Made by a program: the position numbers and the translations under genes. Under the pieces are notes generated by a model that worked only from the letters and a program-made list of their open reading frames with translations, made no database searches and was not told the DNA's origin. This document shows positions 1 to 50,178 of a stretch of DNA of 50,178 nucleotides, piece by piece. Source of the stretch: Bacteroidales bacterium (GTDB lineage Bacteria; Bacteroidota; Bacteroidia; Bacteroidales; UBA932); the NCBI GenBank assembly GCA_017627955.1, contig JAGAFU010000003.1, forward strand, positions 1-50,178, written 5' to 3'. How positions within the stretch are numbered: position 1 is the stretch's first letter; the number at the start of each line of letters is the position of its first letter.

Positions 1-157
1 AAATTCCTTATTTTCACTTTTGTAAACCGCCCCATTGATGGAAACGAATTTTACAAAACCGATCGGAATATTCATATTTGTCGCCGCCCGAATAACCGCG
101 AAAGTAGCCCCGTGTGCCCCGGAATGGACTTGTGTGGATGGTTTCGCCGGAAATGAT

Positions 158-165
158 TAAATTTG
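158..165 (+). promoter_or_regulatory. Candidate -7 element of the queA promoter
   Basis: TAAATTTG matches the Bacteroides -7 consensus TAnnTTTG. It predicts transcription starting about 35 nt before the queA ATG. No clear TTTG is seen at the -33 position, so the call rests on the -7 box alone. The rest of positions 1-206 shows no convincing gene. Confidence 0.4.
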
Positions 166-206
166 CGAAGTGAAAACATTTTGTCACTGATTTTTGAATT
201 CTCACG

Positions 207-1442
207 ATGATACCATCAATACGTATTTCTGACTACTCTTACGACCTTCCGGAAGAAAGGATCGCCAAATATCCTCTTCCGGAAAGGGATTCTTCCAAAC
301 TTCTGCGCTACAAAGACGGCCAAGTGGAAGATTATATATTCAGGGATCTGCCCGGGCTTCTTCCGGAAGGTTCTCTCATGATATTCAACGACACCAAAGT
401 CGTCCCAGCCCGCCTGCATTTCCAGCGGGAATCAGGGGCGCATATCGAGATTTTCTGCCTTGAGCCTGTATCCCCTGTGGAGTACAACCTGGCTTTCGCC
501 TCTGTTGGAAGGTGCTCCTGGAAATGCGTGATAGGTAATTCTAAGCGCTGGAAGGGTGATGTCCTCGGGCTGTATAATCCGGAAGCTGATCCGAAGGTCG
601 CCGCTCTTGGTCTAAGAGCCCGGCTTCTGAGCCGTGACGACAGGACAGGAGTCGTGGAGTTCACTTGGGAAGGTAACGAACCTTTCTCCAATGTGCTCGA
701 CATCTGCGGTACCGTGCCGATCCCGCCTTACTTGAACCGTCAGACGGAAGCGATTGATTCTGAGAGGTATCAAACTCTTTACGCGAAGATTCGGGGATCA
801 GTCGCGGCTCCCACTGCCGGGCTTCATTTCACGGATAGGGTCCTGGACGGGATCAAGTCCAAGGGGATAAGCGTTGAAAACGTGTGCCTCCACGTCGGCG
901 CCGGAACTTTCCTCCCCGTGAAAAGTGAGGAGATCTCCGGCCATCCGATGCACCGGGAGCCTTTTGCGGTGAGCCTGGATCTCATCAGAAAGATAAGGGA
1001 GAACGAGGGAAAACTTATCGCGGTCGGCACGACGTCCGTCCGCACTCTCGAGTCGTTGTACTACGTCGGGGTCAGCTGTTTGGAGAAAGGAACCCCGGAA
1101 GATGTCACCCAGTGGGCGCCTTATGAGAGGGAGTATTCCATAAGCGTCGGCGACTCCTTGGACGCTATTATCAAATATCTGGAGGACAATGGATTAAGTG
1201 AGCTCAAAGTGGGGACAAGGATCATCATCGTCCCGAGCTTCAAGTTCAGGCTCGTGGATATGCTTGTGACAAACTTCCACCAGCCGGAGAGCACGCTGAT
1301 CCTCCTGGTGTCCGCTTTTGTCGGCGGGGACTGGAGAACGATCTACGACCATGCCCTCGGGAACGGCTACAGGTTCCTCAGCTACGGTGACAGCTCTTTA
1401 CTTTTCCGGGCGGATGTTGCGAATGCTTTCGGAAATGCTTAA
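207..1442 (+). CDS. queA: S-adenosylmethionine:tRNA ribosyltransferase-isomerase QueA
   Basis: QueA transfers and isomerises the ribosyl group of SAM onto 7-aminomethyl-7-deazaguanine in tRNA, giving epoxyqueuosine at the wobble base of tRNAs for Tyr, His, Asn and Asp. The 411-residue protein shows family hallmarks: N-terminal YDLPEERIAKYPLPERD, then LMIFNDTKVVPARL, then VAAPTAGLHFT near residue 200, VCLHVGAGTFLPVK, and a C-terminal VTNFHQPESTLILLVSAFVGG. The length is at the long end for the family, with an extra segment after the central region that I regard as normal in Bacteroidota. The ATG fits the usual QueA N-terminus. It is the first gene of a four-gene + strand run whose other members are unrelated, so the grouping is probably only transcriptional. 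Confidence 0.96.
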   Translation: MIPSIRISDYSYDLPEERIAKYPLPERDSSKLLRYKDGQVEDYIFRDLPGLLPEGSLMIFNDTKVVPARLHFQRESGAHIEIFCLEPVSPVEYNLAFASVGRCSWKCVIGNSKRWKGDVLGLYNPEADPKVAALGLRARLLSRDDRTGVVEFTWEGNEPFSNVLDICGTVPIPPYLNRQTEAIDSERYQTLYAKIRGSVAAPTAGLHFTDRVLDGIKSKGISVENVCLHVGAGTFLPVKSEEISGHPMHREPFAVSLDLIRKIRENEGKLIAVGTTSVRTLESLYYVGVSCLEKGTPEDVTQWAPYEREYSISVGDSLDAIIKYLEDNGLSELKVGTRIIIVPSFKFRLVDMLVTNFHQPESTLILLVSAFVGGDWRTIYDHALGNGYRFLSYGDSSLLFRADVANAFGNA

Positions 1443-1475
1443 CTTTGAAGGTTAAAAGGTAAAACGTGGATCATC

Positions 1476-2648
1476 ATGGCAGATTATTCTGAATTCGATA
1501 GTATATGTCCGTATAATGACGAAGAAGCCGTTAAGGCTTTAGGCAAAGTGGCCAATCATCCGGCCGTGTTCGCTATCTCCGAGTATTTGTTCCCCGACAG
1601 GCCCATAACCTATCTCAGGGACGCTCTCAAGTCTGTCAGAAGCATAGACGAGTTCCAGGAGAAGGTTATGAACGACGCCGTCAAGTGGTGCATCGATCAC
1701 ACGATGCATAATTTCTCCTATGACGGGATCAGTTATCTCAAGAGCATAAAGGGCCGGTTCCTCGCTATGTCGAACCACAGGGACATCATTCTGGACCCCG
1801 CCGTCACTCAGATGGTGCTTTTCCGTAATGGGATTCCGATGACTGAGATTTGCGTTGGGGATAATCTTATAAAAGAAAGTAAGACAGTTGAATACCTGCT
1901 CCGATCTAACAGGATGATTAAAGTGATCAGAGGCATTTCCGCAAGGGATCTTTACCTGTCTTCGCAAATGTTGTCCAAGTACATCCGCCAGACCATCACC
2001 TCCGGCAAAGCCTCCATCTGGCTCGCCCAGAGGCAGGGAAGGACCAAGGACGGGATAGACACGACAGAGCAGGGCCTTCTCAAAATGCTCGACATGAGCG
2101 GCACGAAGTCTTTCCAGGAGAATTTCGGTGAGCTCAACATCGTGCCTTTGAGCATTTCGTATGAATATGAGCCTTGCGACGTCCGGAAAGCTCGTGAGAT
2201 ACTGATCTCCAGGACGAAGAAATACGTCAAGAGCCGCCACGAGGATATGCACAGCATCGTCATGGGAATCAGGCAGCAGAAAGGCAATGTCCACTTGAAC
2301 TTCGGACTTCCTCTTACCGCCGAGGAGATCGAGATGGCGAGCAGGTGCGACAAGAACGACCGTTACCAGGCCATACGGCATGCCGTGGACAAGAGGGTCA
2401 TCGCCGGCTACCATCCGTGGAAAACCAACTATATGGCTTATGACAAGGTCTGGAACACCACAAAATATTCGGATCTCTACACCAAGGAGGATGTCGAGGT
2501 CTTCGACGCCTACACGGAGCATCGCCTTGACAAGGTGGAGAAACGGCTGGACCGAGATGAATTGAGGAACATATTCCTACGGATTTACGCCAACCCGGTC
2601 CTTTCCAAAGAGCGCCTGGCATCCGGAGAACCGCAAAGAGCCGAGTAA
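1476..2648 (+). CDS. PlsB/PlsC-like glycerolipid acyltransferase
   Basis: A cytoplasmic-face membrane acyltransferase of the lysophosphatidate/glycerol-3-phosphate acyltransferase superfamily is the best match. Motif I is seen as SNHRDIILDP (residues 99-108). A block III-like segment WLAQRQGRTKDG corresponds to the substrate-phosphate-binding FPEGTRS/VEGGRSRTG region, and block IV-like residues follow around NIVPLSISYEYEP. The spacing in motif I is His101 to Asp107 (HX5D), one residue longer than the canonical HX4D. Asp103 also lies close to the histidine. No clear transmembrane helix is visible in 390 residues. It starts 33 bp after queA and ends 4 bp before the antiporter. The acyl donor and acceptor cannot be told from the sequence. 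A role in ornithine, sulfono- or phospholipid synthesis is possible. Confidence 0.75.
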   Translation: MADYSEFDSICPYNDEEAVKALGKVANHPAVFAISEYLFPDRPITYLRDALKSVRSIDEFQEKVMNDAVKWCIDHTMHNFSYDGISYLKSIKGRFLAMSNHRDIILDPAVTQMVLFRNGIPMTEICVGDNLIKESKTVEYLLRSNRMIKVIRGISARDLYLSSQMLSKYIRQTITSGKASIWLAQRQGRTKDGIDTTEQGLLKMLDMSGTKSFQENFGELNIVPLSISYEYEPCDVRKAREILISRTKKYVKSRHEDMHSIVMGIRQQKGNVHLNFGLPLTAEEIEMASRCDKNDRYQAIRHAVDKRVIAGYHPWKTNYMAYDKVWNTTKYSDLYTKEDVEVFDAYTEHRLDKVEKRLDRDELRNIFLRIYANPVLSKERLASGEPQRAE

Positions 2649-2652
2649 GTCC

Positions 2653-3621
2653 ATGATCATCGACTCGTTAATTCTCCTGGCCGGTCTGGGCCTTGTGATC
2701 CTCGGAGCCGAATGGCTGGTCGACGGGGCCTCATCTATTGCCAGGAAGGCGGGTCTGAGTGAATTCCTTATCGGAATGACAATAGTCGGCATCGGTACTT
2801 CGATGCCGGAACTGGTTGTGAGTCTTACAGGAGCCCTGAAGGGAAACGCTGACATAGCGATCGGCAATGTGGTCGGATCCAACATTTTCAACGTCCTGTT
2901 GATTCTGGGCGTCACGGCTCTCATAAACCCGATCGCCATAACGAGCGACAACAAACGGCGGGACATCCCCTTGAACATCGTCGCCACGATCCTTCTCATC
3001 TGCTTCGGGTTGCAGCACACGCTGTTTGGCCTCGGCTCCAGTGACACCATCAACGCGATGGAGGGGGGAATATTCCTTCTGCTCTTCGCGGTTTACATGT
3101 ATTACTCCTTCAAGACCGGGAAGGAGGATGCCCCGGATGATGACTCTTCCGCTCCCAAGGCATCGTCGAAACTTATGGTGGCCATCTTCATGGTGATCGC
3201 CGGACTTGCGGGTCTGGTTTTCGGCGGCGATCTCTTCGTGGATTCCGCCTGCAGGATCGCCAGGGCCGCCGGGTTGTCGGATAAATTCGTGGCTATCACC
3301 ATATTGGCTGGCGGCACTTCGATGCCGGAACTCGTCACATGTGTCGTGGCCGCCGCGAAGAAGAAAGGCGCTCTCGCTCTCGGGAATATCCTTGGCTCCA
3401 ATATCTCCAACATTCTGTTGATCCTTGGAGCTTCCGCGATTGCTTGCCCGCTCTCATTCGCCAACATGAAGGCAGTGGATCTCGGGGTCCTCGTCTTGAG
3501 TTCCCTGATGATCCTGGTGAGCGCCTGGACTGGGAGGAATAACCGGATCGGCAAATTGGACGCCGCCTCTTTCCTGCTTATATTCGCCTCTTACATGGCC
3601 TATCTCATAATGACAATCTAA
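2653..3621 (+). CDS. Calcium/sodium antiporter (CaCA family, YrbG-like)
   Basis: This is an inner-membrane cation exchanger with the duplicated alpha-repeat structure of the CaCA superfamily. The first repeat carries GIGTSMPELVVSLTGA followed by GNVVGSNIFNVLLILG. The second carries AGGTSMPELVTCVVAA followed by GNILGSNISNILLILG. About ten hydrophobic segments flank a charged central loop (residues about 155-175, rich in Asp/Glu/Lys). The 322-residue length is normal for the prokaryotic YrbG type. It begins 4 bp after the acyltransferase gene, so the two are almost certainly cotranscribed. The transported ion (Ca2+ against Na+ or H+) is inferred from the family only. Confidence 0.93.
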   Translation: MIIDSLILLAGLGLVILGAEWLVDGASSIARKAGLSEFLIGMTIVGIGTSMPELVVSLTGALKGNADIAIGNVVGSNIFNVLLILGVTALINPIAITSDNKRRDIPLNIVATILLICFGLQHTLFGLGSSDTINAMEGGIFLLLFAVYMYYSFKTGKEDAPDDDSSAPKASSKLMVAIFMVIAGLAGLVFGGDLFVDSACRIARAAGLSDKFVAITILAGGTSMPELVTCVVAAAKKKGALALGNILGSNISNILLILGASAIACPLSFANMKAVDLGVLVLSSLMILVSAWTGRNNRIGKLDAASFLLIFASYMAYLIMTI

Positions 3622-3634
3622 AAATCACAACGAT

Positions 3635-4918
3635 ATGAAATTCCAAGCCATTGATTACAAACTGATGAATGTCGGTACTGGTATGGTATTCGAAGATGCC
3701 GGTTGGACGCTGGCAGATCCGCAGGCTCCTTCTCCCTCGCTTGTCAGAGCCGTTTATGCCAACGAGAAGTTCACGCCAAGGGATGATTTGAAAGGGCTGT
3801 ACAGGTACGCTGAATGGCTTCCGATCAAGAGGACTTTGCGTAAGTCCCACGCTCCTGTGACCTACAAGAGCAAGGGTTTGGGCGATCTTCTCGGGATGGA
3901 TAACCTCTTTATCACTCTGTCCGGCTATGTGCCCAGGAGGGGTGCCAAGATGGAGACTTGCTCATTCAAGGAGACCGAGGCGTTTTCTGTGTGCGCCAGG
4001 CTGCCCAAGAATGACAAACATATTCTTGTGGTCCAGTCGGCCGGCAACACTGCCAGGGCTTTCGCCCGTGTCTGCTCGGACAATGACATTCCGATTGTGA
4101 TCTGCATTCCCAATGACAATATCTCCGACCTGTGGTTCACCAGGAAGCTGAAACCGTGTGTCAAGGTTATCGCCACACCTAACGGCACTGATTATTACGA
4201 TGCGATCGCGTTGGGTGAGAAGCTTTGCAAGGATCCCAGGTATCTCGCGGAAGGAGGAGCCAAGAATGTTGCTCGCAGGGACGGCATGGGAACCACCATC
4301 CTGAGCGCTGTGGAGGCGATAGGGCGTATCCCTGACGCTTATTTCCAGGCTGTTGGAAGCGGAACTGGCGCAATCGCCGCATGGGAGAATGCCTGCAGGC
4401 TTGAGAAGGACGGCCGTTTCGGCGCCAATAACATGAGGGTTTACTGCGTGCAGAACGCTCCATACACCCTTATGTATGACTCTTGGAAGGCCGGATCGAG
4501 GGATCTCGTGCCGATCACTCCTGAGGATTCCAGAAAGAAAGCCGAGATCATCCTGGCGAAGGTGCTTTCCAACAGGAAACCGCCGTACGGTCTGGCCGGT
4601 GGTGTCTTCGATGTGCTGAAGGCTTCAGGCGGTGACTTCTACAAGGTCACCAATGATGACATCGTCTACTGGATGCTCCAGGTCTATAATAAGGAAGGGT
4701 ATGACATTTTCCCGGCTTCGGCATCGGCAGTCGCGGCGCTCAAGAAGGCTCTCGATGAGGGTGCTGTCAAGAGGGATGAGACTGTCATGCTGAACATTAC
4801 GGGTGCCGGTATGCTTAATGCCACGAGCCTTGGTTTCGAGCTTAAGAAGCCTGACCTGATCCTGAGCACGGAGCTTTCCGCCGAGGAGGTTATCGCCTCC
4901 GTCGACCGCCTGTTCTAA
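3635..4918 (+). CDS. Cysteate synthase-like PLP enzyme (threonine synthase fold)
   Basis: This is a fold-type II PLP enzyme related to threonine synthase. The predicted Schiff-base lysine is Lys112 in METCSFKETEA. The phosphate-binding glycine-rich stretch is AVGSGTGAIAAWEN, and QSAGNTARAF corresponds to the substrate-binding Ser/Asn loop. The N-terminus lacks the usual threonine synthase start, and the overall sequence resembles the cysteate synthase family, which replaces the phosphate of O-phosphoserine with sulfite to make L-cysteate. In Bacteroidota, cysteate is the head-group precursor of capnine-type sulfonolipids, so that role is an inference here. It follows the antiporter by 13 bp and is the last gene of the + strand run. 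A divergent threonine synthase is the main alternative. Confidence 0.72.
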   Translation: MKFQAIDYKLMNVGTGMVFEDAGWTLADPQAPSPSLVRAVYANEKFTPRDDLKGLYRYAEWLPIKRTLRKSHAPVTYKSKGLGDLLGMDNLFITLSGYVPRRGAKMETCSFKETEAFSVCARLPKNDKHILVVQSAGNTARAFARVCSDNDIPIVICIPNDNISDLWFTRKLKPCVKVIATPNGTDYYDAIALGEKLCKDPRYLAEGGAKNVARRDGMGTTILSAVEAIGRIPDAYFQAVGSGTGAIAAWENACRLEKDGRFGANNMRVYCVQNAPYTLMYDSWKAGSRDLVPITPEDSRKKAEIILAKVLSNRKPPYGLAGGVFDVLKASGGDFYKVTNDDIVYWMLQVYNKEGYDIFPASASAVAALKKALDEGAVKRDETVMLNITGAGMLNATSLGFELKKPDLILSTELSAEEVIASVDRLF

Positions 4919-4955
4919 CACTTCACTGGTAAAGACTCCAACGTTGGGGTAGACA

Positions 4956-4999
4956 TTGGCCAAAGTATTATGCCTGGTTAGGCATAATACTTTGGCCAA
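4956..4999. terminator. 20-bp perfect hairpin at the convergent junction
   Basis: Arms at 4956-4975 and 4980-4999 are perfectly complementary around a GGTT loop. The hairpin lies between the convergent cysteate-synthase-like gene and rarA and covers the last codons and the stop of rarA. It has no T-run on either side, so it is either a bidirectional hairpin terminator or an RNA 3' end stabiliser. Confidence 0.7.
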
Positions 5000-6294
5000 C
5001 AAGCTTTTAGATATGCTTTTAGACGGTCCTCATGGGGATTGGGAGCCGGTTCGTAGAAGACGGTGCCTTCAAGGCCTTTAGGCATGAACTCGAGGTCCAC
5101 GAAATGGCCCGGATAGTCGTGCGCGTATTTGTAACCATCCGCATATCCCAGATCCTCCATAAGCTTCGTGGGAGCATTACGCAGGTAGAGCGGGACGGCC
5201 TTCGCACGGTCTTCTTTAACAGTCGCAAGAGCCTTTTCCAGAGCCATATACGAGGCGTTACTTTTAGGAGAGCTCGCTAGGTAGACTGTGACCTCAGCAA
5301 GCGGGATCCTGGCTTCCGGCATGCCGATCTGGTGCACAACTTGGAAACAGGCGTTGGCCAGAAGCAGGGCATTGGGGTTGGCCAGGCCGACATCCTCCGA
5401 AGCGGACAGGCAAAGCCGCCTGGCGATGAACAGCGGATCCTCCCCGCCATCTAGCATGCGCGCGAGATAGTATATGGCGGCGTTGGGATCAGAGCCTCGG
5501 ATGGATTTGATGAAAGCTGAGATGATGTCGTAGTGCATCTCGCCGTCCTTGTCGTAGATGGCGATGTTCTCCTGGATGCAATCGGTGACCGTCTTGTTGC
5601 CGATCACTATCTTACCAGGCTTTCCGGCGAAAGAATCCACGACTATCTCAAGGATATTCAGTAATTTACGGGCATCCCCACCGCTGTAGCGGAAGAGCGC
5701 CTCATCTTCTTCAATGACGATGTCTTTCTCCTTCAGGAGGACGTCGGTCTTGAGCGCTCTGTCTAGAAGTGTCCTTAAATCATTGACCTCAAGAGACTTG
5801 AGAACGAATACCTGGCACCTGGACAGTAGGGGGGTGATCACTTCGAATGAGGGATTCTCGGTCGTGGCTCCTATAAGTACTATGGTCCCGTTCTCCACGG
5901 CTCCGAGCAAAGCGTCCTGCTGCGATTTGCTGAAGCGGTGGATCTCATCGATGAAGAGGATGGGCGCCGCGCCCTGGGAGAAGACTGAACGCCCCTTGGC
6001 CCGGTCAATGACATCCCGGACGTCCTTGACACCGGCGCTGACGGCTGACAAGGTGTAGAAATCCCGTTGGAGCGAGGATGCTATTATTCCCGCGAGCGTG
6101 GTCTTTCCGACTCCGGGCGGGCCCCACAGGATAAAGGACGACAGGTTGCCGCTCTCAATCATGTTACGGAGGATGCAACCCTCTCCGACAAGGTGCCCCT
6201 GACCCACGTATCCGGCCAGGTCATGGGGTCTCATCCGCTCCGGAAGAGGGGGGAGCATTGAACTTTGCGCTGTGTGTTGCTCAGAAGAGGACAT
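4978..6294 (-). CDS. rarA: Replication-associated recombination protein A (RarA/MgsA AAA+ ATPase)
   Basis: RarA is a clamp-loader-like AAA+ ATPase that acts at stalled replication forks. The 438-residue protein has Walker A GPPGVGKT at residues 58-65, Walker [20 protein letters not shown], sensor 1 [13 protein letters not shown], and an arginine-finger-like LLSRCQVF. The C-terminal half contains the RarA tetramerisation region with [20 protein letters not shown] and [16 protein letters not shown]. It is monocistronic and converges on the cysteate-synthase-like gene. Its last codons lie inside a 20-bp perfect inverted repeat. No unusual residues were noted. Confidence 0.96.
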
Positions 6295-6426
6295 TATTTA
6301 TAAATACTTTAAAATCAATTAATGAAACAAAATAATTAATTTGTGTAACATTTTTGTTAAAGGGCTATTTTGCCTTTAACTGCCACCTCATGAATACAAA
6401 TTTAGCAAAAAGAGGAATAAGTTTCG

Positions 6427-6434
6427 TAAATTTG
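6427..6434 (+). promoter_or_regulatory. Candidate -7 element of the flavodiiron protein promoter
   Basis: TAAATTTG matches TAnnTTTG and lies about 22 nt before the ATG. A TTTA at 6401-6404 sits near the -33 position. A second copy in reverse orientation (6397-6404, TAAATTTG on the minus strand) could serve rarA. Confidence 0.45.
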
Positions 6435-6456
6435 TGGAACCATATAAAGACAGCTT

Positions 6457-7614
6457 ATGAGATTGACAGAGAGAATCCGTTATGTCGGCGTCAACGACAT
6501 GAAGACAGACCTTTTCGAGAGGCAGTGGCCGCTGCCTTATGGGGTGAGTTATAACTCCTATTTGGTGGTTGGAGAAAAAGTGGCCTTGATAGACACCGCG
6601 GCGGCAGGCTTTTCAGATGAGCTGCTCGCCAATATCCGTTCGGAGATAGGGGACAGGGCGGTGGATTACCTGGTCGTGAACCACATGGAACCTGACCACA
6701 GCGCCCTTCAGGTAGTGATAAGGGAACAATATCCGGATTGTGAGATTGTTACCAACGCCAAGGCCGCCTCGATGATTGAGGGTTACCACGGCATAACTGA
6801 CAATGTCAAAGTGATAAAGGAAGGGGAGAGCCTGCCTCTGGGAGGCGTCAGCCTTCAGTTTTTCATGGTCCCGATGGTGCACTGGCCTGAAACTATGGTG
6901 TCATGGTGCCCCGAGGAGAATACTCTTTTCAGCGGAGACGCGTTTGGGACTTTCAAAGCTGTCGGAGAAACGATAAATGATTCAAAATCAGGCACTTTTG
7001 AGGAATATAAAGACGAAATGACCCGCTATTACGCCAGCATTGTCGGCAAATATGGCGGACCGGTGCAAGCCGCGCTGAAGAAGCTTGGTGGATTGGAAAT
7101 CAAGCGGATATGCGCGACACATGGTCCTGTTTGGGAAAATTCGATTCCGGAGGTCATCGCTTTGTACGACCGGCTAAGCCGCTATGACGCTGATCATGGA
7201 GTCTGCCTGGCATTCGGCTCGATGTATGGCAACACCCGCCAAGCGGCCATGGCGCTCGCAGAGGCGATCCGCCAGCGCGGGATTCCGTGTGCTGTCCACG
7301 ATCTCACGGCGGAGAATTATTCGTTCGCGCTCGCTGATGTCTTCAAATACGATACGGTCATTATAGGATCGCCGACATATAATGCTGGAATATTTCCGCC
7401 GGCCAGGCTGTTCATGCAGGGAATTCTCGATCGTACAGTCAAAGGGCGCAAGTTCATGGCGTTCGGTTCGTTCACATGGGCCGCGGCCAGCGTCAAATTG
7501 CTCAATGAGATGGCCGAGGCCGCTGGATTTGAGATTCTCGGCGAGGGATTGACCTTTAAGCAGGGCTATACTGAGGCCAAATTCGACGCTCAGGCCCTTG
7601 CCGCCCTGGTTTAG
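6457..7614 (+). CDS. FprA-type flavodiiron protein (A-type flavoprotein)
   Basis: Flavodiiron proteins reduce O2 to water or NO to N2O in the cytoplasm of anaerobes and so protect against oxygen or nitrosative stress. All diiron ligands are visible in the N-terminal metallo-beta-lactamase-like domain: His76-x-Glu78-x-Asp80-His81 (NHMEPDHS), His142 (MVHWPE), Asp161 (FSGDAFG) and His222 (ATHGPVW). The C-terminal flavodoxin-like domain begins about residue 248 with the FMN-binding AFGSMYGNTRQAA, followed by IIGSPTYNAGIFPP. No rubredoxin or flavin reductase domain is fused, so an external electron donor is needed. The length of 385 is normal. It has its own promoter and is followed by rlmD after 57 bp. 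Confidence 0.95.
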   Translation: MRLTERIRYVGVNDMKTDLFERQWPLPYGVSYNSYLVVGEKVALIDTAAAGFSDELLANIRSEIGDRAVDYLVVNHMEPDHSALQVVIREQYPDCEIVTNAKAASMIEGYHGITDNVKVIKEGESLPLGGVSLQFFMVPMVHWPETMVSWCPEENTLFSGDAFGTFKAVGETINDSKSGTFEEYKDEMTRYYASIVGKYGGPVQAALKKLGGLEIKRICATHGPVWENSIPEVIALYDRLSRYDADHGVCLAFGSMYGNTRQAAMALAEAIRQRGIPCAVHDLTAENYSFALADVFKYDTVIIGSPTYNAGIFPPARLFMQGILDRTVKGRKFMAFGSFTWAAASVKLLNEMAEAAGFEILGEGLTFKQGYTEAKFDAQALAALV

Positions 7615-7671
7615 GCCATGTGTTACACAATTTATATTATGTTAACTTAAATATATTGAAATCACTTCCCC

Positions 7672-9078
7672 ATGAGCAAGAAAAAAGTTGACATATTACT
7701 GGAGAACATAACGATCGAGGCTTGCGCCGCCGAGGGTAAAGCTCTGACACATTGGGACGGAGCTGTTGTTTTTGTCCCGTTCGCTGTGCCTGGTGATGTC
7801 GTGAACATCAGGATCACCCGCAAGCACCATAATTATTATGAAGGTTATGTCGCGAAAATCGTGACTCCCTCAAAAGACAGGATTGAGCCGTTTTGCAGCC
7901 ATTTCGGCACCTGCGGAGGCTGCAAATGGCAGCCTCTCCCCTACGAACTACAGCTGGAATCCAAGCGTAAACAAGTTGAAGATCAATTAGTTAGGCTTGG
8001 ACATCTGACTGTCCCGGAAATCCGTCCCACACTTCCTTCAGACAAGACTATATATTACCGTAACAAGCTGGAATTCACTTACTCGAACAAGCGCTGGTTC
8101 CCTTGGGGCGTGGATCCGGACTCTGTGCCTGCTGAAGACAAAATGGGACTTGGCTTCCATGTCGGCAAGCTCTTCGACAAGGTCCTTGACATCGAGCGCT
8201 GTTACCTTCAGAAAGATCCCTCCAACGACATCCGCCTCTTCTGCAAGGAATATGCGGTCTCGCATGGGCTGGAGTTTTTTGACATCCGGGAAAACAAGGG
8301 TTTCATCAGGAACATGTTCATCCGGACGACGGACACAGGCGACCTTATGGTCATCCTTTGTTTCTTCCATGAGGACCGGGAAGTTCGTGAGGCAATGCTT
8401 GACGCGCTGGCTGATGCTTTCCCTCAAATAACTTCTCTTTATTATATTATTAACAAGAAGTTAAATGATTCAATCGGAGATCAGGAATGTATCCTTTACA
8501 AAGGCTCCGCGACCATTCGCGAGACCATGGAGGGACTGACGTTCCGGATCGGTCCGAAGTCATTTTACCAGACAAATTCAGGCCAGGCGCTCAAGCTTTA
8601 CACTGTCGCGAGGGACTTCGCCGAACTGACCGGTAAGGAAGTTGTCTATGACCTCTATACCGGGACCGGCACAATAGCCCAATTCGTCTCCAGGAACGCT
8701 TCCAAAGTCATTGGTATCGAATATGTTCCCGAGGCGATCGAGGACGCCAGGTCTAACGCCGCATCGAACGGGATCACGAATTGTGAGTTCTTTGCCGGAG
8801 ACATGAAAGACGTGCTTGTCCCCTCCTTCATAGATGCTCATGGCCGGCCTGACGTGATAATCCTGGATCCTCCCAGGGCCGGAATCCATCCTGATGTCGC
8901 CAAGGTTATTCTTGATGCCGCTCCGGAACGGATCGTGTACGTCAGCTGCAATCCGGCCTCCCAGGCCCGGGATCTGGCCATCCTTTGCCAGAAGTACGAG
9001 ATCACGGCTGTCCAGCCGGTCGACATGTTCCCCCACACGCAGCACGTGGAGAATGTCTGTGCCTTGAGAATCAAATGA
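7672..9078 (+). CDS. rlmD: 23S rRNA (uracil-C5)-methyltransferase RlmD/RumA family
   Basis: This is a SAM-dependent m5U methyltransferase of 23S rRNA. The N-terminal TRAM domain (about residues 5-65) is followed by an iron-sulfur cluster motif CSHFGTCGGC (Cys75, Cys81, Cys84) with a fourth cysteine in IERCYLQ. The SAM-binding region has YDLYTGTGTIAQFVS, then FAGDMKD and LDPPRAGIHPDV. The catalytic cysteine is in IVYVSCNPASQARDL, close to the C-terminus. The 468-residue length fits. Bacteroidota often carry more than one TrmA/RumA paralogue, so the exact uridine (U1939 or U747) is not certain. Its stop overlaps the start of the downstream EEP gene (ATGA). Confidence 0.92.
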   Translation: MSKKKVDILLENITIEACAAEGKALTHWDGAVVFVPFAVPGDVVNIRITRKHHNYYEGYVAKIVTPSKDRIEPFCSHFGTCGGCKWQPLPYELQLESKRKQVEDQLVRLGHLTVPEIRPTLPSDKTIYYRNKLEFTYSNKRWFPWGVDPDSVPAEDKMGLGFHVGKLFDKVLDIERCYLQKDPSNDIRLFCKEYAVSHGLEFFDIRENKGFIRNMFIRTTDTGDLMVILCFFHEDREVREAMLDALADAFPQITSLYYIINKKLNDSIGDQECILYKGSATIRETMEGLTFRIGPKSFYQTNSGQALKLYTVARDFAELTGKEVVYDLYTGTGTIAQFVSRNASKVIGIEYVPEAIEDARSNAASNGITNCEFFAGDMKDVLVPSFIDAHGRPDVIILDPPRAGIHPDVAKVILDAAPERIVYVSCNPASQARDLAILCQKYEITAVQPVDMFPHTQHVENVCALRIK

Positions 9079-9803
9079 TCCGCCTTCTATTTTCTTTGTT
9101 GGCCATACTGGTCACATCCCTGGCCGCCACTCCCCTTCCGGCTGCGGAACCAACTGAAAATAAGGGGGATTCACTTGTCATTATGTCTTTCAATGTCCGG
9201 GAATGGACAAGGGACACTGACAAGAGTCAGGACACTTTCTGGAAAAAGCGGATGGAGTCGATGCGGAAGATGATCGAGGACGTTTCGCCCGACATCATTT
9301 GCCTGCAAGAAGTCCTTCCTCCCGTGGGGCGTTATATTCCCGAGGGTTACAAGTCAGTTGGCCTGTCCGTCAGTCACCCTATCTATATTCGGAAGACACT
9401 TTCCGCTTCCAAGCACAGGTTCTCCATTTTCTGGGAGTCCTGCGTGGTCTCAGGGCTCAAGATAGTCAATGTGCACTCTCGCTGGGAGAGTGATATTGTG
9501 GCTCGTACGGTCGCGAATGTCAACGGCCAGCTGACCGGTCGTGACGTGGCTTGTGGCGATTGGAACACTTTTCTCGGGACATTGTTGGAGGCTGGCCTCA
9601 AGATGGAATCCGCGCGGACGATTCTCGGTATTCCGGAGACTGACACATTCACTAATTTCACTAAGCCGGAGAGTCACGGGGCGATCGATCATTTCTTCGT
9701 GAATGGAGTCAAGCCTCTGTCTTACAGGATGATAACCGAGGGTTACGGCTCCCCCAGGATCAGCGACCACTACCCTATCGTCCTCACTATCGCCCTCCCC
9801 TAA
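9075..9803 (+). CDS. Exported endonuclease/exonuclease/phosphatase-family protein
   Basis: This is a 242-residue protein with a signal peptide (MIRLLFSLLAILVTSLAATPLPAA) followed by a metal-dependent EEP fold. The key motifs are all present: MSFNVREW, CLQEV with the metal-binding Glu, a GDWN loop, IDHFFV and the terminal SDHYPIV with the catalytic His. The substrate could be a phosphodiester, sphingomyelin-like lipid or nucleic acid, and the sequence does not decide. I start it at the ATG overlapping the rlmD stop because the signal peptide begins there. An upstream in-frame ATG at 8985 would run through the rlmD coding sequence and add an implausible N-terminus. The protein should act in the periplasm or at the cell surface. 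Confidence 0.88.
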   Translation: MIRLLFSLLAILVTSLAATPLPAAEPTENKGDSLVIMSFNVREWTRDTDKSQDTFWKKRMESMRKMIEDVSPDIICLQEVLPPVGRYIPEGYKSVGLSVSHPIYIRKTLSASKHRFSIFWESCVVSGLKIVNVHSRWESDIVARTVANVNGQLTGRDVACGDWNTFLGTLLEAGLKMESARTILGIPETDTFTNFTKPESHGAIDHFFVNGVKPLSYRMITEGYGSPRISDHYPIVLTIALP

Positions 9804-9819
9804 AATCAAGGGGGATGGC

Positions 9820-9855
9820 GTACCCGTTCTAGCGCTTTTGCGCTAGAACGGGTAC
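9820..9855. terminator. 16-bp perfect hairpin at the convergent junction
   Basis: Arms at 9820-9835 and 9840-9855 are perfectly complementary around a TTTT loop. The hairpin covers the stop codon of tamL on the minus strand and lies 17 bp beyond the EEP gene. There is no T-run after either arm, so it may serve both genes as a bidirectional hairpin. Confidence 0.7.
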
Positions 9856-12044
9856 CCTACACCGAAATGCAACGCGTAACAATCCTTGCGGCTCCAATCC
9901 GCCGGAGAATACCAGCCTATAGAACTCAAGGCCGGGTCGTAAAGCTTAAGACCGAGATCAAGCCTCAAAATCAGGAAGTTAAGATCCACTCTGGCCCCAA
10001 CTCCCCAGTCAAGAGCCACGCTCTTCAGGAAATTATCCTGACGGAACGTGCTCTCGTCTGTCCAGTCCAAGTTGGCATACCAGATGTTGCCGGCATCGAC
10101 GAACAACGCTCCCTGGAATTTCCAGAACATCGGGAAGCGATATTCAATGTTGGCCTCAAGCTTTATGTCTCCTGACTGGCTTGGAATGACGAACCATTGC
10201 GCCCTGTTCGAACGGCCGGGACCGAGAGTCCTGGCTTGCCAACCACGCATGCTGTTCGCTCCCCCGCTGTAGAAAAGCTTCTCGAAAGGCAGGGACCAAG
10301 AGTTGCCGTAGGAGACACCGTAGCCGGCCAAAAGCCTGAACGCCAGGGCCTGCTTGTCGTTGCGCCCGAAAACCTGGGTGTTGCCAAGTGTCAATTCTCC
10401 CCTGACATACTGGGAGTACGGGATGCCCCATATTACCCGCCTCTGGTACTCGTCCTGTTTCATAGCGTTGTTGAAGAGACTCAGCACGTTACCGGACGCG
10501 TCAACCTGGAAACGGACATACCTGTAAGTGGTCTTGGGATTAAGGTCAGCGTTGGTGGTGTAGTAGACAATGGCGCCTGAACCGACATCGAAATGGTCGC
10601 TGTAAGAGTTCAGGAGGAAGGTGTTGTTCAAGATGGTTTCCCAGAACATGGGGTCAACGTTCTGGAGGCGGATTATCTTGGCCTGGACCGGATAAAACTG
10701 ATAAAGGAAACGTTTCCTTGAGAAAGATCCGGAATAACCGAACGATGATGAAATCAGCGTCCTGGTATATTCAGGACGGTTCTGGTAGGTAAATGACGCG
10801 TTGATCTCGGTCCTGGGAACATTCGGACCTTTGAACAGGGAATTCGGCAATCCGAGGAACTCCGGGAAGCTCAAACCCGCTGATACACCGAATTCATTGG
10901 CGCGGATTCTCCTGTCACTGTAAAGGAATTGGAAGTTGCCCAGGAAACTCAGGTTCAGCCATTGGGCCCCATGGAAGATATTCTTATGGAAATAGCTGAT
11001 CTGTGGGGAATTACTGATAAGACCAGCCGAGTTGGTCGATCCTTCCATGTTAAATCTGAATCCCTGTGTCCTGGACGGTACAAGATTGATGGAGCAATCG
11101 ACTATGTCCGTCGAGTCACGAGGATTGAGGGAAATGTTCACTCCGCTGAAAAGCCTCAAGGCGGACATGCGGGAATAGGTGTTGTTCACCTCCTTCTCGT
11201 CGTACATGGCGCCGGGGCGGATTGTGTTCATCTGCTTCAGAAGCCTGGTGTCGAACTTCAGATCCTTGTCCCAGTTGATGGTGACATCACCGATCGAGTA
11301 TTTCTTGAAAGGCTTCGCGTTATCCGCTGACTGGTTACGGGTATATTCCCGTACGAACATTACCAGGTCGGCGCTGTCCTTCTTGCCGATTGTGTCGGCC
11401 TCGAAGGAATAGTAATTCTTGTTGAATCCGAACCAGCCGTTACGCCTCATCCACTCGGCAGAACGTTCGGTCTCAACCTCGAGGGTAGCTTCCGACAGAT
11501 AGTCTCCGGTGTGGATGGATATGTTGGCTGTATCGGCCATGAAATCCTCCTTGAACTCCCCTTCCGGCACGGAGAAAGACAAGTCCTTTATCTTATATCT
11601 CTGCCCAGGCTGGATGTTGTAGATGACCTTGACTTTACGCCCGTCCACTTCAACCTCGCTGTCCACCTTGGACCTGTAATACCCGAGATATTCCAGATGC
11701 CTCTCTATGTTGGCCACGGACGCCCCGACGGCCTCCTTGTCATACACGACGGGGGCGACACCTATCTTCCTGATCAGTCTGTTGGTAAACTTGCTTGTGT
11801 CCCGGCCGGAAATATTGTACAGATTGAGGAAGGGATTCCATCCGAAGAACAGATAGCTGTTGGCCCGCTGATGGACGTAGTTGTCGAACTCACGGGGGTT
11901 CAGGCGCTTGTCGTTATTGATCCGTATCTCGTTGCGCGCGAGCCTGTATTGTCCCTCTTCAAGCGACCTTGTGGTCGAGCAGGCGCCCGACAAGATGGCT
12001 GCCAGAAGGATGATCAGGTGCGTGAACGACGATTTTGACTTCAT
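9843..12044 (-). CDS. tamL: TamL: lipoprotein BamA/TamA-family outer-membrane assembly protein
   Basis: This Omp85-superfamily protein carries a lipoprotein signal peptide, with lipobox LSGAC and lipidation cysteine Cys22. That combination is the Bacteroidota TamL variant of TamA. POTRA-like repeats occupy about residues 30-320 (for example VASVANIERHLEYLGYYRSKVDSEV). A 16-stranded beta-barrel domain follows with RGWQARTLGPG and many alternating aromatic strands. The chain ends in FGVGYPF, a typical beta-signal with terminal Phe. Its likely role is insertion or export of envelope proteins, together with a TamB partner in other species. No tamB gene lies beside it here. It is monocistronic and divergent from the TrmH-family gene. 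Confidence 0.88.
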   Translation of the reverse strand: MKSKSSFTHLIILLAAILSGACSTTRSLEEGQYRLARNEIRINNDKRLNPREFDNYVHQRANSYLFFGWNPFLNLYNISGRDTSKFTNRLIRKIGVAPVVYDKEAVGASVANIERHLEYLGYYRSKVDSEVEVDGRKVKVIYNIQPGQRYKIKDLSFSVPEGEFKEDFMADTANISIHTGDYLSEATLEVETERSAEWMRRNGWFGFNKNYYSFEADTIGKKDSADLVMFVREYTRNQSADNAKPFKKYSIGDVTINWDKDLKFDTRLLKQMNTIRPGAMYDEKEVNNTYSRMSALRLFSGVNISLNPRDSTDIVDCSINLVPSRTQGFRFNMEGSTNSAGLISNSPQISYFHKNIFHGAQWLNLSFLGNFQFLYSDRRIRANEFGVSAGLSFPEFLGLPNSLFKGPNVPRTEINASFTYQNRPEYTRTLISSSFGYSGSFSRKRFLYQFYPVQAKIIRLQNVDPMFWETILNNTFLLNSYSDHFDVGSGAIVYYTTNADLNPKTTYRYVRFQVDASGNVLSLFNNAMKQDEYQRRVIWGIPYSQYVRGELTLGNTQVFGRNDKQALAFRLLAGYGVSYGNSWSLPFEKLFYSGGANSMRGWQARTLGPGRSNRAQWFVIPSQSGDIKLEANIEYRFPMFWKFQGALFVDAGNIWYANLDWTDESTFRQDNFLKSVALDWGVGARVDLNFLILRLDLGLKLYDPALSSIGWYSPADWSRKDCYALHFGVGYPF

Positions 12045-12072
12045 GATACCACAAAAATAAAAAGAATATTAA

Positions 12073-12080
12073 TATATTTG
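12073..12080 (+). promoter_or_regulatory. Candidate -7 element for the TrmH-family operon
   Basis: TATATTTG matches TAnnTTTG and places the transcription start about 17 nt before the ATG at 12104. A TATTTTTG on the opposite strand (12052-12059) could be the tamL counterpart but would leave almost no leader. Confidence 0.4.
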
Positions 12081-12103
12081 TTCAATATCGTCGCACTGAT
12101 TTT

Positions 12104-12865
12104 ATGAGTATTCCCGTCTCCAACAACGAAATCAAATTCGTGAAGTCGCTTGAGCAGAAGAAATTCAGGGACTCAAACGGCATGTTTGTGGTCGAAGGGA
12201 CGAAAATGGTTGAAGAAGCCATGCGGTCTTCCTTCGAGGTCTTCCGGCGCTACCGTTCCAGCGAGATCGGAGTGACAGCGATGTCGAGGATGACCAATCT
12301 GACCACGCCCTCCCCTGATCTGGCCGTGCTCAGAAAGCCCTCCGACATCGAGATAAAAGATCTCTCCTATTTCTCCCTTCCGGACAAAGGTCTTTTCCTT
12401 GCCCTGGACGGGATCAGGGATCCGGGCAATCTCGGGACAATCATCCGGATAGCGGACTGGTTCGGGATCGACGCTGTTTTCGCCTCCCCCGATTCTGTAG
12501 ACATCTTCAATCCGAAAGTTGTCCAGGCGACAATGGGTGCCATATTCCGCGTCAAATTCCATTATTGCGCGATCGACAAGCTCTGCCGTTTCGTGTCCCT
12601 GTCGGGAGGCGATGTCTACGGGACCTTCCTCGATGGGAACGACATCTACAAGGAGGAACTTAACACCGGCGAGAGAACGAAGTCTATGATAGTCATCGGA
12701 AACGAGTCGAACGGGATCTCCGGAGTTGTCGCGGGCACGCTGAACAAGAGGATATTCATACCTCCCTATCCTGAGAATGAACGTGGATCCGAATCACTGA
12801 ACGCTGCGGTCGCCACGGCGGTGACGGTGGCGGAATTCAGGAGAAGGCTTTTTACGCGCGGGTAA
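12104..12865 (+). CDS. TrmH/SpoU-family RNA 2'-O-methyltransferase
   Basis: This is a SAM-dependent ribose 2'-O-methyltransferase of rRNA or tRNA with the trefoil-knot SPOUT fold. The N-terminal region (SNNEIKFVKSLEQKKFRDSN) matches the L30e-like substrate-binding domain. The three SPOUT motifs are seen as LDGIRDPGNLGTIIRIADWFGID, MIVIGNESNGIS, and the C-terminal IPPYPENERGSESLNAAVATAVTVAEF, where Glu-Ser-Leu-Asn is the signature. The 253-residue length fits 23S rRNA enzymes such as RlmB/TsnR, but the exact target is unknown. It is separated from the following PPDK-N fusion gene by a single base, so the two are cotranscribed. Confidence 0.92.
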   Translation: MSIPVSNNEIKFVKSLEQKKFRDSNGMFVVEGTKMVEEAMRSSFEVFRRYRSSEIGVTAMSRMTNLTTPSPDLAVLRKPSDIEIKDLSYFSLPDKGLFLALDGIRDPGNLGTIIRIADWFGIDAVFASPDSVDIFNPKVVQATMGAIFRVKFHYCAIDKLCRFVSLSGGDVYGTFLDGNDIYKEELNTGERTKSMIVIGNESNGISGVVAGTLNKRIFIPPYPENERGSESLNAAVATAVTVAEFRRRLFTRG

Positions 12866-12866
12866 T

Positions 12867-15809
12867 ATGGGTGGTGAGGAATCATTGATGCGCTCCAGGA
12901 TCAGGAGGATCCTGATGATCTGCAGCAACTACGACGCCTTCACCCTTGAGGAGGACGGCCGTATCGAGAGCCAGATAGTGAGTGAATACAGGGAGCTCAA
13001 CTTGAGCAATCCGCCCACCTTCATCTGGGCGAACTCATCCGAGGAAGCCGGCGCGATCCTCAATGAGGACTCAGAGATCGACATGATCATCTGCATGTAC
13101 AATGATCGGGACAAGGATGTGTTCAGTTTCGCCGCCAACTTGCGGAAGAACGGCTCGCAGATTCCCTTCATCATGCTCATCCATTATTCCAAGGCGGTCA
13201 GGCAGAGGATATTCGAGAATGACCGTTCGGGAATAGACTTCGTCTTCAGCTGGCTTGGGAACGCGGATCTTATTCTGGCGATCGTCAAGCTGATCGAGGA
13301 TTCGGCCAATGCCGACAATGATGTCTTCGAGGTTGGTGTCAGGGTAATTCTCCTGGTGGAGGATTCCGTGCGGTATTATTCCACCTATCTCCCTGAATTG
13401 TACAAGCTTCTGATCACGCAGAGTCGGGAATTCCTGACCGAGTTCCTCAATAATGACCAGCGCAAGTACCGGAAGCGCTCCAGGCCCAAGATCCTGCTTG
13501 CGACTTGCTACGACGACGCGCTCGCCTATTTTGAGAAGTACAAGGATAATCTGATGGGTGTAATTTCCGACGTGGGAATGGTCATCCACAAGGGAGACAG
13601 CGGCAAGAACGAGAAGCTTGACGCCGGTCTTGACCTTGTCAAGATCATAAAGGAATATGATCCCCTGATGCCTGTCCTCCTGCAATCTTCGCAAGGGAGT
13701 ATATCGAAAGTGGCAGAGGAACTTGGAGTCGGTTTCTTAAAGAAATACTCCAGGACCTTGTTCATGCAGCTTGGGGATTATCTCAAGGAAGAGTTCGGCT
13801 TTGGGGATTTCGTCTTCAAGGACTCCGCCGGAACTGAATACGGCAGGGCTTCAAGCCTGACGGAACTCGAGAAGATCATCGGTGACATTCCCGACGAGGT
13901 GCTTGTCAGCAACACCTCCAGGAACATGTTCTCGAAATGGCTTTATGCCAGGGGACTCTTCCAGCTCGCGGAGACATTCAAGGCCGAGCACCACACCGAC
14001 GCCGGAGAATTCAGGCGATTCCTTCTGGAGCAGATCACCCATTACCACAGGATGATCGGCCAGGGAGTGATAGCGGACTTCGATAAGGACTCCTATCAGG
14101 ATTATTTCTGGTTCGCCAGGGTCGGCGACGGCTCCCTCGGCGGGAAAGCGCGCGGTTTGGCGTTTCTTAACCATTTGATCCTCAAATATTCCCTATCGGA
14201 CAAGTACCCGGGGATGAGAGTATCCATCCCACGGAGCCTGGTCCTTACTACTGAGTGGTTCGACAGGTTCATCCTCGAGAACGGCCTTCAACATGTGATT
14301 GACTCGGAACTCTCTGATGATGAGATTCTTTCGGAGTTCGTGGCTTCGATCCTCCCGGCGGAACTGCTCGGGAACCTGAAATCCTTCGTCGCCACTCTGG
14401 ATAGTCCGGTGGCCGTGCGTTCTAGCTCCAAGCTGGAAGACAGCGATTACCAGCCTTTCGCCGGTGTGTATTCCACTTATATGTGCCCTCTGGTCGAGAA
14501 CAAGGACAGGATGTTGCGAGAGATCACCAAGGCAATAAAGAGCGTGTACGCCTCGACTTATTTCGCCGGAAGCCGGGCTTATATCCAAGCCAGCGGCAAT
14601 CTCATCGGCGAGGAGAAGATGGCCATCATCATCCAGAGCATCTGCGGCACTCGCCATGGCGAGGATTTCTATCCGATGCTTTCGGGAGTGGCAAGGTCAA
14701 TGAATGCTTACCCGGTGGGTAGCGAGAAGGCCTCGGACGGGATCATGAATGTGGCTTTCGGTCTTGGAAAGACAGTCGTGGACGGCGGCAGGACCTTGCG
14801 GGTCAACCCCAGATCCCCAAAGAAGATCATCCAGCTTTCCTCCCCTTCCCTTGCCATGCGTGACACCCAGACTGAGATGTATGTTCTCGACACCAGCCCG
14901 TCATCATTCAAGATATCCCGTAATGACGGCGTGAACTTGCGGCGTATTCCGGTGATAGAAGCGTTGGATCGGTTCGACAGGCCTGAATTGGTGGCGTCCA
15001 CTTATGTCGCCCAAGACGACAGGATGCAGCCGGGAATCGGTGTCAGGGGCCCCAGGGTCATTTCTTTCGACGGGATATTCCAATACGACCGCTTCCCTCT
15101 TGCGGAAGCTATTTCCGAGATAATGGACATCTGCCGGAAGGAGCTGATGTCCGAGGTTGAGATTGAGTTCGCCCTGGATCCGGTCAAGGGATCCGCCGGT
15201 CAATTGGCCTCGCTTGAACTGCTTCAGGTCAGGCCGGTCTCCGAGGGGACGTCCTTCCAGGCGGTCTCGATTGAGGAGACGACTGAAAGCATGGCGGAAC
15301 TATTGGTACAAAGCCCGAACGCGCTCGGAAGCGGCTCATTCAGTGATTCCTCCCATGTGGTCGCCATCCTTCCTGGTGTTTTCGAAAAGATGAGGACCGA
15401 GGAAATGGCTGCCGAGATCTCCGAGATCAACTCGAGGATGATGGCGGAGGGGCTTTCATATTTCCTCATCGGCCCGGGCCGATGGGGATCGTCTATTCCC
15501 ACTCTTGGGGTTCCGGTCAGCTGGACCGACATCTCGGCCGCGCGGATAGTCGTGGAATATGGCATGGAAGGTTTCAGGATTGAGCCAAGCCAGGGCACGC
15601 ATTTCTTCCAGAACATCACCTCGCTTGGAGTCGGTTATCTCTCTGTCGATGAATATGCCGGTCAGGGCAAAGTCAATTTCGGCGCTCTGGAGTCCCTGAC
15701 GCCGGAATATGTCGGGAAATTCGCGGTCGTCTACAAGATTCCGGGTCTTACCGGTTTCATCGACCGCAACTCCGGAAATGCGGTCATAGGAATATCAGCA
15801 AATGAGTAA
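12867..15809 (+). CDS. Receiver-like domains fused to a PEP synthase/PPDK N-terminal ATP-binding domain
   Basis: This is a 980-residue soluble protein. Residues about 12-145 form a degenerate receiver-like domain. A second one (about 158-310) keeps receiver features: the acid pair Glu165/Asp166 (LLVEDS), a phosphoacceptor-like Asp235 (VISDVGM) and a lysine near 292 (GFLKKYS). Residues about 415-790 are a PPDK_N ATP-grasp domain, with GSLGGKARGLAFLN, VAVRSSSKLED followed by FAGVYSTY, and LLQVRPVSEG at its end. The last 190 residues (for example FLIGPGRWGSS, FRIEPSQGTHFFQN) match nothing I recognise. The phosphohistidine swivel motif (GGxTSHAAI) and the PEP/pyruvate TIM barrel are both absent, so this cannot be a complete PEP synthase. 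It overlaps the downstream amylase gene by 8 bp. The function is unknown; an ATP-dependent phosphotransfer or sensing role is an inference. Confidence 0.8.
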   Translation: MGGEESLMRSRIRRILMICSNYDAFTLEEDGRIESQIVSEYRELNLSNPPTFIWANSSEEAGAILNEDSEIDMIICMYNDRDKDVFSFAANLRKNGSQIPFIMLIHYSKAVRQRIFENDRSGIDFVFSWLGNADLILAIVKLIEDSANADNDVFEVGVRVILLVEDSVRYYSTYLPELYKLLITQSREFLTEFLNNDQRKYRKRSRPKILLATCYDDALAYFEKYKDNLMGVISDVGMVIHKGDSGKNEKLDAGLDLVKIIKEYDPLMPVLLQSSQGSISKVAEELGVGFLKKYSRTLFMQLGDYLKEEFGFGDFVFKDSAGTEYGRASSLTELEKIIGDIPDEVLVSNTSRNMFSKWLYARGLFQLAETFKAEHHTDAGEFRRFLLEQITHYHRMIGQGVIADFDKDSYQDYFWFARVGDGSLGGKARGLAFLNHLILKYSLSDKYPGMRVSIPRSLVLTTEWFDRFILENGLQHVIDSELSDDEILSEFVASILPAELLGNLKSFVATLDSPVAVRSSSKLEDSDYQPFAGVYSTYMCPLVENKDRMLREITKAIKSVYASTYFAGSRAYIQASGNLIGEEKMAIIIQSICGTRHGEDFYPMLSGVARSMNAYPVGSEKASDGIMNVAFGLGKTVVDGGRTLRVNPRSPKKIIQLSSPSLAMRDTQTEMYVLDTSPSSFKISRNDGVNLRRIPVIEALDRFDRPELVASTYVAQDDRMQPGIGVRGPRVISFDGIFQYDRFPLAEAISEIMDICRKELMSEVEIEFALDPVKGSAGQLASLELLQVRPVSEGTSFQAVSIEETTESMAELLVQSPNALGSGSFSDSSHVVAILPGVFEKMRTEEMAAEISEINSRMMAEGLSYFLIGPGRWGSSIPTLGVPVSWTDISAARIVVEYGMEGFRIEPSQGTHFFQNITSLGVGYLSVDEYAGQGKVNFGALESLTPEYVGKFAVVYKIPGLTGFIDRNSGNAVIGISANE

Positions 15810-17370
15810 GATGGTCATATACCAAATGCTTCCGAGGTTATGGGGTAATCCGGTGGCTTCACCTGTCCCCGGAGGTGACCTCGCCATGAATGGCTCCGGC
15901 AAGTTTTCCTCTATTGACACCGCGACTCTTGAGTGGTTGAAGAATGATCTCAAAGTTAGCCATGTCTGGTACACTGGGGTCATCCGGCACGCGACAACCG
16001 AGCCTTTCGAGGGATGTCCGGCTTCCTCCCCCGCTATTGTCAAGGGGAAAGCAGGCAGTCCGTACGCCATAACAGACTACTTTGATGTCAATCCATATCT
16101 GGCCGATTCTCCGGAAAATAGGATGGATGAATTCGAGTCTTTGATTAAGCGTACTCATTTCTCCGGACTTAAGGTTCTGATTGATTTTGTGCCCAACCAC
16201 GTCTCAAGGGATTACGGAAAAGTGGGACTCGTCCGAGTGGCCGTGGCCGGGACTCTTGGCGCGGCTGACGATCCTTCGGTCCATTGGTCGGAGGAGAACG
16301 ATTTCTTTTATTATCCCGGCCAGTCCCTTGTCCTCCCCTGCGAGGAGAGGTACTATGAGAATCCGGCCAAGGCTTCAGGCAACAACTTCTCCCCCTTCCC
16401 CGGGAAGAATGATTGGTATGAGACTATCCGCCTCAATTACTGCGACTTCCACACCGGCACCTGGGACAGGATGCTGGAGATAGTCTTGTACTGGTGCTCA
16501 AAAGGGGTTGACGGATTCCGGTGCGACATGGTTGAGATGGTCCCCTGGCAATTCATGAAGTGGCTGATCAGCGAGGTCAAGCGCTTGTATCCGAAGGTGA
16601 TCTTCGTAGCGGAGGTTTATCAAAAGGATCTCTACAACTTGTACACGGGAGAAGTCGGTTTTGACTTCCTTTACGACAAATCCGGTCTTTATGACACCCT
16701 GAGGGCTATTATAGGGCGGCACGCCAGTCCCCGGGCGATAACATGGAACTGGCAGTCACTTGGAGACTTGCAGCCTCGTATGCTCAATTTCCTTGAGAAT
16801 CACGACGAGCAGAGGTTCGCCTCTGACTATTTCGCCGGATCCGCATCTGTCCAGGCGGCGCCACTCTGCGTCAGTCTCCTTCTCAATAATGCCCCTTTCA
16901 TGATCTATTCTGGCCAGGAGATCGGCGAGAGAGGGATGGATTCCGAAGGATTCAGCGGCAGGGACGGCAGGACGACGATATTCGACTGGTGGAGCGTGGC
17001 CTCGTTGCGGCGGTTAAACAAGCACATTCACGGGGAGCAAGCGCTTTCGGAGGAAGAGTCTTCTGTTCTTGATATGTTCCGGAACACCCTCGCCATGGCC
17101 TCCGATCCGCTGTTTGACGGTGGACTGACTTACGACTTGGGCTATTGCAATTCCGCAGGAAACGGTTTCGATCCAGACAAGATGTTCGCCTTCCTACGGG
17201 GCGGGAACGGCAAGTCCACGCTTGTTGTCTGCGACTTCTCTGGGCAAGGAGGAGAGGTGGCGGTCAATATTCCCGCGGAGGCTTTCCGGTTCATGGGAAT
17301 AGAAAAAACGGAGGCGCTCAAAGTGAGCGTCTCCGTAAGCGCGAACGGGTATTCCGTATTACCAGTTTAA
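15802..17370 (+). CDS. Cytoplasmic GH13 alpha-amylase-family glycosidase
   Basis: This 522-residue GH13 enzyme hydrolyses or rearranges alpha-glucans. The four conserved regions are visible: DFVPNH (region I), GFRCDMVE with the nucleophile Asp (II), VIFVAEVYQ with the acid Glu (III), and FLENHDEQR with the transition-state Asp (IV). There is no signal peptide, which suggests action on internal maltodextrin or glycogen. A C-terminal beta-sandwich follows after about residue 430. The gene overlaps the preceding fusion gene by 8 bp (the start lies before that gene's stop), implying coupled expression. Its 3' end overlaps the convergent phosphofructokinase gene by 12 bp and contains that gene's likely terminator. 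Specificity (amylase, maltogenic, trehalose-linked) cannot be told. Confidence 0.9.
   Translation: MSKMVIYQMLPRLWGNPVASPVPGGDLAMNGSGKFSSIDTATLEWLKNDLKVSHVWYTGVIRHATTEPFEGCPASSPAIVKGKAGSPYAITDYFDVNPYLADSPENRMDEFESLIKRTHFSGLKVLIDFVPNHVSRDYGKVGLVRVAVAGTLGAADDPSVHWSEENDFFYYPGQSLVLPCEERYYENPAKASGNNFSPFPGKNDWYETIRLNYCDFHTGTWDRMLEIVLYWCSKGVDGFRCDMVEMVPWQFMKWLISEVKRLYPKVIFVAEVYQKDLYNLYTGEVGFDFLYDKSGLYDTLRAIIGRHASPRAITWNWQSLGDLQPRMLNFLENHDEQRFASDYFAGSASVQAAPLCVSLLLNNAPFMIYSGQEIGERGMDSEGFSGRDGRTTIFDWWSVASLRRLNKHIHGEQALSEEESSVLDMFRNTLAMASDPLFDGGLTYDLGYCNSAGNGFDPDKMFAFLRGGNGKSTLVVCDFSGQGGEVAVNIPAEAFRFMGIEKTEALKVSVSVSANGYSVLPV
17303..17335 (-). terminator. Intrinsic terminator of the phosphofructokinase gene, inside the amylase gene
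   Basis: On the minus strand, 24 nt past the phosphofructokinase stop, an 11-of-12-bp stem (arms 17309-17320 and 17324-17335, 3-nt loop, one A-C mismatch) is followed by six T. It lies wholly inside the last codons of the convergent amylase gene. Confidence 0.72.
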
Positions 17371-18588
17371 GATCTTCTTGAAATCATACTCCTCCGGGTT
17401 GGCGACGAGAGCCTTGGCGGCCTCGTAGTCAGCGGGAGTGATGTAGTGGCAGATATTCCCGTAATAGTTCCTGGCCAGGCCACCATCGATGTTGACCCTG
17501 CGGGGAGGAATCTTGCCTTCGGCGTTCTGGAGATCCTTGAGATAGAGCGGCTTGGGATTGCCGTCTTTGTCGACGTACACCATGCAGCCGGTCTCGCCTG
17601 CTTTGAAGAGCTCGTAGGCGCCCATAGCAAGCTCGGTGCAGTAAGAGAGGTCGTAGGCGACAGGATCCTGGCAGCGGACGTCGTAGCCGATCTCGACCGG
17701 GCGGGTCTTGATCTTGAGTCCGATCTTCTTGAACTCCTTCTCGAGGATGTCGTTGAAGAGGACGGCCTTGCTGATCTTGCCAAGTTCGGGGTGGCCGTGC
17801 TCGTCGTAGGTCATCGTGACTCCAGCGTTCTTAATCTCCTGAGGATCAAGATCGTGGAACACGCCTTCGGCGACAACGACGGTGCCGTAAGGGATGCCGA
17901 GAAGCTTGCGCTTGATGATGGTGGAGACAGCGAGTTTGACGATCTTGTCGAGGCTGATCGCGGTCTTGTTGAACATCTCGGGGATGATCGTCATAGGGCA
18001 ATGAGTGGCCTCGCCGATTCCGAGGGCAAGATGGCCGGCGGAACGACCCATGGCGGAGATAAGAAGCCAGGTGCCGGAAGTGCGGGCATCCTCATAGACT
18101 GTGCGGGCGATGTGCGCGCCTTCGTCCTTGGCGGAGTTGAACCCGAAGGTGGGGGCGTTGTCCGGAAGAGGAAGGTCATTGTCTATGGTCTTGGGAACGT
18201 GGATGTTGTGGATCGGGTAGTTCTTCGCCTGGAGGAACTTGGCGATCCTGTTGGCTGTGGAGGCGGTGTCGTCGCCACCGACGGTCACGAGAAGCTTCAC
18301 GTTGTTGTCCTGGAAAAGGGGCAGGTTGAAATTCTTCTCAAAATCCTCGTCTGTGGGCTTGAAACGGCTCATCTGGAGGTAGGAACCTCCCCTGTTGAAA
18401 TAAGCGTCAGCCTTGAAGAAATCTATGTCCTCCGTGCGGGGGTTCTTGTGGAAGAGGCCGCTGTAGCCTTCGTGAAGTCCAATAACCCTGTAACCGTTGG
18501 AGAGGAACGTCTTGGCAACCGAGAACACGACAGTGTTCATTCCAGGAGCGGGGCCGCCGCCGCAGAGGATGATGATTGAATCTTTCAT
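17359..18588 (-). CDS. pfp: PPi-type 6-phosphofructokinase
   Basis: This cytoplasmic glycolytic enzyme phosphorylates fructose 6-phosphate. Family motifs are GGGPAPGMN at the N-terminus, VTVGGDDT near residue 103, HVPKTIDNDLP near 130 and SAMGRSAGHLALG. The GGDD signature, where ATP-dependent enzymes have GGDG, together with the Lys in PKTIDND, points to pyrophosphate as phosphoryl donor and to a reversible reaction. The 409-residue length suits the short PPi or clade-X type. It is monocistronic, convergent with the GH13 gene and divergent from ligA. Its own -7 element is at 18635-18642. Confirmation of donor preference needs biochemistry. Confidence 0.9.
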   Translation of the reverse strand: MKDSIIILCGGGPAPGMNTVVFSVAKTFLSNGYRVIGLHEGYSGLFHKNPRTEDIDFFKADAYFNRGGSYLQMSRFKPTDEDFEKNFNLPLFQDNNVKLLVTVGGDDTASTANRIAKFLQAKNYPIHNIHVPKTIDNDLPLPDNAPTFGFNSAKDEGAHIARTVYEDARTSGTWLLISAMGRSAGHLALGIGEATHCPMTIIPEMFNKTAISLDKIVKLAVSTIIKRKLLGIPYGTVVVAEGVFHDLDPQEIKNAGVTMTYDEHGHPELGKISKAVLFNDILEKEFKKIGLKIKTRPVEIGYDVRCQDPVAYDLSYCTELAMGAYELFKAGETGCMVYVDKDGNPKPLYLKDLQNAEGKIPPRRVNIDGGLARNYYGNICHYITPADYEAAKALVANPEEYDFKKILNW

Positions 18589-18634
18589 AATATCAATTGA
18601 TGTTGAATAAATAATCTATCCGTTGTCGGAGTCA

Positions 18635-18642
18635 CAAATTTA
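18635..18642 (-). promoter_or_regulatory. Candidate -7 element of the phosphofructokinase promoter
   Basis: TAAATTTG on the minus strand matches TAnnTTTG and predicts a leader of about 40 nt. It lies back-to-back with the ligA -7 element 33 bp away. No clear -33 TTTG is seen. Confidence 0.45.
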
Positions 18643-18675
18643 ATCCATTTCTGGAAAATTATCGGCATTTTTCGT

Positions 18676-18683
18676 TAAATTTG
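18676..18683 (+). promoter_or_regulatory. Candidate -7 element of the ligA operon promoter
   Basis: TAAATTTG matches TAnnTTTG and predicts transcription starting about 19 nt before the ligA ATG at 18709. It would drive the six-gene run ligA to ispG. Confidence 0.45.
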
Positions 18684-18693
18684 TATTCTTTAA

Positions 18694-20751
<2,058 letters not shown>

Positions 20752-20754
20752 ACA

Positions 20755-21765
20755 ATGGCTACATGGTTGGGTGACATAGTGTTCAAGATCAAGAGTTACT
20801 TCCGGTGGATCAGCAAATTCATCGGACACGACATCTGGTATTTCAACTTGAACGAACTGTCGAAAGCCAAGGCCCGGCTTGTCAAGGATCTGAAGGTGGT
20901 CATTGACGCTCTCAAAAATTTCGCTGACGAGAAAATCGGGTTCCAGTCCGTGGCGCTCAGCTACTTCTGCACATTGGCGCTGGTGCCGATGGTGGCGGTG
21001 GCTTTCGCTGTCACCAGCGGATTCGGACTGGAGCACGTGCTGAGGGACGCGCTTTATTCGGCGGACATCAACCAGACCGTCATAGACACCTTGATGAACA
21101 GCGCCTCGAATATTATTGACGCGTCTAAGTCCGGTGTGTTCGGGGCGATCACCGCTCTTTCCTTTGTCTGGCTCGTCATCTGGATGATGAACAGGGTCGA
21201 GAAAGTTTTCAACAATGTCTGGCATGTGAGGAAACCTCAGCGGAAAGCGCTAAAAAGTTACGGGATAGACATCATAATCATGATTCTCATCCCGTTTGTC
21301 GTACTTATCTTCTTCGCCGGGACGGTGGTTTATTCCCATGTGCTGGACCTTATTCCCAACAGCATCGGGATCTCGGACAGGATCAAGTCCTTCCTCGGCT
21401 GGATTATTTTCGGAGGCATTGCCATCATGACACTCTCCGCCATGTACAAGTTCATTCCGGCGACATTTGTCGAGTACCGCTATGCCTTGAAAGCGGCCCT
21501 GTACGCGGGCATAGCTTTCACCCTCCTCCAGTATCTCTACCTTGAGACCCAGGTGCTCGTTACCAACATAAACGCTGTCTACGGAGCGGTGGCGGCCCTG
21601 CCGCTGTTCATGATGTGGTTGAGATTCGGGTGGTTGATAATTTTGTACGGGGCCCAGTTCTCTTATTCTTTCCAGACGGTGGACAGGATGGAGAAAGAGC
21701 AGGCGGCTCTCCCCTCTCCAAATATTGATGAGATTACAGGAACAAAAGCAGAGACAGAGGCATGA
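20755..21765 (+). CDS. YihY/BrkB-family inner membrane protein
   Basis: This is a 336-residue integral membrane protein of the YihY (UPF0761) family. An N-terminal cytoplasmic segment of about 60 residues precedes about six transmembrane helices. Recognisable features are FADEKIGFQSVALSYFCTLALVPM near the first helix, VWLVIWMMNRVEKVFNNVWHVRKPQR, and a C-terminal NAVYGAVAALPLFMMWLRFGWLIILYGAQFSY. Members of this family are not RNase BN despite old annotations, and their function is not settled. It sits between ligA (3-bp gap) and rel (4-bp overlap). The Glu-rich C-terminal tail is unremarkable. Confidence 0.9.
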   Translation: MATWLGDIVFKIKSYFRWISKFIGHDIWYFNLNELSKAKARLVKDLKVVIDALKNFADEKIGFQSVALSYFCTLALVPMVAVAFAVTSGFGLEHVLRDALYSADINQTVIDTLMNSASNIIDASKSGVFGAITALSFVWLVIWMMNRVEKVFNNVWHVRKPQRKALKSYGIDIIIMILIPFVVLIFFAGTVVYSHVLDLIPNSIGISDRIKSFLGWIIFGGIAIMTLSAMYKFIPATFVEYRYALKAALYAGIAFTLLQYLYLETQVLVTNINAVYGAVAALPLFMMWLRFGWLIILYGAQFSYSFQTVDRMEKEQAALPSPNIDEITGTKAETEA

Positions 21766-23987
21766 GTTTTTCCAAGTTCACAGAAAAGGACTACGAGATA
21801 ATACGTGAGAACTACGCCCAACTGAAAGAGGCGGCGAAAAGGCGGTGCGCCAACCAGGAGGAACTGGATGTCGTCCAGAAAGCCTTTGAATTCGCCAACG
21901 AGGCGCACAAGAACGTAAGGAGACGTTCCGGAGGGCCGTATATCATCCACCCCATCGAAGTCGCCAAGATCGTGGTCTGTGACATCGGACTGGGTTACAA
22001 GTCAATCGCCGCCGCTCTTCTGCACGATGTCGTCGAGGACACGGACTACACCGTGGACGACATCAGGAACCTGTTCGGAGACAAGATAGCCAGCCTTGTG
22101 GATGGCCTGACTAAGATCAAGATAGTTCTGGACAATGAGGACCGTTCGAAGAAGTCTGACTCATATTCAGAAAGCCTCCAGGCCGAGAATTTCAAAAGGA
22201 TACTGCTGACTCTCAACGATGATGTCAGGGTTGTCCTGATTAAGCTGGCGGACAGGCTGCACAATTGCCGCACGATCGATTCCATGCCCGAGTACAAGCG
22301 GGACAAGATCCTGAGTGAGACAATGTTCATCTTTATTCCCCTCGCCCACAGGCTTGGACTCTACGAGATCAAGTCGGAGATGGAGAACATCTGGTTGAAG
22401 TACAAGGAACCGGACGCTTACAAGGAAATTTCTGGCCTCGTCAACAAGAACCTCACTGATCTGGAGCGGCAGATAGATGATTTCATCACTCCCATTGACG
22501 CCGCGTTGAAAGCCTCGGGCTTCAAGTTCGAGATCCGCAAGAGGGTCAAGACACCCTACTCGATTTGGCACAAGATGCAGACTAAAAACATCAGTTTCGA
22601 GCAGGTGTACGACCTTTATGCCCTCCGGGTAGTGTTCACCCCCGACCAAGGGAGCAAGGAGAGCGAGAGGGACCAGTGCTACCACATCTTCTCGATCATC
22701 ACGGGAATATACCGTTACAAGCCTGACAGGGTCCGAGATTGGGTAAAGCATCCCAAGAGCAACGGGTATGAGGCCCTTCATTGTACCGTCATGAGCGACA
22801 AAGGGGTCTGGATCGAGATCCAGATCCGTTCCAAGAGGATGGATGACATCGCTGAAAAAGGCATCGCCGCCCACTGGGCTTACAAGCAGGAGGGGTATAT
22901 CAGCGAGAATGACAGCGAGATGGACAAATGGCTCGCGAAGGTCAAGGATATTCTTGTCAGCCCCGATGTGAATGCCCTTGAGCTTCTTGACATTATCCAT
23001 AACGACCTGACCAGCAGCGAGATCACTGTCTTTACTCCTAAAGGTGAGCAGAAGTCCATCCAGAAAGGCGCCACGGCCCTGGATTTCGCCTATGGTATTC
23101 ACACAGAGATCGGCAACAAGGCCATAGCCGCCAAGGTCAACATGAGGCTGGTGCCGCTCTCGCATGTCCTCAAGACCGGAGACCAGGTCGAGATCATCAC
23201 GGCGGAAAATGGGGAGCCCAAACGCGAGTGGCTTCAGTTCCTCCAGACAAGGCACGCCCGTAATGTCGTCATTGATTATTTCAAGGGGAACAAGAAAGAG
23301 CTTGTCGAGATCGGCAAGGCCACCTTGTCATCCCAGTTGGAATCAATGGGTTACCGCCTGAACTCCGACTCCGAGGAGGTGCTTTGCAAGCATTTCAGCA
23401 TTCCCGGCAGAAACGCGGAGGAACTCTATTTCAGAGTCGGTCTTGGGCTCATAAAGACAGATTCGATCGGAGAGGTCCTCTCTGTGGCTGTGCCAGTCAG
23501 GACTCATTCATGGCCGTTCTCCTTGTTCAGCCGCTGGAGGGAGCAGGCCGCGTCCGGGAAAGAGAAAGGAGCGTATGTGATCGCCACTTGTTGCAGACCT
23601 ATTCCCGGGGACGCCGTGGTGGGAATAAAGAATCCTGACGGGACTGTGACCGTCCACAAGAAGACTTGCCCCGTGGCGGACAGCCTCGCTTCAAAGCATG
23701 GCGACCGTGTTGTCGTCCCGCAGTGGGAAAGCGACGGGGAAAAGAAGGCCTTCCCTGTCAGGATCGCCCTCAAGGGTATAGACCGGGTCGGTCTCCTTAA
23801 CGAGATCTCCAGGTATATTTCCCTTGTGATGGGTGTTAATATGAGAAAGGTGCTGTTGAGCACGGAAGAAGGCATTTTTGAGGGATACATCGACCTCAGC
23901 GTCCATGACAAGACAGCCTTGGAGCGGATGATCAAGAAGCTTTCCTCCATCGATGGCATACAAAGTGTAGCTAGAACCGAGTTATGA
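21762..23987 (+). CDS. rel: RelA/SpoT-family (p)ppGpp synthetase/hydrolase
   Basis: This is a bifunctional stringent-response enzyme that makes and degrades (p)ppGpp. The HD hydrolase domain has YIIHP (His63) and LHDVVEDT (His88, Asp89, then Glu92/Asp93). The synthetase domain has YDLYALRVVF and RDWVKHPKSNGYEALH. A TGS domain follows (ITVFTPKGEQKSIQKGAT, about residue 430), then a region with the conserved CCRPIPGDAVVG, and a C-terminal ACT domain. At 741 residues all domains are complete. The intact HD residues argue for hydrolase activity. It overlaps both neighbours by 4 bp (ATGA junctions), so it is translated as part of the ligA operon. Confidence 0.96.
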   Translation: MSFSKFTEKDYEIIRENYAQLKEAAKRRCANQEELDVVQKAFEFANEAHKNVRRRSGGPYIIHPIEVAKIVVCDIGLGYKSIAAALLHDVVEDTDYTVDDIRNLFGDKIASLVDGLTKIKIVLDNEDRSKKSDSYSESLQAENFKRILLTLNDDVRVVLIKLADRLHNCRTIDSMPEYKRDKILSETMFIFIPLAHRLGLYEIKSEMENIWLKYKEPDAYKEISGLVNKNLTDLERQIDDFITPIDAALKASGFKFEIRKRVKTPYSIWHKMQTKNISFEQVYDLYALRVVFTPDQGSKESERDQCYHIFSIITGIYRYKPDRVRDWVKHPKSNGYEALHCTVMSDKGVWIEIQIRSKRMDDIAEKGIAAHWAYKQEGYISENDSEMDKWLAKVKDILVSPDVNALELLDIIHNDLTSSEITVFTPKGEQKSIQKGATALDFAYGIHTEIGNKAIAAKVNMRLVPLSHVLKTGDQVEIITAENGEPKREWLQFLQTRHARNVVIDYFKGNKKELVEIGKATLSSQLESMGYRLNSDSEEVLCKHFSIPGRNAEELYFRVGLGLIKTDSIGEVLSVAVPVRTHSWPFSLFSRWREQAASGKEKGAYVIATCCRPIPGDAVVGIKNPDGTVTVHKKTCPVADSLASKHGDRVVVPQWESDGEKKAFPVRIALKGIDRVGLLNEISRYISLVMGVNMRKVLLSTEEGIFEGYIDLSVHDKTALERMIKKLSSIDGIQSVARTEL

Positions 23988-25777
23988 GAAAAATATTGAC
24001 AAGGTACTTTCCGCTTATTCCGGTGGCCGCGGTGTTGCTGCTGTCCATTTTCTCCCATTCCTGCGCGAATACCACGCAGGCGCCCCGCGGAGGACTGAAG
24101 GACACAATCCCTCCCGTGCTTGTCAAGGTCTACCCGAAGTCAGGAGCCACGGGAGTTCCCGTGAAAGGCGCCAAGATAGAGTTCACATTCAATGAATATG
24201 TGGTCGTCAAGGAACCCAAGTCCATCTATCTTTCCCCGCCCCAGAAGAAGAGCCCCAAATTCAAGATCAAGGGTAAGAGCGTGATCGTGTATTTTGAGGA
24301 GGATCTCCTTCCTGACCTCACCTACACTCTGGACGTGACCGGCGCGATCGCGGACAACAATGAAGGCAATTTCTTCCCGGGTTTCACCACCGTTTTCTCG
24401 ACCGGCGAAGCGATTGACTCCATGTTTATTACCGGATCGGTCTATGACTGCAACGATCTGAAACCCATCAAGGGCGCCACAGTCATGCTGTACAAGGATC
24501 ATAGGGATTCGGCTGTATTCCTTCAGCGTCCGGTGGCCTCGGCCAGGACGGATGATTGGGGATATTTCGCGATCCGGAATATTGAGGACACTCTCTACAG
24601 GGCTTACGCGATCGTGGACGGCAATGCCAACAATATCTATGATCCGGATGAGGACAGGGTCGCTTTCATCGATTCCCTCGTTCGACCGGTAAACGTCGTC
24701 GGCGACAGCATTCCGGAGCTCATGAAATATGACATGAAAGACACCCTTGGTTGCCTTTCACGTCATTCGGACTTGAGTTTCAACGTGTTCCGTGAGAAGC
24801 CGTCGAAGCAGCTCCTGATGAACAAGAAACGTACAGGTGACAGGTCCGCCTATATCTCTTTCATGGCTCCTGGAGCTCGGATCGACTCGCTGTGGTTCAA
24901 GGGCTTCCCTCCGGAGAAAGTCATAACGGAGTTCAATATTCCTAATGACAGCCTCCTGCTATGGATCAACGATTCCAGGCGGATGCCGGACACTTTGCAT
25001 TTGTACGTCAAGTACTGGAAAACGGATTCCCTCGGAGTTCTCCAGCCGGTGACCGAAAATTTTCCCCTTGTCGACGAGAACAGGCCGAAGGGTAGGACTC
25101 GCCGGGAGGTGACTCACGAGGACACGACATGCGTCATCAATCTTGAGGCGACTCCTGAGAACTTCTCGCATGACGGGATCATCATGGAATTCAACGATCC
25201 GCCTTTCCTTGGCTATTTCGACAGCCTGTCTTTCAAGTCCATCAATCCCAAGCAGGTGGAACAGAAGGAAATGTTCACCATTGAGCGGGACTCCCTGAAC
25301 CTCAGGCGTTATATCATCACTCCCCAAGTCAAGATCCAGGAAGGGTACGACTATGTCTTCAAAGTTCCCCACCGGGTATTCAAGGATATAAACGGCCATT
25401 GGAATGACAGTACGGATGTCAAGGTCTCCTTGCCAAAGGATGAGGCTTTGAGCTCTTTTACCCTGAACCTTACCGGAGTGAATGAGAAATATATTGTCCA
25501 GATGCTGGACGAAAGGAAGTCGAAGATTCTCCGTGAGTATGTTATAGATTCGGACAAGTCCCTCTTGTTCCCCTATCTGAAGAAGGGAAAATACTGCATC
25601 AGGATCACGGAAGACATCAACAGGAACGGGATCGTTGACACGGGCGACCTGCTCAAACACCGCCAGCCCGAGAAGGTCAAGTTCCTGAAGAAGGACGATA
25701 AAGACGCTATAGAGATACCGGAGCGCAGTGAGATAGAACAGGCTCTGGATGTCTTGAAATTCATGAAAGATAATTGA
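23984..25777 (+). CDS. Lipoprotein with Big_5-type Ig-like domain
   Basis: This is a 597-residue lipoprotein with lipobox SHSC (lipidation Cys27), probably anchored in the outer membrane. Residues about 42-140 form a bacterial Ig-like (SbsA/Big_5) domain, with IPPVLVKVYPKSGATGVPVKGAKIEFTF split over characteristic beta-strands and DLTYTLDVTGAIADNNEGN. A carboxypeptidase-regulatory-like segment (VYDCNDLKPIKGATVMLYKD) follows, then a long beta-rich C-terminal half. An EF-hand-like RITEDINRNGIVDTGD lies near the end. No enzymatic motif is seen. Such proteins are common in Bacteroidota, often next to cell-envelope genes, and have no agreed function. It overlaps rel by 4 bp. Confidence 0.85.
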   Translation: MRKILTRYFPLIPVAAVLLLSIFSHSCANTTQAPRGGLKDTIPPVLVKVYPKSGATGVPVKGAKIEFTFNEYVVVKEPKSIYLSPPQKKSPKFKIKGKSVIVYFEEDLLPDLTYTLDVTGAIADNNEGNFFPGFTTVFSTGEAIDSMFITGSVYDCNDLKPIKGATVMLYKDHRDSAVFLQRPVASARTDDWGYFAIRNIEDTLYRAYAIVDGNANNIYDPDEDRVAFIDSLVRPVNVVGDSIPELMKYDMKDTLGCLSRHSDLSFNVFREKPSKQLLMNKKRTGDRSAYISFMAPGARIDSLWFKGFPPEKVITEFNIPNDSLLLWINDSRRMPDTLHLYVKYWKTDSLGVLQPVTENFPLVDENRPKGRTRREVTHEDTTCVINLEATPENFSHDGIIMEFNDPPFLGYFDSLSFKSINPKQVEQKEMFTIERDSLNLRRYIITPQVKIQEGYDYVFKVPHRVFKDINGHWNDSTDVKVSLPKDEALSSFTLNLTGVNEKYIVQMLDERKSKILREYVIDSDKSLLFPYLKKGKYCIRITEDINRNGIVDTGDLLKHRQPEKVKFLKKDDKDAIEIPERSEIEQALDVLKFMKDN

Positions 25778-25779
25778 TA

Positions 25780-26592
25780 ATGAGGAAAATCCTGACGATA
25801 ATATTCGCGCTCTCGTTTCTGCCGATGGCTTTGAAGGCCCAGGATACTCCCCCGGCCGACACTTTGCGTAAAGTGTTTTCCCTCAATGACTACACTCTTT
25901 TCGGTGTGGAATATGGCGCGTCTCTCAGCCGGATGCAGTTCAATCCGTCAAAGACACAGGGAAACCTTTTTGTGCCGCACACAGTCGGAGTCTACATGAT
26001 CAAGTACGGAAAGCTCTTTGACGGGAGCCCTAATTTCGGTCTCAAAGGCGGTGTCCGCTACAGCCATGAAGGCTACCAGTTCAAAGAGAACAAGGAAACC
26101 GGAGTCACTCCGACTCTCGAGGGAGCCGAGAAAGCGATCATCGACCTTGTGGAGGTCCCTCTCATGGCGCATTTCCATTCGGACGGACTTCATTTCAAAG
26201 TCATGCTGGATCTCGGATTATATGGGGGCTATCGCCTCTCGATCGAGCGAATCGGCAAGTATGTTCCCGACGAGATCGTCAACGATTTCAGGGAGTGGGA
26301 CTATCGTTTCGACTACGGTCTCACCGGTGGACTCGGTTTCGGTCTCGTGTTCGATCCTCTGGAGTTCCACGTCAACGCCGGGGTCCGCTACTCATGGGGC
26401 TCGCTCTACAGGGCGGATTACTTGAGCCAGGATTACTACAGATTCGCCTATCCGCTTGATTTCATGCTGACTACGGGAGTTTATTTCCAGTTGACCAAGA
26501 GAACTGGAAAAAGCAAGGGACAAATCAGGCGGGAAGCTTATAAACAAGTTTACGATCCTAAAAATGCAAGTACTGACGGCGAGGGCAGGTGA
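25780..26592 (+). CDS. Outer-membrane beta-barrel protein (PorT-like/porin-family)
   Basis: This is a 270-residue protein with a signal peptide (MRKILTIIFALSFLPMALKAQ) and alternating hydrophobic strands rich in Gly, Tyr and Phe (FGVEYGASLSRMQF, GLKGGVRYSHEGYQF, GLTGGLGFGLVF, NAGVRYSWGSLY). These are typical of an outer-membrane beta-barrel of about eight to ten strands. It resembles the PorT/OmpA-like barrel families of Bacteroidota, but I cannot assign it to the type IX secretion apparatus with confidence. I chose ATG 25780; a TTG two codons earlier overlaps the preceding stop. Its 3' end overlaps ispG by 29 bp, which is unusually long. Confidence 0.75.
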   Translation: MRKILTIIFALSFLPMALKAQDTPPADTLRKVFSLNDYTLFGVEYGASLSRMQFNPSKTQGNLFVPHTVGVYMIKYGKLFDGSPNFGLKGGVRYSHEGYQFKENKETGVTPTLEGAEKAIIDLVEVPLMAHFHSDGLHFKVMLDLGLYGGYRLSIERIGKYVPDEIVNDFREWDYRFDYGLTGGLGFGLVFDPLEFHVNAGVRYSWGSLYRADYLSQDYYRFAYPLDFMLTTGVYFQLTKRTGKSKGQIRREAYKQVYDPKNASTDGEGR

Positions 26593-27910
26593 TGTCCTTA
26601 TTGGCGGAGGCAATCCGATTGTGGTGCAGACTATGTGTAACACCCACACCTCTGATGTGGATGCTACGGTGAGTCAATGTGTGAGGTTGGCGAAGGCTGG
26701 AGCGCGTATGATCCGTGTGACGGTCCCCGGCCTTCCGGATGTTGAGAAAGTGAGGCAAATAAAAGAGAGGCTCCGGAGCCTAGGTGTCCTGACTCCCCTT
26801 GTCGCGGATATTCATTTCTCATCACAAACAGCCCTTGCGGTCGCCCCGATTCTGGAAAAAGTCAGGATCAATCCCGGCAATTTCCACAAGGACCACTTTG
26901 AGGCGATACGCCAGTTCCGGCAGCTCATTCAGCTTTGCTCCTCTTGCGGTACCGCTATCAGGATCGGGATCAACCACGGCTCCCTCGGGGAGTACATCAC
27001 CAACCTGTACGGAGATACGCCATCAGCCATGGCAAAGGCCGCGATGGAGTGGCTTAGGATCTGTATTGAGGAGAACTTCACTAACGTTGTCGTCTCACTT
27101 AAATCCAGTAATACAAGGGTTATGGTGGACGCTTACAGGGAACTGTATGCCGCCATGAAGGAAGAGGGGCACGTCTTCCCTACTCATGTCGGGGTGACAG
27201 AGGCTGGTGACGGAGACAGTGGACGGATAAAGTCTTGCGTGGGCATCTCAACTCTTCTTTCTGAAGGTATCGGGGACACGATACGGGTTTCCCTGACGGA
27301 GGATCCCGAGGCCGAGATTCCGGTCGCCAGTTATCTTGCCGCGAGATATGGAAGGCAGATAGTCTCTTCCATGACTTCGGTCAGCATAAAGGATGGTAAA
27401 GCCGTCGCTTCTTATAACTCACCTTCTTTTGAGACACTCCTTCTGGATGTCGCTTGCGATTTTGGGAAACGACTGCTGGATAAGGAATTGGATGAGCTGG
27501 AGTTGACAGGAGAATACGTCGGAGAGTCCGGAGAGAAAGTCTCGATCCAGGATTCAGGCAAAGGAGCCTACCTTGTGGATGAGCTTATGCAAGCCACCAG
27601 AAGGCGCTTCTATCGTCCGGAATACATCGCCTGTCCCGGATGCGGAAGGACAATGTATAACCTGCAGGCGGCCCTCGCGGAAGTCAAGGCCAAGACAGCG
27701 CATCTTAAAGACACGGTGATCGCCGTGATGGGTTGTGTCGTTAATGGGCCTGGCGAGATGGCTGACGCTGACTGGGGATATGTCGGCGAAGGAGGCGGAA
27801 GAGTCTCCATCTACAAAGGTAAAACTCCCCTTCTGCGGCATGTGCCCGAAGGGGAGGCTGTGGACAAACTTATCGAATTGATAGAATCCGAATCCGGGAA
27901 GGCTATTTGA
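26564..27910 (+). CDS. ispG: IspG/GcpE (HMB-PP synthase) with a short insertion domain
   Basis: IspG is a [4Fe-4S] enzyme of the MEP isoprenoid pathway that converts MEcPP to HMB-PP. The TIM-barrel part has IGGGNPIVVQTMCNT, PLVADIHF, RINPGN, GINHGSL and HVGVTEAGDGDSGRIKS. The C-terminal cluster domain has Cys357 and Cys360 (CPGCGRT) and Cys391 (GCVVNGPGE). Between them, about residues 265-350 form an insertion absent from E. coli IspG (372 residues). It is much smaller than the roughly 250-residue middle domain I know from plant, chlamydial and Bacteroides IspG. The start is forced by the conserved N-terminus and overlaps the barrel-protein gene by 29 bp. It is the last gene of the ligA operon. 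Confidence 0.93.
   Translation: MQVLTARAGDVLIGGGNPIVVQTMCNTHTSDVDATVSQCVRLAKAGARMIRVTVPGLPDVEKVRQIKERLRSLGVLTPLVADIHFSSQTALAVAPILEKVRINPGNFHKDHFEAIRQFRQLIQLCSSCGTAIRIGINHGSLGEYITNLYGDTPSAMAKAAMEWLRICIEENFTNVVVSLKSSNTRVMVDAYRELYAAMKEEGHVFPTHVGVTEAGDGDSGRIKSCVGISTLLSEGIGDTIRVSLTEDPEAEIPVASYLAARYGRQIVSSMTSVSIKDGKAVASYNSPSFETLLLDVACDFGKRLLDKELDELELTGEYVGESGEKVSIQDSGKGAYLVDELMQATRRRFYRPEYIACPGCGRTMYNLQAALAEVKAKTAHLKDTVIAVMGCVVNGPGEMADADWGYVGEGGGRVSIYKGKTPLLRHVPEGEAVDKLIELIESESGKAI
27821..27856 (-). terminator. Possible intrinsic terminator of the rsfS-ftsH-cdsA-psd operon, inside ispG
   Basis: On the minus strand, 46 nt past the psd stop, a perfect 9-bp stem (arms 27825-27833 and 27848-27856, 14-nt loop) is followed by TTTT. 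It sits inside the ispG coding sequence. Confidence 0.5.
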
Positions 27911-28568
27911 GCCTCGCTATCTTGGTAACGCTCGCGACGGTGAGCTCTCCTTCCTTGACAAGGATCTCAGCGTCAAGGGGCAGGAACATGTCAATCCTGG
28001 ACCCGAACTTGATGATGCCGCATTGCTTTCCTCTCTCAACCTCAAGACCTTCTTTTGAATAGCACACTATCCTCCTGGCGAAAGTGCCGGCTATCTGCTT
28101 GAAAAAGACCTCGCCATGGGAATTGCGGATAGTCGTGGAAGAGTGCTCATTCTTCTCGGATGATTTAGGGAGAAACGCGAGAAGGTACTTCCCAGGATGA
28201 TACTTGTAGTAAGAGATTTTTCCGGTCATCGGCCAGAAATTGGTGTGGACATCGAAGAAGTTCATGTAGATCGAGACCTGGATGCGGTCTTCCTTGAAAT
28301 ACTCTCCCTCGTAAGCTCTCTCGACGATAACTACTTTTCCGTCGGCGACTGAAGTAACCAATGTCTCGTCCCCTTCCGGGATCTCCCGGTCAGGAACCCG
28401 ATGGAACCAAAATACGAAAAAGGCGAAGACGCAGAGGAAAACCAGGACCGGGATTAGCACCCAGAGCGGCTTGATGAGCCACACTGCCAGGATCACGAGG
28501 ACAAGGGAAACTGCCCAATATGTGGCGATAGTGCCTTTTGAATCCTTGTCAATAACTATCTTTTTCAT
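27903..28568 (-). CDS. psd: Phosphatidylserine decarboxylase (short form)
   Basis: Psd makes phosphatidylethanolamine from phosphatidylserine at the inner membrane. The 221-residue short (archaetidylserine decarboxylase-like) form has two N-terminal membrane segments (about residues 15-55), the VYMNFFDVHTNFWPM-like region seen as YMNFFDVHTNFWP, and KQCGIIKFGSRIDMFLP. In the last of these, the Gly-Ser pair is the self-cleavage site that gives the pyruvoyl group. It lies 15 bp downstream of cdsA, which supplies the CDP-diacylglycerol used for phosphatidylserine synthesis. No pssA gene is adjacent. The 3' end overlaps ispG by 8 bp. Confidence 0.93.
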   Translation of the reverse strand: MKKIVIDKDSKGTIATYWAVSLVLVILAVWLIKPLWVLIPVLVFLCVFAFFVFWFHRVPDREIPEGDETLVTSVADGKVVIVERAYEGEYFKEDRIQVSIYMNFFDVHTNFWPMTGKISYYKYHPGKYLLAFLPKSSEKNEHSSTTIRNSHGEVFFKQIAGTFARRIVCYSKEGLEVERGKQCGIIKFGSRIDMFLPLDAEILVKEGELTVASVTKIARLK

Positions 28569-28583
28569 ATTCAGGGAATTATA

Positions 28584-29414
28584 TTACAAAAGATCAAAAA
28601 TGGCAAGATAGATGGCACCGAAGGGCATCGCCATCAGCGTGCTGTCGAAGCGGTCCAGCAAACCGCCGTGTCCAGGGATGATGTTGCCGGAATCCTTCAC
28701 CCCGAAAACCCGTTTCCATTGTGACTCGTAAAGGTCGCCGTACACTCCGGCAACAGACATGATCAATGCCAGTATCAGGGAGTGCATGAGAGGGAATTTA
28801 AGAAGCCCGACCTCGTAGAGCACAAAAGCGGCGATTACGGAGAGCAATACTCCCCCTATGAATCCTACCCATGTTTTCTTGGGAGACACTGTCGGGAACA
28901 ACTTCTGGGGGAAGCGCTTGCCCAAAGAGATTCCGAACGCGAAAGCTCCGACATCCGAGCACCAGATGATGATGAAGAAGCAAAGAAGGAGATTACCGCT
29001 GAAATTGCCGGCCTTGTCGAACGCGATGAGATTCCCAAGCGCGATCGGGACAGCAATGTACAGCAGTCCGGTGTAGATGTTTGAGAACTTGCCGTATTCC
29101 TCCTTGTCTTTGACGTACAACGAGTTGATCATCACTATGAACACCGGTATCATAGCCAGGGCTATGAAGCGGATCGGGATGTGGTAAGTGGATGCGGCAA
29201 AAAGGATCCCGAAGAGGAAAATACCGGCCAGGATGGCCAGCACCTTGGAGAAGGTGTAGCTGTGTCCCATCGTGATCTCATAGAACTCCACCAGCATGAC
29301 GGACATGATGAATATCATCATCCCGGCGAATAGGAACTTGTTGAACATCAGGCAGGTCACCATCACAATAATGAAGGCGACCCCCGAAATAGTCCTTACG
29401 GTTACGTTATTCAT
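28584..29414 (-). CDS. cdsA: Phosphatidate cytidylyltransferase CdsA
   Basis: CdsA makes CDP-diacylglycerol from phosphatidate and CTP in the inner membrane. The 276-residue protein has about eight transmembrane helices and the signature near the C-terminus, GVKDSGNIIPGHGGLLDRFDS, with the catalytic acidic residues. SPKKTWVGFIGG marks the preceding conserved loop. It overlaps the ftsH 3' end by 8 bp and precedes psd, so phospholipid synthesis and FtsH proteolysis share one transcript. FtsH controls lipid A and phospholipid balance in other bacteria, which makes the grouping functionally plausible. Confidence 0.95.
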   Translation of the reverse strand: MNNVTVRTISGVAFIIVMVTCLMFNKFLFAGMMIFIMSVMLVEFYEITMGHSYTFSKVLAILAGIFLFGILFAASTYHIPIRFIALAMIPVFIVMINSLYVKDKEEYGKFSNIYTGLLYIAVPIALGNLIAFDKAGNFSGNLLLCFFIIIWCSDVGAFAFGISLGKRFPQKLFPTVSPKKTWVGFIGGVLLSVIAAFVLYEVGLLKFPLMHSLILALIMSVAGVYGDLYESQWKRVFGVKDSGNIIPGHGGLLDRFDSTLMAMPFGAIYLAIFDLL

Positions 29415-31377
29415 GATCCACGGCGTTTTCTACCTCGCCCTGAGACTCTTCCTCCGGCTCGGCCGGTTTGACTTTCGGCCCGAGAATCTTCTCGATGTCC
29501 TCGGCGAATATCACCTCTTTCTCGAGGAGCAGTTTCGCCATCCGCACAAAGCCTTCCTTGTTGTCATCCAGGATCTTCTTGGTACGATCGTGAACCATGT
29601 CCACCAGTTCCCGTACCTCCTGGTCCATGACCTCGGCGGTCTTTTCGCTGTAGGGCTTGGTCAGGTCATATCCTCTCGCTCCGGTGGAGTCGTAGAAGGA
29701 CAACTCCCCTGTCCTCTCTCCCATTCCATAGAACTGGATCATGTTGTAGGCTATTCGCGTGAGTCTCTCCAGATCGTTCAAAGCGCCGGTGGCTGGCTCG
29801 CCGTTGATGATCTCCTCGGCTACTCGTCCTCCCATGAGTGCGCACATCTGGTCTATGAGATAGGATTTGGAGAGTATTTTCCTCTCGTCCGGAAGATACC
29901 AGGTCAAGCCAAGCGCGTCGCCTCTCGGGATGAGACTGACCTTGAAAACAGGGTCAGAATAAGGCAGGAGCCAACCTACGGTGGCATGGCCGGCCTCATG
30001 ATAGGCGGTTGTCTTCTTCTCGGCGGGAGTAAGGATGGAGCTCTTGCGCTCGAGACCTCCGATGATGCGGTCGACAGCGTCGAGGAAGTCCTGCTTGTCG
30101 ATCTCGGACTTGTTCTTCCTCGCTGCGGTAAGAGCCGCCTCATTGCAAACATTAGCGATGTCGGCGCCGGAGAATCCGGGTGTGTGCTGAGCCATGAAGC
30201 TCACATCGAAATCCTTGGAAATCTTCAGGCCGCGCATGTGGACAAGGAATATCTCTTCCCTCTCCTTCAGCTCCGGAAGCTCGACATGGATCTGACGATC
30301 GAAACGTCCGGCGCGCATCAAGGCCTTGTCGAGGATGTCGGCGCGGTTGGTGGCGGCGAGGATGATGACTCCGGAGTTCGTGTCGAAGCCATCCATCTCG
30401 GTGAGAAGCTGGTTCAGGGTGTTCTCCCTCTCGTCGTTGGACGAGAATCCGACGTTTTTGCCTCTGGCCCTTCCTACAGCGTCGATCTCATCGATGAACA
30501 CGATGCAGGGAGCCTTTTCCTTGGCCTGACGGAACAGGTCGCGGACTCGGGAAGCACCTACACCGACGAACATCTCGACAAAATCCGAACCGGAAATCGA
30601 GAAGAAAGGAACGTTGGCTTCTCCTGCCACAGCCTTGGCCAGCAATGTCTTACCGGTACCGGGAGGACCGACCAGGAGGGCGCCCTTGGGAATCTTGCCT
30701 CCCAAGGCCGTGTATTTCTGGGGGTTCTTCAGGAAATCGACGATCTCCATCACCTCGTCCTTGGCTCCGTAGAGGCCCGCGACATCCTTGAAAGTCACAT
30801 TGACCTTGTCCTTGTCGGCAAGCTTGCCGGTTGATTTCCCGACGCTGAATATTCCGCCACCAGGACCTCCGGGACCTGCGCCCATATTCTTCCCCATGCC
30901 ACGGAACATCCAGAGCCACATGAGGATAAGGAATATAGGGAAGATGAGCCACTCGAGAATCTCCATCCAAGCGTGGCTCTCATTCTCCACGACGATCTTC
31001 ACCTGCCCGGAAGGAGGCAGCGCAGCGTTCAACGCCCCGAATTCTTTCTCGGAGTCGAATTTGTCTGAAACAAGGAATATGAAGTGCGGCGAACTTGTCG
31101 GGACCTTCCCGCCAAACTTGTCCGCATACTTCGAGATCCTGTCCGGGCGGACAGTGATATTCCCTTTGTAGCTGTTACGGATATAGGTTATCTCCTGGAT
31201 ATCACCCTTTGAGAACATCTCCTGAACTTCAGCCCACTCAATCTTCTGGGGATTGGCTCCACTGTTGTTCAAGAGGAGCCAACCTATTCCGAATATCAGG
31301 AGCAGATAGAACCAGGAGAAGTTGAACCGGACCCTATAGACTTTGCGGCGCGGCTCTTTTCCACCACTATTCGGCAT
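29407..31377 (-). CDS. ftsH: ATP-dependent zinc metalloprotease FtsH
   Basis: FtsH is a membrane-anchored AAA+ protease that degrades unassembled membrane proteins and regulatory factors. Two transmembrane helices (about residues 20-37 and 141-158) flank a periplasmic domain. The ATPase has Walker A GPPGTGKT (237-244), Walker [14 protein letters not shown], and the second region of homology [21 protein letters not shown]. The zinc site is HEAGH at 460-464. A Gly-Pro-rich linker (about 166-176) follows the second helix. The C-terminal tail is acidic. At 656 residues it is complete. It overlaps rsfS upstream by 11 bp and cdsA downstream by 8 bp. Confidence 0.97.
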
Positions 31378-31747
31378 CTTTCTTCACTTTTTTAGTCTTC
31401 GGCCTGTCTTTGTACTCTTTCTGCGGAGCGTCTGCCCAGAGCTCTTCCAGGCGGTAGAACTGCCTGTACTCCGTCTGGAAAATGTGGGCCACGATGTCAC
31501 CGTAGTCCAGGATGATCCAGAAATTATTCTCCATGCCCTGCGTACGGAAAGGCTTGCGGCCAAGCTCGCGCATCTTCTCTATGACGTTGTCGGCAATAGC
31601 GTTGACGTTGGTCGTCGAGTCGGCGTTACAAATCATGAAATGGTCCGTGATAGCGGTTCCAATGGATCTCAAGTCGACTCCTATTACGTTCTGGGCCTTC
31701 TTGTCAAGCATGGCGTCTGCCATAACTCTAAGGTCGTGTGTTATCAT
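31367..31747 (-). CDS. rsfS: Ribosomal silencing factor RsfS
   Basis: RsfS binds ribosomal protein L14 and blocks subunit joining when nutrients are scarce. The 126-residue protein starts MITHDLRVMADAMLDKKAQN and has the family core VIGVDLRSIGTAITDHFMICNADSTTNVNAIADNV, then GMENNFWIILDYGDIVAHIFQTEYRQFYRLEELWADA. A basic tail follows. I place the start at 31747 because homologues begin there and the -7 element at 31787-31794 lies upstream; the longer open frame to 31888 would run through the promoter region. It is first in the rsfS-ftsH-cdsA-psd operon. Confidence 0.93.
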   Translation of the reverse strand: MITHDLRVMADAMLDKKAQNVIGVDLRSIGTAITDHFMICNADSTTNVNAIADNVIEKMRELGRKPFRTQGMENNFWIILDYGDIVAHIFQTEYRQFYRLEELWADAPQKEYKDRPKTKKVKKDAE

Positions 31748-31765
31748 ATTCTGAATAAACTTTGT

Positions 31766-31773
31766 TAATTTTG
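31766..31773 (+). promoter_or_regulatory. Candidate -7 element of the birA promoter
   Basis: TAATTTTG matches TAnnTTTG and predicts a leader of about 40 nt before the birA ATG. It interleaves with the opposing rsfS element at 31787-31794. Confidence 0.35.
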
Positions 31774-31786
31774 TCCTATAAACATA

Positions 31787-31794
31787 CAAATATA
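31787..31794 (-). promoter_or_regulatory. Candidate -7 element of the rsfS operon promoter
   Basis: TATATTTG on the minus strand matches TAnnTTTG and predicts transcription starting about 33 nt before the rsfS ATG. This spacing supports the shorter rsfS start. Confidence 0.45.
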
Positions 31795-31819
31795 CGAAAA
31801 AACGACAATTTCCGAGCCA

Positions 31820-32578
31820 ATGCTGAATAAGGTGAATATTAGGTGGGTGGAAGAGACGGATTCCACGCAGGATGAGGTCAGAAGGCATATTTCCGAATAT
31901 GACAATATGTCAGTGGTGGCCGCCAGGTTCCAGACCGCGGGAAGGGGGCAGAGGGGAAACAAGTGGGTCGCCAGGAAAGGCGAGAACCTCACGTTCTCAA
32001 TGCTCCTGAAGTTCGGTCCTGATGGTTTTCCACCGCTTGCGGCAGCGGATCAGTTCCGTATCACAAGGGCCGCGACCATCGGTACGGCCTTGTACCTTGC
32101 CTCGGTTGGTGTCGAGTGCTCGATAAAATGGCCAAACGACATCTACGTCCGGGACAAGAAGATCTGCGGAATGCTGATTGAGAATATTCTTGAAGGAGAC
32201 AAGCTCGGCCAGAGCATCGTCGGGATCGGATTGAATGTCAACCAAAGGGACTTCCCTCCCCAACTAATAAACCCCACATCGATGGCGGTCGTCACGAAAA
32301 AGGAATACGACACCCGGGAAGAATTGGAGCAACTCAGCGGCTATCTGGCCTCCTCCTTCGAAAGGATTCTGGGCAAGGATCATGTCCCCGGGAGTGATCA
32401 TGAATATGAGAACCGTCTCTATCGGAAAGGTTATTTCCATGATTTTGTCAGATGCTCGGACGGGACGGTTTTCAAGGCGAGAATCATTGGGGTCACACCT
32501 GGTGGATTGCTTCAGACCGAAAATGATAAAGGCGAACTGAATGAGTTCGCCTTCAAGGAAATAAGTTACATTATCTAA
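31820..32578 (+). CDS. birA: Biotin--[acetyl-CoA-carboxylase] ligase (class I BirA)
   Basis: This enzyme attaches biotin to the carboxyl-carrier subunit of biotin-dependent carboxylases. The 252-residue protein has the biotin-adenylate loop AGRGQRGNKWVARKGENLTFSM, the catalytic KWPNDIYVRDKKICGMLIEN, and GIGLNVNQRDFP. A C-terminal SH3-like domain follows (DGTVFKARIIGVTPGGLLQTEN). No N-terminal winged-helix DNA-binding domain is present, so it should not repress biotin genes. It is monocistronic and divergent from rsfS. Its last codons contain a 10-bp hairpin that looks like the terminator of the convergent rpe operon. Confidence 0.94.
   Translation: MLNKVNIRWVEETDSTQDEVRRHISEYDNMSVVAARFQTAGRGQRGNKWVARKGENLTFSMLLKFGPDGFPPLAAADQFRITRAATIGTALYLASVGVECSIKWPNDIYVRDKKICGMLIENILEGDKLGQSIVGIGLNVNQRDFPPQLINPTSMAVVTKKEYDTREELEQLSGYLASSFERILGKDHVPGSDHEYENRLYRKGYFHDFVRCSDGTVFKARIIGVTPGGLLQTENDKGELNEFAFKEISYII
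32521..32553 (-). terminator. Possible terminator of the dnaA-pepD-rpe run, inside birA
   Basis: On the minus strand, 21 nt past the rpe stop, a perfect 10-bp stem (arms 32529-32538 and 32544-32553, 5-nt loop) is followed by a T-rich tail, TATCATTTTC. It lies inside the last birA codons. Confidence 0.5.
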
Positions 32579-33228
32579 AGTCTCATTTCAGCAATTGCCT
32601 TAGCAGGATCTTCTGACTTGAAGACTGAACTACCGGCAACAAGCATCGTCGCTCCAGCCTCGGTAAGAGCCTTTGAGTTGGACGCGGAGACTCCCCCATC
32701 CACCTCAATGTCCTTGATTATCCCAATCCTTTCCATCTCCGCCCTCAAGGCGGCTATCCTTCCGATAGATTCCGGGATGAACTTCTGCCCGCCGAATCCG
32801 GCGAAAACGGACATGACAAGGAAGAAGTCGACTTCTGGAATATAAGGGAAAAGCCTCTCGACCGGGACGTCCGGATCTATGGCAAGACCAGCCTTGACCC
32901 CGCATGACTTGGCGAGAGCGATGTACTCACCGGCATCCTTGCCGGCCTCGTCGGCTGCCTCGAGATGGAAACTGATGTAGGAGGCCCCGGCATTGGCGAA
33001 ACGCTCGATGTAATTGTCCGGATTAACGATCATAAGGTGGACATCCAGCGGGATGGCGGCCACCTTTGAGACAGCCTCCAGCACGGGGAATCCGAAGGAC
33101 AAATTAGGGACCAGACATCCGTCCATCACGTCGAAATGCAGAAGATCAGCGTGATCGTTGACAAGCCTGACATCGCGCTCGAGATGGAGAAAATCAGCGG
33201 CCAGAATGGATGGGGCGATCTTTACCAT
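32575..33228 (-). CDS. rpe: Ribulose-phosphate 3-epimerase
   Basis: This enzyme interconverts ribulose 5-phosphate and xylulose 5-phosphate in the pentose phosphate pathway. The 217-residue TIM barrel has PSILAADFLHLERDV, the metal-binding LLHFDVMDGCLVPNLSFG, LDVHLMIVNPDNYI, MSVFAGFGGQKFIPE, and EVDGGVSASN with the second catalytic Asp and phosphate-binding loop. I use the start at 33228 (MVKIAPSILAADF), the normal N-terminus. A longer open frame to 33315 would overlap pepD. It follows pepD by 4 bp. Confidence 0.95.
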   Translation of the reverse strand: MVKIAPSILAADFLHLERDVRLVNDHADLLHFDVMDGCLVPNLSFGFPVLEAVSKVAAIPLDVHLMIVNPDNYIERFANAGASYISFHLEAADEAGKDAGEYIALAKSCGVKAGLAIDPDVPVERLFPYIPEVDFFLVMSVFAGFGGQKFIPESIGRIAALRAEMERIGIIKDIEVDGGVSASNSKALTEAGATMLVAGSSVFKSEDPAKAIAEMRL

Positions 33229-33232
33229 GGCT

Positions 33233-34657
33233 TTAGTTGAAATTGGTGACGACATCGACCAGATGGTCCACGAACTTGTCCAGTGAGGCGAGGTCAAGTT
33301 TCTCGCCAGGGGCATGGACTCCTCGCAGGGTCGGGCCGAATGATATCATGTCCAGATCTCCGAACTTCTCCCCGAAAAGACCGCACTCAAGCCCGGCGTG
33401 GATGGCTTTTATCTCGGGTGCGAACCCGAACAGTTTCTTGTAGGACTCGACACACTGGGCTAGAATGCGAGAATCCACATTAGGTTTCCAGCCAGGATAC
33501 TCCGACGTGTGCTCCACGGTGGCTCCGGCAAGGACAAAACAAGCCTCCACTTTGGCAGCGATCATCTTTCTGGCCGAGGCTATGGCGCTCCTCTGGCTGG
33601 TGAGGACCTCGATCTTGCCAAGGTCGCGCATACGGACGGCGGCGAGGTTTGTCGATGTCTCGACGAGGCCATCGATGTCCTGGCTCATCGCCTCCACCCC
33701 ATGAGGGCAGGCGAAAAGGGCCCTGACCAATCGCGCGGCGACTTCTGAATCGACAGGCTGCTCGGTGCAACCGTATTGTGCCGCGGTCATCTTTATTACT
33801 GGTTCTGTCCTGCAATATTCAGCCTTGACATCATCGGAGAAAGAGTTGAACCTGAGGGTCGTGGCTTCACTGTCGGGCACAGCTACAATGGCCTCGCACT
33901 CACGGGCGATGGCGTTGTGCTTATTCCCTCCCCGGATGAGAATCAACTGAAGGCCGCGATTGAGCTCGCCGCAGAGGAAACGGGCCATCAACTGTATGGT
34001 GTTGGCCCTCCCCTTGTTGATGTCGTCGCCGCTATGGCCGCCGACTCCATCGGTAATCGCGAGTCTCAAAATCGTGTTGCCGGCCTTGAGGACTTCCCGG
34101 GTGTAATCGAACGTAGCGTAGGTCTCGAGTCCGCCAGCGCAGCCGATGAACATCTGGCCCTCATCCTCCGAGTCGAGGTTGATGAGAGTTCTCCCGGTGA
34201 AGAAACCTTTCTCCATGCCGAACGCTCCGTCCATGCCAGTCTCCTCGGAGATGGTGAAGACACATTCGATCTTTCCCGTGGGAAGGTCACTTTCGAGAAT
34301 GGCCAGCATAGCGGCCACTCCTATCCCGTCATCCGCCCCAAGGGTGGTGTCCTTGGCTATCATCCAGCCATCTTCGATCACATAATTGATCGGGTCCGTC
34401 TGGAAATCATGGGTAACGCCGTTCCTTTTCTCGCAGACCATATCCTGATGGCCTTGAAGGACGAGTGTGGGAACATCCTCTTTTCCGGGGCTGGCCTCCT
34501 TGACAATGCACACGTTGCCGATCGGGTCGACACGGCACTCAAGGTTCCGCCGCTTGGCGAAATCCTGCAGAAAGGCTGTCATCAACTCCTCGTGCCCCGA
34601 TTCTCTCGGGATACGGGTGATCTCCTTGAAGATCTCAAGTACTTCGGAAGAATTCAT
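33233..34657 (-). CDS. pepD: Aminoacyl-histidine dipeptidase (PepD, M20 family)
   Basis: This is a cytosolic zinc metallopeptidase that splits Xaa-His and other dipeptides. The 474-residue protein has the M20 motifs: TLVLQGHQDMVCEK with the first metal His and Asp, TTLGADDGIGVAAMLAI, ISEETGMDGAFGME with the catalytic Glu pair, and LINLDSEDEGQMFIG. Near the C-terminus, AIHAGLECGLFGEKFGDLDMISFGPTLRGVHAPGE supplies the last metal-binding His. The start at 34657 (MNSSEVLEIFKEITRIPRESG) matches homologues and leaves 28 bp after dnaA. Confidence 0.95.
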   Translation of the reverse strand: MNSSEVLEIFKEITRIPRESGHEELMTAFLQDFAKRRNLECRVDPIGNVCIVKEASPGKEDVPTLVLQGHQDMVCEKRNGVTHDFQTDPINYVIEDGWMIAKDTTLGADDGIGVAAMLAILESDLPTGKIECVFTISEETGMDGAFGMEKGFFTGRTLINLDSEDEGQMFIGCAGGLETYATFDYTREVLKAGNTILRLAITDGVGGHSGDDINKGRANTIQLMARFLCGELNRGLQLILIRGGNKHNAIARECEAIVAVPDSEATTLRFNSFSDDVKAEYCRTEPVIKMTAAQYGCTEQPVDSEVAARLVRALFACPHGVEAMSQDIDGLVETSTNLAAVRMRDLGKIEVLTSQRSAIASARKMIAAKVEACFVLAGATVEHTSEYPGWKPNVDSRILAQCVESYKKLFGFAPEIKAIHAGLECGLFGEKFGDLDMISFGPTLRGVHAPGEKLDLASLDKFVDHLVDVVTNFN

Positions 34658-34685
34658 CTGGTTGATTATATGTTTGTGAGTAATA

Positions 34686-36110
34686 TCAGCGGGCCACGGG
34701 CACAAGCATCCGCTCGATGTCGGACACGTACTGACGGAACAGCTTGTCAGTGGACATCAGGTCGGAAACCGTGTTGCAGGCGTGGAGAACGGTGGCGTGG
34801 TCTTTCCCGCCAAGCTCCATTCCGATGGTCGACAATGAACAGCCTCCAATGAGGTTGCGGCTCAAATACATGGCGATCTGGCGGGCCTGGACGATGTTCC
34901 TCTTCCGGGATTTGGAAAGAAGAGTCTCACGGGTGATGTTGAAATACTCGCACACGACATCCTGGACCTTGTCCATCGTGACCTCATCATGCTCCTCGCT
35001 GATGATGTTGCCGGTCACCTTCTCCGCCAGGGCCATAGTGATCTCGTCGTGGCAAAGCGTAGCGCTCGCTATCAATGAGATCAAGGCTCCCTCGAGCTCC
35101 CTGAAATTGGACCTGATCTTCGTCGCCAAAAGCTCAAGCACATCCTCCGCCACATGAACTCCCTCACGGGCGCACCTCGCCTTCAACATGGCCAGCCTGG
35201 TCTGCTGGTCGGGCTTCTCAAGCTCGACGGAAAGCCCCCACTTGAAACGGGACAACAGTCTTTCCTCGAAGTTCATCAAGTCAACGGGAGCCCTGTCGGA
35301 AGTGAACACCAGCTGCTTGCCGGATTGGTGCAGATGGTTAAAGATGTTGAAGAAGGCGTTCTGTGAGGCCGGTCCGACCAACTCATGTATGTCATCCACC
35401 ACCAGCACGTCAATCCTCATGTAATATGCCATGAAATCGGCGAGCTTGTTCTGGTGGACAGCGTTCATGTATTGGGTCTTGAACTCGTTACCGGTAACGT
35501 ACAAGACTATGAGGTCGGGATAGGAGTCATGGATGGCGATACCTATCGCCTGGGCGAGATGGGTCTTGCCCAAACCAGGTCCGCCGAAAATGAACAGCGG
35601 ATTGAAAGGCGTCTTCCCCGGCTTCTGGGAAATGTTGATACCGGCGTTGATCCCCATCTTGTTGCACTCACCTTTAATAAGATTGTCAAAGCAATATGCG
35701 GGATTGAGCCTGGGATTGATCTTGACTTTCTGAAGCCCCGGGAAAACAAACGGGCCAGGATTGCCTGAAGCCTGGAAGGTGTTAAGGGTCACGGCCTTGT
35801 TCTCGGGAACATTGCCGTGGGAAGCCGGGAACACCATCGGGGCTTCCTTGCGGACAGGGTGGATCCTGTACATCAGTTTGGCGTCCGGACCGATTACCCT
35901 GCGCAACACCATTTTTATAATGGGAAGATAGGCTTCCTCAAGGTAGCTGCGGAAGAAGTCAGTCGGAACCTCGACGGTCAATGTCGAGTCCTCCAGAGAC
36001 ACCGGCTCGATAGTCTTGAACCAGACGTTGAATTGCTTCGGATCCACGTTCTGCTCGAAGATTCGAAGACACTCGTCCCATACTGAAATATGTCTTTCCA
36101 GTTCTGCCAT
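34686..36110 (-). CDS. dnaA: Chromosomal replication initiator protein DnaA
   Basis: DnaA binds DnaA boxes and opens oriC. Domain I occupies about residues 5-75 (VWDECLRIFEQNVDPKQFNVWF). A variable domain II follows. The AAA+ domain III has Walker A GGPGLGKT at 176-183, Walker B VLVVDDIHEL and sensor motifs including LLSRFKWGLSVELEKPD. Domain IV has the DNA-binding signature GGKDHATVLHA (usually GGRDHTTVLHA). At 474 residues it is complete. The 233-bp region upstream is AT-rich, but I see no TTATCCACA-type DnaA box cluster, so oriC is not evident here. It is followed by pepD. Confidence 0.97.
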   Translation of the reverse strand: MAELERHISVWDECLRIFEQNVDPKQFNVWFKTIEPVSLEDSTLTVEVPTDFFRSYLEEAYLPIIKMVLRRVIGPDAKLMYRIHPVRKEAPMVFPASHGNVPENKAVTLNTFQASGNPGPFVFPGLQKVKINPRLNPAYCFDNLIKGECNKMGINAGINISQKPGKTPFNPLFIFGGPGLGKTHLAQAIGIAIHDSYPDLIVLYVTGNEFKTQYMNAVHQNKLADFMAYYMRIDVLVVDDIHELVGPASQNAFFNIFNHLHQSGKQLVFTSDRAPVDLMNFEERLLSRFKWGLSVELEKPDQQTRLAMLKARCAREGVHVAEDVLELLATKIRSNFRELEGALISLIASATLCHDEITMALAEKVTGNIISEEHDEVTMDKVQDVVCEYFNITRETLLSKSRKRNIVQARQIAMYLSRNLIGGCSLSTIGMELGGKDHATVLHACNTVSDLMSTDKLFRQYVSDIERMLVPVAR

Positions 36111-36250
36111 TACTATCTGATAAATGAATTGTCGGGGAGTTCTGACCCTGTCGTTTTTCCTAATGCAAAATTGGAGGAAAATATCTTTATAAAAAAACTT
36201 TTTTATTGTTGTTTTTGTTTTTTATTTTCCCTATATATAGAAGCCGGGTT

Positions 36251-36286
36251 AAAAAATTGATTGCCACAAGTACGTGACAATCAATT
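36251..36286 (-). terminator. Intrinsic terminator of the amidase gene
   Basis: On the minus strand, about 57 nt past the amidase stop, a hairpin has 9-bp outer arms (36255-36263 and 36278-36286), one mismatch, and a further 3 bp inside. The T-rich 3' arm continues into a run of T. The rest of 36111-36343 is AT-rich, with poly-T/poly-A tracts at 36186-36230. Confidence 0.75.
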
Positions 36287-36343
36287 AGTTCCAAAATAGC
36301 CCAAAAGCTAAATTACGATGTATTAATTACTTCTGAAAAGGGA

Positions 36344-37543
36344 TTATCTGACCCTCGTCAATTCACCGTTTTCGACCTTTATCAAAAATGCGTCCGGATA
36401 TGAACTTCTGACTGTTGATAACGATTTTCTCGCCTCGGAAAGGTCGGTGGTGCAGCGGATGAGATATTTGTACAATTTCCCGACTTGATATCTCTTGAAC
36501 TCGTTGCCTTTGAAGAAAGGATCACCAGCTTTCATCACCTTTGAGGAGGCGAGCACCTGGACACCGTAGAGGACACCGCTGTCATCCGCGGCGACAGTCT
36601 CGGTCTTCGGCTCCACAGGCTTCGGCTCCGCTGCCGGGGCGACTTTTTCGGCCGGTTTGGCGGGTTCGGGCTTGGCAGGGGCGGCTGCCGGTGCCGGCGC
36701 TGGCGCGGAAGATGTCACCTCTCCCCCGTCATATTCCTTCTTATATTTAACAAAAGCGGCATACAAGTCCGAGGCGATCCTGTCCTTTCCTGAGGAGGAG
36801 ATCAGAGCCTCCCTGTCGGTCGGATTCGACATGAAACCGCACTCCACGAGGACCGCGGGCATGGCTGTGCGCCACAGGACATAGAAAGGATCCTGGGAGA
36901 TGCCTCTGCTGGCCTTGATGGCGCCGCCCTTCATCTCGTCGTCAACGAACTTCGCGAACTTGAAGCTTTGCTCCAGGAAGGAGTTCTGCATCAGGTTCAT
37001 GAAGATGTACGACTCGGGGTCTGAAGGATCGAAACCCTCGTACTTGGTGCTGTAGTCATCCTCAAGGAGAATCACGGAGTTCTCCCTACGCACCACATCC
37101 ATGTTGCCGGCGTAAAGGTCCTTCTTCTTGCTGGTGTACTGGCCGAGGATATGGACAGAGTACCCGTTGGGGCCGGTCTTCTTGCCATCCACGGAATTAA
37201 CGTGGACAGAGATGAAGAGATTGGCCTTGGCCTTGTTGGCGATGTCGGCCCTCCCCTGCAGCTCGACGAATTTGTCGTCAGTCCTTGTCATGATGACATT
37301 GACATCAGGGCAGCCGGAGCGGATCTTTTCCGCAAGGCGGGTGGCTATATCAAGGACAACGGTCTTTTCCATGGTCTTCCCGCTGGGACTGACACAACCG
37401 GCGTCTTTCCCGCCGTGTCCAGGATCGATCACAACCGTGTTGAGCTTGATCCTTGAGGAAGGAGTCTGGCAAAAAGCCGGCGAAGCCGCCACAAAAGCTA
37501 TTGAAGCCGAAAGAACGGCAAGATAATTGCGAATGATATTCAA
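36344..37543 (-). CDS. N-acetylmuramoyl-L-alanine amidase with C-terminal SPOR domain
   Basis: This is an exported zinc amidase that cleaves the peptide from N-acetylmuramic acid in peptidoglycan. The Amidase_3 domain has VVIDPGHGGKDAG with the first zinc His, MEKTVVLDIA with the zinc Glu, LFISVHVNS with the second His, and VLVECGFMSNPTDRE with the catalytic Glu. A Pro-Ala-rich linker (PAPAPAAAPAKPEPAKPAE) leads to a SPOR-like peptidoglycan-binding domain near the C-terminus. The start is uncertain. I place it at a TTG giving a normal signal peptide (LNIIRNYLAVLSASIAF). The ATG at 37630 would overlap the divergent lptD promoter and start. It precedes dnaA on the same strand but has its own terminator. 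Confidence 0.88.
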   Translation of the reverse strand: MNIIRNYLAVLSASIAFVAASPAFCQTPSSRIKLNTVVIDPGHGGKDAGCVSPSGKTMEKTVVLDIATRLAEKIRSGCPDVNVIMTRTDDKFVELQGRADIANKAKANLFISVHVNSVDGKKTGPNGYSVHILGQYTSKKKDLYAGNMDVVRRENSVILLEDDYSTKYEGFDPSDPESYIFMNLMQNSFLEQSFKFAKFVDDEMKGGAIKASRGISQDPFYVLWRTAMPAVLVECGFMSNPTDREALISSSGKDRIASDLYAAFVKYKKEYDGGEVTSSAPAPAPAAAPAKPEPAKPAEKVAPAAEPKPVEPKTETVAADDSGVLYGVQVLASSKVMKAGDPFFKGNEFKRYQVGKLYKYLIRCTTDLSEARKSLSTVRSSYPDAFLIKVENGELTRVR

Positions 37544-37552
37544 AATAAGTCG

Positions 37553-37560
37553 TATATTTG
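37553..37560 (+). promoter_or_regulatory. Candidate -7 element of the lptD promoter
   Basis: TATATTTG matches TAnnTTTG. Transcription would start near 37567, which excludes the upstream start codons at 37527 and 37533 and favours the TTG at 37584. Confidence 0.5.
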
Positions 37561-37583
37561 TTCCCGCGAATTTAAGAAAAAAG

Positions 37584-40370
37584 TTGCGTTTAAGAAAGCA
37601 TACATATACTATAATATTGGCTTTGCTCATCGCCTCCCTCGCCGGAATGACTGTTTTTGGTCAAAATCCCAGGGGGAACAGGCGTTTTGGTGGCTTTACC
37701 GGCAGGAACCGTAGTGACACCGCGGTTTCCAAGCCCCAGGTCCCCGACACTTTAAAGCTCCCTCCGCCCGACAGCATCAGCGTGTCCGACAGCCTTCCCC
37801 CGTTCGATTCGCTGGCCATGAGGCGCGATTCAATACGCCGCGCCCGTGAGGACTCTCTCGATCTTCTGGAGAAAAGTTCCCTTACCAAACCGGCATTCTC
37901 AGCCGCGAAAGACTCTTCCAAGCAAGTGTTCGCCGACGGCCAGCGGAAGATGTTTTACTGGGGTGACGTCGAGGTGACTTACGAGAACATCAAGCTGAAA
38001 GCGGACTACATGGAGTACGACATGAACACCGGGACCGTGTTCGCGAGAGGAACTTATGACACACTTACCGGCGAATGGAAGGGGCGCCCTGAGATGACCC
38101 AGGGGAAGCAGACCTACAACATGGAAGAGATCCGCTATAACTTCAACACGAGGAAAGCGAGAATAACCAACATGGTCACCCAGGAGGACGACGGGATCCT
38201 TCACGGCAAGAATATAAAGATGCTGCCGGACAGGTCGATCAACATCACTAAAGGAAAGTATACGGTCTGCGATCTGGAGCATCCGCACTATTATCTCAAG
38301 CTCTCGTCAGCCAAGGTGATAACCAAGCCTTCCCAGAAAACGGTCTTCGGCCCCGCCCATCTTGTGGTCGAGGATGTGGATCTGCCTTTCGTCACCATTC
38401 CTTTCGGCTTCATTCCAAAGCGTCCGGAGCGGGCTACAGGTATGTTGATGCCTTCTTTCGGAGAAGAGAACGCCCGCGGTTTCTACATGAGGGACGCCGG
38501 AATGTATTTCGTGATCGGGGATTATTTCGACCTGTCGATGACCGGGGATTACTACACCCTCGGATCGTGGGCGGCCAATCTCAATTCCCGTTACATGGTC
38601 AAATACAAATTCTCCGGCAACCTGGCGTTCAATTATTCCGTCGACCAGACCGGAGAGAAAGGTAGCACGGACTTTTTCCAGAGCAAGAACTTCGGCTTGA
38701 AATGGTCCCATTCCCAGGACTCAAAGGCCCATCCGGGGCAGACCTTCTCCGCCTCGGTCAACTTCTCCAGCCCTTCAAACAGCCGCTATAACTCCAGGTC
38801 GGTTTCTGAAGCACTCCAGAACCAGATATCGTCATCCATCTCGTTCTCAAAGAACTGGGCGGGAAAATTCAATTTCTCAATCAACGCCCTCCACAGCCAG
38901 AACTCAAGGGACAGCTCCTACACATTCACCCTCCCGAATTTGACATTCTCCGTCACGCGGTTCTATCCTTTCAAGATAAAGAACAGGGTCGGCAAGGAGC
39001 GCTTCTACGAGAAATTCTCCCTCGCCTACAACACGACCTTGCAGAACAAGATCAACTTCAAGGCCTCTGAGTTCGGCGGCCCCGGATTCCTCGACAAGTT
39101 CAATAACGGAATGGCCCACAACTTCAATATCGGCCTTCCGGATTTCACGCTGTTCAACTACCTGAATGTCACGCCTTCAGTGTCGTATGGAATGAATTGG
39201 TTTTTCAGGGAGACGAACGCCTATTTCAATCCTGAGACAAACAGGGTCGAGACGGAGATGGGGTCTCCCCTCTCCGCGTTCGGAGCCACTCACAATTACT
39301 CCGGATCGGTGGCCATGAGCACGAGGTTGTACGGAATGTACAATTTCGGCAAGTACCGCAAAGTGCAGGCGGTCCGCCACGTCATCTCCCCAAGCGTCAG
39401 CATGAGTTTCAGCCCCGATAAGGCGAAGGCCTTCAACGGATGGCGGGTACTTGAATATACCGACACCCTCGGCAATAAGCGGACTTACGAGTACAACAAA
39501 TACCAGGGCCAGCTGAATTCCGTGCCAGGTAAAGGACGTTCCGCCACGATGTCCCTATCCATAGGTAACAACCTGGAGGCCAAGGTGAGGGATGCCAAAG
39601 ACACGACCGGAACAGGCTCGAAGAAGATAAAGCTTCTGGACCAGTTCAACATCAACACCGGCTACAATTTCCTGGCCGACTCCCTGAAAATGAACAACGT
39701 GGGAATCACGATGTCAACGTCGATTTTCGGCAAGCTTGGCATAAACGGAAACCTCAATTTCGATCCGTACGCGATCAATGAGCGTGGTGTGAGAATCAAT
39801 AAATTCAACCTCACGCAGACCGGCGTCCCGTTGAGACTCACCAATTTCAGCGCTTCGATGTCATATTCCCTCTCCGGAAAAGGATCGGTTGACGGGAACG
39901 ACGGCCGGGGATCGGGATCGGGCGGAGGCTCAGCCGCGGACTATTACAGAAGGATTTACTACCATCCTGTGACCGGAGAATATATTCCGGGAGGTTGGCT
40001 CTATTACACCAATCCTAACGTCCCATGGAGCCTGAACTTCAACTACACCTTGTCCATGAGCCGGTCATACAGCTACACTAACGAGCAATTGTTCCGTAAA
40101 GACAATTATACCCAGACTCTCGGAGTGTCCGGGAATATTCAGTTGACTCCCAAGATGTCTGTTCAGGCACAGACGGGATGGGACTTTGTCGCGATGAAGA
40201 TGACCACGTCCCAGATGTCGTTCAAATATGACCTTCACTGTTTCAATATCGGAGTCTCATGGGTGCCTTCTGGAATGTACCAGTCGTATTCCTTTATCAT
40301 CTCAGCTAATGCCGCCGCATTGTCGGATCTGTTGAGATTCAAGAAGAGCACCAGCTACTGGGACAACTGA
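37584..40370 (+). CDS. lptD: LPS assembly outer-membrane protein LptD (LptD_2 type)
   Basis: LptD with LptE inserts lipopolysaccharide into the outer leaflet of the outer membrane. The protein has a signal peptide (HTYTIILALLIASLAGMTVFGQ), a Ser/Asp/Pro-rich stretch, and an OstA-type beta-jellyroll (FYWGDVEVTYENIKLKADYMEYDMNTG-type repeats from about residue 120). A very large barrel follows, with strand after strand of Tyr/Phe/Asn-rich sequence up to the terminal STSYWDN. VTIPFGFIPKRPERATGMLMPSFGEE is a recognisable LptD hallmark. The start is taken as TTG 37584 because it fits the promoter and signal peptide. A Gly/Ser-rich loop lies near residues 785-800. It is 70 bp upstream of rho, which has its own promoter. 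Confidence 0.88.
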   Translation: MRLRKHTYTIILALLIASLAGMTVFGQNPRGNRRFGGFTGRNRSDTAVSKPQVPDTLKLPPPDSISVSDSLPPFDSLAMRRDSIRRAREDSLDLLEKSSLTKPAFSAAKDSSKQVFADGQRKMFYWGDVEVTYENIKLKADYMEYDMNTGTVFARGTYDTLTGEWKGRPEMTQGKQTYNMEEIRYNFNTRKARITNMVTQEDDGILHGKNIKMLPDRSINITKGKYTVCDLEHPHYYLKLSSAKVITKPSQKTVFGPAHLVVEDVDLPFVTIPFGFIPKRPERATGMLMPSFGEENARGFYMRDAGMYFVIGDYFDLSMTGDYYTLGSWAANLNSRYMVKYKFSGNLAFNYSVDQTGEKGSTDFFQSKNFGLKWSHSQDSKAHPGQTFSASVNFSSPSNSRYNSRSVSEALQNQISSSISFSKNWAGKFNFSINALHSQNSRDSSYTFTLPNLTFSVTRFYPFKIKNRVGKERFYEKFSLAYNTTLQNKINFKASEFGGPGFLDKFNNGMAHNFNIGLPDFTLFNYLNVTPSVSYGMNWFFRETNAYFNPETNRVETEMGSPLSAFGATHNYSGSVAMSTRLYGMYNFGKYRKVQAVRHVISPSVSMSFSPDKAKAFNGWRVLEYTDTLGNKRTYEYNKYQGQLNSVPGKGRSATMSLSIGNNLEAKVRDAKDTTGTGSKKIKLLDQFNINTGYNFLADSLKMNNVGITMSTSIFGKLGINGNLNFDPYAINERGVRINKFNLTQTGVPLRLTNFSASMSYSLSGKGSVDGNDGRGSGSGGGSAADYYRRIYYHPVTGEYIPGGWLYYTNPNVPWSLNFNYTLSMSRSYSYTNEQLFRKDNYTQTLGVSGNIQLTPKMSVQAQTGWDFVAMKMTTSQMSFKYDLHCFNIGVSWVPSGMYQSYSFIISANAAALSDLLRFKKSTSYWDN

Positions 40371-40376
40371 TAAATC

Positions 40377-40407
40377 TTTGATTATTCGAATTTTTTGCTT
40401 ATCTTCG
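40377..40407 (+). promoter_or_regulatory. rho promoter (-33 TTTG, N19, -7 TATCTTCG)
   Basis: TTTG at 40377-40380 and TATCTTCG at 40400-40407 are separated by 19 bp, the normal spacing of Bacteroides promoters. Transcription would start near 40414, leaving a leader of about 27 nt. A 7-bp inverted repeat (40398-40404 and 40417-40423) surrounds the -7 box. Confidence 0.6.
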
Positions 40408-40440
40408 CGAAGTCTTAGATAAGAAATTTTTCCCATTTTT

Positions 40441-42354
40441 ATGCCATACAGTTTATTCGAACTCACTCAGATGAGCAGAGAGCAGCTTGAAAGCGTAGCT
40501 CAGGAACACCAGATAAAAAACGCGAGAAAAATGACGGACGAGAACCTGTCTTTCGCGATTCTCGACGCCCAGGCGACAGCGGCCTCGCTTCAGCCTCTTG
40601 ACAGGCCTAAAGCCAAGCGGGGACGCCCTAAGAAAACAGAGGCGGCTCCCAAGAAGGAAACCGCTCCGGAGCAGCGAAAAGCTGAACCCCAGGCGCAAGA
40701 GGCGAAGAGCGCGGCCCCTGAGGAGACAAGGCAGGAGCAGAAGCCGAAGGCCAAACGCGGCCGGAAGCCAAAGTCCGCCTCCCAGCCGGTTCAGGCTGAG
40801 ACCGCCACACCCGCTGCCGTTGCTGAGGAACCGGCAAGGGAAAAGGGACCCGAGGCCCCCTCGCAGGAGAAGCCGGTGTCCAAAAGAGGTCGCAAGCCCA
40901 AGAATGCCGTCAAGCCCGCTGAGGCTCCCGCAGCTCCCAAGGCAGATGCCGAGGTTCGGACTGAGGCTGTCCCCGAGCCGGTCCAATCCCCCGATCCGGC
41001 ACCTAAACAAGTGGACGGAAAGGAATTCATCCACCAACTCTTCGATGAATTGAAAGATGATCCCGCTGCCCAGGCCGACAGGGACAATTACCAGGGAAAG
41101 AAGAAAAACAAGTTCCAGGGAAAACAGAATGGCCAGCCCAACCAGAACGGCCAGAATCCCCAGAATCAGCCGAAGCAGAAAGCACCGGCCATCGAGTTCG
41201 AAGGTACCGTGGAGGCCACTGGAGTTCTGGAAATAATGCCGGACGGCTACGGTTTCCTCCGTTCTTCCGACTACAATTACCTTAACTCCCCCGATGACAT
41301 CTATGTCAGCCAGAACCAGATAAAGAGTAATGCCCTCAAGTCGGGCGACACGGTTACCGGCGAGATCCGTCCTCCAAAGGAAGGTGACAAATATTTCCCT
41401 CTTGTGAGGATCAAGTACATCAACGGTCGCACTCCGGATTATATCCGTGACCGAGTGCCGTTTGATTTCCTGACTCCCCTTTTCCCGAACGAGAAATTCA
41501 ATCTTCTCGGTCACGGGCACCAGAACGATGTTTCCTGCCGTATCGTGGACATGTTCACTCCGATCGGTAAGGGGCAGCGAGGCCTGATCGTCTCCCAGCC
41601 CAAGACTGGTAAAACGATGCTGCTCAAGTCTATAGCCAACGCCATAGCTGACAACCATCCGGAGGTCTACGAGATTGTTCTCCTCATCGACGAGCGTCCC
41701 GAGGAGGTCACCGACATGAGTCGCAGCGTCAAGGCCGAGGTCGTCGCCTCGACTTTCGACGAGCCTGCTGAGAGGCATGTCAAAGTGGCGAATATGGTCC
41801 TTGAGAAAGCCCGTCGTCTCGTCGAGTGCGGTCATGACGTCGTCATCCTGCTTGACTCGATCACAAGGCTCGCCAGGGCTTACAACACCGTGCAGCCCGC
41901 TTCAGGTAAGGTACTTACCGGTGGTGTTGACGCCAATGCCCTGCAGAAGCCGAAGAGGTTCTTCGGTGCCGCTCGTAACATCGAGGGCGGCGGATCACTG
42001 ACAATTCTCGCCACGGCCTTGACTGAGACCGGATCCAAGATGGATGACGTGATTTTCGAGGAATTCAAGGGAACCGGCAATATGGAGCTCCAGCTGGACA
42101 GGACACTCGCCAACAGGAGAATATTCCCGGCGGTCAATGTCGTTCTCTCAAGCACCAGACGTGACGACCTTCTCTACAGCAGGGATGTCGCCAACAGGAT
42201 CTGGATTCTCCGGAAACTCTTGGCCGACATGAATCCCACCGAGGCGATGAACTTCATGCTCCAGTTGATGGACGAGTACAAGACCAACGAGATGTTGCTT
42301 GACAACATGAATAAGGTCTCGCCCAGGGACGCCAAATTCTACGACTCCTATTAG
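40441..42354 (+). CDS. rho: Transcription termination factor Rho with a long disordered insertion
   Basis: Rho is the hexameric RNA helicase that ends transcription at Rho-dependent sites. The N-terminal Rho_N helix bundle is at about residues 1-45. Residues about 50-250 form a low-complexity insertion rich in Pro, Ala, Lys, Glu and Gln. It has three basic AT-hook-like motifs, RGRPKK (60-65), RGRKPK (106-111) and RGRKPK (149-154), and a Gln/Asn-rich end. The RNA-binding cold-shock-like domain follows ([18 protein letters not shown]), then the ATPase with Walker A SQPKTGKT near 384, [14 protein letters not shown] and the R-loop region. At 637 residues it is longer than the E. coli protein (419) because of the insertion. 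A similar insertion in Bacteroides thetaiotaomicron Rho has been reported to drive phase separation. Confidence 0.97.
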
Positions 42355-42356
42355 TC

Positions 42357-43319
42357 ATGAGGGAAAGAGACGTGTTAACTTACTTCAGGCCTCCCAAAAG
42401 GGGCCTGAAAGCGTTGTTAAAGACTGCCTCTCGCAATTTGTACTACTCCTGGGTTGTCAAACATGACAAACCGGAAAGGAACGAGAAAAGGAAGTACCAT
42501 GTCTCACTTTGCGTCATGTTCAAAGATGAGGCACCGTATCTCCGGGAATGGTTGGAGTACCACATGCTGGTTGGCGTGGACCATTTTTATCTGTACGACA
42601 ATAACTCTTCTGACGGATTTGAGAGCATCATCAGCAGTTACCAGAAAGAAGGCTTAGTCACGCTTGTGCGTTGGCCGCATGAGCATTCCCAGGTCAAGGG
42701 ATACGAGGATTGTATCAAGCGTTTCCAAGGAGAGAGCGACTGGATAGGCTTCATCGATGTGGACGAGTTCCTTGTGCCGGTGGCGGAGGAGTCACTCGTC
42801 ACTTTCCTGGACCGTTTTTCCAGGCGGCCCGCGGTCCTGGTTTACTGGAGGTATTTCGGATCGGGAGGCATGCTCACAAGGGATACGAGTCGCCTGGTGA
42901 CAGAAGACTTCGTCATCGCTTCTGAGAAGATGTTCACAAAGGGAAAATGCTTCTTCAATTCCAACTACGATTATCTGTTCGACCCCGCGAGGAACAGATC
43001 CATGTTTCACTACCTCTGGACTGTTTCAGGTGGCAAGGCAGTTACGCCAGTCGATGTTTTCGACCACACGACATATAGGGATTGGTATCCGAACAGGAGG
43101 GTGAAGGAAATCCCGGTTCAGATCAACCACTATACCGTCAAATCATTGGCCGAGTACCGGGAAAAGAATAAGAAGGGGGATGTTTATTATGACCATCCTA
43201 CCCACGGGGACAAAGTGTTCCACGACCGGGATAATAAATGCCATGTACCTGATTATCACATATTCAGGTACATGGACAAATTGAAACTCAAGTTGGCTGA
43301 GCGGGAAGCGAAGGATTAA
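42357..43319 (+). CDS. GT2/GT92-like glycosyltransferase
   Basis: This is a soluble GT-A-fold glycosyltransferase of the GT92/Glyco_tranf_2_4 type. The N-terminal half has VSLCVMFKDEAPYLREWLEYHMLVGVDHFYLYDNNSSDG, the family signature. The metal/nucleotide-sugar site is DVDEF (Asp134 and Asp136). No transmembrane segment is evident. The donor sugar and acceptor are unknown; a lipopolysaccharide core or surface glycan is plausible given lptD two genes upstream. It begins 2 bp after the rho stop, so it is cotranscribed with rho, which looks incidental. Its 3' end overlaps carB by 4 bp and carries the likely carB terminator. Confidence 0.85.
   Translation: MRERDVLTYFRPPKRGLKALLKTASRNLYYSWVVKHDKPERNEKRKYHVSLCVMFKDEAPYLREWLEYHMLVGVDHFYLYDNNSSDGFESIISSYQKEGLVTLVRWPHEHSQVKGYEDCIKRFQGESDWIGFIDVDEFLVPVAEESLVTFLDRFSRRPAVLVYWRYFGSGGMLTRDTSRLVTEDFVIASEKMFTKGKCFFNSNYDYLFDPARNRSMFHYLWTVSGGKAVTPVDVFDHTTYRDWYPNRRVKEIPVQINHYTVKSLAEYREKNKKGDVYYDHPTHGDKVFHDRDNKCHVPDYHIFRYMDKLKLKLAEREAKD
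43229..43275 (-). terminator. Possible terminator of carAB, inside the glycosyltransferase gene
   Basis: On the minus strand, 40 nt past the carB stop, a perfect 12-bp stem (arms 43241-43252 and 43264-43275, 11-nt loop) is followed by an AT-rich tail, CATTTATTAT. It lies inside the last 30 codons of the convergent glycosyltransferase gene. Confidence 0.5.
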
Positions 43320-46300
43320 TACTGATCCCAGGATTTAATCTGGATGTCGTCGATCGAAGTCCCGCAGAATGAGCGGATGAAGGCGGTGGCCAGACGGGCG
43401 TTGGTGAAGAGCGGCACGTTGAAATCGATGGCCGCCCTTCTTATTTTGTAGCCATTGGAAAGCTCCAGCTCGCTGAAGTCTTTAGGAATATTGATCACCA
43501 TGTCAATCTCCTTGTTCTGAATCATTTCCACGGCCGGCTTGAAGCGCCCCTTGAAGTTTGGATTGTCGCATTCGCTCGGCCAGAGAACCTTTGTGGAAGG
43601 GACACTGTTCTCTACCAGGTACTTGTAGGTACCAGCGGTGGCGAAGAGCTCGTAACCTTTGTCGACCAGAAGCTTGCAAGCCCCGAGCATGTCCGCTTTC
43701 TGAAGAGGGTCACCGGTCGAGAGCAAGATGCGTTTCGCCGGAATCCTTTGGCCGACGGACAAGAGAGACTTCAATATCGCCTCATTGAGATCATCCCCGA
43801 GGCAACCAACCTCGCCGGTGGAGCTCATGTCGACACCAAGCATGGGATCAGCCTCTTCCAGACGGGCGAAACTGAACTGGGAGGATTTGACTCCAACGTA
43901 ATCCAAGTCGAACGCGCTCTTCTGCGGCGCGGCAGGATGGAGCCCCAGCATGACCTTGGTGGCAAGCTCGATGAAGTCGATCTTCAAGACCTTGGAGACA
44001 AAGGGGAAGCTCCTGGAAGCCCGCAAGTTACACTCAATGACCTTAATGGCGTTCTCCTTGGCCAGGAACTGGATGTTGAAGGGGCCTGATATTCTCAAAG
44101 CATTCGCTATCGCCCTGGCGATCTTCTTGATACGGCGGACGGTCTCGACATAGAGTTTCTGGGGCGGGAACTGGATGGTGGCGTCACCGGAATGGACTCC
44201 GGCATATTCAATATGCTCCGAGATGGCGTAGGCGATGATCTCTCCCCCGTCGGCGACGGCATCGAACTCGATCTCCTTGGCCCTCTGGTAGAACTTGCTT
44301 ATGACCACGGGATGTTCCTGGGAGACCTCGGAGGCGAGGGAAAGGAAGTGCCTTAGTTTCTTCTCGTCATGGCAGACATTCATGGCGGCCCCGGAAAGGA
44401 CGTACGAAGGCCTCACCAGGACAGGGAAACCGACAGTCCTGATGAACTCCTCGACATCATCCATCGTCGTAAGTTCTTTCCATTCAGGCTGGTCCACGCC
44501 CAGGGCGTCAACGATGCTGGAGAACTTATGACGGTCCTCGGCCTTGTCGATGTCTGTGGCGCTGGTGCCTAATATAGGAACATTATGCTCGTGCAACCTC
44601 AAGGCAAGATTGTTGGGAATCTGTCCGCCCACCGAAACGACAACCCCGTGAGGCGACTCAAGCTCGATGATGTCCATGACTCGCTCATAGGTCAACTCGT
44701 CGAAATACAGGCGGTCACATTCGTCATAGTCTGTCGAGACAGTCTCCGGATTGTAGTTGATAAGGACACCCCTGTAGCCTTGCCCCTGTATGGTCTTGAG
44801 GCAGGTCACGGAGCACCAGTCAAACTCCACGGATGATCCGATGCGGTACGCCCCGGATCCCAGGACAATGACTGATTTGCCGTCATTCTCATATTCAATG
44901 TCGCTCTTGGTGCCATTGTAGGTCAGGTACAAGTAGTTGGTCATCGCTGGGAACTCGGCGGCCAATGTGTCTATCTGCTTGACCACCGGGACAATACCGA
45001 GCGATTTGCGATATTCGCGGACCTTGTCCATGTTGACGTTGGGGCTCCCCTTGTCCTTCCAGACGGCTCTCTGGATCTGGAAATCAGAGAAGCCTTCTTT
45101 CTTGGCGAGGTGAAGAAGCTCAGCCGGGACATCCTCGATCGCATCGTAGCCATGCATCTCCTCATACGTCCGGACTATGTTCTCGAGCTTATTGAGGAAC
45201 CACTTGTCGATTTTGGTGAGCTCGTGGATCTGATCCACAGTCCAACCTGCTCGCATCGCCTTGGAGATCACGAATATACGATTATCCGTAGGCTCCCTCA
45301 AAGCGGTCTCGATGTCGGCCACCTGGAGCTCCTTGTTGCCCACGAAACCGTGGGCCCCCTGGCCTATCATCCTCAGGCCCTTCTGGATGGCTTCCTCGAA
45401 GCTTCGTCCTATCGCCATGACCTCGCCGACGGATTTCATGGAGGAACCGATCTTGCGGGAGACACCGTGGAACTTGCTGAGGTCCCAACGAGGGATCTTG
45501 CAGACGATGTAGTCAAGCGCCGGTTCGAAAAATGCCGGAGTAGTCTTTGTGACGGAGTTTTTCAGGTCGAACAGGCCATAGCCGAGTCCAAGTTTGGCGG
45601 CGACGAATGCCAGCGGGTAGCCGGTGGCTTTGGACGCCAACGCCGATGAACGGCTCAATCTGGCGTTGACCTCGATCACGCGGTAATCCATGGCGTCGGG
45701 GTCGTATGCGAACTGGACGTTGCACTCACCCACTATGCCTATGTGACGCACTATTCTTATCGAAAGTTCCCGGAGGAAGTAATAGTCGTTGTTTGATAGT
45801 GTTTGCGAAGGGGCGACCACAATACTCTCACCTGTGTGGATGCCGAGCGGGTCGAAGTTTTCCATGTTACAGACCGTGACGCAGTTGTCGTAGCGGTCGC
45901 GAACCACCTCATATTCAATCTCTTTCCACCCCTTCAGGGATTTTTCGACCAGGACCTGCGGAGAGAAGGAGAAAGCTTTCTCGCATATTTCCTCAAGCTG
46001 CTCCTCGTTGTCGCAGAATCCGGACCCGAGCCCTCCGAGGGCGTAAGCGGCCCTGATGATGAGTGGGAAACCAAGCTCAGCGGCAGCCTTCTTGGCCTCC
46101 TTGATGCTGGCCGCTGGATGGGATTTGATGGTCTTTACTCCGATCTCGTCAAGCTTCTTGATGAAAAGGTCACGGTCCTCGGTGTCCATGATGGCCTGAA
46201 CAGGCGTTCCGAGCACGTTGACCCCATATTTCTCAAGCGTACCTTTCTCGTATAGCTCCACGCCGCAATTGAGGGCTGTCTGGCCTCCGAAAGAGAGCAG

Positions 46301-46555
46301 GATGCCCTGGGGACGCTCCTTGGCTATCACCTTTTCCACAAAAAAGGGAGTTACAGGGAGGAAATATATCTTGTCCGCGACTCCTTCGGAAGTCTGGACA
46401 GTGGCGATGTTCGGATTGATCAGGACTGTCTCTATCCCCTCTTCCCTCAAGGCCTTAAGGGCCTGTGAGCCGGAATAATCGAACTCTCCGGCCTGTCCTA
46501 TCTTGAGGGCGCCGGAACCGAGGATCAGAACTTTCTTTATGTCTGTGTTTCTCAT
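43316..46555 (-). CDS. carB: Carbamoyl-phosphate synthase large subunit
   Basis: CarB makes carbamoyl phosphate from bicarbonate, ammonia (from CarA) and two ATP, feeding pyrimidine and arginine synthesis. The 1079-residue protein has the two homologous ATP-grasp halves. The first begins KKVLILGSGALKIGQAGEFDYSG, with EVNARLSRSSALASKATGYPLA. The second begins KSVIVLGSGAYRIGSSVEFDWCSV, with ECNLRASRSFPFVSKVL. The C-terminal MGS-like allosteric domain has KRILLSTGDP, LFATAGTYKYL and MVINIPKD. No catalytic loss was seen. It overlaps the carA stop by 4 bp, so the subunits are translationally coupled. Confidence 0.97.
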   Translation of the reverse strand: MRNTDIKKVLILGSGALKIGQAGEFDYSGSQALKALREEGIETVLINPNIATVQTSEGVADKIYFLPVTPFFVEKVIAKERPQGILLSFGGQTALNCGVELYEKGTLEKYGVNVLGTPVQAIMDTEDRDLFIKKLDEIGVKTIKSHPAASIKEAKKAAAELGFPLIIRAAYALGGLGSGFCDNEEQLEEICEKAFSFSPQVLVEKSLKGWKEIEYEVVRDRYDNCVTVCNMENFDPLGIHTGESIVVAPSQTLSNNDYYFLRELSIRIVRHIGIVGECNVQFAYDPDAMDYRVIEVNARLSRSSALASKATGYPLAFVAAKLGLGYGLFDLKNSVTKTTPAFFEPALDYIVCKIPRWDLSKFHGVSRKIGSSMKSVGEVMAIGRSFEEAIQKGLRMIGQGAHGFVGNKELQVADIETALREPTDNRIFVISKAMRAGWTVDQIHELTKIDKWFLNKLENIVRTYEEMHGYDAIEDVPAELLHLAKKEGFSDFQIQRAVWKDKGSPNVNMDKVREYRKSLGIVPVVKQIDTLAAEFPAMTNYLYLTYNGTKSDIEYENDGKSVIVLGSGAYRIGSSVEFDWCSVTCLKTIQGQGYRGVLINYNPETVSTDYDECDRLYFDELTYERVMDIIELESPHGVVVSVGGQIPNNLALRLHEHNVPILGTSATDIDKAEDRHKFSSIVDALGVDQPEWKELTTMDDVEEFIRTVGFPVLVRPSYVLSGAAMNVCHDEKKLRHFLSLASEVSQEHPVVISKFYQRAKEIEFDAVADGGEIIAYAISEHIEYAGVHSGDATIQFPPQKLYVETVRRIKKIARAIANALRISGPFNIQFLAKENAIKVIECNLRASRSFPFVSKVLKIDFIELATKVMLGLHPAAPQKSAFDLDYVGVKSSQFSFARLEEADPMLGVDMSSTGEVGCLGDDLNEAILKSLLSVGQRIPAKRILLSTGDPLQKADMLGACKLLVDKGYELFATAGTYKYLVENSVPSTKVLWPSECDNPNFKGRFKPAVEMIQNKEIDMVINIPKDFSELELSNGYKIRRAAIDFNVPLFTNARLATAFIRSFCGTSIDDIQIKSWDQY

Positions 46556-47628
46556 AACTTACCGATGAATTCGTCAAAGAGGAAATTGGTGTCTGTAGGG
46601 CCGCTGGAGGCCTCAGGATGGAATTGAACGGAACAGAAAGGCTTGCTCTTGTGGCGGATGCCTTCGTTGGTGCCGTCGTTCATATTCACGAACCAGGGCT
46701 CCCAGTCTTTTCCGAGAGTCTTGTCGTCGACGGCGAAACCGTGGTTCTGGGATGTGATGAAGCAGCGGTTAGTGCCGACCATCCGGACCGGCTGGTTGTG
46801 GCTGCGGTGACCGTATTTAAGCTTGTAGGTGTTGGCTCCGCCGGCCCTCGCGAGCAACTGGTTGCCCATGCATATTCCGAAAATTGGTTTGTCTCCTTCC
46901 ATGGCCTTGCGGAGGTTTGCGACGGTAATGTTGCAGAACTGTGGATTGCCCGGGCCGTTTGAGATGAAGAGGCCATCGTAGTCGAGGGTGTTGAAATCAA
47001 AGTCCCAGGGGACCCTGATGACCTTCACTCCCCTGTCCATGAAGCAACGGAGGATGTTGTGCTTGACGCCGCAATCAACCATGACGACGGTTTTGTCTCC
47101 CGTTCCGTAAGTGATTGGTTCTTTGCAGCTCACAAGAGCGATCTGGTTGACCAGGTTTGGATCGTCCACCGGGAAATCCTTGGTGACCCCGTCAGGGACG
47201 ATCATGCCGAGCATCGAGCCTCTCTCCCTTAAAGTTTGTGTCACCGCACGAGTGTCTATTCCGAATATTCCCGGAATCCGGTGCTCCTTCAACCATTCGT
47301 CGAGGCTCTTGACAGCGTCCCAGTGGCTGTAGTCAAAGGAATAGTCGCTGATGACCAATCCCCTGACCCAGATTATCTCCGACTCGAAGTTGCGGGAGAT
47401 CCCGTTCTGGTCCGGACCCTCCATGGGAACGCCATAATTACCTATAAGAGGGTAACTTACGGTGAGGATCTGACCCGAATATGACGGGTCGGTAAGGCTC
47501 TCCGGATAGCCGACCATGGCGGTCGAGAAAACCACTTCGCCATCAGTCGGTCCCTCATGGCCGAATGAGAACCCGCGGAATTCCATTCCGTTCTCAAGAC
47601 GCAGTGTCGCTCCTTTTCTTTCTTTCAT
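46552..47628 (-). CDS. carA: Carbamoyl-phosphate synthase small subunit (glutamine amidotransferase)
   Basis: CarA hydrolyses glutamine and passes ammonia to CarB. The 358-residue protein has the N-terminal CPSase_sm_chain domain (GEVVFSTAMVGYPESLTDPSYSGQ) and the class I glutamine amidotransferase domain. GLFISNGPGNP forms the oxyanion region, Cys253 in FGICMGNQ is the nucleophile, and VQFHPEASSGPTD carries the His/Glu of the triad. In most CarA proteins the nucleophile motif reads GICLGHQ; the Asn in place of His is a conservative difference. It is first in the carAB operon and is preceded by a leader with a candidate attenuator. Confidence 0.96.
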   Translation of the reverse strand: MKERKGATLRLENGMEFRGFSFGHEGPTDGEVVFSTAMVGYPESLTDPSYSGQILTVSYPLIGNYGVPMEGPDQNGISRNFESEIIWVRGLVISDYSFDYSHWDAVKSLDEWLKEHRIPGIFGIDTRAVTQTLRERGSMLGMIVPDGVTKDFPVDDPNLVNQIALVSCKEPITYGTGDKTVVMVDCGVKHNILRCFMDRGVKVIRVPWDFDFNTLDYDGLFISNGPGNPQFCNITVANLRKAMEGDKPIFGICMGNQLLARAGGANTYKLKYGHRSHNQPVRMVGTNRCFITSQNHGFAVDDKTLGKDWEPWFVNMNDGTNEGIRHKSKPFCSVQFHPEASSGPTDTNFLFDEFIGKL

Positions 47629-47638
47629 GTTTTTCTAC

Positions 47639-47678
47639 AAAATAAAAACGACCATCTCAAATAATAATGAAATGGTCG
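47639..47678 (-). terminator. Candidate transcription attenuator in the carAB leader
   Basis: On the minus strand, immediately before carA, a 10-bp stem with one G-U pair (arms 47669-47678 and 47649-47658, 10-nt AT-rich loop) is followed by TTTTTATTTT. The divergent gene upstream (mnmE) needs no terminator here, so the element most likely controls entry into carAB. The T-rich run ends about 10 nt before the ATG. The leader ORF stop codon lies at the edge of the loop and stem, so a ribosome finishing it would cover the 5' arm. Regulation by pyrimidines or arginine is an inference. Confidence 0.65.
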
Positions 47679-47761
47679 GCGCGGCAAATTGAAAAGAGAA
47701 CAATCCGATCAGCACCTCTCGGCACCGCGACAATCAGTGGTGTTATTTCGGTCCTGGTCAT
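47657..47761 (-). CDS. Candidate 34-codon leader peptide of carAB
   Basis: This short ORF starts with ATG about 15 nt after the predicted transcription start of carA and ends with TGA inside the attenuator hairpin. The encoded peptide begins MTRTEITPLIVAV and ends ADHFIII. It contains four Arg (AGG, AGA, CGG, CGC) and seven Ile, including three consecutive ATT codons in the terminator loop. A U-rich stretch (minus strand about 47713-47690) precedes the hairpin and could pause RNA polymerase. Short ORFs arise by chance, so only its position relative to the promoter and terminator argues for it. Confidence 0.35.
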   Translation of the reverse strand: MTRTEITPLIVAVPRGADRIVLFSICRADHFIII

Positions 47762-47781
47762 TGGATGTTCGTTTATCTTGG

Positions 47782-47789
47782 CAAATTTA
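47782..47789 (-). promoter_or_regulatory. Candidate -7 element of the carAB promoter
   Basis: TAAATTTG on the minus strand matches TAnnTTTG. Transcription would start near 47775, giving a leader of about 147 nt, unusually long for this window. It lies in an imperfect inverted repeat, 47785-47809, that also overlaps the likely mnmE promoter region. Confidence 0.5.
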
Positions 47790-47801
47790 CTCATTTTTGA
47801 G

Positions 47802-47809
47802 TAATTTCG
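47802..47809 (+). promoter_or_regulatory. Weak candidate -7 element of mnmE
   Basis: TAATTTCG differs from TAnnTTTG at one position (the same TTCG ending occurs in the rho promoter). It lies 17 nt before the mnmE ATG at 47827 and shares an inverted repeat with the carAB element. Confidence 0.3.
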
Positions 47810-47826
47810 CACCATATTCTTTAATT

Positions 47827-49242
47827 ATGGTCAGAACCTTTTTTGATGACACAATAGCAGCTCCGGCGACTGTCCCCGGGACAGGAGCGATCACAGTGAT
47901 CCGAGTTAGTGGTCCGGAGGCTTTGCGAGTGGTCGGGAGTTGCTTGAAGTTGACGTCGAAATCGATCGAGTCTCTTCCCGGGTACTCAATTTGTTACGGT
48001 ACTATTGGGGATGAGAACGGCGAGGTCGTCGACGAGGTTTTGGCCAGTGTGTTCAGGGCACCTCATTCCTACACCGGTGAGGATTCGGTTGAGATTTCCT
48101 GCCACGCTTCGTCTTATGTCGCTTCCGAGATTCTAAGACTCCTTTGCGGAGCCGGCGCGAGGATGGCTTCACCGGGTGAGTTTACCCGCCGGGCGTTTGT
48201 CAATGGCAAGATGGATCTTGCTCAGGCTGAGGCTGTGGCGGATGTTATCTCATCATCTTCTTCAGCTTCTTTGCGAGTGGCTATGAACCAGTTGCGAGGT
48301 GGTTATTCTTCTGAGCTTCGATCGATTCGTTCAAGACTCGTTGAACTAACCTCGCTGCTCGAACTTGAATTGGATTTCTCCGAGGAAGATGTCGAGTTCG
48401 CCGACCGTTCCCGGCTATCCTCCTTGCTTGACGAAGTCATTGGTCATGTTTCCTCATTGGCTTCTTCGTTCCGCCTTGGAAACGCTCTTCGGAACGGAGT
48501 GCCGATCGCCATTGTCGGGGCTCCGAATTCCGGGAAGAGCACCCTTCTTAATTCCCTGCTCGGGGATGATCGCGCGATTGTCTCCGATGTCCCCGGGACG
48601 ACAAGGGACACCGTCGAGGAGACGTTGGTTGTCGATGGGATTTTATTCCGGTTCATCGACACGGCCGGGCTTCGTTCTTCGTCTGATGAGGTCGAGAGAA
48701 TTGGAATTGAGAGGTCGTATAAGAAGCTTTCGGAGGCTTCGGTCGTGCTCGCGCTGCTTGATTGCACTGCTCCTGAGGAGGAAAATGAGACTTTGATTTC
48801 TGATATAGTGTCTCGTGTTGACTTTTCTATTCAAAAGTTGGTCGTGTTGCTGAATAAAGTTGACATTTTTGGCGCTAACATAAATGTTATACTATTAAAC
48901 AATGAAGTTTCATTTTCTGATTCTTCGGTTGTTAAGTTATATATTTCAGCAAAAACAGGATTTGGGTTGGATTCTTTGAAAAAGGAGCTTGTATCGTCGC
49001 AAAAGGACCTTTCTTCGGATTTTGATAACGTTGTTGTGACGAATGCTAGACACTTCGAGGCCCTTAATTCGGCCGCTTCAGCTCTCCGGAAAGTGAAAGA
49101 TTCCCTGTCTTCCGGACTCACTCCTGACCTTATTGCGGAGGATCTCCGGGAAGCCCTCCACTACCTCGGCACCATCACCGGCGAAGTCACCCCGGACGAG
49201 GTTTTGGGCGAGATATTCGGGAGGTTTTGCATCGGGAAGTGA
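47827..49242 (+). CDS. mnmE: tRNA modification GTPase MnmE
   Basis: MnmE, with MnmG, installs the cmnm5 group on the wobble uridine of certain tRNAs. The 471-residue protein has the N-terminal formyl-THF-binding domain (TVPGTGAITVIRVSGP, PHSYTGEDSVEISCH), a helical domain and an inserted GTPase domain. The GTPase has G1 GAPNSGKS (231-238), the G2 region VPGTTRDTVEE, G3 DTAGLR, and G4 NKVD. The chain ends with the invariant FCIGK. I start at ATG 47827 (MVRTFFDDTIAAPATVPG), matching homologues; an in-frame extension to 47689 would run back into the carAB leader. A segment at about 48790-48990 is much more AT-rich than the rest of the gene. Confidence 0.97.
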   Translation: MVRTFFDDTIAAPATVPGTGAITVIRVSGPEALRVVGSCLKLTSKSIESLPGYSICYGTIGDENGEVVDEVLASVFRAPHSYTGEDSVEISCHASSYVASEILRLLCGAGARMASPGEFTRRAFVNGKMDLAQAEAVADVISSSSSASLRVAMNQLRGGYSSELRSIRSRLVELTSLLELELDFSEEDVEFADRSRLSSLLDEVIGHVSSLASSFRLGNALRNGVPIAIVGAPNSGKSTLLNSLLGDDRAIVSDVPGTTRDTVEETLVVDGILFRFIDTAGLRSSSDEVERIGIERSYKKLSEASVVLALLDCTAPEEENETLISDIVSRVDFSIQKLVVLLNKVDIFGANINVILLNNEVSFSDSSVVKLYISAKTGFGLDSLKKELVSSQKDLSSDFDNVVVTNARHFEALNSAASALRKVKDSLSSGLTPDLIAEDLREALHYLGTITGEVTPDEVLGEIFGRFCIGK

Positions 49243-49377
49243 ACGAACTAGTCTAAATCTCGTCGAAAACTTAAAATTCCTTTTTCAAACTAGCTGAATC
49301 TTAATGGTTTACATTTTGGTTCGGCTAGTTTCGCTTTTGAGCAGTCGGGTTATCATTTAGCTTGATTTTGGCCTTTT

Positions 49378-49417
49378 TTGGCACACGATTTGGCACACGT
49401 GTGCCAGCGTGTGCCAA
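49378..49417. repeat. Nested TTGGCACAC palindrome cluster
   Basis: A perfect 16-bp palindrome TGGCACACGTGTGCCA (49391-49406) lies inside an outer inverted pair, TTGGCACAC (49378-49386) and GTGTGCCAA (49409-49417). The same unit, TTGGCACACGT, recurs at 49660-49670 just after the integrase promoter. Such spacing suits a dimeric DNA-binding protein, for example a recombination directionality factor, repressor or the integrase itself. Confidence 0.7.
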
Positions 49418-49613
49418 GAAAAACGTGTTTTTGGGCTAAAAAGTTACCAAACTGGGTCGGAGCAGAAATTTTTACGGAAAATTTACACGGATTTTTACGA
49501 GTTTTATTTAGGCTAGTTTCACGATTCGTTATCTGTTATTCTTTTTTTATAAGTCGCAATAAATCAAGATAATATAACTTGAGTTAAGTTTGATTTATAA
49601 ATGCGTAATTTAT

Positions 49614-49644
49614 TTTGGATGTTTACCGGAAATAGTTATATTTG
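49614..49644 (+). promoter_or_regulatory. Promoter of the integrase gene (-33 TTTG, N19, -7 TATATTTG)
   Basis: TTTG at 49614-49617 and TATATTTG at 49637-49644 have the ideal 19-bp spacing. Transcription would start near 49651. A TTGGCACACGT copy lies 10-20 nt downstream, where a repressor could act. Confidence 0.65.
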
Positions 49645-49732
49645 CGGTGGAAATGTCACTTGGCACACGTAGAAAGTTCAGTGCTTTCCAAAGAACATTT
49701 GTTTTACCTAATTTATTGAACCAGCATTCGTT

Positions 49733-50178
49733 ATGAGCAAAAAGAATGATGTACAGACTGAGCAACTGGTGAAGCTCAGGAAAAGGAAAGCGGCGAGTGG
49801 AAACACGATCCTCTTCCTTGACTATGTACAGTTCGATGAACGCGTGCGCGAGAGCATCGGACTTACCCTGAAGGATGGAAGGAATCCGGCCAACAAGGAA
49901 AAGAACCAACACATCATGGCCAAGGCAGAGGAAATCCGCCTGGCAAAGGAAAAGGAGCTCCTTGCAGGATCAGGATACCGGAGCAGGGAAAATCAGGGCA
50001 ACAAGACACTGTTCCTCCCCTATTACCGCACTATGATGGAGGACAGGAAGAACAGTGACGGAAACTATGGCAACTGGAAGAGCTGCCTCCGATACCTTGA
50101 GGTATACTGCTCCGAGAAGACCACCTTCGGTGACATCACCCCCCGCTGGGTCCAGGGATTCAAGACCTATCTGGAAAC
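49733..50178 (+). CDS. Tyrosine recombinase/site-specific integrase (5' part, cut by the window end)
   Basis: The gene opens with an ATG at 49733 and remains open to the window end, giving 148 residues. The start, MSKKNDVQTEQLVKLRKRKA, and the following charged region fit an N-terminal arm-binding domain. Residues about 100-145, with NWKSCLRYLEVYCSEKTTFGDITPRWVQGFKTYL, match the SAM-like core-binding domain of Bacteroidota phage/transposon integrases. The catalytic domain (R-H-x-x-R, Y) would lie outside the window. The upstream AT-rich DNA and palindromes suggest the left end of an integrative element or prophage inserted downstream of mnmE. An unusually placed housekeeping XerC/D is less likely, given the arm domain and context. 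Confidence 0.82.
   Translation, partial: MSKKNDVQTEQLVKLRKRKAASGNTILFLDYVQFDERVRESIGLTLKDGRNPANKEKNQHIMAKAEEIRLAKEKELLAGSGYRSRENQGNKTLFLPYYRTMMEDRKNSDGNYGNWKSCLRYLEVYCSEKTTFGDITPRWVQGFKTYLE

Follow-up and report, generated by a model that had tools for sequence, protein, structure and literature searches.

A probable translation-coupled transcription attenuator upstream of carAB in Bacteroidales

The leader of carAB in a Bacteroidales genome probably acts as a translation-coupled transcription attenuator, in which a short upstream open reading frame (uORF) runs into an intrinsic terminator before carA. The leader lies in a 50,178-nucleotide stretch of contig JAGAFU010000003.1 (assembly GCA_017627955.1), here called the window, from whose letters alone an original prediction had proposed such control of carAB. 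Comparison with relatives supports the proposal well, with a suitably placed uORF in 48 of 50 leaders and in all 15 leader clades. It also supports the placement of the uORF stop codon, the terminator, two further helices (P1 and P2) and the absence of an RNA antiterminator. We further think it likely, if somewhat less so, that the uORF is read by the ribosome without regard to its sequence, as in the E. coli pyrBI attenuator, and that UTP-dependent pausing takes part.

The leader separates carA from its -7 promoter box (Table 1), and the divergent gene next to carA encodes MnmE according to its family model. The -7 box, the 34-codon ORF, the terminator with its T tail and the 10 nt from the end of this tail to the carA ATG (47628) all lie where the original prediction had placed them. 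It had also put the uORF stop codon at the edge of the hairpin loop, and the TGA (47659-47657) indeed forms the first three bases of the hairpin 3' arm. The hairpin itself, described there as 10 bp, has 11 bp and an 8-nt loop, and the helix P1 over the ORF start and the hairpin P2 had been overlooked.

Table 1. Features of the carAB locus and its leader, in window positions.
Feature	Position	Strand	Basis
carA (carbamoyl-phosphate synthase small subunit; gene proposed to be controlled)	46552..47628	-	TIGR01368
carB (CPSase large subunit; overlaps carA)	43316..46555	-	TIGR01369
-7 promoter box TAAATTTG, Bacteroidales-type	47782..47789	-	sequence
carA leader transcript	47629..47778	-	predicted start a few nt past the -7 box
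Upstream ORF (uORF), 34 codons + TGA	47657..47761	-	sequence, relatives
P1 5' strand GAACATCC, immediately 5' of the uORF start codon	47763..47770	-	folds, alignment
P2 5' arm GTGCC	47721..47725	-	compensatory changes
P2 3' arm GGTGC (loop GAGA 47720-47717)	47712..47716	-	compensatory changes
P1 3' strand GGATTGTTC	47698..47706	-	folds, alignment
U-rich stretch 5' of the terminator; putative RNA polymerase pause region	47684..47697	-	U content
Terminator hairpin	47649..47678	-	terminator scan, alignment
Terminator T tail TTTTTATTTT	47639..47648	-	terminator scan

Statistics on the single sequence are weak or modest, so the case for an attenuator rests on conservation. The -7 box occurs 20 times in the window against 14.1 expected. 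A terminator scan of 42000-50178 returned 5 sites against 9.6 in shuffles, although the site in the carA leader has 11 pairs and the other four only 5-6. The window leader folds modestly better than its shuffles (z -1.86, 9 of 200 equally good), and without the terminator its fold scores z -0.28. No Rfam family matched anywhere in the window at the gathering score.

We searched 101 genomes of the genus for CarA and obtained a match in 67, some of these being weak or to another protein. The other 34, including 10 of the 48 genomes of good quality, gave no match and several seem to lack carA. Using the best 80 of 97 carA loci from public genomes, 93 deduplicated upstream sequences and 17 fetched by coordinates, less 1 duplicate, gave 109 distinct sequences from the genus and its nearest public relatives, of which 53 carry a leader-type terminator. 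Leaders were chosen by this terminator with a hand-made pattern devised after inspecting the upstream sequences; a strict terminator scanner had failed on L015, L016, L026 and L031. Leader clades are groups at 72% leader identity, and L008, L018 and L047 were left out of the uORF count (box not found, or locus cut). A further set from the family comprised 46 upstream sequences (4 of them repeats of earlier ones), and the terminator was found in 5 of the 6 from the genus and in 2 of the 40 from other genera (labelled g8 and g21). In this set a uORF ends at the stem in L212, L215 and L216 of a known clade and in L214, L243 and L252, while L217 has the terminator and no ATG-started uORF behind its box. 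Since the records are mostly metagenome assemblies, absences are weak evidence throughout.

As a uORF we counted any ORF, 5 codons or longer, whose stop falls between -16 and +25 nt of the stem start, a range set after the data had been seen. The 50 leaders scored were those with a recognisable promoter box, and in the two that fell outside the count (L053, L107) the ORF continues through the terminator. Dinucleotide shuffles would give a placed uORF in 4.8 of the 15 clades, and multiplying the chances of the individual clades gives 2.2e-9. The commonest stop position lies 1-15 nt 5' of the stem start in 13 of 15 clades, ORFs ending before -16 being left out; it is +15 in the clade L147-149 and at the loop edge in the window clade (+19/20 in 16 of 18 members). 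ORF frame, stop-in-loop position, terminator and -7 box are all kept across this 18-member clade, TANNTTTG standing as the -7 box in 18 of 18, with the exceptions of L015 and L016, where the first ORF continues through the terminator. A lack of conservation of the ORF or the hairpin in close relatives, which would have spoken against the original prediction, was thus not what we found.

It is unlikely, given this distribution, that the hairpin is an ordinary terminator or a 5' stabilising structure which a uORF meets by chance, although in four leaders (L008, L018, L258 and L217) a promoter and hairpin do occur and no ORF ends at the hairpin. In L008 and L018 the promoter and the terminator are retained and the ORF is absent. 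In these two and in L258 the hairpin begins within ~20 nt of the promoter box; they may be natural leader deletions, or the hairpin may be used differently in them.

Neither the length of the uORF (6-45 codons) nor its peptide is conserved. For the window clade (15 members) we obtained a pN/pS of 0.72 (0.70 before the terminator, 0.96 within it), so the frame is maintained and the peptide only loosely, and on this value we rejected peptide-specific arrest for the window-type uORF. Searches with the uORF peptides returned no match in PDB or NCBIfam and one in Pfam, below the cut-off. Since the pairing of uORF with terminator is kept and the peptide is not, carAB is probably on when the ribosome keeps up with the polymerase. 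RNA polymerase would transcribe the leader and reach the terminator 10 nt short of carA. A ribosome trailing closely on the ORF would enter the hairpin, which could then not form because the stop codon lies at the loop edge, and carAB would be transcribed. If the polymerase outran the ribosome, or if the ORF went untranslated, transcription would be expected to terminate after a leader of ~140 nt. When UTP is scarce, the P1/P2 hairpin and the U-rich stretch would most likely pause the polymerase and let the ribosome catch up, so that carAB would presumably rise at low pyrimidine. The model assumes ribosome-polymerase coupling in Bacteroidota, where translation initiates mostly without Shine-Dalgarno pairing. 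In E. coli, bringing a stop codon closer to a terminator, from 28 bp away to 5 bp, is reported to lower termination from ~90% to <10%, with maximal termination when the stop lies >27 nt away (PMC4824070), and the leader stop positions fall within this distance range (ORFs ending before -16 not counted).

To describe the RNA structure we aligned the 18 window-clade sequences, 17 of them distinct (alignment A1). P1, P2 and the terminator together are paired in 94.8% of cells against 34-49% in slid controls, and in 12 cells both partners have changed, a number reached by 0 of 500 shuffles. These double-sided changes fall in P1 and P2. Counted by pair instead, both partners vary in 4 pairs, a number that does not exceed the shuffles (231 of 500). 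The terminator stem, where the original prediction would have counted covarying bases as support, hardly varies. This stem (CCRTTYC ... RTGGTC; window 47649-47678 and relatives) is much more conserved than P1 or P2, though a hairpin alone would permit compensatory change. Taken alone, the window sequence pairs the P2 region differently in its minimum-energy fold. A pattern for the terminator core had 14 hits in the 101 genomes, all 14 before carA, against 1 hit for the reversed control pattern; it covers 14 of the 21 leader genomes, so variant terminators at other genes would escape it.

Most long leaders share P1 over the ORF start, the internal hairpin P2 and the U-rich stretch. In the window clade, U makes up on average 41% of the final 30 nt preceding the terminator and 19% of the earlier part. 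Nine of the ten long-leader clades have more U in these 30 nt (Wilcoxon p 0.002), clade L061 showing no enrichment and L038 little. The five short-leader clades have a uORF and terminator, no U-rich tract and no P1 visible in folds, so UTP pausing cannot be general. We also searched for an antiterminator by matching both terminator arms to the upstream RNA. Neither arm exceeded chance, and we rejected this type of pairing; the 5' arm pairs with upstream RNA even less well than chance (mean z +0.48). With no upstream partner for this arm, the ribosome is the likely antiterminator.

The 5' strand of P1, at or adjoining the uORF ATG, admits another reading, which we consider possible but doubtful. 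Here P1 would close the uORF start region as soon as its 3' strand has been transcribed, so that read-through would be set by ribosome loading before about +80 and the signal would be initiation rate or general elongation speed rather than UTP pausing. Over the ten long-leader clades P1 does beat shuffles (Fisher p 3e-4, clade mean z -1.35). However, P1 is not seen in short leaders and is non-significant in the window sequence (L001, p 0.62) or L031 alone, and the idea overlaps with UTP-dependent pausing in a way that sequence cannot separate. We offer just as tentatively the thought that the leader is a ligand-free timer of polymerase speed against ribosome loading, P1 shutting the uORF start behind the passing polymerase, with carAB set by nucleotide supply through this race alone; if true, tight transcription-translation coupling would itself be a regulatory input in Bacteroidota. 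That P1 and P2 form a metabolite-binding RNA appears extremely improbable. The two helices do covary, but there is no Rfam match and no antiterminator, the uORF and terminator are kept in leaders without P1/P2, and no conserved core could be seen by eye across clades.

Attenuation coupled to translation at the uORF leaves the choice of signal, for which the original prediction had named pyrimidine (UTP) level or stalling at arginine or isoleucine codons. Pyrimidine is plausible and favoured, among other grounds by the raised U content ahead of the terminator and by the pyrimidine attenuation of carAB reported in Pseudomonas; codon stalling found no support. In favour of stalling, 4 codons of the window uORF specify Arg and its last three Ile, carAB supplies arginine too, and four genomes (G093, G083, G028 and G010) lack a detected argF' and the leader together. 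Yet Arg codons are entirely missing from 6 of 15 clades, not one amino acid is shared by all 15 (isoleucine reaches 13), no antiterminator was found, and the leader is retained in G050 (96% complete), where neither argF' nor argG was found. We therefore regard sensing of arginine or isoleucine by codon stalling as very unlikely. In a hand-compiled table of 47 of the 67 genomes with a CarA match, argF' was separated from pyrB by score band and by its nearness to argG in the genome that holds the window. Leader and argF' occur together in 19, leader without argF' in 2 (G050 and G026), argF' without leader in 22 and neither in 4, so that the presence of the leader shows no association with that of argF' (p 0.68).

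None of the 21 genomes with the leader carried a second carA, whereas 6 of the 26 without it did (p 0.026, kinship not corrected for). All six second copies have a pyrB-band gene no more than ~7 kb away, and five of these six genomes have an argF'-band gene within ~4 kb of the window-type carA. The five second copies that we fetched had no leader; the second copy of G064 is broken up over two contigs. Thus the leader is absent where the window-type carA appears to be devoted to arginine, which favours pyrimidine as the likelier signal, and we put the chance that UTP is the main one at about even.

Reading by eye, we saw no such leader before pyrB (12 genomes), pyrE or pyrD (8 loci each, with a wrong start taken in L154 and L165) or argG (7 loci), the start of the pyrB-containing operon being read only in the genome that holds the window. 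This argues against a pyr regulon device, and we discarded the idea of a pyr or arg regulon element. PyrR-controlled pyr attenuators likewise act on pyrimidine genes and require PyrR. No PyrR was found in this genome (92.6% complete), the best score being 19.2 bits against a cut-off of 138 that 6 of 14 control genomes passed.

A different carAB leader was observed in 5 of 400 genus genomes (L277, L279, L280, L282 and L283; ~1470-1608, match orientation), using a pattern that itself required part of the core and that also gave 2 unrelated hits. Its uORF has the conserved core RDYL[ST]ALWCSSGHQ, with 3, 3 and 10 variable columns by codon position over 18 codons, and stops 29-33 nt before a terminator adjoining carA. 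This uORF is reminiscent of the arginine attenuator peptide encoded ahead of fungal CPA1. In G071, G073, G027, G036 and G081 a single open frame of 1463-1504 codons contains carA; its length, our only criterion, suggests a fusion to carB. The second leader type is found in G036 and G081. The window leader shares with fungal CPA1/arg-2 a uORF before a CPSase small-subunit gene (PMC11550727), but the fungal uORF stalls at high arginine through a conserved peptide, and the window type has no peptide conserved across clades.

The E. coli pyrBI leader combines a hairpin and a U-rich tract with UTP-dependent pausing. As there (pyrL), a pyrimidine gene is preceded here by an intrinsic terminator that the uORF reaches or enters, without an amino-acid-specific codon run or antiterminator hairpin, and the ribosome is proposed as antiterminator. 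A hairpin with U-rich tract is found in the long leaders for the most part, the window clade included, but not in the five short-leader clades. Unlike pyrBI, the genes are carAB, the phylum is Bacteroidota, a helix lies over the uORF start and some relatives have uORFs of 6-16 codons without a U-rich tract. The leader also lacks the conserved regulatory codon run and alternative hairpins of trp/his-type leader-peptide attenuators. Coupling of transcription and translation at pyrBI is stated in PMC4824070 and PMC5021804. For P. aeruginosa carAB, PMC4997734 reports a single promoter, a leader peptide, a stem-loop needed for a pyrimidine response termed attenuation, and regulation of that promoter by arginine via ArgR; its authors found no uORF in P. 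syringae. Compared by description, P. aeruginosa has the same genes and a leader ORF with stem-loop between promoter and carA, but it belongs to the Gammaproteobacteria and has ArgR at the same promoter. The carA motif of Polynucleobacter (SRC-12-1; 30 examples, beta-proteobacteria), a riboswitch candidate, also lies directly 5' of carA but is an extended imperfect hairpin with no uORF described in the available text (PMC8632094). A carA leader peptide with pyrimidine attenuation had thus already been reported in P. aeruginosa; for Bacteroidota, where the original prediction knew of no carA attenuator, a literature search covering few subscription papers found none. Among the texts available, the main text of a premature-terminator survey has no 'bacteroid-' word and its sole 'cara' is an author's name (PMC2965389), and carA is absent from PMC6429828 as far as that text extends.

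carAB stands at the branch point of pyrimidine and arginine synthesis, and we found no description of its regulation in Bacteroidales. If the P1 helix does nothing, the carA leader is simply another attenuator like those of pyrBI and Pseudomonas carAB, in a distant phylum. An attenuator kept over 15 clades would imply that in Bacteroidota the ribosome follows the polymerase closely enough for such control; the Pseudomonas leader peptide would then suggest that one solution serves this gene in two distant phyla, and transcription-translation coupling in this phylum becomes testable through the carA leader.
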